From an uncultured Schumannella sp. (GTDB lineage: Bacteria > Actinomycetota > Actinomycetes > Actinomycetales > Microbacteriaceae): 64,000 nucleotides of DNA. Under the pieces are notes generated by a model, which did not search any database, was not told where the DNA came from, and saw nothing but the letters and a program-made list of their open reading frames with translations. Within the stretch, counting starts at the first letter, position 1. Each line of letters begins with the position of its first letter. Where the stretch lies: the NCBI RefSeq assembly GCF_905479755.1, contig NZ_CAJQNT010000029.1, positions 1 to 64,000 on the forward strand. The letters run 5' to 3'. Made by a program: the position numbers and the translations under genes. Positions 1 through 64,000 of this stretch are shown one piece after another.

Positions 1-1026
1 CCGGCCGCCGCTCCGGCACCGGCCGCTCCCGCGCCTGCCGCCACTGCTCCGGCTCCGGCCGCCGCTCCGGCGCCTGCCGCGGCCCCCGCTGCTCCGGCGG
101 CCGCTCCCGCCGCGGCAGCCAGCCACGCCGGCTACGTGACGCCGATCGTGCGCAAGCTCGCGAACGAGCGTGGCGTCGACCTGTCGACCGTCTCCGGAAC
201 GGGCGTCGGCGGACGCATCCGCAAGCAGGACATCCTCGACGCGACCCCGGCCACGCCCGCCGCGGCACCGGCGGGAACCCCGGCACCGGTCGAGGTGCTC
301 GAGGTTTCGCCGCTGCGCGGCACCACGGTGCCGATGTCGCGACTTCGCAAGGTCGTTGCCGAACGCGCCGTGCTGTCGATGCAGTCGATGGCGCAGCTCA
401 CCACCGTCGTCGAGGTCGACGTCACGCGCGTCGCCGCCTACCGCGACCAGGTGAAGGCCGACTTCCTGTCGAAGACCGGGGTGAAGCTGAGCTTCCTGCC
501 GTTCTTCACTCTCGCGGCGGCGGAGGCGCTCAAGGCGTTCCCGATCATCAACGCGACGGTCGAGGGCGACAGCATCGTGTACCCGGACCACGAAAACATC
601 AGCATCGCGGTCGACACCGAACGCGGACTGCTGACCCCGGTGGTGCGCAACGCGAGTGAACTGACGCTCGCGCAGCTCGCCCAGGAGATCGCCGATCTCG
701 CCGAGCGCACCCGCGACAACAAGCTGAAGCCCGACGAGCTGGCGGGCGGCACGTTCACCGTCACGAACACGGGCTCGCGCGGCGCGCTGTTCGACACCCC
801 GGTCGTGTTCCTGCCGCAGGTCGCGATCCTCGGAACCGGCATCGTCGTCAAGAAGCCCGTCGTCGTCAGCGACAACGGTCTCGACGCGATCTCGATCCGT
901 TCGACCGTGTACCTCGCGCTCTCCTACGATCACCGGATCGTCGACGGCGCCGACGCGGCGCGCTTCCTGACCACGGTCAAGAAGCGCCTCGAAGGCGGCA
1001 ACTTCGCGGGAGTCCTCGGCGTCTAG
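1..1026 (+). CDS. sucB: Dihydrolipoamide acyltransferase, E2 of 2-oxoglutarate dehydrogenase (3' part)
   Basis: The 5' end lies outside the window. The visible part opens with an Ala/Pro-rich flexible linker (1-120), then a peripheral subunit-binding domain (about 136-240, YVTPIVRKLANE...) and a 2-oxoacid dehydrogenase acyltransferase catalytic domain with the active-site motif DHRIVDG (His codon at 931). E2 carries the swinging lipoyl arm and passes the acyl group to CoA. The lipB and lipA genes that make this lipoyl group lie about 1.7 kb downstream, which supports sucB. A pyruvate or branched-chain E2 cannot be excluded from the C-terminal half alone. Its stop overlaps that of the convergent next gene. 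Confidence 0.88.
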   Translation, partial: PAAAPAPAAPAPAATAPAPAAAPAPAAAPAAPAAAPAAAASHAGYVTPIVRKLANERGVDLSTVSGTGVGGRIRKQDILDATPATPAAAPAGTPAPVEVLEVSPLRGTTVPMSRLRKVVAERAVLSMQSMAQLTTVVEVDVTRVAAYRDQVKADFLSKTGVKLSFLPFFTLAAAEALKAFPIINATVEGDSIVYPDHENISIAVDTERGLLTPVVRNASELTLAQLAQEIADLAERTRDNKLKPDELAGGTFTVTNTGSRGALFDTPVVFLPQVAILGTGIVVKKPVVVSDNGLDAISIRSTVYLALSYDHRIVDGADAARFLTTVKKRLEGGNFAGVLGV

Positions 1027-2582
1027 TCCGGACTCGTCGCGAGATACTCGCGAACCCGCCACCCGGCCTCGCCCTTCATCAGAAGGAGCGAGGCCGCGGT
1101 GTTGTCGGCCCCGAGTCGGACAAGCGCCGTCCCGCCGAGCCGTTCCACCACGACCCACGCCGCGACGTCGGAGCTGTGCTGCCACGCCGCCGACGTGGCC
1201 TCGCCGCCAGACTGGATCGCCCGGATCGCCGCCCGGTCGTGCTCCATCGCCGCTGACCCTGGTTGAAACACTTGGTCGAGGCAGAGAATCGACAGCTCGG
1301 CAAGGCATCGCTCTCGAGCGGTGACCAACGCGCTCGCGGCGGCGACCGGGTCGTCCCCGTCGAGCACGGATGCGGCCGCCGCATCCGAGTCCGCGCCCGC
1401 GTCGTCGTGCGCCGTCGCGGTGGCCCCCGGTACCTCACGGGCGTCGCTCAGCTCCGGTGCGGGCTCCGCGCCGCCGGCGGGAACCCCGAACACGCCGACC
1501 GTGACGACCAGCCCGGCTGCGGCGAGGGCCACCACCGTGCGTCGGCTGCGCGGGCTGCGGCTCTGCCACGAACGTGCCGCACGCGCGAGAGCGTCCCCGA
1601 AGGGATGCGCGCGAGACGCGTCGACGACGCCGCGCCATCCGTTCGGCAACGTGGCCTCGAGGCCGTGACGGTCGAGCAACTCGCGCACGCGATCCGGGAG
1701 AACTCCCACCACGAGCGACCAGACGGGGCTCGGCGCTGAGGCGTCCCCGACCTGACCAGCCGACCCGTCCACCTCACTGCCACGCGCGGGCACCAGCTGC
1801 CGCGCTGACGGTGAACGCCCGTCACGATCGGACCGCCCTCGAACGGCATCGAGCGAGTCGGACGGCGCAACGGGATCCTCCCGGCGCAGTGGCGCAGCAG
1901 CGGCGAAATCGAAGAGCTCGCTCTCGCAAACCTCGAACAGGTCCTCGTCGGCGCACGCGTCGATCCGAGCCCACAGCTGATCCCGCGCCCGCGCCAGTTC
2001 GGGATCGGTCAGCCGAGCCACGCGCGAGACCAGCGCCCGCACGGCACGTCGATCGGCGTGCACCCCGGGCTCGCGCTCCCGGGCCACCTCCGCCGCGTTC
2101 GCCTCAAACATCGTCGCCGCACCCCACCCGATGAGCCGCGGCTCCCCGCTCGCGCTGAGCGCGATGTGATCGTCTCCGATCGCCCCGTGGGCGAGCCCGG
2201 CGTCGTGGAGCCGCGCCACTGTCGCGATCACCGGGGCCAACAGCGTCACCACCTCCCCCGCGTCGAGTCGCGCACGACGTCGAAGCAGTTCGGCGAGCGT
2301 GCCGCCGTGGCAGCGCTCGAGCACCAGGCATCCCCGGTCGCCGTCCGATTCCGAGGCGGTGGTCGCCGCATCCAGGAGACGAACCACGTGCGGTCCGGCG
2401 GCGCTGTGCAGCGCGGATGCCTCCCGCACCGTCCGCTCGATCGCGTCGGTGCCGGAGCGGACCTTCAAGACCACCACACCGGTCTCGTCCTGGTGGCCGA
2501 GCGCGAGCGTGACCCGACCGCGGCGCGCAAGCGTGCGCGTCACTCGAAAGCCCGCGATCACATCCGGTTCCACGACTGTCAC
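1023..2582 (-). CDS. Membrane-anchored pseudokinase-like protein
   Basis: About 519 residues. The N-terminal half has a protein-kinase fold: a VVLKV strand with Lys40, an alpha-C Glu (ERTVREAS) and a hinge-like CLVLERCHGGTLAELL. Catalytic motifs are lost: no glycine-rich loop, HGAIGDDHI where HRD-x-K-x-x-N belongs, and IGWG where DFG belongs, so phosphotransfer is unlikely. A low-complexity linker, one membrane segment (VVALAAAGLVVTVGVFGV) and an extracytoplasmic C-terminal domain follow. A role in signalling or scaffolding is only inferred. The GTG at 2582 is preferred because CACACT ends exactly 6 bases upstream; an in-frame GTG at 2621 would add 13 residues. The gene is divergent from lipB and convergent with sucB. 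Confidence 0.7.
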   Translation of the reverse strand: MTVVEPDVIAGFRVTRTLARRGRVTLALGHQDETGVVVLKVRSGTDAIERTVREASALHSAAGPHVVRLLDAATTASESDGDRGCLVLERCHGGTLAELLRRRARLDAGEVVTLLAPVIATVARLHDAGLAHGAIGDDHIALSASGEPRLIGWGAATMFEANAAEVAREREPGVHADRRAVRALVSRVARLTDPELARARDQLWARIDACADEDLFEVCESELFDFAAAAPLRREDPVAPSDSLDAVRGRSDRDGRSPSARQLVPARGSEVDGSAGQVGDASAPSPVWSLVVGVLPDRVRELLDRHGLEATLPNGWRGVVDASRAHPFGDALARAARSWQSRSPRSRRTVVALAAAGLVVTVGVFGVPAGGAEPAPELSDAREVPGATATAHDDAGADSDAAAASVLDGDDPVAAASALVTARERCLAELSILCLDQVFQPGSAAMEHDRAAIRAIQSGGEATSAAWQHSSDVAAWVVVERLGGTALVRLGADNTAASLLLMKGEAGWRVREYLATSPD

Positions 2583-2708
2583 GTCAGAAGTGTGAGGCGC
2601 GCGGCGCGCGCCGCGAGCCACCGAAAGCGATCTCGTGGAGGGCGCCCGGCCGGAGCCTCGGCGGAGGACGCGTGCCTCGCCCCGTCGGCGTGGACGGGGC
2701 GCTCTGCG

Positions 2709-2714
2709 TAGACT
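2709..2714 (+). promoter_or_regulatory. -10 hexamer of leaderless lipB
   Basis: TAGACT followed by 6 bases and the lipB ATG. A start of transcription 6-7 bases after the hexamer would fall on the start codon itself, and no ribosome binding site is present. No clear -35 element is seen. Confidence 0.6.
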
Positions 2715-2720
2715 GGGCGC

Positions 2721-3371
2721 ATGGTCGACTTTGTCGACGCGGGGCTAAGCGCCAACTCCGTGTCGTATTCGACGGCCCTCGAACGTCAACGTGCCCTGCA
2801 CGCTGACGTCGCGAGTGGTCGGGCGCCGGACACCGTTCTCCTTCTCGAGCATCCCAGCGTCTACACCGCCGGGAAACGCACCGAACCCCACGAACGCCCC
2901 ACCGACGGCACCCCGGTCATCGACGTCGACCGCGGCGGCAAGATCACCTGGCACGGCCCGGGTCAGCTGGTCGGCTACCCGATTCTGCGACTCCGCGATC
3001 CGATCGACGTGGTCGCCTACGTGCGACGTCTCGAAGGCATGCTCATCGCGGTGCTGGCCGAACTCGGAATCGCCGGAGAACGCGTCGACGGACGGAGCGG
3101 TGTCTGGCTCCGCGGCGCCGACAAGATCGCCGCGATCGGCATCCGTGTCGCCGACGGCGTCACCATGCACGGCTTCGCCCTCAACTGCAGCAACTCCTTC
3201 GACGCGTACCGCTCGATCATCGCGTGCGGCATTCGCGAGGCCGGCGTGACGAGCATCTCGCGCGAACTCGGGCGCGCCGTGACCCCCGAGGATGTCGTGC
3301 CGATCGTCACACGGATCTTCGAATCGCATCTCGCCGACAGCCTCACCTCGACCGAAACGGTGACCGCATGA
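2721..3371 (+). CDS. lipB: Lipoyl(octanoyl) transferase
   Basis: 216 residues. LipB moves octanoate from octanoyl-ACP to the lipoyl domains of E2 and GcvH, the first step of protein lipoylation. The family features are present: [24 protein letters not shown] with the catalytic Lys135, HGFALN, and the nucleophile Cys169 in IIACGI. The length is normal. The start is fixed by a TAGACT hexamer 6 bases upstream. The stop overlaps the lipA start (ATGA), so the two are translationally coupled and act in sequence on the same substrate. Confidence 0.96.
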
Positions 3372-4384
3372 CCCTCAGCGACACTCACGCCACCGAGCCC
3401 GCGGGCCGCAAAATGCTGCGTCTCGAGGTGCGAAACGCCTCCGTTCCGATCGAACGCAAACCCGAATGGATCAAGACCCGGGCCAAGATGGGCCCCGAAT
3501 ACACGGCGTTGCAGAGCCTCGTCAAAGACGAAGACCTGCACACCGTGTGCCAGGAAGCCGGATGCCCCAACATCTACGAGTGCTGGGAAGACCGGGAAGC
3601 GACCTTCCTCATCGGCGGCAGCCAGTGCACACGCCGGTGCGACTTCTGTCAGATCGACACCGGCAAGCCCGCCGACTATGACACCGATGAGCCGCGCCGC
3701 GTGGCCGAGTCAGTCGTCAAGATGGGCCTGCGCTACGCCACCGTGACGGGCGTCGCCCGCGATGATCTTCCCGACGAGGGCGCGTGGTTGCACGCCGAGA
3801 CGGTGCGCGCGATCCACGCCGCCAACCCCGGCACCGGGGTCGAGATCCTGGCGACCGACTTCTCGGGCAACCCGGATCTTCTCGGCGAAGTCTTCTCGTC
3901 GAGGCCCGAAGTCTTCGCCCACAACGTCGAGACGGTGCCTCGGATCTTCAAGCGCATCCGTCCCGCATTCCGCTACGAGCGCTCGCTCGACGTCATCAGC
4001 CAAGCGCGTCGGGCGGGACTCATCACCAAGTCGAACCTCATTCTCGGGATGGGTGAGGAGCCGCACGAGGTGACCGAGGCGCTTCGGGACCTGCACGACG
4101 CCGGCTGCGACATCATCACCATCACCCAGTATCTGCGGCCCACGCCTCGGCACCTTCCGGTCGCCCGCTGGGTCAAGCCGGATGAGTTCGTCGAGTTCAA
4201 GACCCAGGCCGAAGAGATCGGGTTCCTGGGGGTGCTCGCCGGGCCGCTCGTGCGCTCCAGCTATCGCGCCGGACGCCTGTGGGCGCGGTCGATGAAGGCG
4301 AAAGGCTGGGAGGTGCCGGCGCAGCTGCAGCACCTCGCGGATGCCGCCGCCACCGAATCCGGCTTCGCCCAGGCGGTGTCCTGA
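3368..4384 (+). CDS. lipA: Lipoyl synthase
   Basis: 338 residues. A radical SAM enzyme that inserts two sulfurs into the octanoyl group delivered by LipB. Both iron-sulfur cluster sites are visible: [12 protein letters not shown] for the auxiliary cluster and CTRRCDFC for the SAM cluster. The family motifs [19 protein letters not shown] and [11 protein letters not shown] are also present. The ATG at 3368 overlaps the lipB TGA; longer in-frame readings start inside lipB and are not used. Confidence 0.97.
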
Positions 4385-4522
4385 GTCGCTCCGCTGCCGA
4401 CGCCTTGCGTCTTGAGTAGCGACGACGTCGTGTATCGAAAGGCGCTCCCGCGCGCCCCGACGAACCTGCGCATCGCGACCACGTTGTTCGAAGCACCCGC
4501 CAAGGCCCGTATCCTAGATTTC

Positions 4523-5224
4523 ATGGCCCGTACCTCCAGCCCCGCGAAAGAACCCGGTCGCCTCAAGCAGATGTGGCAGGTGTTCAAGATGACCCGCCGC
4601 TACGACGGCAACATCGTCTGGATGCTGATCCTCGCGCTGATCGCGCCGATCGGCGCCGCGATCGTCATCTCGATCCTGTTCTCGAGCGACAACATCATCG
4701 GCATCATCTTGTACAACATCTCCGGTGTGCTCGGCGGTGTGCTGCTGGTCCTGATCGTGCTGGGGCGACGCGCCGAACGGGCCGCGTTCTCACAGATCGA
4801 GGGTCAGGCCGGTGCCGTGGGTGCCGTGCTCAAGAGTTCGCTGCGACGCAGCTGGATCGGCAGCGAGATGCCGATCAACGTCAGCCCGCGCACCCAGGAT
4901 GCCGTCTACCGTGCCGTCGGCAAGGGCGGCGTCGTGCTGATCGGCGAGGGGCCGCGCTCGCGCACCCAGCCGATGCTCGACAAGGAGCGCGCCAACGTCG
5001 CACGCATCCTCCCCAACGTCACCGTGACGCTCATGTATGTCGGGCCCGACCCGGAGTCGACGCCGTTGCACAAGATCGTGCCGAGCCTCTCGCGCCTCAA
5101 GCGCGTGCTGCGTCGCGACGAGGTCACCGCGGTCTCGAACCGCCTCGCCTCGCTGAGCCGCAACTCGCTGCCGATTCCCAAGGGCATGGATCCGACCAAG
5201 GTCCGCGCCCCCCGCCCGCGCTAA
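4523..5224 (+). CDS. DUF4191 membrane protein
   Basis: 233 residues. An actinobacterial family routinely found just after lipA; its function is unknown. A short basic N-terminus is followed by two adjacent membrane segments (about residues 32-85: IVWMLILALIAPIGAAIVISIL and IIGIILYNISGVLGGVLLVLIVL) and a cytoplasmic C-terminal domain rich in Arg and Lys. The ATG at 4523 is chosen because TATCCT lies 7 bases upstream and family members start with a similar MA(R/K)-Ser-rich segment. The gene is convergent with the RDD gene. Confidence 0.85.
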   Translation: MARTSSPAKEPGRLKQMWQVFKMTRRYDGNIVWMLILALIAPIGAAIVISILFSSDNIIGIILYNISGVLGGVLLVLIVLGRRAERAAFSQIEGQAGAVGAVLKSSLRRSWIGSEMPINVSPRTQDAVYRAVGKGGVVLIGEGPRSRTQPMLDKERANVARILPNVTVTLMYVGPDPESTPLHKIVPSLSRLKRVLRRDEVTAVSNRLASLSRNSLPIPKGMDPTKVRAPRPR

Positions 5225-5288
5225 CCCGCCCGCGCCCCCGCACTCCCGCACCCCCGCGCCTCCGCGCGCCGGGGCGCTGGGGCGGGGG

Positions 5289-5702
5289 TTAGGTGCGGAC
5301 GAGGAGGGTGCCGGCGGCGACGTCGTGCATCCCGCGCTGGTTCTTGTCCCAGATCAGCGCCGGGATCGCGAGACACAGCAGGAGCGTGCGCACGAGCGGT
5401 CGCCACACTCCGAGCGCTCCCCCGGCGATCGGAACGACGCGCATCCCGAGCATCAGATGACCGAGGCCACCACCGAAGAAGATCTGGAACACGATCTGCA
5501 GCACCGCGAAGATTCCGAGCGTCACGAAGGGATCGGTCTGCCAGTCGCCGGGCGAGAAGAACGCGAGCGACAATAGCGTCGCGAGTGCCCAGTCGATCGC
5601 GAGCGCCGCGGCACGGCGCCCCAATCGGGCCACCGATCGGCGACCCGTTTCGGGCAACCCCAGCGCTCGTCCTGGCCAGTTCTCGGCGGCTCCTGTACTC
5701 AC
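5289..5702 (-). CDS. RDD family membrane protein
   Basis: 137 residues with three likely membrane segments. The first carries the family motif as RRAAALAIDWALATLLSL, with the Arg and Asp that name the family, and GHLMLGMRVV matches the conserved second block. RDD proteins have no single agreed function; some have been linked to ion transport. The GTG start is 6 bases after TAGGCT, with a GAGGA in the spacer. It is divergent from glnA, so its upstream region also holds the GlnR box. Confidence 0.85.
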   Translation of the reverse strand: MSTGAAENWPGRALGLPETGRRSVARLGRRAAALAIDWALATLLSLAFFSPGDWQTDPFVTLGIFAVLQIVFQIFFGGGLGHLMLGMRVVPIAGGALGVWRPLVRTLLLCLAIPALIWDKNQRGMHDVAAGTLLVRT

Positions 5703-5708
5703 TCCTCG

Positions 5709-5714
5709 AGCCTA
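5709..5714 (-). promoter_or_regulatory. -10 hexamer of the RDD gene
   Basis: On the minus strand TAGGCT stands exactly 6 bases before the GTG start, the leaderless arrangement seen throughout the window. The spacer also contains GAGGA, so a ribosome-binding role is possible too. Confidence 0.5.
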
Positions 5715-5729
5715 CGCGTCAGCGCCGCC

Positions 5730-5767
5730 GTAACATGCCGGAAACAATTGTGTCATGGTAGAGAAAC
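5730..5767 (+). promoter_or_regulatory. GlnR-type operator upstream of glnA
   Basis: Two a-b half-site pairs occur in perfect phase: GTAAC-6-GAAAC-6-GTCAT-6-GAAAC. This matches the known actinobacterial GlnR consensus (gTnAC-n6-GaAAc repeated with n6), with one position off in the third block. A possible -10 hexamer TAGGGT lies at 5778-5783, a spacing that fits activation under nitrogen limitation. GlnR itself is not encoded in the window. Confidence 0.75.
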
Positions 5768-5840
5768 CCCTTCGGCCTAGGGTCGGAGGCAGGCTGCAGC
5801 TGCAGTCTCAACCGTTCCACGGCCCTTGGAGTCATTCCCT

Positions 5841-7277
5841 ATGTCCAGCCCTCTGTTCAGCGACTCGTCTGAGGTCCTGAAGTTCATCAAGGACACGGAT
5901 GTCAAGTTCATCGACATCCGGTTCACCGACCTTCCGGGCATCCAGCAGCACCTGACCATTCCCGCAGACACCGTCGACGAAGACTTCTTCACCGTCGGTC
6001 AGATGTTCGACGGTTCGTCGATCCGCGGATTCCAGTCGATCCACGAGTCGGACCTCCAGCTCGTTCCCGACATCTCGACCGCGTACATCGACCCCTTCCG
6101 CGTCGCGCGCACGCTCATCATCGTTTTCGACATCTACAACCCGCGCAACGGCGAGATCTACAGCCGTGACCCGCGTCAGGTTGCCAAGAAGGCCGAGAAG
6201 TACATCGCCTCGACCGGCATCGCCGACACCGCGTACTTCGCGCCCGAGGCGGAGTTCTACATCTTCGACGACGTGCGCTACGAGGTGAAGCAGAACAAGA
6301 GCTTCTACGAGGTCGACTCCGACGAAGCTGCCTGGAACACCGGCCGCGAAGAAGAGGGCGGCAACCTCGCCAACAAGACCCCGTACAAGGCGGGCTACTT
6401 CCCCGTCTCGCCGGTCGACAAGCACGCCGACCTTCGCGACGACATCATGCTCAAGCTCATCGAGACGGGCTTCGAGGTCGAGCGCGGCCACCACGAGGTC
6501 GGCACCGCCGGCCAGGGTGAGATCAACTACAAGTTCGACACCATGGTTCACGCCGGTGACGACATCCTGAAGTTCAAGTACATCGTCAAGAACACGGCGC
6601 TCGAGTGGGGCAAGGTCGCGACCTTCATGCCCAAGCCGCTCATGGGCGACAACGGTTCGGGGATGCACACCCACCAGTCGCTGTGGAACGACGGCAAGCC
6701 GCTGTTCTACGACGAGCAGGGCTACGGCGGACTGTCGGACATCGCGCGCTGGTACATCGGCGGCATCCTCAAGCACGGTTCGGCGATCGCCGCGTTCACC
6801 AACCCGACGGTGAACTCGTACCACCGCCTGATCCCGGGCTTCGAGGCCCCGGTCAACCTGGTGTACTCGGCCGGTAACCGCTCCGCGTCGGTGCGCATCC
6901 CGATCACGGGCACCAACCCGAAGGCCAAGCGCATCGAGTTCCGCGCGCCGGACGCCTCGGGCAACCCGTACCTGGCCTTCGCGGCGCAGCTCATGGCCGG
7001 CATCGACGGCATCAAGAACAAGATCGAGCCGCACGAGCCCGTCGACAAGGACCTCTACGAGCTTCCGCCCGAGGAGGCGGCGGGCATCCCGAAGATGCCC
7101 GGCTCGCTCGAGGAGGCCCTCGCGGCGCTCGAGGCCGACCACGACTTCCTCCTCGAGGGTGGCGTGTTCACGAAGGACCTCATCGAGACCTGGATCGACT
7201 ACAAGCGCGAGAAGGAGCTGCTCCCCTTCGCGCAGCGTCCGCACCCGTACGAGTACGAGCTGTACTTCGGGGTCTGA
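5841..7277 (+). CDS. glnA: Glutamine synthetase type I
   Basis: 478 residues, the usual GSI-beta length. It forms glutamine from glutamate, ammonia and ATP. Visible features are the N-terminal beta-grasp domain, the [10 protein letters not shown] loop, AEFYIFD metal ligands, the [12 protein letters not shown] and [18 protein letters not shown] nucleotide/metal segments, [13 protein letters not shown], and the adenylylation site [11 protein letters not shown] with Tyr406. The adenylylation site fits with glnE at 12900. The ATG at 5841 has GGAG nine bases upstream; a TTG five codons earlier is not needed. Transcription is probably GlnR-controlled from the upstream box. Confidence 0.97.
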
Positions 7278-7294
7278 TCTCTCGCAACACCGGC

Positions 7295-7328
7295 AACGGG
7301 CCGTTCTCCTTCGGGAGGGCGGCCCGTT
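7295..7328 (+). terminator. Hairpin after glnA
   Basis: AACGGGCC pairs with GGCCCGTT around a loop that itself contains TCTCC/GGAG pairing. It lies 17 bases after the glnA stop. The following T-run is weak (GCGTTTCC), so termination efficiency is uncertain. Confidence 0.5.
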
Positions 7329-7357
7329 CCGCGTTTCCGCGCCCCGTCGCACTCGAA

Positions 7358-7370
7358 CATATGATGTATG
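7358..7370. promoter_or_regulatory. Candidate GntR operator before the dehydratase gene
   Basis: CATATGATGTATG is an imperfect inverted repeat (CATA-5-TATG) containing TATGAT, followed by a possible -10 TATGCT. A related imperfect palindrome with TATGAT on the minus strand stands before the transporter operon at 12791. Both lie at the outer ends of the module that encodes the GntR protein. Confidence 0.45.
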
Positions 7371-7410
7371 CTGTTTAGCGCGAGCGACGCTCGCCTGAAC
7401 GTCAAGGGCG

Positions 7411-8571
7411 ATGATGAAGATCACGGGATTCCACACCCTCACCAGCTACCAGGACTGGGAGCGGCCGATCGGCGACGCCAATGGCGTCATCGAGTCCGGC
7501 ATCACCGAGGTGCCGATCGTCGTGCTGGAGACCGACGAAGGCGTCAGCGGATACGCGACCGGCTCCGTCCACGACATTGACCGGATTTTCCCGGCACTCG
7601 AGGGTCAGGACCCGCGGGGGGTCGTCGGCCTCTACGACCGGATGCTCGGCCGTCTGTTCAAGTCCGGACACGGCGGCGCAACCTTCGGCGGGCTCGGCAC
7701 CCTCGACACGGCGCTGTGGGATCTCAAGGCGAAGATCGCCCAGGAGCCCCTCTGGCGACTCCTCGGCGCACACGATCGCTACGTGGCCGGCTACGCTTCG
7801 GGGCTCGACATCGCGCTCAACGACGACGAACTCGCGGCCTTCTACCGCTCGCTCGCGGAACGCGGATTCAGCAGCGGCAAGCTGAAGGGCGGGCGGGACG
7901 TCGCGACCGATCTCCGGCGGCTGCGGATCATCGCGGACGAACTTCGCGCGAACAGCGCCTCCCCCGCGCTCATGCTCGACGCCAACGAGACCTGGAACGT
8001 CAAGCAGGCCGTCCGCTATCTACACACTGTCGAAGAGAGCATCGAGCTCACCTGGATCGAAGAACCACTGAGCCGCTGGGACGCGGCGGGACATGCACGT
8101 TTGTCGAGTGCGATCCGCGCCGGCGTCGCCACCGGTGAGAACCTCACCGGCCTCGAACAGTACCGACCCCTCTTGGATGCCGGTGCCGTCGACGTCGTCC
8201 AGGCAGGCGCGGTGTGGGGCGTTACGCACTTCTTGCGGGTCTCCGCTGCGGCACACAGCCGCGACCTCCCCATGAGCCCGGTCGGACTCAGCGCCAACCC
8301 CGCCGTCACGCACGCGGCGGCGGCGATCCCGAACCACCTGGCGGCCGAGGTTCAGCACCTGGGCACGCCGATCGGTATCTCCCTCGACCAGGAGTTCGCC
8401 GATGGCGGCATCGTCCTCGGCGATGAGCCCGGCTCCGGCATTCGCGTGGACGAAGCGGCGATCATCGCCCTCACCACGAATGGCGGAACGTGGCAGACGC
8501 CGACCGGCCCGCACATCAGGTCGGGCCGTGCAGGCCTCTCGCTCGTGGCCGACTCCCCGAGGTCGCGTTAG
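7411..8571 (+). CDS. Mandelate racemase/muconate lactonizing family enzyme (enolase superfamily)
   Basis: 386 residues. An N-terminal capping domain is followed by a TIM barrel. The catalytic set is readable: a KLKGG segment in the KxK position, metal ligands in LMLDANETW, WIEEPL and VATGENL, and the late His in AAAHSRDLPMSP. Most relatives with this layout dehydrate or epimerize acid sugars. The ABC importer and GntR regulator in the module point to sugar-acid catabolism, but the substrate cannot be read from sequence. Start is ATG 7411 or the adjacent ATG 7414, with AAGGGCG just upstream favouring 7414. Confidence 0.85.
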   Translation: MMKITGFHTLTSYQDWERPIGDANGVIESGITEVPIVVLETDEGVSGYATGSVHDIDRIFPALEGQDPRGVVGLYDRMLGRLFKSGHGGATFGGLGTLDTALWDLKAKIAQEPLWRLLGAHDRYVAGYASGLDIALNDDELAAFYRSLAERGFSSGKLKGGRDVATDLRRLRIIADELRANSASPALMLDANETWNVKQAVRYLHTVEESIELTWIEEPLSRWDAAGHARLSSAIRAGVATGENLTGLEQYRPLLDAGAVDVVQAGAVWGVTHFLRVSAAAHSRDLPMSPVGLSANPAVTHAAAAIPNHLAAEVQHLGTPIGISLDQEFADGGIVLGDEPGSGIRVDEAAIIALTTNGGTWQTPTGPHIRSGRAGLSLVADSPRSR

Positions 8572-8632
8572 AGGCGAGCACACGGGTGCGTCGCACCCGG
8601 CTCCGCCTCCGCACCGCCTCGGCCGCGCCGAA

Positions 8633-8638
8633 TACACT
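8633..8638 (+). promoter_or_regulatory. -10 hexamer of the GntR gene
   Basis: TACACT, then 6 bases, then the ATG. There is no Shine-Dalgarno sequence, so the mRNA is probably leaderless and transcribed separately from the dehydratase gene. Confidence 0.55.
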
Positions 8639-8644
8639 GACAGC

Positions 8645-9406
8645 ATGACCGAACCCGCGACGCAGACGAACGCGCTCGGCGGGGTCTCTCGGAGAGTTCC
8701 GGCGGCCCGGCTCGGCGTCGCCGTCGTGAAAGACCTCGTCACGGCGATCGTGACGGGCCAGGTCGAACCCGGCGAGATCCTCCCCCCGGAGGCCGTGCTC
8801 AGTGAGACCTTCGGCGTCAGCCGCACGGTCCTCCGCGAGTCGGTCAAACGCGTCGAGGAAAAGGGAATGCTCACCGTCGCCCAGGGGCGCGGGACGCGAG
8901 TGAATCCGCCGTCCTCGTGGAACGTGCTCGACCCGGTAGTGCTCGCAGCGCTCCTGGAAAACGACGACACCTTGGGCGTGCTCGACGAGCTCGCGATCGT
9001 CCGCGGCGCGCTCGAGGGGTCGATGTCGGCCGCGGCGGCCGAGCGACGCACCCCTGACCGCTCGGCGGAACTGGCGCAGGCGTTCGCTCGGATGGCCGAG
9101 ACGGTGTCCGACATCGAAGCGTTCGCCGAGGCCGACGCCGCGTTCCACTACGTCGTCATGGAGCAGTCCGAGAACCGTCTCGCTGCCAACATCACGCGGA
9201 TTCTGTTCACACGCGCCCTGGAAACCAACCGTTTCGTCGGCGCGGCCCGTCTCGATTCTCTCTCCGTCACGCTGGACGAGCACCGAGCGGTGTTCGAGGC
9301 AATCGAGCGCGGCGACGCCGACGGCGCCGATCGTGCAATGCGAGACCACATCGAACGCGCCTGGCGTCGCCGCCGACTTCCCAGCCGGCGCGACGACGCA
9401 TCCTGA
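8645..9406 (+). CDS. GntR family regulator, FadR/FCD subfamily
   Basis: 253 residues. The N-terminal winged helix (about residues 25-90) has the family pattern VEPGEILPPEAVLSETFGVSRTVLRES followed by GRGTRV. The C-terminal all-helical FCD domain has the effector/metal ligands in the ADAAFHYVV, LDEHRAVFEAI and MRDHIERA segments. Such proteins usually repress sugar-acid genes until the acid binds. Its likely targets are the TATGAT-containing inverted repeats at 7358 and 12791. The ATG at 8645 follows TACACT by 6 bases; a longer in-frame reading would start inside the dehydratase gene. Confidence 0.88.
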   Translation: MTEPATQTNALGGVSRRVPAARLGVAVVKDLVTAIVTGQVEPGEILPPEAVLSETFGVSRTVLRESVKRVEEKGMLTVAQGRGTRVNPPSSWNVLDPVVLAALLENDDTLGVLDELAIVRGALEGSMSAAAAERRTPDRSAELAQAFARMAETVSDIEAFAEADAAFHYVVMEQSENRLAANITRILFTRALETNRFVGAARLDSLSVTLDEHRAVFEAIERGDADGADRAMRDHIERAWRRRRLPSRRDDAS

Positions 9407-9485
9407 ACCGCTGAACCGCTGAACCAACGGGTTTCGCGGTCGCACCTCGTCGCCGGCGGGTCGTCGGGCGCCCGCCTTGTCGCGG

Positions 9486-10430
9486 TCAGCCCTTCGTGCC
9501 GCCTGCAGTCATGCCCGTCACAAGGAAACGCTGCGAGAACAGGAAGACGATCAGCACCGGTGCGACCGACAGCAGCGTCGCCAGCGCCAGCACGGGCAGG
9601 TCGATCGTGGTCGATGCGGCGCTCGTCGGATTGAACTGCGGCACGTTCGCCAAGAGCTCCGCGATGCCCACCTGAATGGGCGCGGCTCGCCCGGGCACCG
9701 TCACGAACGGGAGGAAGTAGTTCGTCCAGTTGCCGGTGAACGAGAAGAACCCGACCAGGGCAACCACCGGGGTGGCGAGCGGAAGGGCAACCTGCCCGAA
9801 CACCCGCAACTCACTCGCTCCATCGATGCGCGCGGCATCGAGCAGGTCTCGTGAGATCGTCGTCGAGAAGTAGATGTACGTCAGATAGACGCCGAACGGG
9901 AAGAACGAGAACGGCAGGATCACCGCGAGCGGGGAGCCGATGAGTCGTACGGCCGACAGCTCGAGGAAGACCGGGAGCACCAGCGCCGTGTTCGGAATGA
10001 GCATGACGACCAGAGTCGTCACGAGCAGCAGATGCCGACCACGGAATTCGGTCAACGCGAGCGCGTAGCCCGCAGGGATGCTGATCACGAGGGTGATCAC
10101 GAGGGCGGCGGTGGCGTAGAAGGCCGAGTTGCCGAGCCACGTCCAGACCAAGCCGTTCTGGTAGGTCATCAAGCTCTCCCAGTTCGCGGCGAACTGGTCG
10201 AGCGTTCCCACCGAGAACGGGTTCTCGAGCAGAAGCTGCCGACCGTCCTTGCTTGGTGCGATGAGCAACCATGCGATCGGGACGATGAAGAACAGCGAGA
10301 AGAAGACGACCACGGCCGCCGCGAGTGCGCGACCGAGGAACACCGACGGGGTGATCGGACGCAGGCGACCCGCGCGAGCGAGTTGCCGGGTGCGGTTATT
10401 CGCGTTCAAAGAGACCACCTCGGAAGACAA
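9486..10430 (-). CDS. ABC sugar transporter permease, MalG type
   Basis: 314 residues with about six membrane segments. The EAA loop that contacts the ATPase reads DAARIDGASELRVFGQVALPLATP. The first helix (VVVFFSLFFIVPIAWLL) and the C-terminal FSQRFLVTGMTAGGTKG are typical of carbohydrate uptake CUT1 permeases. It overlaps the end of the upstream permease gene by 35 bases and would be co-transcribed with it and the binding protein. No ATPase is encoded in the module, so a shared ATPase such as MsmK is expected elsewhere, as is common for CUT1 systems in actinobacteria. Confidence 0.92.
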   Translation of the reverse strand: MSSEVVSLNANNRTRQLARAGRLRPITPSVFLGRALAAAVVVFFSLFFIVPIAWLLIAPSKDGRQLLLENPFSVGTLDQFAANWESLMTYQNGLVWTWLGNSAFYATAALVITLVISIPAGYALALTEFRGRHLLLVTTLVVMLIPNTALVLPVFLELSAVRLIGSPLAVILPFSFFPFGVYLTYIYFSTTISRDLLDAARIDGASELRVFGQVALPLATPVVALVGFFSFTGNWTNYFLPFVTVPGRAAPIQVGIAELLANVPQFNPTSAASTTIDLPVLALATLLSVAPVLIVFLFSQRFLVTGMTAGGTKG

Positions 10431-11325
10431 AGAAAACGCTCAGGCCGAGTGCAACGACGAGGAGCACGAGCGAGATCGCTGCGGAGCCGTTGAAGTCGTT
10501 CTGGCGGAAGGCGTAGAGGAAGGCGAGCTGGTTGAGCGAGTAGTCCTGCGTGACCACGCCCTTGCTCGCTTGGGCGAGCACACGCGGCTCGACGAAGAGC
10601 TGGGTACCGGCGGCGAGCGACAGGATCGCCATGTACGAGATCCACTTGCGCAGCAGCGGGATCTGGATGTGCCACGCCGTATTGATGGGGCCAGCACCGT
10701 CTATGCGCGCTGCCTCCATCACCTCGTCGCTGATGTTATTGAGCGCGCCGTACATGATGACGATCCAGCCGCCGGCGCCCGTCCAGAACGCGATGATCGC
10801 GAGGACGATGTGGAGCGTGTCGGTCTGCACGACCTGCACGAAGGACTCTTTGCCGAACGCTTCGAGAATGAACGAGACGGGGCTCACGGCGGGATCCAGC
10901 ACGAACAGCCAGAGCAGCACGCTGGAGGCACCCGCGAGCGCACCCGGGATGTAGAACAGGAATCGGGACGTCGTCGAGAGCCACCGGATGCGGATCGCAT
11001 GCACGATCAGCGCGAGCAGCACGACGAAGACGATGAGGCACGCGAGCCACACGACCACGAAGAGCGCCACGTGGCCAACTGCGGGCAAGAAACGGTAGTC
11101 GGCGAACACCCGGACGAAGTTGTCGAAGCCGACGAAGGCGCCGTTCTTGGTGAAGGCGAGGAACAGCGCGTACACGGCCGGGCCGACGCCGAACGCGAGG
11201 AGGAAGATCGTGTACCCGCTCGAGAAGATGGTGCCCATTCGAGCCTGGGCGCGGGCCGGCGCGGGTCGCGAGCCGGCCCGCTGCCGCCCCCGAGTGGAGG
11301 CGGCAGCGGCGGTTGTGGAGCTCAT
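10396..11325 (-). CDS. ABC sugar transporter permease, MalF type
   Basis: 309 residues with six predicted membrane segments. The EAA loop reads EAARIDGAGPINTAWHIQIPLLRK. It pairs with the MalG-type permease, whose start lies inside its last codons. It follows the binding-protein gene after about 39 bases. Together these form an importer for a carbohydrate or sugar acid. Confidence 0.92.
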   Translation of the reverse strand: MSSTTAAAASTRGRQRAGSRPAPARAQARMGTIFSSGYTIFLLAFGVGPAVYALFLAFTKNGAFVGFDNFVRVFADYRFLPAVGHVALFVVVWLACLIVFVVLLALIVHAIRIRWLSTTSRFLFYIPGALAGASSVLLWLFVLDPAVSPVSFILEAFGKESFVQVVQTDTLHIVLAIIAFWTGAGGWIVIMYGALNNISDEVMEAARIDGAGPINTAWHIQIPLLRKWISYMAILSLAAGTQLFVEPRVLAQASKGVVTQDYSLNQLAFLYAFRQNDFNGSAAISLVLLVVALGLSVFFVFRGGLFERE

Positions 11326-11364
11326 GAAAGCATCTTTCAGGTGTGGAGCGGATGACGCGAGGAC

Positions 11365-12723
11365 TTAGCCGATCGTGTAGCCGACGGTCTGCGCCTCGTT
11401 CTTCATCTCCTGCTCCCAGTCAGCGGAGAGCTCAGCGATCGTCTTTCCTTCGGCGAGGCCCGGAACGATGACCTTGGCGTAGGCGGTCTCCGGCGAGAAG
11501 TTCGGGAAGCCCCAGCCGGTCCACACGGTCGCCGCAGCGGTGCTCATCGCCCCCTCGAAGTCGCCCGCGAAGAAGCCGCTCTCTGCCTGGCCCGACAGCC
11601 ACGCCGCGGCCGCCGAGTCGTAGGCCGGAAGGCCGCCGGTTCCCGCGGTCTCCTCGTCCGAGACGATGAACTGCATGAACGTCTTCACCGCGTCGAGGTT
11701 GGCGGAGTGACTCGAGGCGTACCACATGCCTCCACCGATGTTGCCGGTGACCTCGGCGCCGTCTTCCCAGACGAGCGGCGCAGCAGCGCCCCACTCGCCG
11801 GGCTCGGCACCCACGTTGTCGGGATTCTGGAAGAGCGCACCGCTGTACCAGGCGGCGCCCGGGATCGCGAGCAGCTTGTCGGACTGCGTGACGAACTCCG
11901 CGCTGAACAGGCTGTCCTGAATGAGAGTCCCATTCGCGACCATGTTGTCGAGCATCGTGGTCACCTTGACCGAGTTCGGGTCCGACAGGTCGGAACCGAA
12001 GCTGTCACCGTCGACCGTGAAGATCGGCGCCTCGCCCGCCCAGTAGTAGACGTAGGGACCGACGAACGAGTCACCGATCGAGCCGAGGAAGTACCCCGGG
12101 TGTTCGGCGGCGAGCATCTCGCCGAGGGCCTCGTACTCTTCCCAGGTGGTGGGAACCTCGTAGCCGAACTCCGCGAACAGTGCGGCGTTGTACCAGAACA
12201 GCACCGGCGCCAGGTCGTTGCGGAGGCCGTACACGGTTCCGTCGACGGTGGCGGGCTCGAGCGCACCGGCGGTGAAGCCGTCGAGGAAGTCGTCATCGAG
12301 GAAGCCCTGGTTGAGCGGAGCCGCGAAGGCCTGCTGGCCCGCGTTCGGCTGCGACGCCCACGACGCGTCGTTGGCCTGCGAGGAGAACACCACGTCCGGC
12401 CATCCGTCGCCCGCTTGGTCGGCGAGGGCGATCTTGGTCTGGAAGGTGCCCGAGGCGCCGGCGGAACCGTCGTCGACGACGAGGTCGATCTCGATCTCCG
12501 GATGCGCCGCTTGGAACGCCTCGACGGCGGGCTGACGCGTCGCGTCGACCCAGATCGTGATCGGGCTGTCGGCGATCTGCTCGACGGTGGCGAAGCCGTA
12601 CTCCGGGTTGATCTCACCGGTGCCGGTTCCGGCGCACCCGGCGAGCAGGCCGAGGCTCGCTACGGCTGCCCCCACGAGGAGGGCACGAGATGCACGGACG
12701 GGGGTGCGTTGCTGTGTGGCCAT
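11365..12723 (-). CDS. ABC sugar transporter solute-binding lipoprotein
   Basis: 452 residues. A lipoprotein signal peptide ends in LGLLAGC with the lipidated Cys30. The body has the extracellular solute-binding family 1 pattern: ITIWVDATRQPAVEAFQAAHPEIEIDLVVDD, then PDVVFSSQ, and a late NIGGGMWYASSHS. It captures the sugar or sugar acid and feeds the two permeases downstream. ATG 12723 is chosen because it begins the signal peptide and has AAAGG upstream. A longer in-frame reading to 12795 would run into the operator. Confidence 0.92.
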   Translation of the reverse strand: MATQQRTPVRASRALLVGAAVASLGLLAGCAGTGTGEINPEYGFATVEQIADSPITIWVDATRQPAVEAFQAAHPEIEIDLVVDDGSAGASGTFQTKIALADQAGDGWPDVVFSSQANDASWASQPNAGQQAFAAPLNQGFLDDDFLDGFTAGALEPATVDGTVYGLRNDLAPVLFWYNAALFAEFGYEVPTTWEEYEALGEMLAAEHPGYFLGSIGDSFVGPYVYYWAGEAPIFTVDGDSFGSDLSDPNSVKVTTMLDNMVANGTLIQDSLFSAEFVTQSDKLLAIPGAAWYSGALFQNPDNVGAEPGEWGAAAPLVWEDGAEVTGNIGGGMWYASSHSANLDAVKTFMQFIVSDEETAGTGGLPAYDSAAAAWLSGQAESGFFAGDFEGAMSTAAATVWTGWGFPNFSPETAYAKVIVPGLAEGKTIAELSADWEQEMKNEAQTVGYTIG

Positions 12724-12790
12724 GTCACGGGCCTTTCTGGTCGACTTCTTTGACGACGCGCCGCCCCGGTTGGACGGGCAAGCCAAGTAG

Positions 12791-12804
12791 ATCATACGTG
12801 TGAT
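12791..12804. promoter_or_regulatory. Candidate GntR operator before the transporter operon
   Basis: ATCATACGTGTGAT is a 14-base inverted repeat with 6 of 7 pairs matching. On the minus strand it contains TATGAT, a good -10 hexamer, so a bound repressor would block the binding-protein promoter. The leader from here to ATG 12723 is about 65 bases. Confidence 0.5.
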
Positions 12805-12899
12805 GTTTTAGCAATGTGCGTGCGCGGATGGGGCGCGGTCGCGCCGAGTTGCCGCGTGCGAACCCGACGACACGGACGAGCGCGCACACGCCGAGAGCA

Positions 12900-15821
12900 C
12901 TAGTGGATGCCGTAGAAGCCGCGCTCGAACACCTGACGCGCGAGGCGGGTGAGGCGCAAATAGTCCTCTTCCAGTTGCGACGCGGAGTAGCGCGGATACT
13001 CCATCAGTCGCGCCACGCCCTCGAGCGATCGACGGTCGCTCGGCAGCACATCCGCCGTCTTGGCGGTCCAGAGCGTCATCGCCGACCGAGCCCGCGACGC
13101 GATCAGCCAGGCATCGCGCAAACGCGCGGCATCCGAGGTGGACACCAGGTCGGCATCAACCGCGGCCTGCAGAGCCCCCAGCGTCGAGGTTGTGCGGAGC
13201 TCCGGCACGCCCGCGGCATGCTGCAACTGCAGCAGCTGCACGAACCACTCGACGTCGCTCAAGGAGCCGCGCCCGAGCTTCAGGTGGCGCGCAGGGTCGG
13301 CCCCCTGTGGGAGCCGCTCCGACTCCACCCGCGCCTTGATGCGCTTCACCTCGCGGACATCCGCATCCGAGATCTGCTCCGGATAGCGCACCTCGTCGGC
13401 GAGGGCTTCGAACTCGGCCAACAGCCCAGCGTCGCCGACGGCGCCGCGCGCCCGCAGCAGCGCCTGCGCCTCCCAGGTGAGCGACCAGCGCTCGTAGTAC
13501 GCCCGGTAGGAGTCGAGCGATCGCACGAGCGGGCCGTTCTTGCCTTCGGGCCGCAGGTCGATGTCGAGATCCAGCGGAAGACGCAAATCTTGGCTGAGCT
13601 GGGACAGCTCGCGCACGATCGCCTCGGCGCGCTTCTGCGCCTCCTCCGGCTCGACGCCGGCGGGCCGGTAGACGTAGAGGATGTCGGCGTCGCTGCTGAA
13701 GCCGAGCTCCTGTCCCCCGTAGCGCCCCATCGCGATGATGGCGAATTCGATGCCGTCGCCATAGCGGTGCGCAATGCCGAGCATGCCGGTGAGGATGGCA
13801 TCGGTCACGTCACTGAGCGCACGTCCGAGCTCCTGAACGGAGATCACCCCGAGCACGCCCGCGAGCGCGAGTCGCAGCACCTCGCGGCGGCGAGCGATGT
13901 GCAGCGCCGACTTCGCCCCGTCGGGGTCGTCGCGGTGCCGCGAGTTGATCGCCGCGGTCTCCTCCAACAGCGCCTCGCGGGAGCGCGGACGCAGCTCCTC
14001 GTCCTTCTCCAGCCAGGCCGCCGCCTCCGGGATGCGTTCGAACAGCCCGCCGATGAACCGCGAGCTGGACAGCGCGTGGGTGAGCCGCTCGGCGGCACCG
14101 GACGAGTCGCGCAGCATGCGCAGGTACCAGTACGCCTCCCCCAGCTGCTCGCTGAGGTTGCGGAAGGTCAGCAGGCCGTAGTCGGGATCAGCGCCATCGG
14201 AGAACCACTGCAGCATGACCGGCAGCAGCGTGCGCTGGATCGCGGCGCGGCGCGACACCCCTCCGCTCAGTGCCGCGATGTGCCGCAGCGCCCCGTCGGG
14301 GTCGACGAAACCGATCGCGGCAAGTCGGGCGGATGCCTGCGCGCTGGTGAGGGACGTCCCCTCCTCGGGGAGCGCCGCCACCGCCGCCAAGAGCGGACGA
14401 TAGAAGAGTCGCTCGTGAAGCGACCTCACCGAGGCCTTGACCTTCTGCCACTCGCCGAGCAGATCGTTTGCCGACGTGCCGATCCCCGCCGAGCGGGCCA
14501 GCACGCGCAGCACTCCCTCATCCCGAGGCATCAGATGCGTGCGACGCAGTCGAGACAACTGGATGCGGTGTTCAACCACCCGAAGGAAGCGATAGTCGCG
14601 CGAGAACTCGGCCGCCTCCGCGCGTCCGATGTATCCGCGCTCGGACAGACCCCGCAGCGCGCCCAGAGTCGACCGATCGCGCACCAGGCCGTCGTTCGCC
14701 CCGTGCACCAGTTGGAGGAGCTGCACGGTGAACTCGATGTCGCGCAGGCCGCCCGGGCCGAGCTTGAGCTGGATGTCGACCTCGTCGCGCGGGATGTGCG
14801 CGGTCACCCGTTCGCGCATGCGCTGAACCGACTCGACGAAGCCGTCCCGCGCCGCGCTCGTCCAGACGAGCGGCCCGATGCTGCCGAGATACCGTTCTCC
14901 GAGCGCGGGGTCGCCCGCGAGCGGGCGCGCCTTCAACAGCGCCTGGAACTCCCAGTTCTTGGCCCAGCGCTCGTAGTAGGCCAGGTGCGACTCGACCGTG
15001 CGCACGAGCGCGCCATCCTTGCCCTCGGGGCGCAAATTCGCGTCGACCTCCCAGAGCATCGGCTCGAGCGCCAGATCCTGGATTCCTCGCATCGTCTCCG
15101 CCGCCAGGAAAGTCGCGATCTCGATCGCCCGCCCATCCGGCAGCTGCTCGGAGTCAACGCTCTCCCCGACGAAAATCACGTCGACATCGCTCAAATAGTT
15201 GAGCTCGCGGGCTCCCGACTTGCCCATGCCGATGATCGCCAGGCGGGTCAGCTCGATCTGGTCGGCGGGGAATCGTGACGTGCGCCGCGCCACCGCGAGC
15301 GACGCGTCGAGCGCCGCACCGGCGAGATCCGCCAACGATGCCGCGACCTGGTCGACGGCGGTGAGCGCGTCGGCCTGGTCAAGATCCCACGCGGCCAACC
15401 GCACCAGTTCACGGCGGTAGGCGACGCGAAGCGCGTTCCAGCCGTCCTCGCCCGCCAATCCTTCGACCGCCTGGCCAATCGCGCGACGCGCCTCCTCGGG
15501 GCTGAGAACCTCGGTCAACGGGTCGAGCAGGGCATCCAACTGCTCGGGATGCCGCACCAGGAACTCGAACAGCCCCTCCGATGCGCCCGCCAAGAGCAAC
15601 AGCCTCCGGCGCCCGCCGACATCGTCGAGCACGCGCGCGAGGCGCTCCGGGGCGCGCTCATGCAGTGTCAGGACGCCGCGCAACGCCAGATCGGAATCCG
15701 CGCTGACCGAAAACGAGTCCGCGAGACCCGACGGCAGACCTTCGAGGGCGCCGTGGGCCCAATCCAACTCGACGAAACCGAGTCGCGCGAGTTGGGTGAG
15801 AGTCAGACTGGCACGCGTCAT
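12900..15821 (-). CDS. glnE: Glutamine synthetase adenylyltransferase/deadenylase
   Basis: 973 residues, with the duplicated architecture of GlnE. Each half has a nucleotidyltransferase signature: GMGKSGARELNYLSDVDVIF near residue 200 for deadenylylation and AMGRYGGQELGFSSDADILY near residue 690 for adenylylation. Each is followed by LRPEGKDG or LRPEGKNG and a helical GlnD-UR/GlnE domain. It attaches or removes AMP on the GlnA tyrosine, here Tyr406. The ATG at 15821 has GGAG upstream. It lies 33 bases downstream of the glnA2 stop, in the same direction, so the two are probably one transcript. Confidence 0.96.
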   Translation of the reverse strand: MTRASLTLTQLARLGFVELDWAHGALEGLPSGLADSFSVSADSDLALRGVLTLHERAPERLARVLDDVGGRRRLLLLAGASEGLFEFLVRHPEQLDALLDPLTEVLSPEEARRAIGQAVEGLAGEDGWNALRVAYRRELVRLAAWDLDQADALTAVDQVAASLADLAGAALDASLAVARRTSRFPADQIELTRLAIIGMGKSGARELNYLSDVDVIFVGESVDSEQLPDGRAIEIATFLAAETMRGIQDLALEPMLWEVDANLRPEGKDGALVRTVESHLAYYERWAKNWEFQALLKARPLAGDPALGERYLGSIGPLVWTSAARDGFVESVQRMRERVTAHIPRDEVDIQLKLGPGGLRDIEFTVQLLQLVHGANDGLVRDRSTLGALRGLSERGYIGRAEAAEFSRDYRFLRVVEHRIQLSRLRRTHLMPRDEGVLRVLARSAGIGTSANDLLGEWQKVKASVRSLHERLFYRPLLAAVAALPEEGTSLTSAQASARLAAIGFVDPDGALRHIAALSGGVSRRAAIQRTLLPVMLQWFSDGADPDYGLLTFRNLSEQLGEAYWYLRMLRDSSGAAERLTHALSSSRFIGGLFERIPEAAAWLEKDEELRPRSREALLEETAAINSRHRDDPDGAKSALHIARRREVLRLALAGVLGVISVQELGRALSDVTDAILTGMLGIAHRYGDGIEFAIIAMGRYGGQELGFSSDADILYVYRPAGVEPEEAQKRAEAIVRELSQLSQDLRLPLDLDIDLRPEGKNGPLVRSLDSYRAYYERWSLTWEAQALLRARGAVGDAGLLAEFEALADEVRYPEQISDADVREVKRIKARVESERLPQGADPARHLKLGRGSLSDVEWFVQLLQLQHAAGVPELRTTSTLGALQAAVDADLVSTSDAARLRDAWLIASRARSAMTLWTAKTADVLPSDRRSLEGVARLMEYPRYSASQLEEDYLRLTRLARQVFERGFYGIH

Positions 15822-15854
15822 GGCAACTCCGTCGCCGCCCCGGGGCGGCGACCG

Positions 15855-17192
15855 TTAGAGAATTTCGAGGTTGTTCTGCAGCTCGTAGGGCGTCACCTGG
15901 GCGCGATAGCCGGCCCAATCGCGACGCTTGTTGAGCAGCACGAACTCGAACACCTGCTCGCCGAGCGTCTCCGCCACGAGTTCGCTGCGCTCCATCAATC
16001 GCACCGCGTGATCGAGGCTCGCCGGGAGCGACTCGTAGCCGAGCGCACGGCGCTCGGTGTTCGTCATGTTCCAGACATCGCCCTCGGCCTCGGGGGGAAG
16101 CTCGTAGCCCTGCTCGATGCCCTTGAGCCCCGCCGCCAACAGCAGCGAGTAGGCGAGGTAGGGGTTCGCCGCCGAGTCGATGCCGCGATACTCGACGCGC
16201 GCGCTCTGACCCTTTCCGGGCTTGTACATCGGCACCCGGACCAGCGCCGAGCGGTTGTTGTGACCCCAGGTCACGTAGCTCGGGGCCTCGTCGCCACCCC
16301 ACAGCCGCTTGTACGAGTTCACGAACTGGTTGGTCACCGCCGTGATCTCGGGGGCGTGAGCGAGCAGACCGGCGATGAACTGCCGGCCGATCGTGGAGAG
16401 CTGATACTGCCCGCTCGGGTCGAAGAACGCATTCGTGTCGCCTTCGAACAGCGACATGTGGGTGTGCATTCCGGATCCCGGATGCCCGACGAGCGGCTTG
16501 GGCATGAACGTCGCGTAGACGCCCTGATCGATCGCGACCTCCTTGACCACCGTGCGGAAGGTCTGGATGTTATCGGCCATCGTGAGCGCGTCGGCGTACC
16601 GCAGGTCGATTTCGTTCTGGCCGGGGCCCGCCTCGTGGTGGCTGAACTCGACCGAGATGCCCAGGTCTTCCAGCATCCGGACGGAGGCGCGTCGGAAGTC
16701 GTGCGCGGTGCCGCCGGGAACGTTGTCGAAGTAGCCCGCCGAGTCGACCGGAACGGGCTGACCGTTCTCCAGCTTGTTCGACTTCAGAAGGTAGAACTCG
16801 ATCTCCGGGTGGGTGTAGAACGAGAACCCGCGATCGGCCGCCGTCGCCAGGGTGCGCTTCAGCACGTTGCGGGGGTCCGCGACGGCCGGTTGCCCATCCG
16901 GTGTGCGGATGTCGCAGAACATCCGCGCCGTCGGGTCGACCTCGCCACGCCAGGGCAGGATCTGGAACGTCGTGGGGTCGGGATGCGCCAGCACGTCGGC
17001 CTCGTAGGACCGCGTGAGACCTTCGATCGCGGAGCCATCGAATCCGACGCCCTCACTGAAGGCGCCCTCCACCTCGGCGGGTGCGAGTGCGACCGACTTC
17101 AAGGTCCCGACGACGTCGGTGAACCAGAGCCTCACAAACTTGACGCCCCGCTCTTCAATGGTGCGGAGAACGAAGTCACGCTGCTTGTCCAT
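15855..17192 (-). CDS. glnA2: Second glutamine synthetase (GSI-like)
   Basis: 445 residues, shorter than the 478 of GlnA. GS folds are clear: RLWFTDVVGTLKSV, GFDGSAIEG, PEIEFYLL, EFSHHEAGPGQNEIDL, MPKPLVGHPGSGMHTHMSL and NNRSALVRVP. It lacks a GlnA-like adenylylation motif (no DKxLYxLPPEE; ELPPEAEGDVWNMT stands there), so GlnE probably does not control it. Paralogues at this locus in other actinobacteria act on other amines or make only modest glutamine, so the substrate is open. The ATG at 17192 has AAAGGGG upstream; longer readings run antisense into nadE and are rejected. Confidence 0.92.
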   Translation of the reverse strand: MDKQRDFVLRTIEERGVKFVRLWFTDVVGTLKSVALAPAEVEGAFSEGVGFDGSAIEGLTRSYEADVLAHPDPTTFQILPWRGEVDPTARMFCDIRTPDGQPAVADPRNVLKRTLATAADRGFSFYTHPEIEFYLLKSNKLENGQPVPVDSAGYFDNVPGGTAHDFRRASVRMLEDLGISVEFSHHEAGPGQNEIDLRYADALTMADNIQTFRTVVKEVAIDQGVYATFMPKPLVGHPGSGMHTHMSLFEGDTNAFFDPSGQYQLSTIGRQFIAGLLAHAPEITAVTNQFVNSYKRLWGGDEAPSYVTWGHNNRSALVRVPMYKPGKGQSARVEYRGIDSAANPYLAYSLLLAAGLKGIEQGYELPPEAEGDVWNMTNTERRALGYESLPASLDHAVRLMERSELVAETLGEQVFEFVLLNKRRDWAGYRAQVTPYELQNNLEIL

Positions 17193-17216
17193 GCAGGCCC
17201 CTTTCTTGCTCGTCAC

Positions 17217-17222
17217 TAGGCT
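17217..17222 (+). promoter_or_regulatory. -10 hexamer of leaderless nadE
   Basis: TAGGCT, 6 bases, then the nadE ATG. Only 36 bases separate this start from the divergent glnA2 start, so the two promoters must overlap. Confidence 0.6.
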
Positions 17223-17228
17223 ATCGGT

Positions 17229-18959
17229 ATGCCCCGCCTCCGACTGGCCTTGGCCCAGACCAACCCGATTGTCGGAGACTTTTCCGGCAACATCGTGCAC
17301 ATCCTCGACGCCGCACGACGCGCCTGGGACGCTGGCGCCGACATCCTGGTGACCGGGGAGATGGCGCTCAGCGGCTACCCGATCGAGGATCTGGCTCAGG
17401 AGCCGAGTTTTCTGCGCGAGGCGAGCACCGCCGTGCAGACGCTGGCGAGCCGGCTGGTCGAGGAGGGCCTCGGCGAGCTGATCGTCGTCGTCGGTCATCC
17501 CGACGGCCCGCACGCGCCGCGGAGCCTCGGCACCTCCAACGCCCCCACCGCGATCGCGCAGAACTGCGCGAGCGTGCTGCAGCACGGCGTGGCGCAGGCG
17601 CGCTACGTCAAGCACCATCTGCCGAACTACTCGGTTTTCGACGAGTACCGGATCTTCATCCCCGGCGACGAACTGCTCGTGATGCGCATCCGCGGCGTCG
17701 ATGTGGCGCTCGTCATCTGCGAAGACCTGTGGCGTGAGGGCGGCCCGGTCAGCCGCGTCCTGGATGCCGACGCCGGCCTGCTGCTGGTGATCAACGCGAG
17801 CCCTTTCGAGCGCGACAAGAACGAGGTGCGACTCCCCCTCGTCACGCGCCGGGCCGTGGAGACCGAAACGATCGTCGCCTACGCCAACATCGTCGGCGGT
17901 CAGGATGACCTTGTCTTCGACGGCGACAGTGTGATCGTCGACGAGCGCGGCGAGATTCTGGGGCGCGCTCCGCAGTTCCGCGAGCATCTTCTCGTCGTCG
18001 ATGTCGAGCCGAACGCCGCGACCGACCCCGTCGAGCTGGATCACGTGGCACGGATCGCACTCACGGCCCGGGACACCACACCCGCGCCCTTGGACCCGGA
18101 TGTGGCCGAATTGCCCGACGCCCACGAGCAGCTCTGGAACGCGCTCGTGCTCGGCCTGCGGGACTACGTCGAGAAGAACGGCTTCCGCACCGTCGTGCTG
18201 GGACTGTCGGGCGGCATCGACTCGAGTGTGTGCGCTGCGCTGGCCGCCGATGCGATCGGCGCCGAACGCGTCTTCGGCGTCAGCATGCCCAGTCGCTACA
18301 GCTCGGAGCATTCGAAAGACGACGCCGAAGATCTCGCGGAGCGGATCGGGCTGCATTACTCGGTCGAAGCGATCGGGGAGCTCGTCCAGCCGATTGAGAC
18401 GCAGTTGGGACTCACCGGCACGGCGGCCGAGAACGTGCAGGCGCGCATCCGGGGCATCATCTTGATGGCCGAGTCGAACATGCACGGCCATCTCGTGTTG
18501 ACCACCGGCAACAAGACGGAACTCGCGGTCGGCTATTCGACGATCTACGGCGACTCCGCGGGTGGCTTCGCCCCGATCAAAGACGTTCCGAAGCTCCTCG
18601 TCTGGGAGTTGGCGCGCTGGCGCAACGAGCACGCGCGCGCGATCGGTGAGGTCGAGCCGATTCCGAATAACTCGATCGAAAAACCGCCGAGCGCCGAGCT
18701 GCGCCCCGATCAGACCGACCAGGACACGCTGCCGCCCTACGAGGTGCTCGACGCGATCCTCGAGCTGTACGTGAGCGAACGGCTGGGACGGCGCGACGTC
18801 GTCGCGCGCGGATTCGATGCCGAAACGGTGAACTTCGTCGCGAACCTGGTCGACCGTTCGGAGTGGAAGCGGCGCCAGGGCGCGATCGGTCCGAAGATCT
18901 CCGGCATGGCGTTCGGCCGGGATCGCCGGCTGCCCATCACCTCCCGGCCTGCCGGGTAG
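17229..18959 (+). CDS. nadE: Glutamine-hydrolysing NAD+ synthase
   Basis: 576 residues. The N-terminal nitrilase-like glutaminase domain (about 1-270) has the catalytic triad Glu44, Lys128 (YVKHHLPNY) and Cys164 (VICEDLW). The C-terminal synthetase domain has the P-loop GLSGGIDSS and the later TGNKTELAVGY and STIYGDSAGGFAPIKDV blocks. It amidates nicotinate adenine dinucleotide to NAD+ using ammonia channelled from glutamine. The start is set by TAGGCT 6 bases upstream. panB follows after 49 bases but has its own promoter. Confidence 0.96.
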   Translation: MPRLRLALAQTNPIVGDFSGNIVHILDAARRAWDAGADILVTGEMALSGYPIEDLAQEPSFLREASTAVQTLASRLVEEGLGELIVVVGHPDGPHAPRSLGTSNAPTAIAQNCASVLQHGVAQARYVKHHLPNYSVFDEYRIFIPGDELLVMRIRGVDVALVICEDLWREGGPVSRVLDADAGLLLVINASPFERDKNEVRLPLVTRRAVETETIVAYANIVGGQDDLVFDGDSVIVDERGEILGRAPQFREHLLVVDVEPNAATDPVELDHVARIALTARDTTPAPLDPDVAELPDAHEQLWNALVLGLRDYVEKNGFRTVVLGLSGGIDSSVCAALAADAIGAERVFGVSMPSRYSSEHSKDDAEDLAERIGLHYSVEAIGELVQPIETQLGLTGTAAENVQARIRGIILMAESNMHGHLVLTTGNKTELAVGYSTIYGDSAGGFAPIKDVPKLLVWELARWRNEHARAIGEVEPIPNNSIEKPPSAELRPDQTDQDTLPPYEVLDAILELYVSERLGRRDVVARGFDAETVNFVANLVDRSEWKRRQGAIGPKISGMAFGRDRRLPITSRPAG

Positions 18960-18996
18960 CGACGCGGCGCCCCGGCGAACGGGGGAACGCCCGCCC

Positions 18997-19002
18997 TAGA
19001 CT
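18997..19002 (+). promoter_or_regulatory. -10 hexamer of leaderless panB
   Basis: TAGACT, 6 bases, ATG. Same hexamer and spacing as lipB and map. Confidence 0.6.
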
Positions 19003-19008
19003 GACGGC

Positions 19009-19824
19009 ATGGCAGACGCAGTGGTCAAGAAGGTCCGTACTCGGCATTTCCAGAATGCCAAGGAACAGGGAATCAAGATCACCGGGCTCACCAGCTACGA
19101 CGTGCTCACGGCGGGGATCTTCGACCGCGCCGGGATCGACTTCCTCTTGGTCGGCGACTCCGCCGGCAACACGGTGCTCGGCTACGACACCACCATTCCG
19201 GTGACGATCGACGAGCTGATCCCGTTGACGCGCGGTGTGGTGAGCGCCGTCAAGCGCGCCTTCGTCGTCGCCGACATGCCGTTCGGCTCCTACGAGACTG
19301 GGCCCGACGAAGCACTGCACACGGCATTCCGCTTCATGAAGGAGACCGGCGCCCACGCCGTCAAGCTCGAAGGCGGTGAGCGCAGTGCCGAGCAGATCCG
19401 CCGCATCGTCTCGGCCGGCATCCCCGTGATGGCGCACATCGGCTTCACCCCGCAGAGCGAGCACCAACTCGGCGGCCACGTGATCCAGGGGCGCGGCGAC
19501 CGCGCCGATCAGCTGCTCGCCGACGCGCACGCGGTCGAGGCCGCGGGCGCCTTCGCCGTAGTGCTGGAGATGGTGCCGTCGTCCGTCGCCGCGCGCGTCA
19601 CGAAGGAGCTCTCGATCCCGACGATCAGCGTCGGCGCCGGTCCGCACACCGACGGCCAGCTCCTGGTCTGGACCGATTGGGCGGGGCTCACGACCGGCCG
19701 CATCCCCAAGTTCGTCAAGCAGTACGCCAATGTGGCCCAGGTGCTGACGGATGCCGCCACCGCATTCGTCGCGGACGTCACGGCGGGCGCCTACCCGGCC
19801 CCCGAGCACGAGTACGAGGAGTAA
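19009..19824 (+). CDS. panB: 3-methyl-2-oxobutanoate hydroxymethyltransferase
   Basis: 271 residues. PanB converts alpha-ketoisovalerate to ketopantoate with methylene-tetrahydrofolate, the first committed step to pantothenate and CoA. The sequence shows the family blocks ITGLTSYD, LLVGDSAGN with the metal-binding Asp, VVADMPFGSYE, AVKLEGG, MAHIGFTPQS and VVLEMVP with the catalytic Glu. The length is normal. The gene is probably leaderless and is convergent with the small gene at 19825. Confidence 0.97.
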   Translation: MADAVVKKVRTRHFQNAKEQGIKITGLTSYDVLTAGIFDRAGIDFLLVGDSAGNTVLGYDTTIPVTIDELIPLTRGVVSAVKRAFVVADMPFGSYETGPDEALHTAFRFMKETGAHAVKLEGGERSAEQIRRIVSAGIPVMAHIGFTPQSEHQLGGHVIQGRGDRADQLLADAHAVEAAGAFAVVLEMVPSSVAARVTKELSIPTISVGAGPHTDGQLLVWTDWAGLTTGRIPKFVKQYANVAQVLTDAATAFVADVTAGAYPAPEHEYEE

Positions 19825-20010
19825 CTAGGCGTCCTCGCCGCGCTCCTCGGCCGCCCAGGCCCGCGCGCGCTCCCGCGCGATTTCGGGCGCGCGCGCCGCC
19901 TCGTCGCGGCTCCCGAACGGCCCGTCTCGATCGGATCCGAGCGACTGCGGCCCCTCCTCGACTTCGCCGGTCTTGTGGTTGTACCACCATTGCGTCGTGT
20001 GCTCCGTCAT
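19825..20010 (-). CDS. Small hypothetical protein (SPOR-like family)
   Basis: 61 residues. It begins MTEHTTQWWYNHKTGEVEEG and ends in a charged Ala/Arg/Glu-rich helix. This family recurs next to map and panB in Microbacteriaceae and is often labelled SPOR-domain-like; no function is known. A TAGGGT hexamer lies 6 bases before the ATG, which supports a real, leaderless gene. Its stop abuts the panB stop. Confidence 0.7.
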   Translation of the reverse strand: MTEHTTQWWYNHKTGEVEEGPQSLGSDRDGPFGSRDEAARAPEIARERARAWAAEERGEDA

Positions 20011-20016
20011 GTCCCG

Positions 20017-20022
20017 ACCCTA
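20017..20022 (-). promoter_or_regulatory. -10 hexamer of the small SPOR-like gene
   Basis: Minus-strand TAGGGT, 6 bases, ATG at 20010. It runs away from the map promoter at 20092. Confidence 0.5.
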
Positions 20023-20091
20023 CGCCCGGCTCGAGCCGCGGCGAAGGCCTCGGCCACCTTCGGCGCCGACGGGCACGCCGATCGCGCCCGG

Positions 20092-20097
20092 TAGACT
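20092..20097 (+). promoter_or_regulatory. -10 hexamer of leaderless map
   Basis: TAGACT, 6 bases, ATG at 20104; no ribosome binding site is visible. Confidence 0.6.
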
Positions 20098-20103
20098 CGC
20101 GGC

Positions 20104-20988
20104 ATGCCTCGGGACAACGCCGGACACCTCGTTCCCGGGGTGGTCTCCCCCGAACGTCGCGTGCCGCGCCACATTTCGCGCCCGGAGTACGTCGGCAAGT
20201 CCGGCCCCGCCCCCTTCACCGGTTCGGACGTGTACAGCGCGGCCGAGGTCGAACGCATCCGCACCAGCGGGCGCATCGCGGCCCAGGCGGTCGAGGCCGT
20301 CGGCGCGGCGATCCGGCCGGGCGTCACGACCGAAGAACTCGATGTCGTCGCGCACGAGTTCCTGATCGCGCACGACGCCTACCCCTCGACGCTCGGCTAC
20401 CGCGGCTTCCCGAAATCCTGTTGCACCTCCCTCAATGAGGTGATCTGCCATGGGATTCCGGATGACACCGTGCTCGTCGACGGTGACCTCATCAACATCG
20501 ATATCACGGCGTTCCACGACGGCATGCACGGCGACCTCAACAAGACTTTTCTTGTCGGGAACGCCGCTGCGGACGTCGTCGACCTCGTCGAGCGGACCCG
20601 CGAGGCACTCGCCCGGGGCATCAAGGCGGTCGCTCCCGGCCGCCCGGTCAACGTGATTGGGCGCGCGATCGAGAGCTACGCCAAGCGTTTCGGCTACGGC
20701 GTGGTCCGCGACTTCACGGGGCACGGCGTCGGCGCGGCGTTCCACTCCGGCCTCGTGATCCCGCACTATGACGCCGCGCCCGCGCACGACCAGCAGATCG
20801 AGGTGGGCATGGTCTTCACGATCGAGCCGATGCTCACGCTCGGCACCGTGGAGCAGCCCGGCCGCATCGCGTGGGACGAATGGGACGACGGCTGGACCGT
20901 CGTCACTCGCGATCGCGCCCTGACGGCGCAGTTCGAACACACCCTCGTCGTCACCGAGCGCGGTGCCGACATCTTGACCTTGCCCTAG
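20104..20988 (+). CDS. map: Type I methionine aminopeptidase
   Basis: 294 residues. It removes the initiator Met after deformylation by Def (gene at 49125). The pita-bread metal ligands are present in [15 protein letters not shown] (two Asp), GHGVGAAFH (His), FTIEPML (Glu) and FEHTLVV (Glu), together with CHGIPDD. An N-terminal extension of about 45 residues ([18 protein letters not shown]) resembles the SH3-binding-type extension of actinobacterial MetAPs. The polyphosphate glucokinase gene follows after 15 bases and may be co-transcribed. Confidence 0.96.
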
Positions 20989-21003
20989 AAAGGCGATGAC
21001 CTC

Positions 21004-21762
21004 ATGAGCACTCTCGCGATCGGCGTCGACATCGGCGGTACCGGCATCAAGGGCGCGCTCGTCGACGTCGAGACCGGCGAGCTGGTGAGTGCGCGCGAGA
21101 AGATCGCCACGCCGCAGGGCGGCCGCCCCGACGACATTCTCGCCGCGACCGTCGAGCTAGTCTCGCGCTTCGACGCCTCCGCCGACGGCGTGCCGATCGG
21201 CGTCACGTTCCCCGCGGTCGTCCGCGATGGCCGCACGATGACGGCGGCCAACGTGTCGAAGGAGTGGGTGGGGCTGAAGGCCGAGGCGCTGTTCGAAAAG
21301 GCTCTCGGGCGCGACATCCACTTCGTCAACGACGCCGACGCCGCCGGCTACGCGGAGGCCCGCTACGGGGCGGCCCGGGGCATCCCCGGACTCGTGATCC
21401 TCACGACCCTCGGAACCGGCATCGGAAGCGCGTTCCTGTACAACGGCGAGCTCATTCCAAACACCGAACTCGGGCACCTCGAGATCGATGGACGCGTCGC
21501 CGAGAAGCGCGCCTCGAATGCGGTGCGCGAGAAGCGTCGGCTCAGCTGGAAGACCTGGTCGAAACGCCTGACACGCTTCTACGGACACGTCGAGTCACTG
21601 TTCTCCCCCGACCTGTTCATCGTCGGGGGCGGCGTGAGCAAGCAGCACGCCGAGTTCCTGCCGCTGATCAAGGTCACGACACCGTTGGTGCCGGCGACGC
21701 TGCGCAATAACGCCGGCATCCTCGGCGCCGCCGCGCTCGCGGCAAAACCCCGGAGCGCGTAG
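21004..21762 (+). CDS. ppgK: Polyphosphate glucokinase (ROK family)
   Basis: 252 residues. It phosphorylates glucose using polyphosphate and/or ATP. The nucleotide-binding signature [15 protein letters not shown] opens the protein, followed by GVTFPAVV, the active-site [27 protein letters not shown] and the [11 protein letters not shown] block. The short length and the absence of the ROK zinc-binding Cys cluster fit PpgK rather than an ATP-only glucokinase. GAAAGG eight bases before the ATG provides the ribosome site. Confidence 0.92.
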
Positions 21763-21773
21763 CGCCCGGGGTT
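21746..21773. terminator. Hairpin between the ppgK and desaturase ends
   Basis: AACCCCGG and CCGGGGTT pair around a 12-base loop that contains the ppgK stop. The genes converge here, so it could act on both, but there is no strong T-run. Confidence 0.45.
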
Positions 21774-21795
21774 CGTCGCACTCCGACCGCCTGGG

Positions 21796-22893
21796 TTAGA
21801 CGCGGCGCAGGTTGCCCAACGCGGGGCAGTTGAACGGGTCACGCGCGTGCAGACCCACCCGGTTCATGTACTGGATGACGTTGATGTAGGAACGCCCGAC
21901 CGTCTGCTCGGTGTAGTCGATTCCCTCGATTCGGCAGTGCTCGCGCACCATCGCCCGTGCGCGCGCCAGGTGCGGGCGGGCCATGCTCGGGAACAGGTGG
22001 TGCTCGACCTGGTGGTTGAGCCCACCGAAGACGACCGTCGCCCAGGTGCCGCCGATGATATTGCGCGAGGTGAGTACCTGCTTGCGCAGGAAGTCGAGCT
22101 TCGTGCCGGCGGGAATCACGGGCATGCCGATGTGGTTCGGGGCGAACGCCGCACCCATGTAGAAGCCGAAGACGGCGAGCTGAACGCCGAGGAACGCGAA
22201 CGCCATCCCGAGCGGCAACACCAGGAACACCGCGGCGACGACGACGGCCAGGCGCGCGACGACGAGGGTGATCTCGAGCCAGCGGCGGTCGACCTTGCCG
22301 CGGCCGAAGATGTGGCCGATCGAGTGCACGTGCAAGTTGACGCCCTCAAACGTGAGGAGCGGGAAGAACAGGTAGCCCTGGCGGCGCACGATCGCGGCGC
22401 GCCACCCGCGCGTCGCGGCCGCATCCGCGTCGTAGAACGACACGGTGTCGGGATCGATGTCGGGGTCGCGACCGATCTGGTTCGGGTTGCCGTGGTGACG
22501 GGTGTGCTTCGTCATCCACCACGAGTAGCTGAGGCCGGCGACGCCGCTCGCGAGGATGCGACCGAGGCGGTCATTGGCCTTGCCCGACTCGAAGACCTGG
22601 CGGTGCGACGCCTCGTGACCGAGGAAGGCGAACTGGGTGAACACGATCCCGAGGGCCGCCGCGATCAACAGCTGGAACCAGCTGTCGCCGAGGAGGATGA
22701 ATCCCGCGATGCAGCCGCCGAGCGCGAGCACGAGCGTCGCGAGCAGGCTCATATAGAACACCCGACTGCGCTGAAGCAGACCCTCCTCACGGATCGACGC
22801 CAGAAGCGAGGTGTAGGTGCTCGTCGGGTGAGCTCGGTTCGGGTCGCGACGCGACGTTGAGCGCACCGGTCCGAGGGTAGAGGTTTCCGTCAT
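21796..22893 (-). CDS. Membrane fatty acid desaturase
   Basis: 365 residues. The three His boxes of the acyl-lipid/acyl-CoA desaturase family are present: GHEASH near residue 95, HTRHHGNP near residue 130, and HQVEHHLFP near residue 300; these bind the di-iron centre. Two pairs of membrane segments surround them. It introduces a double bond into membrane acyl chains, which fits cold adaptation beside a cold-shock gene. The ATG at 22893 has GAAGG upstream; a longer in-frame start at 22908 is less likely. Confidence 0.92.
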
Positions 22894-23060
22894 GGCTGGC
22901 CTTCGCAAGTCAATTTCGACTTCTCAGCCGCCGGGGTGAGCGTGTGCTCTCAGATGCTTGATGCTATCGCGACCACCTGCCGATCCCCCGAGAATCGCGC
23001 GAGCAACCCCAATCGTTTACGACACCGTGATAAATCCGACATGAAATGTGACTGTCCCTC

Positions 23061-23074
23061 TGCACGTTCGTGCA
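23061..23074. promoter_or_regulatory. Palindrome in the cold-shock gene upstream region
   Basis: TGCACGTTCGTGCA is a perfect 6-bp inverted repeat 150 bases before the csp ATG. The 330 bases between the desaturase start and the csp start contain no convincing gene; they probably hold the two promoters and the long structured csp leader. The role of the palindrome is unknown. Confidence 0.35.
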
Positions 23075-23223
23075 CTAGCGTGGCTCACGAAGTTGTTGTG
23101 TTGCGCAGGATGTGCAGGCAGTGAGGCGCCGTCGGTGCCGTGCCGCCTTCATGAACGCGGAAGAAGAACACCGCGACGGACGGACGCGAAGTACGCGACC
23201 GGCAGTTCATGAAGGAAGTCACT

Positions 23224-23427
23224 ATGCCCACCGGCACCGTGAAGTGGTTCAACGCCGAAAAGGGATTCGGGTTCATTACCCCCGATGACGGCAGCCAGGA
23301 CCTGTTCGCCCACTACTCCGCGATCGAGGCCAAGGGATACCGCAGCCTCGAAGAGGGCCAGCGCGTCGAATTCGACGTCGCTCAGGGCCCGAAGGGGCCC
23401 CAGGCCTCGGCCATCAAGCTGGCCTGA
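23224..23427 (+). CDS. Cold-shock protein, CspA family
   Basis: 67 residues forming a single cold-shock domain: [18 protein letters not shown] contains RNP1 (KGFGFI) and DLFAHYSAI is the RNP2 equivalent. It binds single-stranded RNA and DNA as a chaperone. GAAGGAAG five bases upstream selects the ATG at 23224 over a start five codons earlier. The leader is probably long, as is usual for thermoregulated csp mRNAs. Confidence 0.95.
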
Positions 23428-23444
23428 GTCTCGCACTCACTCTG

Positions 23445-23478
23445 AAAAGCGTCGCCCGGTTCGCCGGGCGGCGCTTTT
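23445..23478 (+). terminator. Rho-independent terminator of csp
   Basis: AAAAGCG(T)CGCCCGG, a TTCG tetraloop and CCGGGCGGCGCTTTT form a long stem 17 bases after the csp stop with flanking A and T runs. It could serve both strands, and it is also downstream of rnpB. Confidence 0.85.
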
Positions 23479-23503
23479 CGCTTGCCCACAGCGGGCGCCT
23501 GAG

Positions 23504-23879
23504 GTGAACGGGTCGACCGATACGCCGGGTTCTGTCGTCGCCCCGAAGGGCTCCGGACGGCCATCTATCTCGGACGTGCGTTGCCGCACATCTCTAGCGG
23601 TCTACCCGGGAACTCGGCGAGCCGCCTCAACGTTCCCTGTCTGACCTTGCTCCAGGCGAGGTTTACCCAGCGAGCCCGATCACTCGGGCTCCTGGTGGTC
23701 TCTTACACCACCGTTTCACCCTTACCGCGGCCGAAGCCGAGGCGGTCTGCTTTCTGTTGCACTTTCTCGCGGATTGCTCCGGGTGGGTGTTACCCACCGC
23801 CCTGCTCTGTGGAGCCCGGACGTTCCTCGGCAGTCGCCCCGAAAGACGCCTGACGCGACCGTCTGGTCGGCCCGTTCAC
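23504..23879 (-). ncRNA. rnpB: RNase P RNA, bacterial type A
   Basis: The catalytic RNA that trims tRNA 5' leaders. On the minus strand the conserved P3-P4 core reads GAGGAACGTCCGGGCTCC..CAGAGCAGGG, and GAAACGGTGGTGTAAGAG and AGATAGATGGCCG near the 3' end are also diagnostic. P1 forms between the ends (GAACGGG with CCCGTTC and CCGACC with GGTCG). The 5' end at 23879 is set by P1 and by a TACCCT hexamer 7 bases upstream; the ends are accurate to a few bases. Confidence 0.95.
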
Positions 23880-23886
23880 TTCGACA

Positions 23887-23892
23887 AGGGTA
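23887..23892 (-). promoter_or_regulatory. -10 hexamer of rnpB
   Basis: TACCCT on the minus strand, 7 bases before the predicted RNA 5' end. It sits just beyond the rnhA stop, so the -35 region lies in the rnhA coding sequence. Confidence 0.5.
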
Positions 23893-23895
23893 CCG

Positions 23896-24333
23896 CTAGC
23901 GACGGAAGTCGCGACGCGAGTCCATGACCTCATTCGCGAGCTTGTCGGCGCGCGAATTCTCGGCTCGCGGAATCCACTCGAACGCCACCGGTGTGCCGGT
24001 GAGCACCTGGCGGGCTTCGGCCGCCAGCGCCGCCATGTCGGGATGCTTGATCTTCCACCGACCGGACATCTGTTCCACCACGAGCTTCGAATCCATGCGA
24101 ACGCGCAGCACCGCCTCCGGGTCCAGCTCGATCGCGGCGCGCACCCCCGCGATCATGCCCTTGTACTCGGCCACGTTGTTGCTCGCGATGCCGACGTAGA
24201 GTCCCAGCTCGGCGAGCACCTCCCCCGTTGCGGCATCGATGACGAGCGCGCCGCTCCCGGCCTGCCCGGGGTTGCCGCGCGATCCGCCATCCGCTTCGAC
24301 GATCAATTCACGGACGCCGCCGCTCGTTGTCAC
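23896..24333 (-). CDS. rnhA: Ribonuclease HI
   Basis: 145 residues. It cleaves the RNA of RNA-DNA hybrids. The catalytic acids are Asp15 (EADGGSRGN), Glu56 (NNVAEYKG), Asp81 (RMDSKLVVEQM) and Asp130 (SRADKLAN). The GTG start at 24333 overlaps the upstream stop (GTGA), so it is translationally coupled to the coiled-coil gene; a longer in-frame start at 24381 lies inside that gene. This compact form resembles the RNase H domain that some actinobacteria fuse to CobC-like phosphatase; no phosphatase domain is present here. Confidence 0.92.
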   Translation of the reverse strand: MTTSGGVRELIVEADGGSRGNPGQAGSGALVIDAATGEVLAELGLYVGIASNNVAEYKGMIAGVRAAIELDPEAVLRVRMDSKLVVEQMSGRWKIKHPDMAALAAEARQVLTGTPVAFEWIPRAENSRADKLANEVMDSRRDFRR

Positions 24334-25070
24334 AGCCCGGACTCCGCCGTGCGGATCAGCACGGCGTTCGAATCGGGGCACAACAGCACCGCGTCGGGGG
24401 CCGCCGCACGAACCGCGCCGAGATCGGTGGAGTTCAGCGCCACCCCGCTCGCGCTCGAGACGCCGCCGCGCAGCAGCGACGCTCCGACGCCGTAGCGTTC
24501 GCGCTGCTTCTCGTAGAGGGCGAGCAGATCTGCCGGAACCTTGCCCGCGACGGTCGCGCGGTTGGCTTCCGCATGCCGCCGGTCCGCGGCGAGGGCGTCG
24601 AGAGCCGCATCCCTCGCGGCAACCGCGGTCGCGATGCGCTCGTCGAGCTCGGCCAGTTCGGCGCGGGTGGCCGCCAGTTCGGCGTCGCGCGCCTCCGCTG
24701 CCTCCATCACGGCGAGCTCGATGTCCTCGAGGTCGGACTTGCGATTCGCGAGCGCCGCGAGCTCCTGCTCGAAGGCCTGAATGTCTTTGACCGAGCTGCT
24801 GGACTGCAAACGTTCCCGGTCGCGCGCGATCCGAGCATCGACCACCTCGACATCGGACTCGGTTCGTCGCAGCTCGAGCTTGGCGTCCTCGGCCGCTCCG
24901 GTCTGCTCGATGGCGCGCCGCTGGATCGCCTCACGTGCCGCGGTGAGTTCGGTGACGACGCTCGCCTCCGGCAGGGTCGAGGCGCGATGCGCCAGCTGCT
25001 GAAGCTTCGTGTCGAGCGCCTGTAGATCAAGCAGCAGGGCCTGATCCTCGGGGGCTGCCGTCAACGCCAT
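24330..25070 (-). CDS. Coiled-coil protein with degenerate C-terminal zinc ribbon
   Basis: 246 residues. A long antiparallel coiled coil (about residues 10-180, many heptads of Leu, Ala and Glu) ends in the region where relatives carry a four-Cys zinc ribbon. Here the first Cys pair is replaced (GGVSSASGVAL) and only one Cys remains of the second (LLCPDSNAVLIRT). Metal binding is therefore lost while the fold is probably kept. The family is a conserved nucleic-acid-associated group of unknown role, often next to nif3 and rnhA as here. The Nif3 gene ends 13 bases upstream. Confidence 0.85.
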   Translation of the reverse strand: MALTAAPEDQALLLDLQALDTKLQQLAHRASTLPEASVVTELTAAREAIQRRAIEQTGAAEDAKLELRRTESDVEVVDARIARDRERLQSSSSVKDIQAFEQELAALANRKSDLEDIELAVMEAAEARDAELAATRAELAELDERIATAVAARDAALDALAADRRHAEANRATVAGKVPADLLALYEKQRERYGVGASLLRGGVSSASGVALNSTDLGAVRAAAPDAVLLCPDSNAVLIRTAESGL

Positions 25071-25083
25071 GATTTCTCCTTCA

Positions 25084-25902
25084 TTACACGATCGCAAAGT
25101 CCCACGGGTCGGTGCGCACGTCGCTGACGAGCACCTCCACCGTCGGGAGCGCGGCGCGCAGTTGCGCCGCCGCCGTATCCAGCCACAACCACTCGCTCGC
25201 CCAGTGCGAGACATCCAACAAAGCAGGCCCGCCGCGAAGCCGCGCAGCTTCGCGCGCCTCGGAGGCAGGGTGGTGGCGCAAGTCACTCGTGATGTAGACG
25301 TCCGCCGAGCGGACACTCGGATGAGCCAGGAACGAGTCGCCCGAGCCCGCACACAGCGCGACCGTGGCAACCGGTTGATCGAACTCCCCTGAGGCGCGAA
25401 CGCCCTGCGCCGTCGCCGGCAGCACGTCGGCGAGAGCTCGCGCGAGAGCGCCGAGCGTCGTCGGCTCGGCCAGGCGCCCGACACGTCCGAGCCCCAGCTC
25501 CGCGTCGGCATCCGAAGGCACGATCGGGCGCACCTCGACGAGACCCAGACGCTCGGCAAGAACGGCCGAGGTGCCGCTCGCCACGATGTCGGCGTTCGTG
25601 TGGGCCGCGATCAGCGCGCACCCGCCGCGAATCAGACGGGAGACGACGGCACCCTTGTACGTGTCTTCGGCGACGGAGGTGACGCCGCGCAAGAACAGCG
25701 GGTGATGTGCGAGCAGCACCTGAGCCCCACCCGCGACGGCCTCGTCGGCGGTCTCGATGACGGCATCGACGGCGAGGAGGATCCGGGTGACCTCGGTCGC
25801 CGGATCGCCGGCCAGGAGTCCGGGAGCATCCCAGCCTTCGGCGGAGCCGATCGGCCAGAGCGACTCGACCGCATCCGTGACATCGGCGAGCGTGGGAGGC
25901 AT
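25084..25902 (-). CDS. Nif3-like dinuclear metal centre protein
   Basis: 272 residues. The family's metal ligands appear as LLAHHPLFLRG, ALIAAHTNADI, and late DLRHHPASEA and DVSHWASEW segments. Members form hexameric rings; some have been assigned GTP cyclohydrolase I type 2 or other hydrolase activities, so the substrate stays open. The ATG follows TAGACT by 6 bases. It heads the Nif3, coiled-coil, rnhA run. Confidence 0.92.
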   Translation of the reverse strand: MPPTLADVTDAVESLWPIGSAEGWDAPGLLAGDPATEVTRILLAVDAVIETADEAVAGGAQVLLAHHPLFLRGVTSVAEDTYKGAVVSRLIRGGCALIAAHTNADIVASGTSAVLAERLGLVEVRPIVPSDADAELGLGRVGRLAEPTTLGALARALADVLPATAQGVRASGEFDQPVATVALCAGSGDSFLAHPSVRSADVYITSDLRHHPASEAREAARLRGGPALLDVSHWASEWLWLDTAAAQLRAALPTVEVLVSDVRTDPWDFAIV

Positions 25903-25908
25903 CCTCCC

Positions 25909-25914
25909 AGTCTA
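25909..25914 (-). promoter_or_regulatory. -10 hexamer of the Nif3-like gene
   Basis: Minus-strand TAGACT, 6 bases (GGGAGG), then ATG at 25902. The purine-rich spacer could also serve as a ribosome site if a longer transcript exists. Confidence 0.5.
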
Positions 25915-25924
25915 CGAGGGAGGA

Positions 25925-28903
25925 TCAGGCCGGGGCGCCGCCGCGCGGCGTGCTGATCGCGCCCGTGTGGATCACCGAGTCCGCGGAGACACTGCGCTCT
26001 TGCCGACGCACGGACGGCAGCGCCGTCGCGAGGGTGGCAACCAGCCCGAGGGCAAGCGCCACGAAGACGCCGACATTGCTCGTTGCCCAGAGCTCGCCCG
26101 CCCCGATGCCGAGCGGAGCGAACAGGAAGCCCTGCCACGACAGCCACGACACCTCCGCCGAGGTGAGCCCCCAGCCGAGAGCCGTCGCCAAGACAAGAAT
26201 GGCGAGGTTGCCCCACCGCACGTCGGGGTAGTGCCGCCCGCGCTCCAGCAACGACGAGGCGTCCAGGCGCGTGCTGCGGAACATCATCTCGGCCGCAAGA
26301 ATCCCGACCCACGCCGAGACGGGCACGGCGATCGTGATGATCAAATCGAACAGGATCTCCCCCGGCTCCACCGCCAGGAACGCGAGCGCCGCCGCGACGA
26401 GCGCGACCAGCACCACCGCGAGCACCGTCGTCGAGGTGCGGGATGCGCGGATCCCGAGCGATTGGATCGCGAAGCCGCCCGAGTAGCTGGCGAGTGTCGC
26501 CGCCGAGATCAACCCGATGCCGACGGCGAGCACCAGAGGAATCGGGTACCACAGCGGCAGGAGCGACGCGAGGGCGCCGATCGGATCCAGGATCAGCGCC
26601 GCCCCGAGCGCCGGATCGGAGGCGGCGAGCAGCGCGCCCCAGGCGATCAGGGCGAAGGCGGGCAGCGTCGCTCCGAAGGAACTCGAGAGCATCGCCGCCC
26701 CACCCCAGCCATCGGGACGCTGATAGCGCGCGAGATCACCGGTCGACTGCGCCCAGGCGAGGCCCACCACGCTGAAGACGAGCGCGGCGCCGGGCACCAC
26801 GAGCAACCAGGAGCCGTCCCCCAGCGTCAGAGCGGTGCCGAAGTCCAGGCGCGGCGCGGTGAGCGCGATCACGCCGACGATCAGGATGACGGAGGCGATC
26901 GTCGACACGAGGTGGACGAGCGCGAGCAGCCCGTAGCCGACGACCGACACCGTGGCGATCACGATGACGCCGACGATGATGCCGAGGAAGGTCCACAACT
27001 CGACGCCGAGACCGGGGTCGACTCCCGCGAGCTCGACGATGTGCGCGGCGCTGGCGGCAAACAACCACAGCAGCGCCCCGCCCCAGAAGATGCGGGTGGC
27101 CAGAGCGAGCACGGCCGGGCCCAGGTTGCCGAGGTGCCCGAAGACCGCACGCGAGACCACCATGACCGGCTGCCCCGTCCACTTGCCGGCGAGCGTGCCG
27201 AATCCGAGCGGAATCCAGGAGACCGCCACGCCGGTGAGCGCGGCCACGATCGCCTGACGCAGGCTCATTCCCGAGGCGGCGAGGATCGCTCCCACGGCGA
27301 TCGAGATGACCGACGCGTTCGGCGCGAACCACAGCCAGAACAGGCGCACCGAGCGGCCGGCGCGGCGATCCAAGGGGGTCGGCTCGATGCCGGTCGCCTC
27401 GATCTCGCCGGCGCGCGGAACGCGACGCGCCTGCGCCGCGAGAAGGGGGTCATCGTCTGCGACCCGCTGCACGGCGATCGGCTCCGACGGGGGCGCAAGC
27501 ACATCGGCGATGCCCGCCGTGCCGACCGCGATCGGAACGGATCCCGTCAACCGGTCGACATCGTCGACGACGTCGTCGTTCTCGGCGTCGAGATCGACGT
27601 CCTGCGCGATCGGAGACGGCGGGGGCACGAAGGCCCGGGGCACCGTGCGGTCGTCGAACTCCTGCGGGAGCGGTGCGACCGTCCCCGGGAGCGGTTCGCT
27701 CGGTGTCGCCTCCGGGGCGGGGGCGACCTCCTCGCTCGACGGGACATAGGGCGGAATGTCGGCAGGCTCGATCCCGATCGGTGGCGGCATCGAGCTGAAG
27801 TCGAGCACGGGCGGAAGCTCATCGAGATCGTCGGCGTCGACGTCCTCCGCGGGTTCCGTCGGCATCGGGGCCGGCATCGGTGGCTCAATCGGAGCCGACG
27901 GCGGCGTCAGCGGCGGCTCGACGAGCTCGGGGTCGAGCACGATTGCCTCCGGGTCCGGCGGTGGCATCGGCGGGCGCGCGGTGGGCACCTCCCCCGAGGC
28001 GGGGAAGGCCGGCGGCTCCACGAGCAGCGGTGGCCCGTCGTCGACCGGGGCGAAACGCGACACGACAGGTGCGGATGCATCGGGCGGGCTCGCCTGATCG
28101 TCCGGTTCGAGCGCTTCGTCGGCGCGAAGCCTGGGACCACCCGGAAGCGTGACCGCTCCGGTGGCGAGCGCCTCTTGCCAGGCGCGGAAAGCCTCCGGGT
28201 CCTCCTCGCGGAGACGCAGCTGCTGTTCGAGGATCTCGATCGCCGCGAGAGTCGAGCTCGTGCCCATCACCGAATCGAGGTCGGTCTCGTCCCCGGTGAT
28301 CGCAGAAGCGGGACTCGGCTCCGGTTCGACGAGCGCGACCGGCTCCCGGGGAATCGGGAGGTCGTGAAACGAGTTCGGGTCGGGGTCGACGTCCTGCGCG
28401 TCCGGCTCGAACGAATCGGGCGCGAACGAATCGGGCTCGAACGAATCGGGCTCCGACGAGAACGAGTCCGGCTCCTCGATCAAGGACCCGGGCACAGGCT
28501 CGGGCGCCACATACTCGGGCTCGGGTTCCGGCGCGGGCTCGGGCTCGGGCTCGGGCTGATCGGATTCCGGCTCGAAGTCCGGGAGCGGCAAGAACTCGTC
28601 GTTGTCGTCGTTGTCGTCGTTGTCGTTGTCGTTGTCATCGTCGTCCGGCAGAACCGGAGCGACCTCGGCCGACGGCACAACAGGAATCGGAGCGGTGTAG
28701 GTCGAGAACTGCGCCGCGAGCGCATCCGCGATGGCATCGTCGTCGGTGAGCTCCGGTTGCTCGTTCTCGACGTCGGAAGCCGAGGCGACACCCGACGTCT
28801 CCCGGGGCAACGGAGTGAACGTCGAACGGCGCTTGCCTGTCGGCTCGGCGTCGTCCACGGAGTCGGGCTCCGCGTCACCTGTGCCGAATGGAGCGTCGGT
28901 CAT
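25925..28903 (-). CDS. NCS1-like permease with a giant acidic N-terminal extension
   Basis: 992 residues. The C-terminal part (about 520-970) has ten to twelve membrane segments and resembles the nucleobase/cation symporter-1 family: LFWLWFAPNASVISIAVG, IPLGFGTLAGKWTGQP and STGDLARYQRP. The first 520 residues are predicted cytoplasmic and largely disordered: an Asp/Asn run encoded by GTTGTC repeats near 28600, Pro-Glu repeats, and a repeated DSFEP/DSFAP unit near 28400-28470. One helical segment, LAAIEILEQQLRLREEDPEAF, looks structured. Ordinary permeases of this family have about 450 residues. The substrate is unknown. ATG 28903 is preferred to a start at 28927. Confidence 0.8.
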   Translation of the reverse strand: MTDAPFGTGDAEPDSVDDAEPTGKRRSTFTPLPRETSGVASASDVENEQPELTDDDAIADALAAQFSTYTAPIPVVPSAEVAPVLPDDDDNDNDNDDNDDNDEFLPLPDFEPESDQPEPEPEPAPEPEPEYVAPEPVPGSLIEEPDSFSSEPDSFEPDSFAPDSFEPDAQDVDPDPNSFHDLPIPREPVALVEPEPSPASAITGDETDLDSVMGTSSTLAAIEILEQQLRLREEDPEAFRAWQEALATGAVTLPGGPRLRADEALEPDDQASPPDASAPVVSRFAPVDDGPPLLVEPPAFPASGEVPTARPPMPPPDPEAIVLDPELVEPPLTPPSAPIEPPMPAPMPTEPAEDVDADDLDELPPVLDFSSMPPPIGIEPADIPPYVPSSEEVAPAPEATPSEPLPGTVAPLPQEFDDRTVPRAFVPPPSPIAQDVDLDAENDDVVDDVDRLTGSVPIAVGTAGIADVLAPPSEPIAVQRVADDDPLLAAQARRVPRAGEIEATGIEPTPLDRRAGRSVRLFWLWFAPNASVISIAVGAILAASGMSLRQAIVAALTGVAVSWIPLGFGTLAGKWTGQPVMVVSRAVFGHLGNLGPAVLALATRIFWGGALLWLFAASAAHIVELAGVDPGLGVELWTFLGIIVGVIVIATVSVVGYGLLALVHLVSTIASVILIVGVIALTAPRLDFGTALTLGDGSWLLVVPGAALVFSVVGLAWAQSTGDLARYQRPDGWGGAAMLSSSFGATLPAFALIAWGALLAASDPALGAALILDPIGALASLLPLWYPIPLVLAVGIGLISAATLASYSGGFAIQSLGIRASRTSTTVLAVVLVALVAAALAFLAVEPGEILFDLIITIAVPVSAWVGILAAEMMFRSTRLDASSLLERGRHYPDVRWGNLAILVLATALGWGLTSAEVSWLSWQGFLFAPLGIGAGELWATSNVGVFVALALGLVATLATALPSVRRQERSVSADSVIHTGAISTPRGGAPA
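28590..28645. repeat. GTTGTC/GTCGTC microsatellite inside the permease gene
   Basis: Tandem GTTGTCGTC-type units encode alternating Asp and Asn. The unit is a multiple of three, so length changes would alter the acidic tract without breaking the frame. Confidence 0.7.
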
Positions 28904-28913
28904 GCCTGAAAGC

Positions 28914-29831
28914 CTAGATGCGCTCACTCACGAATGGGGTACGACGAGCCGACACGAGAACAGATAGTCCGAGCAGGATCAGCGCGACTCCGCCCCACCC
29001 CAGAGGGGCGAGCCTCTCCCCGACGACAACCACCGCGAGCAGTGTCGCCACCACCGGTTCCAGGAGCGTGATCGTCGTAACGTGTGAACTGCGGAGCTCC
29101 CGCACCCCGATCCCGAACAGCAGGTAGGCCAGCACCATGGGGCCGAGCACGAGGTAGCCCGCGATGCCCACGGTGTCGGGCGACTGCAGCAACGGAGCTC
29201 CGGTCGCGGCGAGAACAGGCACGAGCGCAACGCCGCCGAGCCCGAACATCGCGGCCATCACCCCGCGACTGGTTCCGCCCGCGGCGATCGCCCGACCGGA
29301 TGCGTAGGTGTACAGCGCGTACGCGAGGCCAGCGACCAGCGCCACCGCGATCCCCGCGAAGGGGGCATCTCCGGCGCGCCCCTCGCCCGACTCCGTGTCG
29401 CCGAAGAGGGCCCGGCTGGTCGCAAGCGCGGCGATGCCAACGACCGCGAGCGCGGTCGCGATCAGCCAGCGCCGCGACAGCGGCCGCCGCTCCAGGAGCC
29501 ACTCGAGGAGCGCGGAGAAGACAGGCCCGGAGCCCAGCGCGACCACGTTCCCGACCGCAACCCCCGCCAGGTCCATCCCGCTGTAGAACGCGAGCGGGTA
29601 CACGACGACGCCGAGGGCCCCGAGCGCCACCCATCGACGCGGCACTCGGCTCCGCAACACGGAAACAGCCCGGCGCCCGGCGAGGGCGAAGAGAACGATC
29701 CCGCCGATGCCCATCGTGGCCGATCCGACCGCGATGGGGCTGACGTCGTCAGGGAAGAAGCTCGCCGCGGTGCCGGTCGTTCCCCACAGCGCGGACGCCA
29801 GCACGAGAGCAAGCACGGCGCCCGGATTCAC
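28914..29831 (-). CDS. DMT/EamA family transporter
   Basis: 305 residues with ten predicted membrane segments, in two EamA repeats. It opens with VLALVLASALWGTTGTAASFF and has the second repeat signature ALLQSPDTVGIAGYLVLG...VTTITLLEPVVATLLAVVVVGE. Such exporters move small metabolites or drugs; the substrate cannot be inferred. The GTG start at 29831 has GAGAGGAG upstream. The permease gene follows after only 10 bases, so they may share a transcript. Confidence 0.88.
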   Translation of the reverse strand: MNPGAVLALVLASALWGTTGTAASFFPDDVSPIAVGSATMGIGGIVLFALAGRRAVSVLRSRVPRRWVALGALGVVVYPLAFYSGMDLAGVAVGNVVALGSGPVFSALLEWLLERRPLSRRWLIATALAVVGIAALATSRALFGDTESGEGRAGDAPFAGIAVALVAGLAYALYTYASGRAIAAGGTSRGVMAAMFGLGGVALVPVLAATGAPLLQSPDTVGIAGYLVLGPMVLAYLLFGIGVRELRSSHVTTITLLEPVVATLLAVVVVGERLAPLGWGGVALILLGLSVLVSARRTPFVSERI

Positions 29832-29878
29832 CCACGGCTCCTCTCGGTTCGACGACGCACGCCCCCGGCGTCACACGG

Positions 29879-29951
29879 TGGGCCCTGAGGGACTCGAACC
29901 CCCGACATCCTCGGTGTAAACGAGGCGCTCTACCAGCTGAGCTAAGAGCCC
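29879..29951 (-). tRNA. tRNA-Val (UAC)
   Basis: 73 nt. The acceptor stem GGGCTCT pairs with AGGGCCC, followed by discriminator A. The D-arm is GCTCAGCTGGTAGAGC, the anticodon arm CCTCG-TTTACAC-CGAGG with anticodon UAC, and the T-arm GGGGGTTCGAGTCCCTC. CCA is not encoded. Confidence 0.96.
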
Positions 29952-30104
29952 GGTCGGAGTCGATGGTAGCGCGCGGCGGAGCGACGCCCCCACGCCGCGC
30001 GCCCGTGAGGCCCGAGTAAAAACTACGCAGTGCCCTCGTGCATCGCGCATGGCACAGTCGTGCTCGCGCCAATTCCGCGCCCCCGTTTCTCCGAAAGGTT
30101 CAGA

Positions 30105-30731
30105 ATGCTCTCCCCGCGCCTGACCGCCGTTCCCGGCCTGTTGACCGCACTCGCGCTGACGCTGACTGGTTGCTCCGCAGCCGAGAGCACCGAAGCCTCC
30201 CCGGGCGGCAGCGAGTCCGGCGCGACGACCGACCCCACCGCATCCGTCGGCGCAACGGCATTCTCGGTCGACGGAACCGCCGCGTGCGACTTCCTCGACG
30301 GAGCCACCGTCGCGAGCGGCCTCGGCCTTGACGGCGCGGAGGTTTCGCTCGAAGACACCCGCGACAAAGACGATCAGAAGGTCTGTCGTTACGAACTGCG
30401 CGAGTCGGGCTCGTTCTCGGTGTTCATCCTCGCGATCGATGTGAACGACTCGGCCGACGTGAACCCCACGCAGTACACCGACCGGCTCGACCAGGCGCTC
30501 ACCGAAGGCCTCCCGGTTCCCGGATTCGATCTCACGCAGACCTTCGTGCCGGTCGAGGGCCTGGGCACCGAGGCCGTGTACTCGGGAAACCTGCCCGAAG
30601 ACAAGAACCTCGTCCTCCGCCTCGAGGACGAGTTTCTGATCCAGCTCAACTACAACAAGTTCGCCGACGGAGCCGACATCGGCGACTATCAGGCTCAACT
30701 CGTGGGCCTCGCCCACGAGTTGCTCGGCTGA
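30105..30731 (+). CDS. Secreted lipoprotein of unknown function
   Basis: 208 residues. The signal peptide ends in the lipobox LTGC (Cys23). A Ser/Thr/Gly/Ala-rich linker leads into a globular domain beginning ACDFLDGATVASGLGL, with a second Cys in KVCRYEL that could pair with the first. The layout recalls DUF3558-like actinobacterial lipoproteins, but the match is weak. AAAGG precedes the ATG at 30105. The gene stands alone between tRNA-Val and a convergent peroxiredoxin. Confidence 0.75.
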   Translation: MLSPRLTAVPGLLTALALTLTGCSAAESTEASPGGSESGATTDPTASVGATAFSVDGTAACDFLDGATVASGLGLDGAEVSLEDTRDKDDQKVCRYELRESGSFSVFILAIDVNDSADVNPTQYTDRLDQALTEGLPVPGFDLTQTFVPVEGLGTEAVYSGNLPEDKNLVLRLEDEFLIQLNYNKFADGADIGDYQAQLVGLAHELLG

Positions 30732-30752
30732 CGCGCTCGGGCGAGCGGCCGA

Positions 30753-31241
30753 TCAGCGCGAAGCGGCGTCGAGGTCCGCAGGTGCGACCTCGGCGACCGC
30801 GGCCGTGTACTCGCTGAGCGAGCGGGACTCGCCGGGCGCAGTGATGAACGATGCGCGGATGACCCCGTCGACATCGATCACGAAGGTCGCGCGGTTGGCG
30901 AAGCCCTTCTCCTCCAGGAACACCCCGTATTCGCGGGCGACGGCACCGTGCGGCCAGAAGTCGGCGAGCAGGGTGAAGTCGTAGCCCTCCTGCTCCGCCC
31001 ACGCGCGCAGGCTCGCCTTGGAGTCGACCGAAATGCCGATCAGCTCGACGCCGTGATCGCGGAACAGGGCGAGGTTGTCGCGCAGCTCGCACAGCTCCCC
31101 CGTGCAGCGGCTCGAGAACGCGAGCGGGAAGAAGACGAGCGCGACGGGCTTCCGCCCGCGGAAGTCGCTCAGTCGCACGTGCTCACCGAACTGATTCGCG
31201 AGATCGAAGTCGGGAGCTTGGGTGTCGTTCTCCAGCGCCAT
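30753..31241 (-). CDS. Peroxiredoxin, AhpE type
   Basis: 162 residues. It reduces peroxides through Cys46, in the sequence FFPLAFSSRC that matches the mycobacterial AhpE active-site helix. An extra Cys51 follows in GELCELRD and could act as a resolving residue. The AhpC/TSA thioredoxin fold is otherwise standard (SDFRGRKPVALVFF, VELIGISVDS). ATG 31241 begins the family sequence MALENDTQAPDF; a longer reading to 31283 has no support. It is divergent from aceE. Confidence 0.92.
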   Translation of the reverse strand: MALENDTQAPDFDLANQFGEHVRLSDFRGRKPVALVFFPLAFSSRCTGELCELRDNLALFRDHGVELIGISVDSKASLRAWAEQEGYDFTLLADFWPHGAVAREYGVFLEEKGFANRATFVIDVDGVIRASFITAPGESRSLSEYTAAVAEVAPADLDAASR

Positions 31242-31354
31242 GATTCGGGGGTGTCCTCTCCGGCCGGGGCGAAATCCCGGCAAGTCCAGCGACCGATCCT
31301 ACGCCCGAGACGGAGATTGCGCCGAGCGGTCCGGAACTGTGGCCTTCACACAAC

Positions 31355-31360
31355 TAGACT
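31355..31360 (+). promoter_or_regulatory. Probable -10 of aceE
   Basis: TAGACT about 108 bases before the aceE start. Unlike most genes here it would leave a leader of roughly 100 bases that ends in a strong AAGGAG. Confidence 0.4.
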
Positions 31361-31468
31361 GCCTTTCGATACCCCGCTCCCCACCACCGAGAACCCGGAG
31401 GGTTGTCGAGCGCGGACGCCACCGCATGGCCCACCCGCCATGCCGCGACTCCTAAGGAGAAGTCAGAC

Positions 31469-34213
31469 GTGACGGTCAACGACCAGGACCCGTATTCGGT
31501 GAACCACACTGACCCGGACCCGGAGGAAACCTCCGAATGGCAGCAGTCACTCGACGCCCTCGTCGAGGAAAAGGGCCGTGGCCGCGGTCGCGACGTCATG
31601 CTGAGCCTGCTCAAGCGATCCAAGGATCTGCACCTCGGAGTCCCGATGGTGCCGACGACGGATTACATCAACACGATCGCCCCCGAGAACGAGGCGCCGT
31701 TCCCCGGTGACGAGGAGCTCGAGCGCGAGTACCGCCGCTGGATCCGCTGGAACGCGGCCATCACGGTGCACCGCGCGCAGCGCCCCGGCATCGCGGTCGG
31801 CGGCCACATCTCGACCTACGCGTCGAGCTCGTCGCTCTACGAGGTCGGACACAACTGGTTCTTCCGCGGTCAGGACCACGCCTCCGGTGGCGACCAGATC
31901 TTCTACCAGGGCCACGCCTCCCCCGGCATGTATGCCCGCGCCTACCTCGAGGGCCGCCTCACCGAGCACCAGCTGGACGGCTTCCGTCAGGAGAAGTCGC
32001 ACTCGGGCGGCGGGCTCAGCTCGTACCCGCACCCGCGCCTCATGCCCGAGTTCTGGCAGTTCCCGACCGTGTCGATGGGCCTCGGCCCGATCAATGCGAT
32101 CTGGCAGGCGCAGAACAACAAGTACCTCACCAACCGCGGGATCACCGACGCCGCCGACAGCCGCGTCTGGGCGTTCCTCGGCGACGGCGAAATGGACGAG
32201 GTCGAAAGCCGCGGCGCCCTGCAGTGGGCCGCCAACGAAAAGCTCGACAACCTGACCTTCGTCGTGAACTGCAACCTGCAGCGCCTGGACGGCCCGGTTC
32301 GCGGCAACGGCAAGATCATCCAGGAGCTCGAGAGCTTCTTCCGGGGTGCCGGCTGGAACGTCATCAAGGTCATCTGGGGCCGCGAATGGGACGACCTGCT
32401 CTCGCGCGACGAGAGCGGCGCACTCGTCAACCTCATGAACAAGACCCCCGACGGCGACTACCAGACCTACAAGACCGAAGATGGCGCCTATGTGCGTGAG
32501 AACTTCTTCGGCCGCGACCCGGAGGCTCTGAAGCTCGTCGAAGGCATGACCGACGATCAGGTCTGGAGCCTGCGTCGCGGAGGCCACGACTACCGCAAGG
32601 TCTACGCGGCGTTCAAGGCCGCCGTCGAGCACGAAGGCCAGCCGACCGTCATCCTCGCCAAGACGATCAAGGGCTACGGCCTCGGCAAGAGCTTCGAGGG
32701 TCGCAACGCGACCCACCAGATGAAGAAGCTCACGCTCGACAACCTCAAGCAGTTCCGTGACGAACTGCGCATCCCGATCACGGATGCCCAGCTCGAAGAG
32801 AACCCGTACCTGCCGCCGTACTTCCACCCGGGCAACGACAATCCGGCGATCGAGTACCTGCACGAGCGCCGTCGCGAACTGGGTGGGTACCTGCCCGAGC
32901 GTCGCACGAAGCATGTGCCGGTCACGCTGCCGGAGGACAAGGCGTTCGAGGTCGTCAAGAAGGGCTCGGGCAAGCAGGAGGTCGCCACCACGATGGCGTT
33001 CGCCCGCCTGCTGAAGGACCTGCTGCGCACCCCCGACCTGGGCCAGCGGATCGTGCCGATCATCCCCGACGAGGCGCGCACCTTCGGCATGGATGCGTAC
33101 TTCCCGACGGCGAAGATCTACAACCCGAACGGTCAGCACTACACCTCGGTCGACCGCGACCTGCTGCTCGCCTACAAGGAGAGCCCGCAGGGGCAGATCG
33201 TGCACGTCGGCATCAACGAGGCGGGCGCATTCGCGGCCTTCACCGCGATCGGCACCTCGTACTCGACGCACGGCCAGCCGCTCATCCCGGTGTACGTGTT
33301 CTATTCGATGTTCGGCTTCCAGCGCACGGGCGACGCCATGTGGGCCGCGGGCGACCAGATGGCGCGCGGGTTCATCATCGGCGCGACCGCCGGCCGCACC
33401 ACGCTGACCGGTGAAGGTCTGCAACACGCGGACGGCCACTCGCCGCTGCTCGCCTCGACGAACCCCGCCGTCGTCAGCTACGACCCCGCCTACGGCTACG
33501 AGATCGGCCACATCGTCAAGGCCGGCCTCCAGCGCATGTACGGCACCGACGAGAACGGGCTCACGCATCCGGACCCGAACGTCATGTACTACCTCACGGT
33601 GTACAACGAGCCGATCGTGCAGCCGGCCGAGCCGGAGAACGTGGATGTCGACGGGATCCTCAAGGGCATCCACAAGGTCAGCGAAGGACCCGAGACGAGC
33701 GGCCCCCAGGCGCAGATCATGGCGTCCGGCGTCGCGCTCGCGTGGGCGATCGAGGCGCAGGAGTTGCTGGCACGCGATTGGGGCGTCTCGGCCGACATCT
33801 GGAGCGTCACCTCGTGGACGGAGCTGCGCCGCGACGGCCTCGCCGCCGACGAGCACAACTTCCTGCACCCGGAGGAGCCGCCGCAGGTTCCCTACCTCTG
33901 GAACAAGCTCAACGGGGCCGAGGGTCCGTTCGTGGCCGTCACCGACTACATGCACGCGGTCCCCGACCAGGTGCGTCAGTTCGTGCCCGGCGACTTCGCG
34001 ACGCTCGGCGCCGACAACTTCGGCTTCAGCGACACGCGACCGGCGGCCCGCCGCTTCTTCAAGATCGACGGCCCCTCCGTGGTGGTGCGCACCCTGCAGT
34101 CGCTCGCGCGACGCGGAGCCGTGGACCCGGCGACGGTGGCTCGCGCGATTGAGCAGTACCGTCTGCACGACGTGACGGCCGGCACCTCCGGATCGGCGGG
34201 TGGCGAGAGCTAA
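31469..34213 (+). CDS. aceE: Pyruvate dehydrogenase E1 component, homodimeric
   Basis: 914 residues, the size of a single-chain E1. It decarboxylates pyruvate with thiamine diphosphate and acetylates the E2 lipoyl arm. The ThDP motif reads [55 protein letters not shown] and the C-terminal [10 protein letters not shown] and DGFG-like segments are also typical. AAGGAG six bases before GTG 31469 fixes the start; an in-frame reading from 31403 is not needed. The regulator gene begins at the base after its stop, and the fab genes follow. Confidence 0.97.
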
Positions 34214-35395
34214 GTGGCCGAGCGCACCAAGAAGCAGACGCTTGCGTGGCTTCGGACGCTCACCGGTGAACTCTCCACGGCGACGCTGAAGCGACTCGAC
34301 GACACGCTGCCCTGGTACCGGGACATGCCCCCGGGCCGGCGCAGCGCCGTCGGCCTGGTCGCCCAGGCGGGCATCACGTCGTTCATTTCGTGGTTCGACG
34401 ACCCGAAATCCACGCCGTGGATCGCGGCCGACGTCTTCGGCGCGGCGCCGCGCGAGTTGCTTCGTTCGGTGTCGCTGCAGCAGACGCTGCAGCTCATCCG
34501 GGTCACGGTCGAGGTCGTCGAACACCGCATCAAGGACGACGACGAGGTGCTGCGGGAGGCGATCCTGCTGTATTCGCGTGAGATCGCGTTCGCTGCGGCC
34601 GATGTCTACGCGCGCGCCGCCGAGGCACGCGGTCTCTGGGATGCCCGACTCGAGGCGCTCGTGGTCGACTCGATCCTCACCGGCGAGTACGACAGCGAAC
34701 TCCCGAGTCGTGTCGCGGCGCTCGGGTGGAACGGGCACGGCGAGGTCAGTGTCCTGGTCGGCACCGCGCCGCGCAGTCTCGACGTCGACCAGTTGCGCCG
34801 GACCGCGCGTCACCTGGACGCCGACGTCCTCATCGGCGTGCAGGGCAGTCGTTTGGTGCTCGTCATCGGCCGCACCAACCCCGTCGATGAGGAGGACAGC
34901 ACCCAGAGCCGGGAACGCCTGACCTTCCTGGAGATCGCGGCCCAGCTCGAGCCGGGCTTCGGCGAGGGTCACCTTGTGCTCGGACACACCGTCCCCTCGC
35001 TCGTCGAGGCGGCGCGTTCCGCACGTGCCGCGCTCGCTGGCTTCGCCGTGGCGAAGGCATGGCGGAACGCCCCGCGCCCGACCCACGCCGACGATCTGCT
35101 GCCCGAGCGCGCCCTCGCGGGCGATCCGCTGGCGCGCAAGGCACTCGTCGAGCGGATCTACGTTCCGCTGCAGAACCACTCCACCGAGTTGTTGACCACG
35201 CTGTGGTGCTACCTCGACAACGGCCGCTCGCTCGAGGCGACCGCGCGCGAACTGTTCGTGCACCCCAACACCGTCCGCTACCGACTCAAGCGCATCAGTG
35301 AGGTCATTGGCTGGGACGCGACCGGCGCCCGCGAGGCGCTCATCCTGCAGGTCGCGCTCGTCGTCGGCAGCATCTCCGACGCCGACCGGAAGTAG
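34214..35395 (+). CDS. PucR/CdaR-type regulator of fatty acid synthesis (FasR-like)
   Basis: 393 residues. The C-terminal HTH of the PucR family reads LEATARELFVHPNTVRYRLKRISEVIGW. The central region matches the GGDEF-like CdaR domain. In Streptomyces the gene at this position, FasR, activates fabD-fabH-acpP-fabF, and synteny suggests the same role here. The GTG start is the base after the aceE stop, with GAGAG just upstream, so it is probably made from the aceE transcript. The 88-base gap before fabD is a possible binding region. Confidence 0.85.
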   Translation: MAERTKKQTLAWLRTLTGELSTATLKRLDDTLPWYRDMPPGRRSAVGLVAQAGITSFISWFDDPKSTPWIAADVFGAAPRELLRSVSLQQTLQLIRVTVEVVEHRIKDDDEVLREAILLYSREIAFAAADVYARAAEARGLWDARLEALVVDSILTGEYDSELPSRVAALGWNGHGEVSVLVGTAPRSLDVDQLRRTARHLDADVLIGVQGSRLVLVIGRTNPVDEEDSTQSRERLTFLEIAAQLEPGFGEGHLVLGHTVPSLVEAARSARAALAGFAVAKAWRNAPRPTHADDLLPERALAGDPLARKALVERIYVPLQNHSTELLTTLWCYLDNGRSLEATARELFVHPNTVRYRLKRISEVIGWDATGAREALILQVALVVGSISDADRK

Positions 35396-35483
35396 TGGCT
35401 CTGTAGGTACTCTCCAGTGTTTCTGGCGATTCTTGGTGGCGCGTGTTTCGCACCTCCCGTTTTCGACTGACAGACTGGAGGGC

Positions 35484-36413
35484 GTGAGTGTCGTCATCGT
35501 CGCGCCCGGTCAGGGCTCCCAAACCCCCGGATTCCTCGAGCCTTGGCTCGCCGAGCCCGCGATCGCCGCGCATCTCGGCGAACTAGCGCAGGCCTCGGGC
35601 ATTGATCTCGTCGCGCACGGCACCACATCGGATGCCGACACCATCCGCGACACCGCCGTGGCGCAGCCGCTCATCGTCGCCGCCTCGCTGCTCTCCCTGC
35701 GCGCCGTCCTCGGTGACGACGACGGTCGGTCCGCACGCCTTGCCGGCATCGCGGGCCACTCGGTCGGCGAGTTCGCTGCGGCCGCCGGCGCCGGCATCCT
35801 GAGCGAAGCCGACGCGATGCGCCTGGTGGCGCTGCGCGGTCGGGCGATGGCCTCCGCCGCTGCCGAGGTCACGACCGGCATGAGCGCCGTGATCGGCGCC
35901 GACGAGGGCGAACTGCTCGGCGTACTCGCCGCGCTGGGTCTTGCCCCCGCCAACTTCAACGGGGGCGGCCAGATCGTCGTCGCGGGCGAGCTTCCGGCGC
36001 TGGAGCGCCTCAAGGAGACCCCGCCGCCCGGGGCGCGGGTCATCCCGCTGCAGGTCGCGGGGGCGTTCCACACCCACTTCATGGCGTCGGCGGTCGACAC
36101 GCTCCGCTCCGCCGCCGCGGATGTCACCGTCGGCGACCCGACCACCACGATCTGGACGAACCGCGACGGCAGCACCGTCACGGGCGGCGCCACCTTCCTC
36201 GACCTCCTCGTCGGGCAGGTCGCCAACCCGGTGCGCTGGGACCTCACGATGGAGGCCTTCGCCGCGGCGGGTGTCACCGGGATTGTCGAACTCGCCCCCG
36301 CGGGCGCGCTCGTCGGTCTCGCCAAGCGCGGCCTGAAGGGCCTTCCCACCGTCGCGGTCAAGACCCCCGACGACATCCCCGCCGCACAGGCCCTCATCGA
36401 CGGAGCAGCATGA
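35484..36413 (+). CDS. fabD: Malonyl-CoA:ACP transacylase
   Basis: 309 residues. It loads malonyl groups onto ACP. GQGSQ near the N-terminus and the nucleophile Ser93 in GHSVGEFAAA are clear; the later AGAFHTHFM supplies the catalytic His. The GTG at 35484 has GGAGGG upstream; a longer in-frame reading starts inside the regulator gene. It overlaps fabH by ATGA. Confidence 0.96.
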   Translation: MSVVIVAPGQGSQTPGFLEPWLAEPAIAAHLGELAQASGIDLVAHGTTSDADTIRDTAVAQPLIVAASLLSLRAVLGDDDGRSARLAGIAGHSVGEFAAAAGAGILSEADAMRLVALRGRAMASAAAEVTTGMSAVIGADEGELLGVLAALGLAPANFNGGGQIVVAGELPALERLKETPPPGARVIPLQVAGAFHTHFMASAVDTLRSAAADVTVGDPTTTIWTNRDGSTVTGGATFLDLLVGQVANPVRWDLTMEAFAAAGVTGIVELAPAGALVGLAKRGLKGLPTVAVKTPDDIPAAQALIDGAA

Positions 36414-37414
36414 CCACCCCTTCCCTCACCCAGGCGTCCGGCGCGAAGTACACCCGGATCCTGAGCTTCGGTGCCGCGCGCGGCGACCTCGTCGTCCCCA
36501 ATGAGGACCTCATCGGGCCGATCGACTCCAGCGACGAGTGGATTCGTCAGCGCACCGGCGTCATCACCCGCAAGCGCGCGAGCAAGGGCCTCAACGCGGT
36601 CGACCTCGCGGAGACCGCCGCGAACGAGGCGCTCGAGAAGGCCGGCGTGCCGCGCGAGAAGATCGGCGCGGTGCTCGTCTCGACCATCAGCAACGTGGCC
36701 GTCACGCCGTCGATGGCCTCGTTGCTCGCCGACCGGCTCGGCGTGACGCCGGCCCCCGCGTACGACATCAGTGCCGCCTGCGCGGGCTACACCTACGGAA
36801 TCGCCCAGGCGGATGCGCTCATCCGCAGCGGCGCCGCCGAATACGTGCTCGTCGTGGGCGCCGAGAAGCTCTCCCAGTACGTGCACCCCGAGGACCGCTC
36901 GATCTCGTTCCTGCTCGGCGACGGCGCCGGCGCGGTGGTCGTGGGCCCCGCCGACGAGCCGGGAATCGCCGCCACGGTGTGGGGGTCGGACGGCTCCAAA
37001 TGGGATGCGGTCGGCATGAACGCCACCTTCGAGGAGTACCTCGACGGCGAGAAGCCGTGGCCGACGATGCGCCAAGAGGGCCAGACGGTGTTCCGTTGGG
37101 CCGTGTGGGAGATGGCCAAGGTCGCGAAGAAGGCGCTCGAGTCCGCCGGCATCACCTCGAACGATCTGTCCGCGTTCATTCCGCACCAGGCCAACATGCG
37201 CATCATCGATGAGCTTGCCAAGCAGCTGAAGCTTCCCGAGCACGTCGCGATCGCTCGCGACATCGAGACCACCGGAAACACCTCCGCCGCCTCGATCCCG
37301 CTCGCCGCCCATCGACTGCTCGAAGAACACCCCGAATTGAGCGGCGGTCTCGCCCTTCAGATCGGATTCGGCGCCGGACTCGTCTACGGCGCCCAGGTCG
37401 TGCGCCTGCCCTAG
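36410..37414 (+). CDS. fabH: 3-oxoacyl-ACP synthase III
   Basis: 334 residues. It starts each chain by condensing a short acyl-CoA with malonyl-ACP. The triad is Cys124 (SAACAGYTYG), His259 (FIPHQANMRI) and the Asn in TTGNTSAASIP. In actinobacteria FabH usually prefers branched primers, which sets iso/anteiso membrane lipids. Its ATG overlaps the fabD stop. acpP follows after 58 bases. Confidence 0.96.
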   Translation: MTTPSLTQASGAKYTRILSFGAARGDLVVPNEDLIGPIDSSDEWIRQRTGVITRKRASKGLNAVDLAETAANEALEKAGVPREKIGAVLVSTISNVAVTPSMASLLADRLGVTPAPAYDISAACAGYTYGIAQADALIRSGAAEYVLVVGAEKLSQYVHPEDRSISFLLGDGAGAVVVGPADEPGIAATVWGSDGSKWDAVGMNATFEEYLDGEKPWPTMRQEGQTVFRWAVWEMAKVAKKALESAGITSNDLSAFIPHQANMRIIDELAKQLKLPEHVAIARDIETTGNTSAASIPLAAHRLLEEHPELSGGLALQIGFGAGLVYGAQVVRLP

Positions 37415-37472
37415 GATCGACACGGTCACCCCTACACCCGACTACCACGCACCACACAAGGAGAGAAACGAC

Positions 37473-37721
37473 ATGGCACTGTCCACCGAAGAGGTCCTCG
37501 CGGGCCTGGCCGAGCTCATCAACGACGAGACCGGAATCGCCACCGACACCGTCGAGTTGGACAAGTCGTTCACGGACGACCTCGACATCGACTCGATCTC
37601 GATGATGACGATCGTCGTCAACGCCGAAGAGAAGTTCGACGTCAAGATCCCCGACGAAGAGGTCAAGAACCTCAAGACCGTCGGCGACGCCGTCAGCTTC
37701 ATCGTTTCGGCCCAGGGCTGA
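37473..37721 (+). CDS. acpP: Acyl carrier protein
   Basis: 82 residues, acidic. The phosphopantetheine attachment Ser41 lies in DLDIDSISMMTI, a slight variant of the usual DSL with Ile after Ser. It carries growing acyl chains between FabD, FabH and FabF encoded beside it. A strong AAGGAGAG precedes the ATG, in keeping with high expression. Confidence 0.96.
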   Translation: MALSTEEVLAGLAELINDETGIATDTVELDKSFTDDLDIDSISMMTIVVNAEEKFDVKIPDEEVKNLKTVGDAVSFIVSAQG

Positions 37722-37823
37722 GACTCGACGCGCGCGCCGCATCGTCGGCGCGCGCGTCCTCGACCGACGCCATCCGGCGCAGTCGTTCGACCTCGGCGCG
37801 CCCGAGGATCTACGGGAGTTGGA

Positions 37824-39065
37824 ATGACCAAGAAGATCGTTGTCACCGGAATCGGTGCGACATCGCCGCTCGGCGGCACCGCACGCGACAGCTGGAACGC
37901 GCTGCTCGCGGGCGAGACCGGCGTTCGTCCGCTCACCCAGGACTGGGTGGCCCAGCACGAGCTGCCCGTCACCTTCGCCGCGCAGGCCCGCGTTCGCCCC
38001 GAAGAGGTGCTGGAGCGCCAAGAGACCAAGCGGCTCGACCCCTCGGCGCAGTTCGCGCTGATATCCGCCCGCGAGGCCTGGGCCGACGCGGGTATCACCG
38101 ACCTCGCCCCCGAGCGACTCGGTGTCGAATTCTCGACCGGCATCGGTGGGCTCTGGACTCTCCTGGATGCGTGGGACACCCTGCGCGAGAAGGGCCCGCG
38201 TCGCGTCCTGCCGATGACGGTCCCGATGCTCATGCCGAACGCCGCCTCCGCCGCGGTCAGCATGGCCCTGGATGCGCGCGCCTTCGCCCGCACCGACGTC
38301 TCGGCCTGCGCTTCCAGCACCGAGGCCATCGCGAACGCCTACGACCACCTCCAGGCCGGCCTTGCCGACGTGATCATCGCCGGGGGCACCGAGGCGTGCA
38401 TCCACCCGCTCCCGCTCGCGGCCTTCGCCTCGATGCAGGCGCTCTCCAAGCGCAACGACTCCCCCGAGACGGCCTCGCGCCCCTACGACGTGAGCCGCGA
38501 CGGCTTCGTCATGGGTGAGGGTGCCGCCAGCATCGTCATGGAGACCGAAGAGCACGCCAAAGCGCGCGGCGCGAAGATCTACGCCGAGATCGCCGGCGGC
38601 GGCGTGACGAGCGACTCGTACCACATCACCGCCCCCGACCCCGAGGGTCGCGGCGCGGCCAGCGCGGTGCTCGCGGCGCTCGAGCAGGCGGGCGCAACCG
38701 CCGACGAGGTCACGCACATCAACGCGCACGCGACGAGCACGCCGGTCGGCGACATCGCGGAGTACAAGGCGCTGTTCGCGATCTTCGGAGAGCGCGTCAA
38801 GTCCATCCCCGTCTCGGCGACGAAGGCAGCCCACGGCCACCTGCTCGGCGGCACGGGCGCGCTCGAGGCGATCTTCACGATTCTCGCCGTGCAAGAGCGC
38901 CAGGCCCCGCCGACCGCGACGCTCGTCGATCAGGACCCCGAGATTCCGCTTCTCGTCAGCGCAGGCGTGCAGAAGCTCGGCGCCGAGCCGCAACTCGCGA
39001 TCAGCAACAGTTTCGGGTTCGGTGGCCACAACTCGGTCGTCGCGATCCGCAGCTACGAGGGCTGA
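37824..39065 (+). CDS. fabF: 3-oxoacyl-ACP synthase II
   Basis: 413 residues. It elongates acyl-ACP. The catalytic residues are Cys162 (VSACASSTEAI) and the two His in NAHATSTPVGD and KAAHGHLLGGTGALE. The start has GGAG seven bases upstream in the 102-base gap after acpP. It ends the fab cluster; no fabG or fabI is present here. Confidence 0.96.
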   Translation: MTKKIVVTGIGATSPLGGTARDSWNALLAGETGVRPLTQDWVAQHELPVTFAAQARVRPEEVLERQETKRLDPSAQFALISAREAWADAGITDLAPERLGVEFSTGIGGLWTLLDAWDTLREKGPRRVLPMTVPMLMPNAASAAVSMALDARAFARTDVSACASSTEAIANAYDHLQAGLADVIIAGGTEACIHPLPLAAFASMQALSKRNDSPETASRPYDVSRDGFVMGEGAASIVMETEEHAKARGAKIYAEIAGGGVTSDSYHITAPDPEGRGAASAVLAALEQAGATADEVTHINAHATSTPVGDIAEYKALFAIFGERVKSIPVSATKAAHGHLLGGTGALEAIFTILAVQERQAPPTATLVDQDPEIPLLVSAGVQKLGAEPQLAISNSFGFGGHNSVVAIRSYEG

Positions 39066-39088
39066 TCCGCAGTCTGTGAATTCGCTGG

Positions 39089-39115
39089 GGGCGCCGGACG
39101 AGTCCGGCACCCTTT
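39089..39115 (+). terminator. Terminator of the fab cluster
   Basis: GGGCGCCGGAC and GTCCGGCACCC form an 11-bp stem with one mismatch, followed by TTT, 24 bases after the fabF stop. Confidence 0.6.
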
Positions 39116-39139
39116 GTGATGCCCTGCCACACTGAACCC

Positions 39140-39640
39140 ATGAAGGTGCGCCCCGGAGTCGTCATCGGAATCTTGGCCGGAATCATTGCGATCGCGGTCA
39201 TTGCGGTCATCGCGATTCAAGGCTCGAACGGCGGATCCGTGCTCGACACGGCGCCGGAGACCTCGAATTCCGCCCCGGCGACGGAGGCGGCCCCCTCCGC
39301 GAGCGACGACGCCGACGGGGGCGAGTCCGCGGCCGCAGGCAGCTACGTCGACTACAGCGAGAACGCGATCGCGAACGCCGACGGACGCATCCTGCTGTTC
39401 TTCCACGCCTCCTGGTGCCCGCAGTGCCGCAGTCTTGAAAGCGACATCCTGGCGCGCGGCGTTCCCGCCGGCGTGACAATCGTCAAGGTCGACTACGACA
39501 ACTACCAGGACCTCCGCGCGGAGTACGGCGTCACCATCCAGACGACCCTCGTCGAGGTCGATGCCGCGGGGAACGCGGTGCAAACCTACGTCGCCTACGA
39601 CGAGCCCACGCTCGCCGCCGTCGTCGCCGCGATGCTCTAG
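39140..39640 (+). CDS. Membrane-anchored thioredoxin-like protein
   Basis: 166 residues. A single N-terminal membrane helix (VVIGILAGIIAIAVIAVIAI) and a Ser/Ala/Glu-rich linker place a thioredoxin domain outside the membrane. The active site is Cys93-Pro-Gln-Cys96 in FFHASWCPQC, and the cis-Pro region is degenerate (IQTTLVEVD). It probably reduces or exchanges extracytoplasmic disulfides and takes electrons from the CcdA-like protein encoded 9 bases downstream. A CACACT hexamer 6 bases upstream supports ATG 39140. Confidence 0.88.
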   Translation: MKVRPGVVIGILAGIIAIAVIAVIAIQGSNGGSVLDTAPETSNSAPATEAAPSASDDADGGESAAAGSYVDYSENAIANADGRILLFFHASWCPQCRSLESDILARGVPAGVTIVKVDYDNYQDLRAEYGVTIQTTLVEVDAAGNAVQTYVAYDEPTLAAVVAAML

Positions 39641-39649
39641 GCACGACTC

Positions 39650-40396
39650 GTGCTCACGCTGCTGCTCGTCGCGTTCGTCGCGGGCGTCCTCACGACCGCG
39701 GCACCCTGCGTGCTCCCGCTCCTGCCGGTGATCGTCGGCGGCTCGATCGTGCGCGGCTCAGGAGGCGCTCAGAGCGCCGCAGCCTGGCGACGACCGCTCC
39801 TCATCGCCACCGGACTCGCCGTGTCGGTCATCGCCTTCACGCTCCTGCTGAAAGCCACCACGGCCCTGCTGGGCGTCCCGCAGTTCGTCTGGCAGATCGT
39901 CGCCGGGGGAATCGTCGTGCTGTTCGGCATCACCCTGGTGTTCCCGCAGCTTTGGGAGCGGCTGATGCTCGTGACCGGGCTTCAGGCGCGCTCCGGCGCC
40001 GCTCTCGACCGCTCGACGCGCGTCGGCGGCCCCGCGGGAGATCTTCTCCTCGGTGCCGCGCTCGGACCCACGTTCAGCAGCTGCAGCCCGACCTACGCCC
40101 TCATCGTCGCCGCCGTGCTCCCGGCGTCATTCGGCGAAGGGCTCGCCGCGATCGTGGCCTACGCGCTAGGGCTCGCGATCACCCTGCTGCTGGTGGCGCT
40201 ACTCGGGCAGTCATTCGCGCGCAAGCTCGGCTGGCTCAACCGACCCGACGGCTGGTTCCGGCGCATCGTCGGCATCATCATGATCCTCGTCGGCATCGCC
40301 GTGATCGCGGGGCTGGACAAGGCGGCGCAGACCTTCGTGCTCGAGCAGGGGTGGTACGCCCCGATCGAGAACCTCGAGCGAACGCTACTCGGCTAA
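39650..40396 (+). CDS. ccdA: CcdA-like thiol-disulfide transmembrane protein
   Basis: 248 residues with six membrane segments. The redox pair is in TTAAPCVLPLLPV and GPTFSSCSPTYALI, the positions used by CcdA/DsbD to pass electrons across the membrane. Its pairing with a membrane thioredoxin gives a minimal reducing pathway; no cytochrome c maturation genes lie nearby, so general thiol repair is as likely as cytochrome biogenesis. The GTG at 39650 lies 9 bases after the thioredoxin stop. Confidence 0.88.
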   Translation: MLTLLLVAFVAGVLTTAAPCVLPLLPVIVGGSIVRGSGGAQSAAAWRRPLLIATGLAVSVIAFTLLLKATTALLGVPQFVWQIVAGGIVVLFGITLVFPQLWERLMLVTGLQARSGAALDRSTRVGGPAGDLLLGAALGPTFSSCSPTYALIVAAVLPASFGEGLAAIVAYALGLAITLLLVALLGQSFARKLGWLNRPDGWFRRIVGIIMILVGIAVIAGLDKAAQTFVLEQGWYAPIENLERTLLG

Positions 40397-40443
40397 CTCC
40401 CTGCGACGCGCCGGCACCGCGGGTGCGACTTCCTCGCGGCGCG

Positions 40444-40605
40444 TCAGCGGATGCGGATAGGCCGACACCCGTCGTGCTCGGCGCAGTCGTCGTCGAGTTG
40501 ATTCAACTCGTCGGCCGTGACGAGTCGCTCCAGTTCGGCGAGATCAAGCAACGGCGGCGCGATGCCTTCGAGAATGTCGTCCCACTCCCGGTGCAGAATT
40601 CGCAT
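40444..40605 (-). CDS. Small hypothetical protein, 53 residues
   Basis: The reading starts MRILHREWDDILEGIAPPLL, is rich in Asp, Glu and Leu, and has two Cys (DDDCAEHDGCRP). AGGAG sits five bases before the ATG and the start is 8 bases after the DUF3145 stop, so it reads as a translationally linked second gene. No function is recognised. It is too short to be caught by usual length cutoffs. Confidence 0.6.
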   Translation of the reverse strand: MRILHREWDDILEGIAPPLLDLAELERLVTADELNQLDDDCAEHDGCRPIRIR

Positions 40606-40613
40606 GATCGCTC

Positions 40614-41147
40614 CTAACCCACCTTGTGCAGCCAGACGACGGGCGCCTCATCGCTCGCGTGCCGGAACACTTCCAGTTCGTCATCCCAGGCCTGGCCCAG
40701 CGCGAGTCGGAGTTCGCGGTGGAGCTCGAACGCATCCGAACCGGCCGATTCCATCGCAAACCGCACGCGGTCCTCGGGGATGACAGTGTTGCCGGCGGAG
40801 TCGGTCTGCGCGAAGTAGATGCCGAGATCGGGGGTGTGCATCCAGCGCCCGCCGTCGGAGGCGGCACTCGGGTCTTCCGTCACCTCATAACGGAGGTGCT
40901 CCCAGCCGCGCAGGGCGGAGGCGAGCTCGGCCCCCGTCCCGACGGGGCCCTCCCAGTAGTACTCGGTGCGCTGCGCACCCTTGAGCACCGGCTGGGGGCG
41001 CCAATCGAAGTTGACCGCACGACCGAGCGCACGACCGGCAGCCCACTCGACGTGGGGGCACAGTGCACGCGGTGCCGAATGCACGTAGACGACGCCGCGC
41101 GTGAAGGCGCGACGAATAACGGTGTCATCACCGGCTACAACAGTCAC
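40614..41147 (-). CDS. DUF3145 family protein
   Basis: 177 residues. An actinobacterial family of unknown function, recognisable by RGVVYVHSAPRALCPHVEWAAGRALG and GRWMHTPDLGIYFAQTD, ending PVVWLHKVG. The GTG at 41147 is chosen because GGAGGAG ends four bases upstream and the family has a short N-terminus; longer in-frame starts up to 41225 exist. It is transcribed away from the polymerase gene end, with the 53-residue gene after it. Confidence 0.88.
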   Translation of the reverse strand: MTVVAGDDTVIRRAFTRGVVYVHSAPRALCPHVEWAAGRALGRAVNFDWRPQPVLKGAQRTEYYWEGPVGTGAELASALRGWEHLRYEVTEDPSAASDGGRWMHTPDLGIYFAQTDSAGNTVIPEDRVRFAMESAGSDAFELHRELRLALGQAWDDELEVFRHASDEAPVVWLHKVG

Positions 41148-41249
41148 AACTCCTCCGATCCTCAGATGCGACTTCCCCATCGATCTGCAATCGGATTCAG
41201 TTGTTGCCGCCATTATCGCGCACAAACCTCAGGAATCACAAGCATGTGA

Positions 41250-42905
41250 TTACTTCGCGTCGGCGTAACTCCGTGCGACCGCGACGCTCACGGCGAACTC
41301 CACAGGCCCCTCACCGAACAGCAGACGACCCGCCTCGGCGGCGGAATCGCGCACCGCGCGCTCCACCTCCTCGGCCAACTCGGTCGGGGTGTGCACGATC
41401 ACCTCGTCGTGGAGAAAGAACACCAGGTGCGGGCGCGCGGTGAGCGGCGCCGCGGAGTCGTCTCCCCCGCCGAGCTCCCACAGGCGCCGGCGCAGGGCAC
41501 CCATCCAGCACAGCGCCCACTCGGCCGCCGTTCCCTGCACGATGAAATTGCGTGTGAAGCGGCCCCACGCGGCGGAGTCGGTGCGGGCGCGCAGGCGTTC
41601 CGCATCCGTGCGCGTCTCGTCGTAGTCGGCGCCTCGGCCGGGCGGCGAACTCCGGCCGAGCCAGGTGGAGACCGACTCGCCGCGCTCACCCGCGCGCGCG
41701 GCCGCCTCGACGTACTCCATCGCGCGTGGGAAGGCGCGAGCGATGCGTGGGCGCATCCGTCCGCTCTCCCCCGTCGTGCCGCCGTAGATCGCGCCGAGCA
41801 TGCCGTACTTCGCCTGCTCACGCGAAGCGACGGCGCCCGTGGCCACCATGCCTTCGTACATGTCGTGCGCCTGACCCGCGCGGGCCATCGCGAGGTCGCC
41901 CGACATCGCGGCGAGCACGCGCGGCTCCAACTGGGCCGCGTCGGCGACCACAAACGTCCACCCCGGATCCGCGATCACCGCCCCGCGCACCGACTTGGGC
42001 AGCTGCAGCGCTCCCCCGCCGTCACTCGCCCAACGCCCGGTCACGACGCCCGCCGGCACATAGACCGGACGGAAGCGCCCGTCGTGCACCCACTCGTCGA
42101 GCCAGTTCCAGCCGTTCGCGGTGAAGAGGCGTTGCAGCGACTTGTAGGCGAGCAGGGGTCCGACCGCGGGGTGGTCGAGGCCGCGCAGCTCCCACTTGCT
42201 CGTGCTCTGCACGCGCAAGCCCGCGCTCTGCAGGGCGCGCAGCAGGCTGGGTTGCGACTCGGGATTGACGTCGGCGACCCCGAGAGCCGCGCGGAGCTCC
42301 GCGAGCTTGGCGGTCATCCGCTCGGGGCGCTCGCCCGCGGCAGGCCGCGGGCCGAGCACTTCGGTGAGGAGCTCGTCGTGGCGCTCGGCGTTCCAGGGCA
42401 GGCCCGCGAACCGCATCTCGGCCGCGATCAACGAGCCGACGCTCTCGGCGGCCAGCAAGAGGTTCAGCCGACCGGGCTCGCGGGACGCGGCGACCGCGGC
42501 GCGTTGGCGGCGCAGCTCCTCGACCGGGTCGGGGTCGGCGGGTGCGGCGGGCTCGAGGTCGAACAACCCGTCGCGGCGTTCGGGCGAGCGCGCCACCGCG
42601 GGCTCATCCCAGACGTCGCGCGCGGCCCGGGCGAGCTCCGTGTCGCGGGTGTGTACCGAGCCCCGCAGAATCCGCCGGCACAGCCGCAGGTCGTGCGCCC
42701 GCTCGACACGGACGCCGCCTGCCACCAACTCGGCGTGCCAGTGCGAGGAATCGCCCCACACCCAGCGCGGGTGCTCCCTCTCGCGGTCAACAACCCACGC
42801 AGCAAGGTCGGAGCGCGGGAACTCACGGCGCGCGAGTTCTGTCAGGTCGTCATCGAGGTCGACCGCGACGACAGAGTCGCCGATGGACCTCAACGCAACG
42901 TACAC
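41250..42905 (-). CDS. Family A DNA polymerase with degenerate exonuclease domain
   Basis: 551 residues, about 60 percent of PolA length. The polymerase domain keeps motif A as VVADAAQLEPRVLAA, motif B as REQAKYGMLGAIYGGTTGES and motif C as FLHDEVIVHTP. The N-terminal 200 residues replace the exonuclease domain, and no clear Asp-Glu-Asp exonuclease set or 5' nuclease is visible. The family is widespread in actinobacteria beside a full-length PolA and is usually named bifunctional 3'-5' exonuclease/DNA polymerase; a repair or bypass role is inferred. The GTG start at 42905 has no convincing ribosome site and is uncertain. Confidence 0.88.
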   Translation of the reverse strand: MYVALRSIGDSVVAVDLDDDLTELARREFPRSDLAAWVVDREREHPRWVWGDSSHWHAELVAGGVRVERAHDLRLCRRILRGSVHTRDTELARAARDVWDEPAVARSPERRDGLFDLEPAAPADPDPVEELRRQRAAVAASREPGRLNLLLAAESVGSLIAAEMRFAGLPWNAERHDELLTEVLGPRPAAGERPERMTAKLAELRAALGVADVNPESQPSLLRALQSAGLRVQSTSKWELRGLDHPAVGPLLAYKSLQRLFTANGWNWLDEWVHDGRFRPVYVPAGVVTGRWASDGGGALQLPKSVRGAVIADPGWTFVVADAAQLEPRVLAAMSGDLAMARAGQAHDMYEGMVATGAVASREQAKYGMLGAIYGGTTGESGRMRPRIARAFPRAMEYVEAAARAGERGESVSTWLGRSSPPGRGADYDETRTDAERLRARTDSAAWGRFTRNFIVQGTAAEWALCWMGALRRRLWELGGGDDSAAPLTARPHLVFFLHDEVIVHTPTELAEEVERAVRDSAAEAGRLLFGEGPVEFAVSVAVARSYADAK

Positions 42906-43017
42906 ACCTCATCTTCGCGCGTCCCCCCGACGCGCGCGCGCCCGCCCGCCGCCCGCGCCGCCCGCTCGACCGCCCGCCGCCACGGTCCCCGTCGCCCCGG
43001 TCGTCCCCGCCGCCCTG

Positions 43018-43104
43018 TTCAGAAATGCAGGAACGACGCGAGGCGGATGCCGCGGTTACTAGGCCGCCGACCCCGGAATCCGCCGGATCTCCTGCATTTC
43101 TGAA
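43018..43104. repeat. 87-bp palindromic element, copy 1
   Basis: The ends are a perfect 15-bp inverted repeat, TTCAGAAATGCAGGA and its complement. The 57-base interior is almost identical to copy 2, including GACGCGAGGCGGATGCCGCGG and ACCCCGGAATCC. The 478-base gap between the polymerase start and the DUF1684 stop holds no gene other than these elements. Confidence 0.85.
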
Positions 43105-43216
43105 ATGGCCCCACGGGACCGCGGGACGGCGGGACGGCGGAGCGGCGGAGCCGGACCCTCGCGGGGCCCGCGCACCGGCGTTGCCGGCCGCGCACGGGCC
43201 TCGCCACGCCGCCCAG

Positions 43217-43303
43217 TTCAGAAATGCAGGAACGACGCGAGGCGGATGCCGCGGTTACAAGGCGGCCGACCCCGGAATCCGGCGGATCTCCTGCATTTGT
43301 GAA
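43217..43303. repeat. 87-bp palindromic element, copy 2
   Basis: Same length and orientation as copy 1, 199 bases on. The right arm has one change (GCATTTGTGAA for GCATTTCTGAA). The flanking DNA differs between copies, so the boundary of homology matches the inverted repeats. Confidence 0.85.
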
Positions 43304-43383
43304 AAGAGGCAGGCGGGTGCCGAGCGCGCGAGGGCGCACCTGCCCAGCGCGCAGACCCGCCGGCGACGTCACCGGCAGAAGTC

Positions 43384-44223
43384 TCAGTGCAGCGGCTGGC
43401 CGTCCTTGCCGACGACGTTCTTCTCGCCCGCCTCGACCGCGAACGGGAACCGGTTCTGCTTCGGTGGCATCGGGCAGTTGAAGGCGTAGCTGAACGCGCA
43501 GGGCGGAATCACGGCGCGGTTGAAGTCGAGCGTGATGGTGCCGTCGGCGTTGGGCGCGAGGAAGAGGAAGCGCCCCACGCTGTAGGTCGACTCACCGTTG
43601 GTGGTGTCGGCGAACACCAGCTGCAGCGCCCGACCCGCCTTGAACGCGGCCAGGTCGAACTCGTGCCCGTCGCGCTCGAACATAATGCGCCCCGGCACCA
43701 CCTGTTCGCGCGTGACGCCATCGTCTTTCAGGTGCTCGAAGCCGACCGTCGTTCCCGAAGGGTTCTCTTCCCAGCGGGCGGTGATCACCCAGTCGGGGTT
43801 GTAGTCGAAGGCGTCGATACCGCCGAAGTTCTGGATGCCCTCGGAGTTGGCATCCCACACCCGCAGCGCGTAGCCGCCGGTCGCCTGCGCGATCACGGCG
43901 CCGCGCACGGTGTCGCTGAACACCACATCCCCGGGCGTCTCGTGGTCCTTGCCGCGCACGATGGCCTCACCGTCGACCAGCTCGCCGTCGACGCGGATGC
44001 CGTCGGCCGCGTCCGCGATCACCTTCAGCCCCGACTCCCCCGCCGCAAGTGGCGCCCACCGGCCCGGAACCCCCCAGATCGGCTGCTCGGAGTCGACCAC
44101 CTGCGTGTTGACGAGCGCGAGGCTGCCGAGCGGCTGCACGACCGCCAGTTCGCGACGCGCGTGGTACAGCGCAAACGCCTCCTCGGCGGTCGTCGGGGCG
44201 GTGGCGGTGCTCTGCTCGGTCAT
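43384..44223 (-). CDS. DUF1684 family protein
   Basis: 279 residues. The family signature is at the C-terminus: DFNRAVIPPCAFSYAFNCPMPPKQNRFPF, where the Cys and Pro-Pro are conserved. No signal peptide is present, so it acts in the cytoplasm; no activity is established for the family. The ATG at 44223 has AGGATGG upstream; a longer reading to 44274 is not supported. It is divergent from the DinB-like gene. Confidence 0.85.
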   Translation of the reverse strand: MTEQSTATAPTTAEEAFALYHARRELAVVQPLGSLALVNTQVVDSEQPIWGVPGRWAPLAAGESGLKVIADAADGIRVDGELVDGEAIVRGKDHETPGDVVFSDTVRGAVIAQATGGYALRVWDANSEGIQNFGGIDAFDYNPDWVITARWEENPSGTTVGFEHLKDDGVTREQVVPGRIMFERDGHEFDLAAFKAGRALQLVFADTTNGESTYSVGRFLFLAPNADGTITLDFNRAVIPPCAFSYAFNCPMPPKQNRFPFAVEAGEKNVVGKDGQPLH

Positions 44224-44302
44224 GGTTCCATCCTGTCGGCTCGGGGGGTGCAACGCACGCCGACACGGGCGCATTCCCGCGACTGGGTGCGTGCCGCACT
44301 GC

Positions 44303-44308
44303 TAGCGT
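44303..44308 (+). promoter_or_regulatory. -10 hexamer of the DinB-fold gene
   Basis: TAGCGT, 6 bases, GTG start; no ribosome binding site. Confidence 0.5.
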
Positions 44309-44314
44309 CGTCGC

Positions 44315-45082
44315 GTGACCGACTCCACGTTCGATGCCGTCGCCGATCCGCTTGTTGTGATCGCCGAACTCTCGGATGCCTTCGCACTCGACGCTGGACG
44401 CCTCGACCCCGACGCCGCCGTCTCCAACCCGGTGTGGGGCAGCGTCGCCCGGATGGTCGACCACGTCGGCGGCATCTTCCGCTGGGTGGCGGCGACCGTG
44501 GTCAGCGGCGAGTGCGCCGAGCGCGGAGCCCACACGAAGCCGGAGCCGCACGAGTTGGAGGTGTGGTTCCGCGAGTCCCGCGCGCTACTGCTCGACGCCC
44601 TCACAAAGACCGAGCCGACGCGCCCGTGCTGGACCCTCTACGACAAGCCCGGCACGGCGAACTTCTGGCGCCGACGCATGGTGCACGAGACGACGATGCA
44701 TCTGGGCGATCTGCGCACCGCCGACGGCGAGGGCTACACCCCGCCCGCCGAGGCGAGCGCTGCCGTGTTCGCCGACGGGATCGCGGAGCACCTCGGCGTG
44801 TTCCTCGACCGTTCACGCCTGGAGCTCGATCGACTCCCCGCACCGTTCGCCCTGCACGCGACGGATGCCGGAGTGCGCTGGACGATCCTCGAGGATTGGC
44901 AGGTGGCGCAGAACGATGGCGCGTCGTCGGCCCGCCCGGGCACCACCACGGTCGCCGGCCCCGCCGGATGGCTGGCCGCGTTCGCCTGGGACCGCGTCAC
45001 CCTCGAGGCGACTCCGCAGCTGACGCTTGCGGGAGACGCGGCGGTGGCGGCGGCGTACACGGCCGCCCCCGTTCATCCCTAA
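44315..45082 (+). CDS. Maleylpyruvate isomerase-like, DinB-fold protein
   Basis: 255 residues. The N-terminal four-helix DinB fold carries the metal His in MVDHVGGIFRW and the pair in MVHETTMHLGDLR, the layout of mycothiol-dependent enzymes. The C-terminal domain is of the MDMPI_C type (WTILEDWQVA...AAFAWDR). These proteins often transfer mycothiol, but whether this one is an isomerase is unknown. It is convergent with rlmC, overlapping by four bases. Confidence 0.8.
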   Translation: MTDSTFDAVADPLVVIAELSDAFALDAGRLDPDAAVSNPVWGSVARMVDHVGGIFRWVAATVVSGECAERGAHTKPEPHELEVWFRESRALLLDALTKTEPTRPCWTLYDKPGTANFWRRRMVHETTMHLGDLRTADGEGYTPPAEASAAVFADGIAEHLGVFLDRSRLELDRLPAPFALHATDAGVRWTILEDWQVAQNDGASSARPGTTTVAGPAGWLAAFAWDRVTLEATPQLTLAGDAAVAAAYTAAPVHP

Positions 45083-46224
45083 AGGTCGGCGCCCCGGCGC
45101 TCGAGCAGCACCATCACCTCGCTGTGCGCGGTCTGCGGGAACATGTCGAACACCCGCACCCGACGCGCCACGAACCCGGGCAGCGCGCGCAGGTCACGCT
45201 CGAGCGAGTGCACGTTGCAGCTCGAATAGATGATGGTGCGCACCGTTGAGGCGACAAGCCAGGTGGTGAGCCGCTCGCCGAGCCCGCGTCGCGGCGGGTT
45301 GACGATGACGAGCTCCGGATGCGCGGCGGCCGTCTCGGCGAACGCCGTCGCATCCATCACCGCGAATTCGACGTCGTCGAGGCCGGACTCGGCGGCCGTG
45401 CGCCGCGCGCTCAGCACCGCCTGCTCGCTGGACTCGATGCCGAGCACCGCGCGGCCCGGCGCGGCGGCGTGCAGCGCGAAGCCGCCGACCCCGCAGTAGA
45501 GATCCCAGACGCTCGCGGGCCCGGCTTCGTCGACCCATTCGCGCGCCTGGGTGTACATGCCTTCGGCGATCGCCGTGTTCGTCTGGAAGAAGCCGCCCGG
45601 CCGCAGGTGCAGTTCGAGGGCGCCCACGCGCATCCCGATGCTGTCGGCCTCGGTGAGAAGCTGCTCGTCGGGCCCTTCGAGTACCGCCTTGTGCTCGGGC
45701 TGCAGGTTAACGCTCACGACCTCGAGCCGCGGCAGCGCGGCCTGCAGGCTCGGCAGGTGCTTGCGGATGCGTGACACCGACTCGGTGGACCGCAGTATGA
45801 AGCGCAGCATCAGCGCCCCGCTCGGCGCCTCGGTGAGGAGGGCGTGCTTGAGTTCGCCGGTGCGCGCGGGCACGTCGTAGGGGGTCAGCCGCGCCAGGCC
45901 GATGAAGTCGGCGATCGCGGGGACGGCGGCACGCAGGCCGGGCGCGTGGATGCCGCACTCGCGCAGGTCGACGCCGCGCTGGCGTTCGTCGAGGATGCCG
46001 AGCGTGGGCGCGTCGGCGGTTCCTCCGACGACGAGCTTCGCCTTGTTGCGGAAGCCGTCCTCGGAGCTGGCCATCGGCGCCAGCCATTCGGCGGCATCCG
46101 CCCCGGATGCCTCCCCCAGCACCGCGCGCGCGGTCGCCACCTTGCCCGCGAGCTGCTGCACGTAAGGCTGCCCCATGAACTCGCACGAGCGGCACACGCC
46201 GGCGTCGAAGTAGGAGCACTGCAT
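45079..46224 (-). CDS. rlmC: 23S rRNA (uracil-C5)-methyltransferase, RlmC type
   Basis: 381 residues. The N-terminus has the iron-sulfur Cys set (MQCSYFDAGVCRSC with a later ECGIH) and no TRAM domain, which favours RlmC over RlmD. The Rossmann domain shows DLYCGVGGFALH, VNPPRRGLG and the nucleophile in YSSCNVHSLERD. It methylates a uridine in 23S rRNA using SAM. TACCCT lies 6 bases before the ATG. Confidence 0.9.
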   Translation of the reverse strand: MQCSYFDAGVCRSCEFMGQPYVQQLAGKVATARAVLGEASGADAAEWLAPMASSEDGFRNKAKLVVGGTADAPTLGILDERQRGVDLRECGIHAPGLRAAVPAIADFIGLARLTPYDVPARTGELKHALLTEAPSGALMLRFILRSTESVSRIRKHLPSLQAALPRLEVVSVNLQPEHKAVLEGPDEQLLTEADSIGMRVGALELHLRPGGFFQTNTAIAEGMYTQAREWVDEAGPASVWDLYCGVGGFALHAAAPGRAVLGIESSEQAVLSARRTAAESGLDDVEFAVMDATAFAETAAAHPELVIVNPPRRGLGERLTTWLVASTVRTIIYSSCNVHSLERDLRALPGFVARRVRVFDMFPQTAHSEVMVLLERRGADL

Positions 46225-46266
46225 CAGGTCAGGGTATCGACAGGCAGGGGTTTTAAACTTCGAGCC
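46225..46266. promoter_or_regulatory. Divergent leaderless promoter pair
   Basis: On the minus strand TACCCT (46231-46236) stands 6 bases before the rlmC ATG. On the plus strand TAAACT (46254-46259) stands 7 bases before the PGPGW gene. The whole intergenic region is 42 bases. Confidence 0.6.
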
Positions 46267-46617
46267 ATGTCTGAGGGATCGCCTGAGCCGCGCGCCGACG
46301 CGGGCGTCGGCGACGACGTGCGGCTGAGCCGCCGTGAGCGGATCCGGCAGAACCCGGCCGCCGACCGGGCCTATCGCGCGGGAGTCGGTGTGGTTGGCGG
46401 CGCCACGATCGTCGTCGGCTTCGTGCTCATGCCGCTGCCGGGCCCGGGCACCCTGATCGCGATCGGCGGGCTCGGCGTGCTCGCCACGGAGTTCCGCGGC
46501 GCCCGCAAACTCAGCACGAAGGTCAATACCACCGCCAAGAAGGCAATCGACGCGGCGAAGGATGCGCGAGCGCGGCGCCAGGAGTCAAAGCGTGAGAGTA
46601 GGGCGGACGGGACTTGA
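46267..46617 (+). CDS. PGPGW-type transmembrane protein
   Basis: 116 residues. A charged N-terminus (RLSRRERIRQNPAADRAYR) precedes a membrane hairpin around the family motif PLPGPGTLIAIGGLGVLATEF and a Lys/Arg-rich C-terminal tail. The family is conserved in actinobacteria with no known function. The last 19 bases, including the stop, lie inside the antisense strand of the next tRNA gene. Confidence 0.8.
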   Translation: MSEGSPEPRADAGVGDDVRLSRRERIRQNPAADRAYRAGVGVVGGATIVVGFVLMPLPGPGTLIAIGGLGVLATEFRGARKLSTKVNTTAKKAIDAAKDARARRQESKRESRADGT

Positions 46618-46672
46618 ACCCGTGACCGACGGATTATGAGTCCGCTGCTCTAACCAGCTGAGCTACCGCCCC
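46599..46672 (-). tRNA. tRNA with CAU anticodon, probably tRNA-Ile2
   Basis: 74 nt. Acceptor GGGGCGG/CCGCCCT with discriminator A, D-arm GCTCAGCTGGTTAGAGC, anticodon arm GCGGA-CTCATAA-TCCGT, T-arm ACGGGTTCAAGTCCCGT. The anticodon-to-T-arm stretch resembles bacterial tRNA-Ile2, whose C34 is changed to lysidine to read AUA; elongator tRNA-Met also has a CTCATAA loop and remains possible. It is not an initiator, since the anticodon stem lacks the three G-C pairs. CCA is not encoded. Confidence 0.88.
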
Positions 46673-46696
46673 GTGCGGGTTGAGTTTATCGGGAGC

Positions 46697-46898
46697 GCTG
46701 GTCTCGATACGCCGCGGCGCGGCTACTCGACCGGCGCGGGGTGCGCGGGGGCGCTGGTCTCGATACGCGGCTTCGCCGCTACTCGACCGACGAGACCGGC
46801 AGGAGCTGCTACTCGACCGGCGAGACCGGCAGGAGCCGCTACTCGACCGGCAAGAGTGGCGGGAGCGGCTACTCGACCGGCGAGAACGGCTAGACGGG
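46697..46898. repeat. Extragenic repeat with 30-bp tandem units
   Basis: Two copies of GCTGGTCTCGATACGC-CTACTCGACC are followed by tandem units. CTACTCGACC occurs at 46723, 46779, 46809, 46839 and 46869, the last four exactly 30 bases apart, with units differing at a few bases. The array ends on the stop codon of the glycosyltransferase. GGTCTCGATACG...CTACTCGACC blocks are common between genes in Microbacteriaceae. Confidence 0.8.
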
Positions 46899-48095
46899 CT
46901 GGGGCACGTCGGCGCCGCGGTAGATCGCCTCGAAAGCGTCGATGGTGCGGTCGAGGTCGTGCGCCTGCACGGCTTCGAGCGACGCTCGGCCCATGCGCTC
47001 GCGCTCGGCCTCCGGCGCGCTCAGCACGTCGGTCAGGCGGGCGGCCAGCGCATCCACGTCACGCGGCGGGTAGAGGTAGCCGTTGACACCGTGCGTCACC
47101 AGGTGCGGCAGGGCCATCGCGTCGGCCGCGACGATCGGCAGGCCCGAGGCCATCGCCTCCATTGTGGTGATGCTCTGCAGTTCGGCGATCGAGGGCATCG
47201 CGAACACGGAGGCCTTCTGCAGCGTCGAACGCAGCTCGTCGTAGCTGACCTTGCCGGGAACCCGGATTCGATCCTCGAGCCCCAACTCGGCCACGAGCGC
47301 GATCAGCTTCTGGCGCTGATCCCCGTCGCCGAGGATGTCGACCGCGACGTCGAGCGCGGGGTCGAGCTTGGCGACCGCGTTGATCAGATCCTCGATGTGC
47401 TTCTCCTCGTCGGAGCGGCCGAGGAAGACGATGCGGTTGCGTTCGCGCGGCGCGAAGTTGGGGGTGTAGGCATCCAGGCGCAGCCCGTTCGAGATCGCGT
47501 AGGTGTCCCGGAGTCCGGTGTTCTCTTCCAGGTAGTCGGCCGAGCGGCGCGTCGGGCTCGTGACGGCATCGCAGCGCTCGAACACGCGCGCGGCGGCACG
47601 CCACTGGGCGCGGATGAGCGCCTCCAGCATCGGCTTGGTCATGATCTGTACGTGCTGGGCGATGTTCTCGGGCATGGTGTGGTTGGTGCCGACCAACCGG
47701 ATGCCCTGCTGCTTGGCCACAATCGAGAGACCGCGCCCGAGCACGAAGTGCGACTGGAAGTGGATCACATCGGGCTTCGAGAGCGCGAGGACGCGCCTCG
47801 AGTTGGCGACGGCCCGCCACGGCAGCGCGAACCGCAGCCAGGGGTGAAAGATCCAACGCCAGCTGTAGATGCGGTGCACCGTGAACTCGTCGCCGCCGTG
47901 CATCTCGCGGTAGGTGCCGGCGCGCACGCCCTTCGGCGCGGGCGCCATGATCTCGACATGGTGGCCGCGCGCGGCCATGCCGACGGCGAGCTGGCGCGAG
48001 AAGCTCGCCGAACCGTTGACGTCGGGGGCGAACGTGTCGCACCCCAAAAGAATTCTCAGCGGCGCGCTCGCGGCGGCCGGGGAGGCGTCAGGCAC
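46890..48095 (-). CDS. Glycosyltransferase family 4
   Basis: 401 residues, GT-B fold. The N-terminal acceptor domain has CDTFAPDVNGSASFSRQLA and the C-terminal donor domain has IVFLGRSDEEKHIEDLI and the EX7E-like ELQSITTMEAMASGLP. It resembles the phosphatidylinositol- or diacylglycerol-directed mannosyl/glucosyl transferases that build actinobacterial glycolipids; donor and acceptor are not certain. The GTG start has GAAGGA upstream. Its stop abuts the 30-bp repeat array. Confidence 0.85.
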   Translation of the reverse strand: MPDASPAAASAPLRILLGCDTFAPDVNGSASFSRQLAVGMAARGHHVEIMAPAPKGVRAGTYREMHGGDEFTVHRIYSWRWIFHPWLRFALPWRAVANSRRVLALSKPDVIHFQSHFVLGRGLSIVAKQQGIRLVGTNHTMPENIAQHVQIMTKPMLEALIRAQWRAAARVFERCDAVTSPTRRSADYLEENTGLRDTYAISNGLRLDAYTPNFAPRERNRIVFLGRSDEEKHIEDLINAVAKLDPALDVAVDILGDGDQRQKLIALVAELGLEDRIRVPGKVSYDELRSTLQKASVFAMPSIAELQSITTMEAMASGLPIVAADAMALPHLVTHGVNGYLYPPRDVDALAARLTDVLSAPEAERERMGRASLEAVQAHDLDRTIDAFEAIYRGADVPQPV

Positions 48096-48166
48096 GCGGG
48101 GATTCCTTCGCTCGAGTGTCGGGCACGCTCCAAGGTACCCCAGTGCGGGGTGATCTCCGACCCCGC

Positions 48167-49084
48167 TCAGCGGTGAGTCTGCGGGTGGTGGCGCGCCAAC
48201 TGGAAGACGCCGATGACGGCGACCGTTCCCACGACGAGCCAGGTCAGGATCACCCAGAGCGGAACCTCGGAGGCCTCACCGAACACGGTGATCCCGATCA
48301 CGACCGCGACGAGCGGGTCGACGACCGTGAGCCCGGCGATCACCAGGTCGGGGGCACCGACCGAGTAGGCGGTCTGCACGAAATAGCCGCCGAGCGCCGC
48401 GGCCGCCAGCAGCGCGACGAGGCAGACGACGGTGAGCCACTCGAAGTTGCCGTTGCCGAGCCGGTTGATGACGGCCTTCGCGAGCGTCGCGACAAAGCCG
48501 TAGAGCACCCCGGCGGCGAGGATGTAGAAGATCGCCCCCGCGCTTTTACGCCAGCGCACGAACGCGAGCCCGAGCGCGATCAGGATCGCGGCCAACGCCG
48601 AAAGCACGATGATGAGCTGCGCATCCCCCAGGACGTGCTCCTTGGCGTACACGGCCGCGATGGCCACGAAGATGCCGATCCCGCCGACGCACATGAAGAT
48701 CGCGTTCCGCGCCCGATGTTCGAGCTGGTGCCCGGACAGTCGCGCGTTGAGAATCGACGTGATCACCAGGGCGACGACCCCGAGCGGCTGCACCACGATG
48801 AGCGGCGCGAACGTGAGGCTCGTCAGCTGAAAAACGATGGCGAGCCCGAGCATGAGCGTGCCGAAAGCCCACCAGGGCCGCGCCAGCAGGCGGAACAGCT
48901 GGCTGAGGCTGAGCCCCGCCTTCGCGCCGGAACCGTGCGACTCCTCGACCTGCTCGACGCCTCGATGCTGAAACTGCGCGCCGAGCGAGAGAAAGACCGC
49001 GCCGATCAGAGCGATCACGATGCCGACGACCGGGAGCGCGCCCACAAAGCTCGAGGCGTCGAAATCGCTCAAGACGGGAGGCAC
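48167..49084 (-). CDS. DMT family transporter
   Basis: 305 residues with about nine or ten membrane segments, starting VPPVLSDFDASSF. Features include VVGIVIALIGAVFLSLGAQFQHRGVEQVEES, a cytoplasmic loop, and VDPLVAVVIGITVFGE in the second repeat. The layout resembles NIPA/DMT proteins. The substrate is unknown. GTG 49084 is chosen because TAGATT lies 6 bases upstream; a TTG one codon earlier is the alternative. It is divergent from def. Confidence 0.82.
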   Translation of the reverse strand: MPPVLSDFDASSFVGALPVVGIVIALIGAVFLSLGAQFQHRGVEQVEESHGSGAKAGLSLSQLFRLLARPWWAFGTLMLGLAIVFQLTSLTFAPLIVVQPLGVVALVITSILNARLSGHQLEHRARNAIFMCVGGIGIFVAIAAVYAKEHVLGDAQLIIVLSALAAILIALGLAFVRWRKSAGAIFYILAAGVLYGFVATLAKAVINRLGNGNFEWLTVVCLVALLAAAALGGYFVQTAYSVGAPDLVIAGLTVVDPLVAVVIGITVFGEASEVPLWVILTWLVVGTVAVIGVFQLARHHPQTHR

Positions 49085-49124
49085 CAAACGAATCTAGCGG
49101 CATCCGCGGCGATATCCTGAAGCC
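49085..49124. promoter_or_regulatory. Divergent leaderless promoters of the DMT gene and def
   Basis: Minus-strand TAGATT (49091-49096) is 6 bases from the DMT GTG, and plus-strand TATCCT (49113-49118) is 6 bases from the def ATG. Confidence 0.6.
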
Positions 49125-49691
49125 ATGGCCGTTCTCCCTATCGTCATCACGGGAGATCCCGTACTCCACACCGCCGCCGCCGAGGTCACCGACTTCGGCT
49201 CGACGCTCGCCGAACTGGTGCGCGACATGGTCGACACGATGGATGCGGCACCCGGCGTCGGGCTCGCCGCCCCGCAGGTCGGCGTGCCGCTGCGTGTCTT
49301 CGTCTACCGCTGGGACGACGAGGACGGCGTGCACCACGAGGGCACCGCGGTCAACCCGGAGCTGTGGATCTCACCCCCCGAGCCGGGCGAGCCCGACGAG
49401 GAGGACGAATCCGAGGGCTGCCTGTCGATTCCCGGCGAACGGTTCCCGCTGCGGCGCTCCGCTCGGGCGCTGCTGCGCGCTCAGGATGCCTCGGGCGCCG
49501 CGTTCGAGATCGAGGCCGAAGGGTGGCTGGCGCGCATCTTCCAGCACGAGTACGACCACCTCGACGGGGTGCTCTATGCCGACCGTCTCGCCTATCCGCA
49601 CAACCGCGCCGTCGTGAAGGCGATCAAGAAGCAGAGCTGGGGCTCCCCGGGCAAGTCGTGGATGCCGGGCGTCGACGACCTCGACGCGTAG
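49125..49691 (+). CDS. def: Peptide deformylase
   Basis: 188 residues. It removes the formyl group from nascent chains before Map acts. All three family motifs are present: GVGLAAPQVG, ESEGCLSIPGE (metal Cys) and FQHEYDHLDG (two metal His and the catalytic Glu). The insertion PGEPDEEDESEG before motif 2 is longer and more acidic than in enteric enzymes. TATCCT 6 bases upstream sets the start. Confidence 0.95.
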   Translation: MAVLPIVITGDPVLHTAAAEVTDFGSTLAELVRDMVDTMDAAPGVGLAAPQVGVPLRVFVYRWDDEDGVHHEGTAVNPELWISPPEPGEPDEEDESEGCLSIPGERFPLRRSARALLRAQDASGAAFEIEAEGWLARIFQHEYDHLDGVLYADRLAYPHNRAVVKAIKKQSWGSPGKSWMPGVDDLDA

Positions 49692-49715
49692 GGACGCCGT
49701 TCGACAACCGTTGCC

Positions 49716-50135
49716 CTAACTCGGACGGTACGCGGCGGCGGCGCGGATCGTGTCGAACAGCGACTCCGGTTCGACGTCTTTGAAGAGCACCGCGTAGGCG
49801 CCCGCTTCGGCCGCGGCCGGCAGTTGCGCATCCAGGTCGACCGTGGCGAACAGAATCACCCGCGGCGGCGTGCCCTGCTCAGCGACCCGCTCATCGCTGC
49901 GGATGCGCGCGGCCGCGACCGCTCCCCCGACGCGCCGCATGTGCAGGTCCATCAGCACCACGTCGACCGGGGTGCGGCGAGTCAGTGCGAGCGCACCCGC
50001 CCCATCGCTCGCCTGCCCAACCACCTCGAACTCGGGCTGCGATCCGAGCAGGAGCGCCCAGCCTTCGCGCTGCCGGCTCGAGTCGTCGACGATGAGCACC
50101 CGAATGGGCGGTGCCGGGGAACGCCTCGGGCTCAC
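49716..50135 (-). CDS. Receiver-only response regulator
   Basis: 139 residues. A single receiver domain with the acidic pocket in VLIVDDS, the phosphorylation site Asp63 in VVLMDLHM, and the conserved Lys in AVLFKDVE. No DNA-binding or enzymatic domain follows, so output must be through protein contacts or a phosphorelay. It overlaps the preceding kinase gene by four bases, so that kinase is its likely partner. The NarL-like receiver suggests loss of a LuxR domain. Confidence 0.85.
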   Translation of the reverse strand: MSPRRSPAPPIRVLIVDDSSRQREGWALLLGSQPEFEVVGQASDGAGALALTRRTPVDVVLMDLHMRRVGGAVAAARIRSDERVAEQGTPPRVILFATVDLDAQLPAAAEAGAYAVLFKDVEPESLFDTIRAAAAYRPS

Positions 50136-51031
50136 CGGCGCTCCGCGGAGGGCGCACGTTGGATGCCCGGGAAGATCGCCGAGACCGAGAACCCGACGCC
50201 GGGCACCTCGAACGCGTTGAAGACCCCACCGAACAGCTCCGCCCGCTGCCGCATGTCAGAGATGCCGCGACCGGTCGGGCGCTGCGTCAGGGCGGCGAGG
50301 TCGTCCTCTTGCGAGTACGCGCGCTGCTGCGCCTCCACGTTCGGGTCGAGGCCCTCGCGGCGCGCGTGCGCGCGAATCCCGTCGTCGTCGACGAGCACCT
50401 CGAGGCCGTGGTCGGTCCACTTGAAGCTGACCCGCACCTCGGTGCCCTCACCGCCGTGGCCGAGCGCATTGGCGAGCGCCTCCTGGAGGATGCGGTAGAT
50501 CGCCAGTTCGGTGCCCTGCTTGAGGTCGAGCCGGGTGCCGGTCTCGACGAATTCGATCACGAGCCCCGCGTCGCGCATCACTTTGAGCAGTTCGCGCACC
50601 GAGGAGAGGCTCGGCTGCGGGCCGGCCTGCGCTTCACCCGCGCGCACGACGTCCATGACGCGGCGCAGATCGCCGAGCGTGGTTCGCGCCGTGTCGGCGA
50701 TCGTCGCAGCGGTGCGGGCCGCCACCTGCGGGTCGGCGCTCGCGGCGTAGCGCGCGCCATCCGCCTGGCTGATGATGACCGAGACCGAGTGCACGATCAA
50801 CTCGTGCAGCTCGCGCACGATCGTGAGGCGCGACCCCTGCTCGGCCAGCTCGAGCTCGAGGTCGAGTCGTTCGCGCTCGAGCGCGACGCGGTCGCGCAGG
50901 TCCCGGCTGACGCCGCGCCGCGCGCGCCGCCAGAGCACCGCGAGCACGAGCGCGGCAAAGAGAAAAACGCCCGTCGCCACGGCCAAGCCGACGATGACGA
51001 CGAACGAGTTGTCTTGAATCCAGTCGTTCAC
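50132..51031 (-). CDS. Sensor histidine kinase, HisKA_3 (DesK/NarX) class
   Basis: 299 residues. One N-terminal membrane helix (FVVIVGLAVATGVFLFAALVLAVLW) is followed by a coiled segment and the H-box RELHELIVHSVSVI with His76. The residue after His is Glu rather than the usual Asp. The ATPase domain has LQEALANALGHG (N box) and GRGISDMRQRAELFGG (G box). With no extracellular domain it probably senses the membrane or an internal cue. The GTG has AAGGAGAG upstream. Confidence 0.88.
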   Translation of the reverse strand: MNDWIQDNSFVVIVGLAVATGVFLFAALVLAVLWRRARRGVSRDLRDRVALERERLDLELELAEQGSRLTIVRELHELIVHSVSVIISQADGARYAASADPQVAARTAATIADTARTTLGDLRRVMDVVRAGEAQAGPQPSLSSVRELLKVMRDAGLVIEFVETGTRLDLKQGTELAIYRILQEALANALGHGGEGTEVRVSFKWTDHGLEVLVDDDGIRAHARREGLDPNVEAQQRAYSQEDDLAALTQRPTGRGISDMRQRAELFGGVFNAFEVPGVGFSVSAIFPGIQRAPSAERR

Positions 51032-51100
51032 GCGGGTCTCTCCTTCGGGCGTTCGGGCCCGAAGGAGAGACTACCGGCGGCGTGTGCCGCGTGCGTCGCG

Positions 51101-51400
51101 TTATGCGACCGGCGGCGTGGGACGGTTCGCGCGCAGCACCTCGAGACGAGCACGGTACTCGACCTCATCGATGTCGCCGTTGGCGAAACGCTCGGCGAGA
51201 GTCTTCTCGGCACCGCGACCGCCTTCGTGCGCGGCCGCGTGCCAGGCAGCCCCGGCGAAACGACGACGCGAACGGGCGAGCACGACGATGAGCACGATGA
51301 TCGGCGCGAGCCACAACAGGAAGAACAGCGGCGCCAGCCAGAAGGCGCCATGACCGCCGACGTGGGCGACGGATCCGGCAAGGGCAAGAGAATTCAGCAC
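51101..51400 (-). CDS. SHOCT-domain membrane protein
   Basis: 99 residues. A hydrophobic segment (FWLAPLFFLLWLAPIIVLIVVLA) is followed by a C-terminal SHOCT domain, EKTLAERFANGDIDEVEYRARLEVL. SHOCT proteins are small membrane proteins linked to stress or oligomerization. AAGGAG six bases before GTG 51400 sets the start. It sits between two kinase/regulator pairs on the same strand and could be controlled by either. Confidence 0.82.
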   Translation of the reverse strand: MLNSLALAGSVAHVGGHGAFWLAPLFFLLWLAPIIVLIVVLARSRRRFAGAAWHAAAHEGGRGAEKTLAERFANGDIDEVEYRARLEVLRANRPTPPVA

Positions 51401-51526
51401 GGGGGCTCCTTGAGTTCGGGGTTCCAACGGAACCTGATGACTCCACTCTCGCCGGTTCGGGTCGGCCCCGAATCTGCCGGCGGGAGCGTTCTCTCTACTC
51501 CCCCGGGTGCACGCCGGTGGCGCCGA

Positions 51527-52198
51527 CTACTCCGCGCGGCCGGGCGTGACGAGGCCCGTCTCGTACGCGACAACGACGAGCTGCACCCGATCACGTGCGA
51601 GGAGTTTCGACATGATGCGCGAGACGTGCGTCTTCGCCGTCAGGGGGCTCAAGAACAGTTCACGGCCGATCTCGTCGTTCGTCATCCCCTGACCGACGAG
51701 GGTCAGCACCTCGCGCTCGCGATCGGTGAGCACCGCCAACCGGCTGGTGTCCGGCGGCGAGGTGAGACCGGTGGCGACCTGTTCGAGAAGGCGCTTCGTG
51801 ACCCGCGGGCTCAGCAGCGCCTCCCCGGCTGCGACGACGTGCACGGCGCGCAGGAGCTCGACCGGCTCGGTGTCCTTGACGAGAAACCCGCTCGCCCCGG
51901 CCCGGATCGCCTGCGCGACGTACTCGTCGAGTTCGAAGGTCGTGACCACGACGACGTGAGTGCCGGCGAGCGCAGGATCGGCCACGATCTGTTCCGTCGC
52001 CCAGAGCCCGTCGCCGTCGGGCATGCGAATGTCCATCAGCACGACGTCGGGCCGCTCACGGCGCACCAGTGCCACGGCGTCTCGACCCGTGGCAGCTTCC
52101 CCCACCACCTCGAGGTCGGGCTCCGCCTCCAGGAGGCTGCGGAACCCCGCACGGATCAGGTGCTGGTCATCGGCCAGGGCGACACGGATCGTCATCAT
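51527..52198 (-). CDS. NarL/FixJ family response regulator
   Basis: 223 residues. The receiver has DD10-11, phosphorylation site Asp56 (VVLMDIRMP) and the Lys in GFLVKDTEP. The LuxR-type HTH is LTDREREVLTLVGQGMTNDEIGRELFLSPLTAKTHVSRIMSKL. It starts in an ATGA overlap with the kinase gene and is its direct partner. A perfect palindrome at 53530, upstream of the kinase, is a candidate autoregulatory site. Confidence 0.93.
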   Translation of the reverse strand: MMTIRVALADDQHLIRAGFRSLLEAEPDLEVVGEAATGRDAVALVRRERPDVVLMDIRMPDGDGLWATEQIVADPALAGTHVVVVTTFELDEYVAQAIRAGASGFLVKDTEPVELLRAVHVVAAGEALLSPRVTKRLLEQVATGLTSPPDTSRLAVLTDREREVLTLVGQGMTNDEIGRELFLSPLTAKTHVSRIMSKLLARDRVQLVVVAYETGLVTPGRAE

Positions 52199-53481
52199 TC
52201 CTCCGGAGTATCGGGCGGCAGCGGGAACTCCGCCTGCACGCGGAAGCCGCCCTGCGCGCCCGGCCCCGCGGTCAGGTGACCGCCGAGAAGTTCCGCACGC
52301 TCGCGCATGCCGAGCAGGCCGCGCCCGCCCGACTCGCTCGCCGGTCCCGGCGCCGCGGCGCCGTCATCGACCACCTGGAGCTGGATGTGTGCGCCGCGGC
52401 GCTCGAGGGTGACCGTGACGCTGCGCGCGCCCTGCGCGTGCCTCTGCACGTTCGTCAGCGACTCCTGCACCACGCGATAGATCGCCAACTGCACCGGCTT
52501 CGGGACGACCTCGTGCGACAGCCGATCGTCCAGGGTCACCCGCAGTCCGGAAGCAGCGACCGACGCCGCCAGCGCCTCGAGCCGCTCCAGGTCAGGCTCG
52601 GGCACGAGGGGAACACCCAGCTCGGCGCCGCGCTCGGCGCGCAGCACGCCCAGCACCGCGCGCACCTCATCGAGCGCGGACTTGCTGGTCTCTTTGATGC
52701 TGGCCAGCGCATCCGCCGCCTTCTCGGGCTGGCGCTCCATCAGGTGCAAGCCGACGCCCGCCTGCACGTTGATCTGGCTGAGCGAATGCGCGAGCACGTC
52801 GTGCAGTTCGCGTGCGATGCGCACGCGCTCGGCCTGCACTTCGGTCTGACGTCGTTCGCGCTGTTCGCGCTCGTACTCGCGGGCCCGTTCGACGCGGGTG
52901 CGGAGGCCCTCGCCGACCCCCATGACAATGAGAATGCCGAGCGTCGTCGCCGCCACCCGCCCCGGCGTCCAGGCGTTGTAGCCGAGCAGGAGCGCGATGC
53001 TCAGCGTGCCCACCCAGGCGGCCGCAATCGATGCCCAGGCCCAACCGCGCGCACCCCGCACGACCGCGCCGACGACCGCGAAGGCGAGCGCCACATAGGG
53101 CGGGCTGGAGCTGTCGCCGAGCAGAAGATCGGCCGATGCCGCGACCGCGATGAGCGCGACGACCGGGCCGGGGTACCGGCGCGCACCCACCAGGATGAGC
53201 GGCGCCAGCACCGCCAGCACCAACGAGATCAGCGCCTCGCGCGGTCGCGCATCGAACAGACCGCCCAGGACGCTGTCGGGATCCAGTGCGGAACGCAGCC
53301 GCAGGAGTGCCATCGGGACTTGCGCGAAGAAGGTGAGAACGACCGGAAGCCAGAGGGTCACCCAGCGCGGCGGATGCATCCACGGCGGATGCGCGTGGGC
53401 GTCGACCCCGGACAGCGCGGTGTTCGGCGCGCCATCGGACGCGGGCCCGGGGGCCCCAGGTCGTGACGCGGAGCCGGGCAT
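52195..53481 (-). CDS. Sensor histidine kinase, HisKA_3 class
   Basis: 428 residues. Four to five membrane helices in residues 35-185 form the sensor, followed by a basic coiled coil (RVERAREYEREQRERRQTEVQAE) and the H-box ARELHDVLAHSLSQIN with His227. The ATPase motifs are VVQESLTNVQRHA and GGRGLLGMRERAELLGG. The intramembrane sensor without a large outer loop suggests detection of membrane stress or an antibiotic. ATG 53481 follows TACGAT by 6 bases; a GTG at 53502 is the alternative. Confidence 0.9.
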   Translation of the reverse strand: MPGSASRPGAPGPASDGAPNTALSGVDAHAHPPWMHPPRWVTLWLPVVLTFFAQVPMALLRLRSALDPDSVLGGLFDARPREALISLVLAVLAPLILVGARRYPGPVVALIAVAASADLLLGDSSSPPYVALAFAVVGAVVRGARGWAWASIAAAWVGTLSIALLLGYNAWTPGRVAATTLGILIVMGVGEGLRTRVERAREYEREQRERRQTEVQAERVRIARELHDVLAHSLSQINVQAGVGLHLMERQPEKAADALASIKETSKSALDEVRAVLGVLRAERGAELGVPLVPEPDLERLEALAASVAASGLRVTLDDRLSHEVVPKPVQLAIYRVVQESLTNVQRHAQGARSVTVTLERRGAHIQLQVVDDGAAAPGPASESGGRGLLGMRERAELLGGHLTAGPGAQGGFRVQAEFPLPPDTPEE

Positions 53482-53487
53482 GCCACG

Positions 53488-53493
53488 ATCGTA
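53488..53493 (-). promoter_or_regulatory. -10 hexamer of the kinase-regulator operon
   Basis: Minus-strand TACGAT, 6 bases, ATG at 53481. The perfect palindrome centred near 53547 lies where a regulator could act, about 40-70 bases upstream. Confidence 0.5.
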
Positions 53494-53529
53494 CGCGGGC
53501 ACAGGGATGCGGGCGTCGGCTCCAGGGCG

Positions 53530-53563
53530 CGCCGCGACTACTCCCGAGGGAGTAGTCGCGGCG
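53530..53563. promoter_or_regulatory. Perfect palindrome, candidate operator
   Basis: Two 16-base arms (GACTACTCCC / GGGAGTAGTC core) match perfectly around a 2-base centre. It stands upstream of the kinase-regulator operon and downstream of tRNA-Asn. A transcription terminator for the tRNA is the alternative, but no T-run follows. Confidence 0.6.
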
Positions 53564-53588
53564 GAGATCGACGACCGATCTCGTGTGG

Positions 53589-53661
53589 CTCCCCGGCTTG
53601 GACTCGAACCAAGAACCTATCGGTTAACAGCCGATTGCTCTGCCAATTGAGCTACCGAGGA
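53589..53661 (-). tRNA. tRNA-Asn (GUU)
   Basis: 73 nt. Acceptor TCCTCGG/CCGGGGA with discriminator G, D-arm GCTCAATTGGCAGAGC, anticodon arm ATCGG-CTGTTAA-CCGAT, T-arm CTTGGTTCGAGTCCAAG. CCA is not encoded. Confidence 0.96.
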
Positions 53662-53725
53662 TTACTGCGAACAGCCGGTCTAGCTTAGCAAACCCGCGGA
53701 GCGATTCTGTCCGCCCCGGGCCCCG

Positions 53726-54736
53726 TCACGAAAGCGCCGCGAGACACGTCGGCGACGGCACGTGGACCGGCTCGCCGACCGGGGTGAGCCGCCCGTCCGC
53801 ATCGAGCGCAAAGCTCGCCACCGAGTTCGACAGCTGGTTCGCCACGTGCACGAACGCTCCATCCACGACGAGGTGCCGCGGCCAGTCGCCGCCGCAGTCG
53901 ACATCGCCGACCAACCGCACCGCGCCGGAATCGAACGAGATCACCGCGAGTCGGTTGGCGCCGCGCACCCCCGCGACCACGAAACGCCCGTCGGACGACA
54001 GCGCGAGCCCGGCCGCCTGGCTCTGCCCGCTCACCCCCGGGAGATCCACGAAGCCCCGCACCTCGAAGGTGTCGCCCGCCGGGTGCAGCACGCTCACCGT
54101 TAGACCCCACTCGCCCAGCACCGCCAGCTCGCCGTCGGGCAGCGCCACGAGATCGCGCGGCCCCGTGCCCGGCGGCAACCGGACCTCGGCCACGCGACGC
54201 AGACGCGCGCCGTCCCAACGGTGCAGGTAGACGCGATCCGCCCCCAGATCCGCCGTCGCGACACGGCCGTCATCGAGCACGAGCACGCAGTGCGCGTGCG
54301 GCGTTCGCTGTGCCGCTCGCGGCCCGCTCCCGGTCGCCGGGAGCTCCTGCTCGGCCGGTCCGAGGATCGACGGATCGCCGGGATCAATGGCGTGTACCGC
54401 GACGACCCCGTCGCCGTAGCGGGCCGCGACGAGCGCGTCGCCGCCGGGCCGCGGGACAACGGCAAGATGACATGGGCCGGCGGCGTCCCCGCTCGGACGT
54501 ACGCCGCGGGCGAGCAACGATCCGTCGTCCCCGCGCTCCCATGCCGCCACGGCGGAGTCCGCCTCAAGCGCCGCGAAAACGTGCTCGGCCGCCACCGTCA
54601 GCCACGACGGCGAATCCGCCTCGGCGACCAGACCGAGGAACTCGAAGCGCCCGTCGGCATGGCTTCGACCGCGACCGATCCCGCGCGCCGTGCCGCCCAT
54701 GGCGGCCCCATAGCCGCCCACCACGAACTCCGTCAT
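53726..54736 (-). CDS. Lactonase-family beta-propeller protein
   Basis: 336 residues. Repeated four-stranded blades with motifs such as PSWLTVAAEHVFAALE, PHAHCVLVLDDGRVATADLGADRVYLHR and WPRHLVVDGAFVHVANQLSNSVASF match the 6-phosphogluconolactonase (Pgl/YkgB) seven-bladed family. No signal peptide is present. Hydrolysis of a sugar lactone is a family-level guess. It overlaps the ABC ATPase gene by four bases and is translated from the same message. Confidence 0.85.
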   Translation of the reverse strand: MTEFVVGGYGAAMGGTARGIGRGRSHADGRFEFLGLVAEADSPSWLTVAAEHVFAALEADSAVAAWERGDDGSLLARGVRPSGDAAGPCHLAVVPRPGGDALVAARYGDGVVAVHAIDPGDPSILGPAEQELPATGSGPRAAQRTPHAHCVLVLDDGRVATADLGADRVYLHRWDGARLRRVAEVRLPPGTGPRDLVALPDGELAVLGEWGLTVSVLHPAGDTFEVRGFVDLPGVSGQSQAAGLALSSDGRFVVAGVRGANRLAVISFDSGAVRLVGDVDCGGDWPRHLVVDGAFVHVANQLSNSVASFALDADGRLTPVGEPVHVPSPTCLAALS

Positions 54737-55518
54737 CGCTGCAGCGTCGCCAAGGTGCGGACATACGGGTGCAGGGGGTTCGCCAAGACCTCATCGACGG
54801 CGCCGTAGCCGACGAAGTGCCCCGCGTGCATGACCGCGATCCGGTCGGTGATGGTCCGCAGCTCGCGCAGGTCGTGGCCGACGACGATCGCCGAAAAACC
54901 GTGCTCGCTCTGCATCTCCTTGATCACATCGAGGATTCGCCCGCGCATCAGAACGTCGACGCCCATCGTGGGGTCGTCGGCGACCAGCACCTCGGGCGCC
55001 ACCACGAGGGCTCGGGCGAGCGCGATGCGCTGGCGCTGCCCGCGGCTGAGCTCATGCGGGAACTTCTCCATCACCGAGAGCGGAAGCCGCACCGCGTCGA
55101 TCAGCGCGGCCGCGCGACGACCAGCCTGCTCCGGATCGGTGTGCCGATCCTGTTCGAACAGCGGCGAGGCCACGTTCTCGCCGATCGTCATCCGCGGCTC
55201 GAGGCTCGAACCGCCATCCTGCGGCAGGTAGCCGACGCGCCAGGCCAGCTGGCTGATGCGGCGAGCGGATGCGTCGCGCAGCGGAACTCCGAGCACCGAC
55301 AGCCCGCCCCCGAAGATCCGCGGCGGGGCGGACTCGCCCCCCACCGTCTGAGCGGCGACGGCTCGCGCGAGGGTGCTCTTGCCGGAGCCCGCCTCGCCCA
55401 CGATGCCCAGGATCTCGCCCGCGAACAGCTCGAAATTGACGCCGTCTACGGCGACCTCGCGGACGCCGTAACCGAGCGTCAGATCGTCCGCGCGAACGGT
55501 GACAGCGGAGTGACTCAC
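54733..55518 (-). CDS. ABC transporter ATP-binding protein, peptide/nickel type
   Basis: 261 residues. Walker A GEAGSGKST, a Q-loop in YLPQDGG, signature LSRGQRQR, Walker B VLVADDPT and the H-loop VVGHDL are all present, so it should hydrolyse ATP. The C-terminal NPLHPYVRTL is the Opp/Dpp-type tail. GTG 55518 is preferred because TAAGTT lies 6 bases upstream; a GTG two codons earlier also exists. No permease gene accompanies it. Confidence 0.88.
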   Translation of the reverse strand: MSHSAVTVRADDLTLGYGVREVAVDGVNFELFAGEILGIVGEAGSGKSTLARAVAAQTVGGESAPPRIFGGGLSVLGVPLRDASARRISQLAWRVGYLPQDGGSSLEPRMTIGENVASPLFEQDRHTDPEQAGRRAAALIDAVRLPLSVMEKFPHELSRGQRQRIALARALVVAPEVLVADDPTMGVDVLMRGRILDVIKEMQSEHGFSAIVVGHDLRELRTITDRIAVMHAGHFVGYGAVDEVLANPLHPYVRTLATLQR

Positions 55519-55524
55519 GCTCAC

Positions 55525-55530
55525 AACTTA
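55525..55530 (-). promoter_or_regulatory. -10 hexamer of the ABC ATPase gene
   Basis: Minus-strand TAAGTT, 6 bases, GTG 55518. It lies just before the 3' end of the upstream binding-protein gene, so the ATPase may be transcribed on its own. Confidence 0.4.
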
Positions 55531-55537
55531 CGCCACG

Positions 55538-57157
55538 TCACCGCCGGGTGAGGCCCCCGAGCCACCCCTCACCCAACTCGGCGATGGTCGCAAGCGTCAC
55601 GCCCGGGGCGAGGTAGATCGTGTGTCGGCCGGCCAGCAGCGGGAGCGTCGGAATCCGTGATGCAAGCTGCTCTTCGAGCGCGGCGATCGCGGCGTTGCGC
55701 TGACCGGCGTCCTCCGCCGTCCCCTGCACAGCGATCAGTTCGTCGGTGCGGCTGTCGTCCAGGCCGGTCGGCAGACCGAGGTCAGAGGCGTAAAGACGCG
55801 TCAGCGCGTCATCGACATCGACTCCCGCCGGCGTCCACACATACTCGACGATCGGATATCGCTCCGCGCCCAGCGTCGAACGGGTCAGCGGCCCGTCGAC
55901 CTCCTCCAACCGCACACTGAAGAGCTCGCCCCCTTCCAGCTGCGCCTCCAGTTCAGCCCGGATCGCATCGCCTTGCGGGTCCTCGTCGTCGGCGACATAG
56001 GAGATCACGAGCGAAACCGGAGTCTGGACGCCCGCCGCCGCGAGCCGTTCGGTTGCACGGTCAATGTCCGGACCGCCGAGCGCATCCCCGTAGACCGCGA
56101 GCACTCCCTGCTCCCCCGGCGCGGTCCCGGCCTTGAGAGAACCGATGCGCAATGCGGCGGGCACGTAGCCGTAGTCCGCCGACCACGAAGCGGGCGCAAG
56201 TTCCGCGAGCGACACGCGATCGACCAGGTCGGACATCGCCTGACGCACCGCGAGCGCGGCGCCCTCGTTCGCCTCCTCCGTGGCGGAGCCGAACGGCATC
56301 GTGCTGAAGTCGAACACGAGCATCCGAAGCGTGTTCGTGGGCTGCACTCGCGTCGTGAGTCCGGACGTCGCTATCAGCGCCTCCCGCTGCTCCGTCGTGA
56401 AGCTGCCGTACGCGACATCGACACTGCCCGATTCGACCCGCTCGGCGAGGCTGGCGGCTTCGAGTTCGGTCTCCAACGTGATGACGGTGCCGGTCGGCTC
56501 CTCCACGTCATCCATCGACCCGATGACCGTATAGACCGTTCCGTCAACGTTCGCGATCTGCCACTTGCCAGCGAAGGCGCCTCCCGCGATGATCACCTCG
56601 TCGTCGGTGATCGCGTCAGCGGCGAAGATCTCCTCGTCGAGGATGGCCCCCGCGGGCCCCGCCAGGACGGAGGGAAAAGTCACGTCGTCGTCCTCGCGCA
56701 ACGTGAACACGACCGTGTTCGCATCGAGCGCGGCCACCGACGCGAGGCCACGCAACAGCGTCACCGGGCCGCTCGTGTCACCGATCGCGAGCTGCCGCTC
56801 AAAGCTGAACACAACATCGGATGCCGTCAACTCGTTCCCGTTCGGGAAGCGCAAACCCGCCGGCAGCGTCACCGTGTACTCGGCATCGGCGGTGAACTCG
56901 GCACTGTCGGCGAGCGAAAGCTCGATCTCCCCCGTGTCGGCGACAAGCTCGAGCAGACGCGGGTACAGCTGGTGAAGGAACGAGACGGTCGTCGCATCCC
57001 GAGTCGCCGCCGGATCCAAAGAGACGATGTCCGCGGTCGTTCCCACCACGATCGGACGCGGCGCGCCCGCACCGGCGCAGCCGGCCAACAACAGTGCGAC
57101 GGAGGCCGCGGCAAGCGCCACGAACCCTCTCCGCCGGAGAGCGAACAGCTGATTCAC
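55538..57157 (-). CDS. ABC solute-binding lipoprotein, family 5
   Basis: 539 residues. The lipobox is LLLAGC with Cys27. The body follows the SBP_bac_5 peptide-binding pattern: IVSLDPAATRDATTVSFLHQLYPRLLEL, YTVTLPAGLRFPNGNELTASDVVFSFERQ, and a C-terminal domain ending ELGEGWLGGLTRR. Ligands of the family include peptides, nickel and opines. The GTG has AAAGG upstream. It precedes the ATPase by about 20 bases; permease genes are absent from the locus. Confidence 0.88.
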   Translation of the reverse strand: MNQLFALRRRGFVALAAASVALLLAGCAGAGAPRPIVVGTTADIVSLDPAATRDATTVSFLHQLYPRLLELVADTGEIELSLADSAEFTADAEYTVTLPAGLRFPNGNELTASDVVFSFERQLAIGDTSGPVTLLRGLASVAALDANTVVFTLREDDDVTFPSVLAGPAGAILDEEIFAADAITDDEVIIAGGAFAGKWQIANVDGTVYTVIGSMDDVEEPTGTVITLETELEAASLAERVESGSVDVAYGSFTTEQREALIATSGLTTRVQPTNTLRMLVFDFSTMPFGSATEEANEGAALAVRQAMSDLVDRVSLAELAPASWSADYGYVPAALRIGSLKAGTAPGEQGVLAVYGDALGGPDIDRATERLAAAGVQTPVSLVISYVADDEDPQGDAIRAELEAQLEGGELFSVRLEEVDGPLTRSTLGAERYPIVEYVWTPAGVDVDDALTRLYASDLGLPTGLDDSRTDELIAVQGTAEDAGQRNAAIAALEEQLASRIPTLPLLAGRHTIYLAPGVTLATIAELGEGWLGGLTRR

Positions 57158-57261
57158 GCGGGGCCTTTCAGGTGGGGTGTCGGGCTCGGACCGGTGTCAC
57201 CGCGTCGAGAGCCCCCCTCTTGATAACACACCCAGCTTGGGCCGCGCGCCCCGAGTCCGGC

Positions 57262-59154
57262 TCAACTCTCGCGCAGACGCCGACGCTCCGTCTCCAGCGA
57301 CGCCGATTCGCGGGCCAGAATCGCCCACCGTTCCTGATCGCCATCGGACTGCGCGCGCTGCATCGCACCCAAGACCTCGGCCTTCAGCCGCAGCAAGTCG
57401 CGATCGATGAGAGAGGTCACCACGTCGCGGCAGTACGCCGCAATCTGATCCGGCCGCTGCGGAATCGGCGCAATCGCCAGTTGCGAGACGAGGCTCGCAA
57501 AGCCGGCGGGAGCCTGCTCCGCGACCTTCGCCACCCAGCGGTCCTCCGAGGCGGGTTCTCCCGGAATCTCGGCCAGCGCCGTCGCCACCGCGTCGCGCAC
57601 CACCCCGAGAGCCGCATTCCCGACGCGTACCTGGGTGACGCGATCGAGAAGCTCCCGACCGACGTGCTCTGGGTGCTGGAGGATCGCCATCAGCGCATCC
57701 CGTTCCCCCCGGGTCAGCGGATCGGTCGGCATGTCCATCAGCCGGAACTCCGGCGGTGCCTCCGGCTCGACCGTCTCGCCCGCGCGCGGCGGCGCCGAAC
57801 GCTCCGGGGCACGAGTCGATGCGCCGCGGCTCGCCGACACCGCGCGGCTCACCTCCCGCGGCTCCAGGCCGAGCCACCCGGCCAGGCTTCGCACGTATCC
57901 GACCCCCAGGGCACTGTCGCGGATGCCGGCGACGACCGGCGCGGCCGCCCGCAGTGCCGCAACGCGGCCCTCCACCGTCTCCAGATCGTGACCGGCGAGC
58001 TGTCGGCGGATCATGAACTCGAACATCGGCTTGCGCGTCGCGATGAGCGACCGCACCGCCTCGTCGCCGCGGTGCAGGCGCAAATCGCACGGGTCGAGGC
58101 CGTCAGGCGCCACCGCGACAAAAGTCTGTGCGGCGAAGCGCTGCTCCTCGGCGAACGCACGGCTCGCCGCCTTCTGCCCCGCCTCGTCGGGGTCGAACGT
58201 GAAGATCACCTGGCCGGTGCCCTGCGTGTTGCTGTTGTCGACATCACCGAGCACGCGGCGCAGCACCTTGATGTGGTCCACGCCGAACGAGGTGCCGCAG
58301 GTGGCGATCGCCGTCGTCACGCCGGCGAGATGGCAGGCCATGACGTCGGTGTAGCCCTCCACCACCACCACCTGCTTGCCCTTGGCGATGTCGCGGCGGG
58401 CGAGGTCCAACCCGTAAAGCACCTGACTCTTGTGGTAGATCGGCGTCTCGGGAGTGTTGAGGTACTTGGGGCCCTGATCGTCGTCGAGCAGCTTGCGCGC
58501 GCCGAAGCCGACCGTGGCCCCGGTCACGTCGCGAATCGGCCACACCAGGCGCCCGCGGAAGCGGTCGTAGACGTTGCCGCGCTCCCCCGTGCTGAGCAGC
58601 CCGGATGCGGTCAGCTCGTCCTGCGTGAAACCGCGAGACTTCAGGTGGTCGCCGAGCGCCGAAAACGACTTCGGGGCGAAACCGACACCGAACCGCTCGG
58701 CGGCGGCCGCGTCGAAGCCGCGCGAACCGAGGAAGTCGCGCCCGACCTGCGCGGCCGGCGTGCGCAGCTGCTCCCGGAAGAACTCCTCCGCCGCCGCGTT
58801 GGCGGCGATCAGACGAGCACGATTGCCGTGATCGGGGGCCGCCCCGCCGCCCTCATAGTGCAGTTCGTAGCCGAGCCGGGCCGCCATCCGCTCCACCGCC
58901 TCGGTGAAGGTGACGTGATCCATCTTCTGCAGGAAACTGAAGACGTCGCCGTCCTCACCGCACCCGAAGCAGTGGTAGCGGCCGACGCTCGGGCGCACGT
59001 GAAAGCTCGGGCTGCGCTCCTCGTGGAACGGGCACAGGCCCTTCATCGAGTCGACGCCGCCGCTCTTCAGCGTGACGAAGTCGCCCACGATGTCGGCGAT
59101 GTTGATCCGGCTTCGCACTTCGTCGATGTCGTTTCGACGAATGAGCCCGGGCAT
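57262..59154 (-). CDS. dnaG: DNA primase
   Basis: 630 residues. The zinc-binding domain has Cys41, His44, Cys62 and Cys65 (CPFHEERSPSFHV, YHCFGCGEDG). The core has the basic RFRGRLVWPIRD motif and the TOPRIM acids in VVVEGYTDVMA and FTFDPDEAGQKA. The C-terminal helical region (about 450-630) would bind the DnaB helicase. It makes the RNA primers for replication. The ATG at 59154 follows TAGAAT by 7 bases; longer readings run into dgt. The dusB-dgt-dnaG order is common in this family. Confidence 0.96.
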   Translation of the reverse strand: MPGLIRRNDIDEVRSRINIADIVGDFVTLKSGGVDSMKGLCPFHEERSPSFHVRPSVGRYHCFGCGEDGDVFSFLQKMDHVTFTEAVERMAARLGYELHYEGGGAAPDHGNRARLIAANAAAEEFFREQLRTPAAQVGRDFLGSRGFDAAAAERFGVGFAPKSFSALGDHLKSRGFTQDELTASGLLSTGERGNVYDRFRGRLVWPIRDVTGATVGFGARKLLDDDQGPKYLNTPETPIYHKSQVLYGLDLARRDIAKGKQVVVVEGYTDVMACHLAGVTTAIATCGTSFGVDHIKVLRRVLGDVDNSNTQGTGQVIFTFDPDEAGQKAASRAFAEEQRFAAQTFVAVAPDGLDPCDLRLHRGDEAVRSLIATRKPMFEFMIRRQLAGHDLETVEGRVAALRAAAPVVAGIRDSALGVGYVRSLAGWLGLEPREVSRAVSASRGASTRAPERSAPPRAGETVEPEAPPEFRLMDMPTDPLTRGERDALMAILQHPEHVGRELLDRVTQVRVGNAALGVVRDAVATALAEIPGEPASEDRWVAKVAEQAPAGFASLVSQLAIAPIPQRPDQIAAYCRDVVTSLIDRDLLRLKAEVLGAMQRAQSDGDQERWAILARESASLETERRRLRES

Positions 59155-59161
59155 GCCGCTG

Positions 59162-59167
59162 ATTCTA
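59162..59167 (-). promoter_or_regulatory. -10 hexamer of dnaG
   Basis: Minus-strand TAGAAT, 7 bases, ATG at 59154, in the 38-base gap after dgt. Confidence 0.5.
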
Positions 59168-59192
59168 CGGCGCGCCGTGTCCGCGCGTCGGT

Positions 59193-60446
59193 CTAGTGCA
59201 ACCGGTCGTGCTGCTGGCTGGCCGAGACATCGGTGAGCGAGGCCACCTGATCGACGATGACGCGGCGGCGCGCGGTGTCGTCCGCCGCCTCGGCCCACTC
59301 CGCGGAGAAGCCGGTGTCCAGGTGCTCCGGATGCGCCCACAGCGCATCCGCGAGCTCGGTCAGAATCTCGCGCTGCCGCTCGTAGTAGGGCTGCCGCGAA
59401 TTCGTCGACATCACGTTCGCCGCGACGATGCCCTTCAGCACCGCGATCTCGGCCTGTGTCTCCAACGGCACCAGCACATCGCCGCCGAACCGCGCCAGCG
59501 CGGCCTTCGGATGCGCGGCACGGGTGGCGTGAATCGCCGCGTGCGAGAACCGCCCGATCAGCTGACTCGTGAGGTTCTTGAGCTTGGCGAGGTCACGCCG
59601 CGAACCATCCCAGGAGTCGATCCACCACGGCAGCGCGTCGAGCCGGTCGAAGGCCGCCAGCAGGTCCTCACGGGAGATCTCGCCGCCGATCCACACGAAC
59701 ATCGCATCGACGAGCGCCTCGTGATCGGCGCGTGCGCTCAGCGCCGGCACGTCGAGGTAGCCGTTGACGATCGCGTCTTCGAAGTCGTGCACCGAGTAGG
59801 CGATGTCATCGGAGAGGTCCATCACCTGCGCCTCGATGCACCGCACCCGCGTGGGGGCCTCGGCGCGCATCCACTCGAAGACGGGGGTGTCGTCCGCGTA
59901 GAAACCGAACTTGCTGCGACCGCTCGGGTCGGGGATCCCCTGCGCCTGCGGCCACGGATACTTGCAGCTCGCGTCGAGGCTCGCTCGGGTGAGGTTCAGG
60001 CCGTAGCTGCGCCCGTCGGGACCGAACACCTTCGGCTCGAGCCTGCTCAGCAGCCGCAGCGTCTGCGCGTTGCCCTCGAACCCGCCGTACGGCGCCGCCC
60101 AGTCGTTGAGCGCCTTCTCTCCGTTGTGCCCGAACGGAGGATGCCCCAGGTCGTGGGCGAGGCACGCCGCGTCGACCACATCCGGGTCGAGCCGCAACCG
60201 CATCGCCAGCTCGCGCCCGATCTGCGCCACCTCCAGGGAGTGCGTCAGCCGGTTGCGCGCGAAATCGAGCCCCGCGGTGGGGCTCAGCACCTGCGTCTTG
60301 ACGGCGAGCCGTCGCAGAGCGCTGGAGTGCAGGATGCGCGCCCGATCGCGCGCGAAATCGGTGCGCGGAGTGGTGTGGTGATCCTCGGGAAGCCAGCGCT
60401 CGACGTCATGCTCGGTGTACCCCACCGGCGGCTGCGCCTCAGCCAC
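59193..60446 (-). CDS. dgt: Deoxyguanosinetriphosphate triphosphohydrolase-like protein
   Basis: 417 residues. An HD-domain enzyme: RNRLTHSLEVAQIGR gives the first His, AHDLGHPPFGHNGEKAL the HD pair, and LSDDIAYSVHDFEDA the last Asp. It removes triphosphate from dNTPs, lowering or balancing the pool. The GTG start overlaps the end of dusB by eight bases, so they share a transcript. Length fits the non-enteric Dgt group. Confidence 0.94.
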   Translation of the reverse strand: MAEAQPPVGYTEHDVERWLPEDHHTTPRTDFARDRARILHSSALRRLAVKTQVLSPTAGLDFARNRLTHSLEVAQIGRELAMRLRLDPDVVDAACLAHDLGHPPFGHNGEKALNDWAAPYGGFEGNAQTLRLLSRLEPKVFGPDGRSYGLNLTRASLDASCKYPWPQAQGIPDPSGRSKFGFYADDTPVFEWMRAEAPTRVRCIEAQVMDLSDDIAYSVHDFEDAIVNGYLDVPALSARADHEALVDAMFVWIGGEISREDLLAAFDRLDALPWWIDSWDGSRRDLAKLKNLTSQLIGRFSHAAIHATRAAHPKAALARFGGDVLVPLETQAEIAVLKGIVAANVMSTNSRQPYYERQREILTELADALWAHPEHLDTGFSAEWAEAADDTARRRVIVDQVASLTDVSASQQHDRLH

Positions 60447-61635
60447 CGCTGGTGTCGCCTTCGCCCTCGGTCAGCTCACTGCGCTGCGCGCCCTCGAGTT
60501 CGCGGCTGTCGAGCCAGCCGTAGGGCAGGGTCGGCACCTTCGGGGTGCCGGCGCGACCGCGCTGCCCCTCCGCCTCGGCGCCCGGGTAGGGCTGGTGGGG
60601 GTCGAGCTGCGCGAGCAGTTCGGCGATCTCGTCAAGGCTGGAGGCGCGCGCGAGCGCGGCCCGCAGCTCGCCCCCCACCGAGTAGCCCTTGAAGTACCAG
60701 GCGACGTGCTTGCGGATGTCGCGGCAGGCGCGGCCCTCGTCGTCGAAGAACTCGACGAGCAGTTCGGCGTGGCGCTGGAACGCGGTCGCGACCTCGCCGA
60801 GCGTCGGCTCCGCCTTCAGATGCCCGCCCTGGAAAGCGGCGGCGAGGTCGCCGAAGAGCCACGGGCGACCCAGGCATCCGCGACCCACGACCACGCCATC
60901 GCAGCCGGTCTCGGCCACCATCCGCAGCGCATCCTCGGCGCTCCAGATGTCGCCATTGCCGAGCACCGGAACGCTGTGGATCGTCTCCTTGAGCTTCGCG
61001 ATCGCCGACCAGTCGGCATGGCCCGAGTAGAACTCCGCGGCCGTGCGCGCGTGCAGCGCGATCGACGCGACGCCGGCGCCCTCGGCCGCCTTCGCGGCCT
61101 CCAGGTAGGTCAGATGCTCGGCGTCGATGCCCTTGCGCATCTTCACGGTGAGCGGAATGTCGCCCGCGGCCTTGACGGCGCCCTCCACGATCTCGCGGAA
61201 CAACCCCAGCTTCCACGGCAGCGCCGACCCGCCGCCCTTGCGGGTCACCTTCGGGACGGGGCATCCGAAGTTCAAGTCGATGTGGTCGGCACGATCCTCG
61301 GCCACCAGCATCGTGACCGCCTCGGCGACCGTCTTCGGATCGACGCCGTAGAGCTGGATCGAACGCGGCGTCTCCGACTCGTGGTGCTGGATCAGACGCA
61401 GGCTCGCCGGCGTGCGCTCGACGAGGGCCCGGCTCGTGATCATCTCGGAGACGTAGAGCCCGGCGCCGTACTCGCGGCAGAGCCGCCGGAACGCGGTGTT
61501 GGTGATGCCCGCCATCGGCGCGAGCACGACCGGAACGTCGAGTTCGATCGGCCCGATACGCAACGCAGGGGCCGCGGCGCCGGGAATCGGGGCCGGGCTC
61601 TCGGCGTTGCGGTCGGTGACGGTGAGAATGGACAT
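60439..61635 (-). CDS. dusB: tRNA-dihydrouridine synthase
   Basis: 398 residues. It reduces uridines in tRNA with FMN and NADPH. The family core is visible: VVLAPMAGITNTAFRRLCREYGAGLYVSEMI, the catalytic Cys in DLNFGCPVPKVTRKGGGSAL, and VVVGRGCLGRPWLF. The C-terminal 60 residues extend beyond the usual helical domain as a charged tail. It leads the dusB-dgt unit; the ATG at 61635 lies 32 bases from the divergent YbaK gene. Confidence 0.94.
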   Translation of the reverse strand: MSILTVTDRNAESPAPIPGAAAPALRIGPIELDVPVVLAPMAGITNTAFRRLCREYGAGLYVSEMITSRALVERTPASLRLIQHHESETPRSIQLYGVDPKTVAEAVTMLVAEDRADHIDLNFGCPVPKVTRKGGGSALPWKLGLFREIVEGAVKAAGDIPLTVKMRKGIDAEHLTYLEAAKAAEGAGVASIALHARTAAEFYSGHADWSAIAKLKETIHSVPVLGNGDIWSAEDALRMVAETGCDGVVVGRGCLGRPWLFGDLAAAFQGGHLKAEPTLGEVATAFQRHAELLVEFFDDEGRACRDIRKHVAWYFKGYSVGGELRAALARASSLDEIAELLAQLDPHQPYPGAEAEGQRGRAGTPKVPTLPYGWLDSRELEGAQRSELTEGEGDTSGG

Positions 61636-61667
61636 CGTCTCGATTCTCCCAGAAAGGGCCTGAGCAC

Positions 61668-62150
61668 GTGACGAACGGACGCGAACGCGTCGAGGCGGAT
61701 GCCGCCGCGCGCGGAATCCCCATCGAGATCATCGAGCGCACCTCCGCCCGGTCCCTCGAGGAAGCCGCCGAGATTCTCGGCATCACACCGGCCGAGATCA
61801 TCAAAACCCTCGTCGTGAAGCGCAGCGACGGCACGTTCCTGTTCGCGCTCGTGCCCGGCGACCGCCAGATATCCTGGCCCAAGCTGCGCGCGCTCGTCGG
61901 CGTCAACCGGCTGAAACTCCCGGATGCGGAGGCCGCCCGGGGCGCAACCGGCTACGAGCGCGGCACCATCACGCCCTTCGGCTCCACCACCGCCTGGCCG
62001 GTGTTCGCCGATCAGACGATGACCGGCCGCCGCGTCTCGATGGGAGCCGGGGAGCACGGGCTGAGCCTGTTCGCGGAGGCGGATGCGGTCATCCGCTCGT
62101 TCGAGGCGACCGTCGCGGATCTGACCGAGCCGATCGCGTCGCGCGACTAG
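61668..62150 (+). CDS. YbaK/EbsC family aminoacyl-tRNA deacylase
   Basis: 160 residues. The family features are EIIKTLVVKRSDGTFLFALVPGDRQI, with the Lys needed for deacylation, and GYERGTITPFGS. Members hydrolyse mischarged Cys-tRNA(Pro) or related species; which one is acted on here is not certain. AAAGGGCC lies upstream of the GTG. It is convergent with the 46-residue gene. Confidence 0.88.
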   Translation: MTNGRERVEADAAARGIPIEIIERTSARSLEEAAEILGITPAEIIKTLVVKRSDGTFLFALVPGDRQISWPKLRALVGVNRLKLPDAEAARGATGYERGTITPFGSTTAWPVFADQTMTGRRVSMGAGEHGLSLFAEADAVIRSFEATVADLTEPIASRD

Positions 62151-62162
62151 CCGACGCGGCGC

Positions 62163-62303
62163 TCAGACCGCGTCGGCGTCGAGGGCGCGCGTCACGAGCG
62201 CGTGCTCGGGGTGGGCGTTGACGACGCAGGCGTCGCCCTCGCAGGCATCCGCATTCGCGTCTCCAACGATCTCAAGCGGGCTCGGGGTCGTGGGCTGAGT
62301 CAT
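62163..62303 (-). CDS. Small hypothetical protein, 46 residues
   Basis: It starts MTQPTTPSPLEIVGDANADA, has two Cys five residues apart (DACEGDACVVNAH) and ends EHALVTRALDADAV. AAGGAG ten bases before the ATG and an ATGA overlap with the FrnE-like gene indicate coupled translation. The paired Cys next to a thiol oxidoreductase gene is suggestive, but no function is known. Confidence 0.6.
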   Translation of the reverse strand: MTQPTTPSPLEIVGDANADACEGDACVVNAHPEHALVTRALDADAV

Positions 62304-62953
62304 GCTGCGGTCTCCTTCTCGGCGCTGAGCTGGCGAAGCACGTCGGCAAACACGGTGGTGTCTTGTGCCCCCGACACACCGTAGCGCTCTTCGAAGACGA
62401 AGAACGGCACCCCCGTGATTCCGTAGGCGCCCGCCTGGGCGACATCCGCTTTGACCGCCGGCAGATAGCGCGCGCTTTCCAGCACGTCGACCACCTCTGC
62501 ACGATCGAAGCCGAGACCCTCCGCAACGTCGGCGAGGTCGGGGATGCGGCCCACGTGTCCGCCGTCAATGAAGTACGCCTTCAGTAGCGCCTCCTTCATC
62601 TCCGCCTGGCGGCCGCGTTCCTTGGCGAAGTGCAGCAGCTCGTGCGCCTTGACCGTGTTGGTCTGGTGGACGTGATCGAAGTCGTAGGCGAGCCCGACAC
62701 TCGCGGCGATATCGGTGACGCGCTGGATCATCTGCTCGACCTGCGGCATCGGCAGTCCCTTGCGCTCGGCCAGGTACTGCGCGGTCGTGCCCTCGTAGTC
62801 GATCGGGGTGTCGGGAGACAGCTCGAACGAGTGGTACTCGACCTCGACCTCGCCGTCGAACTCGGCTACCGCCGCCTCGAACTTCCGCTTGCCGATGTAG
62901 CACCAGGGGCACTGCACGTCTGACCAGATGTCGACCTTGATGGATTTACTCAC
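62300..62953 (-). CDS. DsbA family oxidoreductase, FrnE-like
   Basis: 217 residues. The thioredoxin-fold active site is Cys15-Pro-Trp-Cys18 (SDVQCPWCYIGK) at the N-terminus, followed by the all-helical insertion typical of FrnE and 2-hydroxychromene isomerase, and a cis-Pro block GVPFFVFEERYGVSGAQ. There is no signal peptide, so it is cytoplasmic and probably a thiol oxidoreductase or isomerase. The 46-residue gene overlaps its stop. Confidence 0.92.
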   Translation of the reverse strand: MSKSIKVDIWSDVQCPWCYIGKRKFEAAVAEFDGEVEVEYHSFELSPDTPIDYEGTTAQYLAERKGLPMPQVEQMIQRVTDIAASVGLAYDFDHVHQTNTVKAHELLHFAKERGRQAEMKEALLKAYFIDGGHVGRIPDLADVAEGLGFDRAEVVDVLESARYLPAVKADVAQAGAYGITGVPFFVFEERYGVSGAQDTTVFADVLRQLSAEKETAA

Positions 62954-63000
62954 CTCACCCCCAACGCCCCCACCCCGCGCAAATTCCCGCCGAACGGGGG

Positions 63001-64000
63001 CTAGGCGCCGAGGAGGTGGCCGGCGAGGTAGCGCTCGAGACCGTCGAGCGGGATGCGCTCCTGGCTCATCGTGTCGCGCTCGCGCACCGTCACCGCGTTG
63101 TCGTCGAGGGTGTCGAAGTCGACGGTGACGCAGAACGGCGTGCCGATCTCGTCCTGGCGACGGTAGCGACGACCGATTGCGCCCGCGTCGTCGAACTCGA
63201 TCATCCAGTGCTGGCGCAGGCGGTCGGCGAGCTCCTTCGCCACCGGCGAGAGCTTCTCGTTGCGCGACAGCGGCAGCACGGCGACCTTGACCGGCGCAAG
63301 ACGACGGTCAAGGCGCAGCACGGTGCGCTTGTCGACGCCGCCCTTCGTGTTGGGCGCCTCGTCTTCGCTGTAGGCGTCCACCAGGAAGGCCATGAGCGCG
63401 CGCGTGAGACCGAACGCGGGCTCGATCACATACGGGATCCAGCGCTCGTTCTTGGTCTGATCGAAGTACGACAGGTCGACGCCCGAGTGCTCGGAGTGCG
63501 TCTTTAGGTCGAAGTCGGTGCGGTTGGCGACACCCATCAGCTCGCCCCACTCCGAACCGGCGAAGCGGAAACGGTACTCGACGTCGACGGTGCGCTTCGA
63601 GTAGTGGCTGAGCTTGTCTTTCGGGTGCTCGTAGAACCGCAGGTTCTCCTCCTGGATGCCGAGGTCGCGATACCACTTCATGCACGCGTCGATCCAGTAC
63701 TGGTGCCACTCTTCGTCGGTGCCGGGCTCGACGAAGAACTCCATCTCCATCTGCTCGAACTCGCGGGTGCGGAAGATGAAATTGCCGGGCGTGATCTCGT
63801 TGCGGAAGCTCTTGCCGACCTGAGCGATGCCGAACGGCGGCTTCTGGCGCGCACTCGACATGACGTTGGCGAAGTTGACGAAAATGCCCTGCGCGGTTTC
63901 GGGACGCAGGTAGTGCATGCCGGCCTCGTCATCCACCGGTCCGAGGAAGGTCTTCAGCAGTCCGCTGAAGGCGCGGGGCTCCGTCCACTGGCCACGGGTG
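63001..64000 (-). CDS. glyS: Glycyl-tRNA synthetase, C-terminal part (5' end beyond the window)
   Basis: The gene runs off the right edge; the reading stays open through [15 protein letters not shown] to 64000. Class II core motifs are visible: [46 protein letters not shown] (motif 2) and the motif 3 region [16 protein letters not shown]. The C-terminal anticodon-binding domain begins near [16 protein letters not shown]. This is the homodimeric (alpha2) type. It charges tRNA-Gly. Confidence 0.95.

Follow-up and report, generated by a model that had tools for sequence, protein, structure and literature searches.

The window, the whole 64,000-nucleotide stretch of DNA that was analyzed, contains on its minus strand a single open frame at 25925-28903, which begins with an ATG at 28903, runs without interruption and encodes a permease of 992 residues, in agreement with the extent and composition given in the earlier note. 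The features of the gene and its surroundings, of which the N-terminal tail is the subject of this report, are as follows.

28914..29831 (-): EamA-type transporter gene, upstream, with 10 nt between its end and the permease ATG
25928..28903 (-): tailed permease coding sequence, 992 aa, with the stop codon at 25925-25927; one frame, with tail dN/dS in relatives as evidence
27407..28903 (-): N-terminal tail, residues 1-499; net charge -97; disordered by prediction (pLDDT mostly <50, two helical segments excepted)
28802..28840 (-): motif M1, residues 22-34, TGKRRSTFTPLPR; family consensus GPRRSTYTPPP (motif models and held-out test)
28673..28747 (-): motif M2, residues 53-77, TDDDAIADALAAQFSTYTAPIPVVP; predicted short helix at 54-67 (motif models, held-out test and AF2)
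28596..28645 (-): Asp-Asn repeat, lineage-specific spacer (Tandem Repeats Finder); absent in seven aligned relatives with known tails
28514..28557 (-): Pro-Glu repeat, spacer (Tandem Repeats Finder)
28404..28453 (-): DSFEP/DSFAP repeat, spacer (Tandem Repeats Finder)
28160..28258 (-): motif M3, residues 216-248; helical hairpin by prediction, containing the single Trp of the tail
27344..27400 (-): conserved junction directly N-terminal of TM1, residues 502-520; E-x-x-G-x-E-P-T-P-x-x-x-R
25976..27376 (-): NCS1 membrane domain, about residues 510-976 (Pfam, Mhp1 profile match, AF2 and Foldseek)
27083..27094 (-): Arg604 to Trp607 of TM3 (clade alignment and Mhp1 profile alignment)
25084..25902 (-): DUF34/NIF3 gene, conserved downstream neighbor (neighborhood survey)
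24330..25073 (-): CT398-like coiled-coil protein gene (PF24481), conserved second neighbor (neighborhood survey)

The tail had been put at 520 residues; it is indeed long, acidic and Pro-rich, but 499 residues precede the aligned membrane region.

Relationship of the Membrane Half to NCS1 Carriers

The membrane half had been recognized as NCS1-type, and PF02133 of Pfam matches residues 510-920 with 66 bits, over the gathering score of 23.5. A profile built from 52 membrane halves retrieved Mhp1 from the PDB (E 6e-12), and a Foldseek search with the predicted model gave best matches to CodB (7qoa) and Mhp1 entries, at TMt values of 0.58-0.74. As modeled, the membrane half has the CodB/Mhp1 fold (LeuT-type 5+5). 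The score with the NCBIfam ncs1 subfamily model TIGR00800 is 55.8 bits, far under the cut-off of 353.1.

Trp607 of TM3 lies in a column that is at least 90% conserved in the clade and aligns with a Trp of Mhp1 that, in its number and role, we take to be W117. The substrate of CodB stacks on Trp108 of TM3 (PMC9379551, in the text available). Three residues before this Trp, at the position of Gln105 in CodB, at least 90% of the clade rows have Arg, as judged by eye. Gln121 and Asn318 of Mhp1, the latter presumably a ligand residue, are not retained in the clade in the profile alignment, and the hydroxyl pair of the Na2 site in TM8 (Thr278/Thr279 in CodB) appears to correspond to Ser and a hydrophobic residue, read by eye where the alignment is gapped. 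Because the pocket residues differ from those of CodB and Mhp1, the substrate is probably neither cytosine nor hydantoin; to judge from the sequences, it is possibly an anion. At the junction, the alignment has invariant E, T and R columns. All NCS1 members are described as having an N-X-D/S-hydrophobic-X-P motif about 10 residues before TM1 (PMC6597760, available portion); by eye, the G-x-E-P-T-P of the clade departs from this consensus but agrees with it in place and in the last Pro.

Distribution of the Tailed Permease

An ortholog, counted from rows at E 2.1e-78 or better, is present in 82 of the 299 genomes of a Microbacteriaceae sample. The loci examined, also 82 (78 from the family sample and 4 extra contigs), have an open frame that extends 100 residues or more upstream of the membrane region; G188 and G218 are outside this set, L032-L035 were removed as duplicates of genomes already included, and L036, L019 and L052, where the contig ends just before TM1, were removed from the tail counts and kept as "tailed" in the tree. 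In 71 of the 82 the frame is uncut by the end of the stretch, and the 11 left-cut frames are outside the counts for these complete tails. The joining of tail and membrane domain, sought in relatives, was found in all 71 uncut frames, each with at least 155 tail residues. Measured from the first ATG, tail lengths range from 155 to 1226 residues with a median of 457, some of these being upper bounds, as in L044 and L046, where the first ATG appears by eye to be inside the preceding gene; the distance from the first detected motif to the membrane region is at least 140 residues in 70 of 70. The net charge of the tail is negative in 70 of the 71, with a median of -55 and a range of -9 to -191 without L018. 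L018 (genome G010), the sole tail that is not net negative, is frameshifted in its assembly, whether genuinely or not, and its permease frame lacks a motif because the motifs sit just upstream in another frame.

Six short NCS1 paralogs of Microbacteriaceae have candidate starts 8-26 residues ahead of the membrane region. In a quickly built tree, in which three "tailed" rows have unseen tails and L089 is on a long branch, a single branch splits 85 tailed from 21 short proteins (one change, SH-aLRT 100), and none of 500 shuffles gave as few changes. Outside the window's own protein, matches of the tailed-clade profile in an order-wide sample of 297 genomes do not exceed 389 bits, in a search that a very divergent tailed protein could escape. 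Thirteen regions outside the family, 11 with long frames and 2 high scorers, were inspected; they encode proteins at 31-35% identity, have upstream frames that are by eye unlike the tails, and each offers a possible ATG or GTG start at most about 60 residues from the membrane region. Because the upstream frames look unrelated and near-membrane starts are possible, the several order-level NCS1 genes with open frames of 800-1363 aa were rejected as tailed relatives and taken as probable chance open frames in GC-rich DNA.

Composition of the Tail and Its Conserved Motifs

Residues 1-499 of the window protein include 65 Asp, 51 Glu, 96 Pro, 18 Arg and 1 Lys. The DSFEP, Pro-Glu and Asp-Asn repeats that had been noticed are tandem arrays according to Tandem Repeats Finder, and such arrays are found in 55 of the 71 complete tails versus 20 of the 71 membrane halves; the period is a multiple of three in 169 of 174 arrays. 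Both the sequence and the length of the tail diverge rapidly among orthologs. The view that the repeats are its key feature is not borne out, as these microsatellite-type repeats are a lineage-specific spacer and the relatives have three short motifs in common instead.

M1 sits near the N terminus; the consensus of M2 is DDDALADALAAE...TSSIPI, and the full form of M3 is TxxAIxxLExQLxLRExEAxxFxxWExxML, in which the Arg and the Trp are invariant across 21 rows that were picked for a full M3. At E <0.001, M1 is found in 37, M2 in 56 and M3 in 42 of the 71 complete tails; 70 have at least one motif, 23 just one and 18 all three, and the order M1<M2<M3 is kept in all 47 tails with two or more. The Trp is included in 31 of the 42 M3 matches, the other 11 covering the first half only, and seven Naasia-type loci outside the 42 have, by eye, an M3 variant with Trp (e.g. 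..RLDEATYREWEHSL). Distinct lineages retain distinct motif subsets, and since only 18 tails have all three motifs and 23 have one, the arm is not one fixed machine. L089, the most divergent ortholog (from a 1.4-Mb genome), retains M1 and M3 in a tail of 184 residues. The distance from M3 to the membrane region in the 42 tails has a median of 232 residues and a range of 108-824, with no evident length constraint.

In a held-out test, models from half of the 60%-identity clusters were applied to the other half; the means of six splits were 0.55, 0.82 and 0.55 for detection of M1, M2 and M3, respectively, compared with 0.02, 0.001 and 0 in shuffled tails. It should be noted that these same sequences had served for the initial training of the motif models, that the held-out training pieces were drawn from that model, and that M1 is short, with 2% of shuffled tails passing its threshold. 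Among 12 genomes selected as ortholog holders, M3 matches at E <0.001 are confined to the tailed permease (8 genomes), and M1-M2 matches at this level occur in nine, eight in the permease frame and that of G010 just upstream in another frame; matches to other proteins of the ortholog-bearing genomes were weak, with E above 0.01. In the order sample, one genome of 297 has an M3 match at E 0.001, and this is the window's own. Motif searches of the PDB and Pfam gave no significant match, the best Pfam match of the motif profiles being a coiled coil (E 0.0045, 1 of 21 rows), and with the whole protein as query no known domain was detected in the tail by Pfam, NCBIfam or PDB.

AF2 predictions from ten sequences place nearly the whole tail of the window protein below pLDDT 50. 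The exceptions are a hairpin at M3 (216-234/236-248), with blocks up to pLDDT 90, and a weaker helix at M2 (54-67, about 55). For a Naasia ortholog, modeled with the same ten sequences, a helix at M2 (30-44, about 60), a hairpin at M3 (217-231/236-251, blocks up to 74) and a poorly scored extra helix (55-62) are predicted, so that the best-scored tail helices are at M2 and M3 in both proteins. The one short helical segment discerned previously thus corresponds to the predicted hairpin, with a second, weaker helix in addition, and the predictions accord with a mostly disordered tail on a membrane half of CodB/Mhp1 fold. The tail, which these models suggest is disordered, would be cytoplasmic by NCS1 topology. 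The placement of the tail relative to the membrane domain is uninformative because the alignments are shallow and pTM is about 0.5.

Selection on the Tail and the Site of Initiation

For 44 close pairs (membrane identity above 72%), the in-frame dN/dS of the tail is 0.11-0.69 in 42 and undefined in 2. Three pairs have a tail dS below 0.5; their tail dN/dS values are 0.27, 0.30 and 0.28 and those of the membrane half are 0.02, 0.18 and 0.14, and in the close pairs evolution is far slower in the membrane half than in the tail. When the aligned tail DNA of seven pairs was read in six frames, dN/dS was 0.18-0.39 in the coding frame and 1.2-2.7 in +1, +2, rev0 and rev2, and 27 of these 28 readings contained stops. 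In the reverse frame with shared wobble positions, dN/dS was 0.26-0.48, as expected, and stops occurred in 6 of the 7 pairs. This in-frame selection at the protein level indicates that translation includes the tail and, with the frame also free of stops as far as TM1, synthesis of the fused protein is expected.

Upstream of a GTG at residue 478 is a GGAG; at the ATG of the permease in the window, no Shine-Dalgarno match of 4 bases is present. Of the 71 loci, 5 have a match of at least 4 bases ahead of the first ATG and 19 have one ahead of an internal ATG or GTG, but the scores of internal starts equal those of a chance best-of-n (an observed fraction of 0.51 at -5 or below, against 0.54 expected). 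A comparison of ribosome-site energies, which set the starts of the tail against internal starts, random codons and the starts of NIF3 as the intended positive control, is uninformative because the NIF3 starts were no better than background. Initiation near residue 500, to give a permease of normal length, had been named as the outcome that would speak against the tail; as the whole explanation it is not supported, given a tail that evolves as protein in frame and no stop between tail and permease. An additional short form could be made from GTG 478.

Conservation of the Downstream Genes

Of the 81 tailed loci that could be tested, 73 have NIF3 and 76 have CT398 downstream of the permease and in its orientation, and 80 have at least one of the two, counted within the stretch available for each locus; L076 has neither downstream. 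Neither gene was found beside the short paralogs in six loci. CT398 is a coiled-coil hairpin protein (PF24481), and its product is, by location only, a candidate partner of M3. This synteny reflects common ancestry of the locus, not interaction.

Discussion

The tailed clade combines a known carrier fold with an unusual and conserved disordered arm. NKCC1 and NCC, LeuT-fold proteins that are among the lower-ranked Foldseek matches to the window protein, have long tails at the N terminus, with sites for kinase docking and for phosphorylation; they are eukaryotic members of a separate family and have a folded C-terminal domain, and no kinase motif is apparent in the tailed permease. The earlier note saw no obvious counterpart of the tail in characterized carriers, but BetP, FurE and NKCC1/NCC are all tail-regulated, and by analogy the tail of the permease may act as theirs do. 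BetP of Corynebacterium glutamicum, with an N-terminal tail that we take to be acidic and tails that are presumably tens of residues long, is likewise an actinobacterial LeuT-fold carrier with regulatory tails, but belongs to the BCCT family. Both of its terminal extensions, N and C, are involved in osmoregulation (PMC10710835 and PMC6597760, available text). In fungal NCS1 carriers such as FurE, short elements of the cytosolic tails control specificity, turnover and ER exit (PMC6597760, same portion); FurE resembles the tailed permease, by description, in having short elements in a cytosolic tail, but its N-terminal tail has 38 residues. What stands of the claim is the length of the tail, as the available text of PMC6597760 and PMC10710835 describes none so long in a bacterial NCS1 carrier, and searches of an open-access library turned up no paper on the tailed clade. 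Prokaryotic APC-type carriers, including NCS1, are described as having shorter termini than eukaryotic ones, with practically none in some families (PMC6597760, in the part available). The tailed permease shares PF02133, the fold and the TM3 Trp with CodB and Mhp1 but differs from these short-ended carriers in 155-1226 extra residues, and from CodB also in having Arg, by eye, in place of Gln105.

The reading favored here, with a probability of about 0.6, is that a disordered cytoplasmic arm presents docking motifs to one or more cytosolic proteins and so tethers, localizes or switches the carrier. The N terminus of an NCS1-fold carrier would have been turned into a long disordered arm displaying up to three docking elements in the order M1, M2, M3, namely a basic Ser/Thr-Pro peptide, a short acidic-capped helix and a helical hairpin; a fast-evolving, often repeat-expanded acidic Pro/Ala/Glu spacer would separate them, and their binding to cytosolic protein would tether, localize or switch the carrier. 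M1 is plausibly a site controlled by phosphorylation or charge; partner binding and regulation by the tail are what we infer from the pattern as a whole. That few motifs are kept while length varies wildly suggests that the tail is not junk but works as an arm for docking or control. Of the roles proposed earlier, sensor, tether or regulatory tail, that of a tether or regulatory element is the best reading of conserved, ordered motifs in a variable spacer.

An arm that acts without a partner, with M2, M3 and the acidic chain folding back on the cytoplasmic face of the permease to gate transport, is unlikely. The tails of NCS1 and other LeuT-fold carriers gate elsewhere, as in FurE and BetP (PMC6597760 and PMC10710835, available text), and the prediction of M3 as an isolated, well-scored element suits such self-regulation; however, the long and apparently unconstrained distance between M3 and the membrane favors a tether over a close gate, and the AF2 output speaks neither for nor against docking of the tail on the permease. 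It is very unlikely that the arm is a physicochemical sensor, in which the charge and bulk of the acidic chain would register ionic strength, crowding or osmolarity, a mechanism that has been put forward for osmosensing carriers: the net charge is negative in every tail except that of the frameshifted L018, but a bulk sensor would have no need of ordered, sequence-specific motifs, and tail length and charge are spread widely.

The same motifs argue against drift, that is, a tolerated, repeat-expanded low-complexity extension with a normal permease made from GTG 478. The tandem arrays in most tails and the GGAG at that GTG, set against the window's ATG, speak for drift, but the tail is under coding-frame selection, its motifs are conserved in held-out sequences, it is lost in 0 of 71 complete frames and internal starts score at chance level, so that drift is extremely improbable. 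Somewhat less remote, though still highly improbable, is a protein in which transport is secondary or lost and which serves as a membrane receptor or scaffold reporting to the NIF3 and CT398 products. The retention of that neighborhood in 80 of 81 loci and a pocket that differs by a near-invariant Arg at the CodB Gln105 position (by eye) are consistent with such a transceptor, but neighborhood is no proof of interaction, and the membrane half evolves slowly and retains both the fold of the family and the Trp of TM3, as expected of an active carrier.

A docking arm could also be part of a broader scheme, which is a long shot: a lineage-wide transceptor or scaffold of NCS1 fold whose arm, through M1-M3, draws in proteins of the cytosol, perhaps those of the neighboring NIF3 and CT398 genes, and so relays substrate binding in the membrane to a process in the cytosol. 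If true, a bacterial secondary carrier would have a tail with motifs in the eukaryotic style, making up half of the protein or more in many members. The tailed clade departs from the description of prokaryotic NCS1 carriers as having short termini (PMC6597760, available portion), and the almost invariant Arg of TM3 marks it as a distinct transport clade. Its tail, mostly hundreds of residues long, free in length and with few fixed motifs, shows the pattern of disordered regions that carry linear motifs, and the Arg and Trp of M3 and the Ser/Thr-Pro of M1 provide test sites for possible post-translational control of carriers in bacteria.

Genomic Context and Terminal Extensions of the Permease

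Two genes lie downstream of the permease in the window:
24330-25073 (-), gene for a CT398-type coiled-coil protein
25084-25902 (-), DUF34/NIF3 gene
Both are retained at most permease loci, including L089, which lies in a genome of 1.4 Mb. At seven Naasia-type loci, no NIF3 gene is found within the stretch examined around the permease; the CT398 gene is present there.

An ortholog from the same genus as the window (L003, and L032 from a repeat of an already sampled genome) carries, besides the N-terminal tail, a C-terminal extension of ∼190 residues, in which the stretch GPRRTGSTS resembles, by eye, tail motif M1 (consensus GPRRSTYTPPP). The C-terminal tails of L009 and L050 comprise 107 and 71 residues, respectively. 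Some lineages may have gained permease tails at both the N- and C-terminal ends. In L018, from a genome (G010) that is 86% complete, the tail motifs and the permease are in different reading frames, an apparent frameshift of the tail. Genome G550 contains two short NCS1 paralogs with equal scores on separate contigs (C18:3428-4873 and C28:939-2384); the pair may have arisen by recent duplication or may be a repeat in the assembly.

TM3 Arginine of the Carrier

The permease has an almost invariant Arg one helical turn N-terminal of the substrate-stacking TM3 Trp:
27083-27094 (-), residues 604-607, TM3 Arg to Trp
CodB and Mhp1, in contrast, lack an Arg at this position. It is possible that the TM3 Arg marks a new substrate class.
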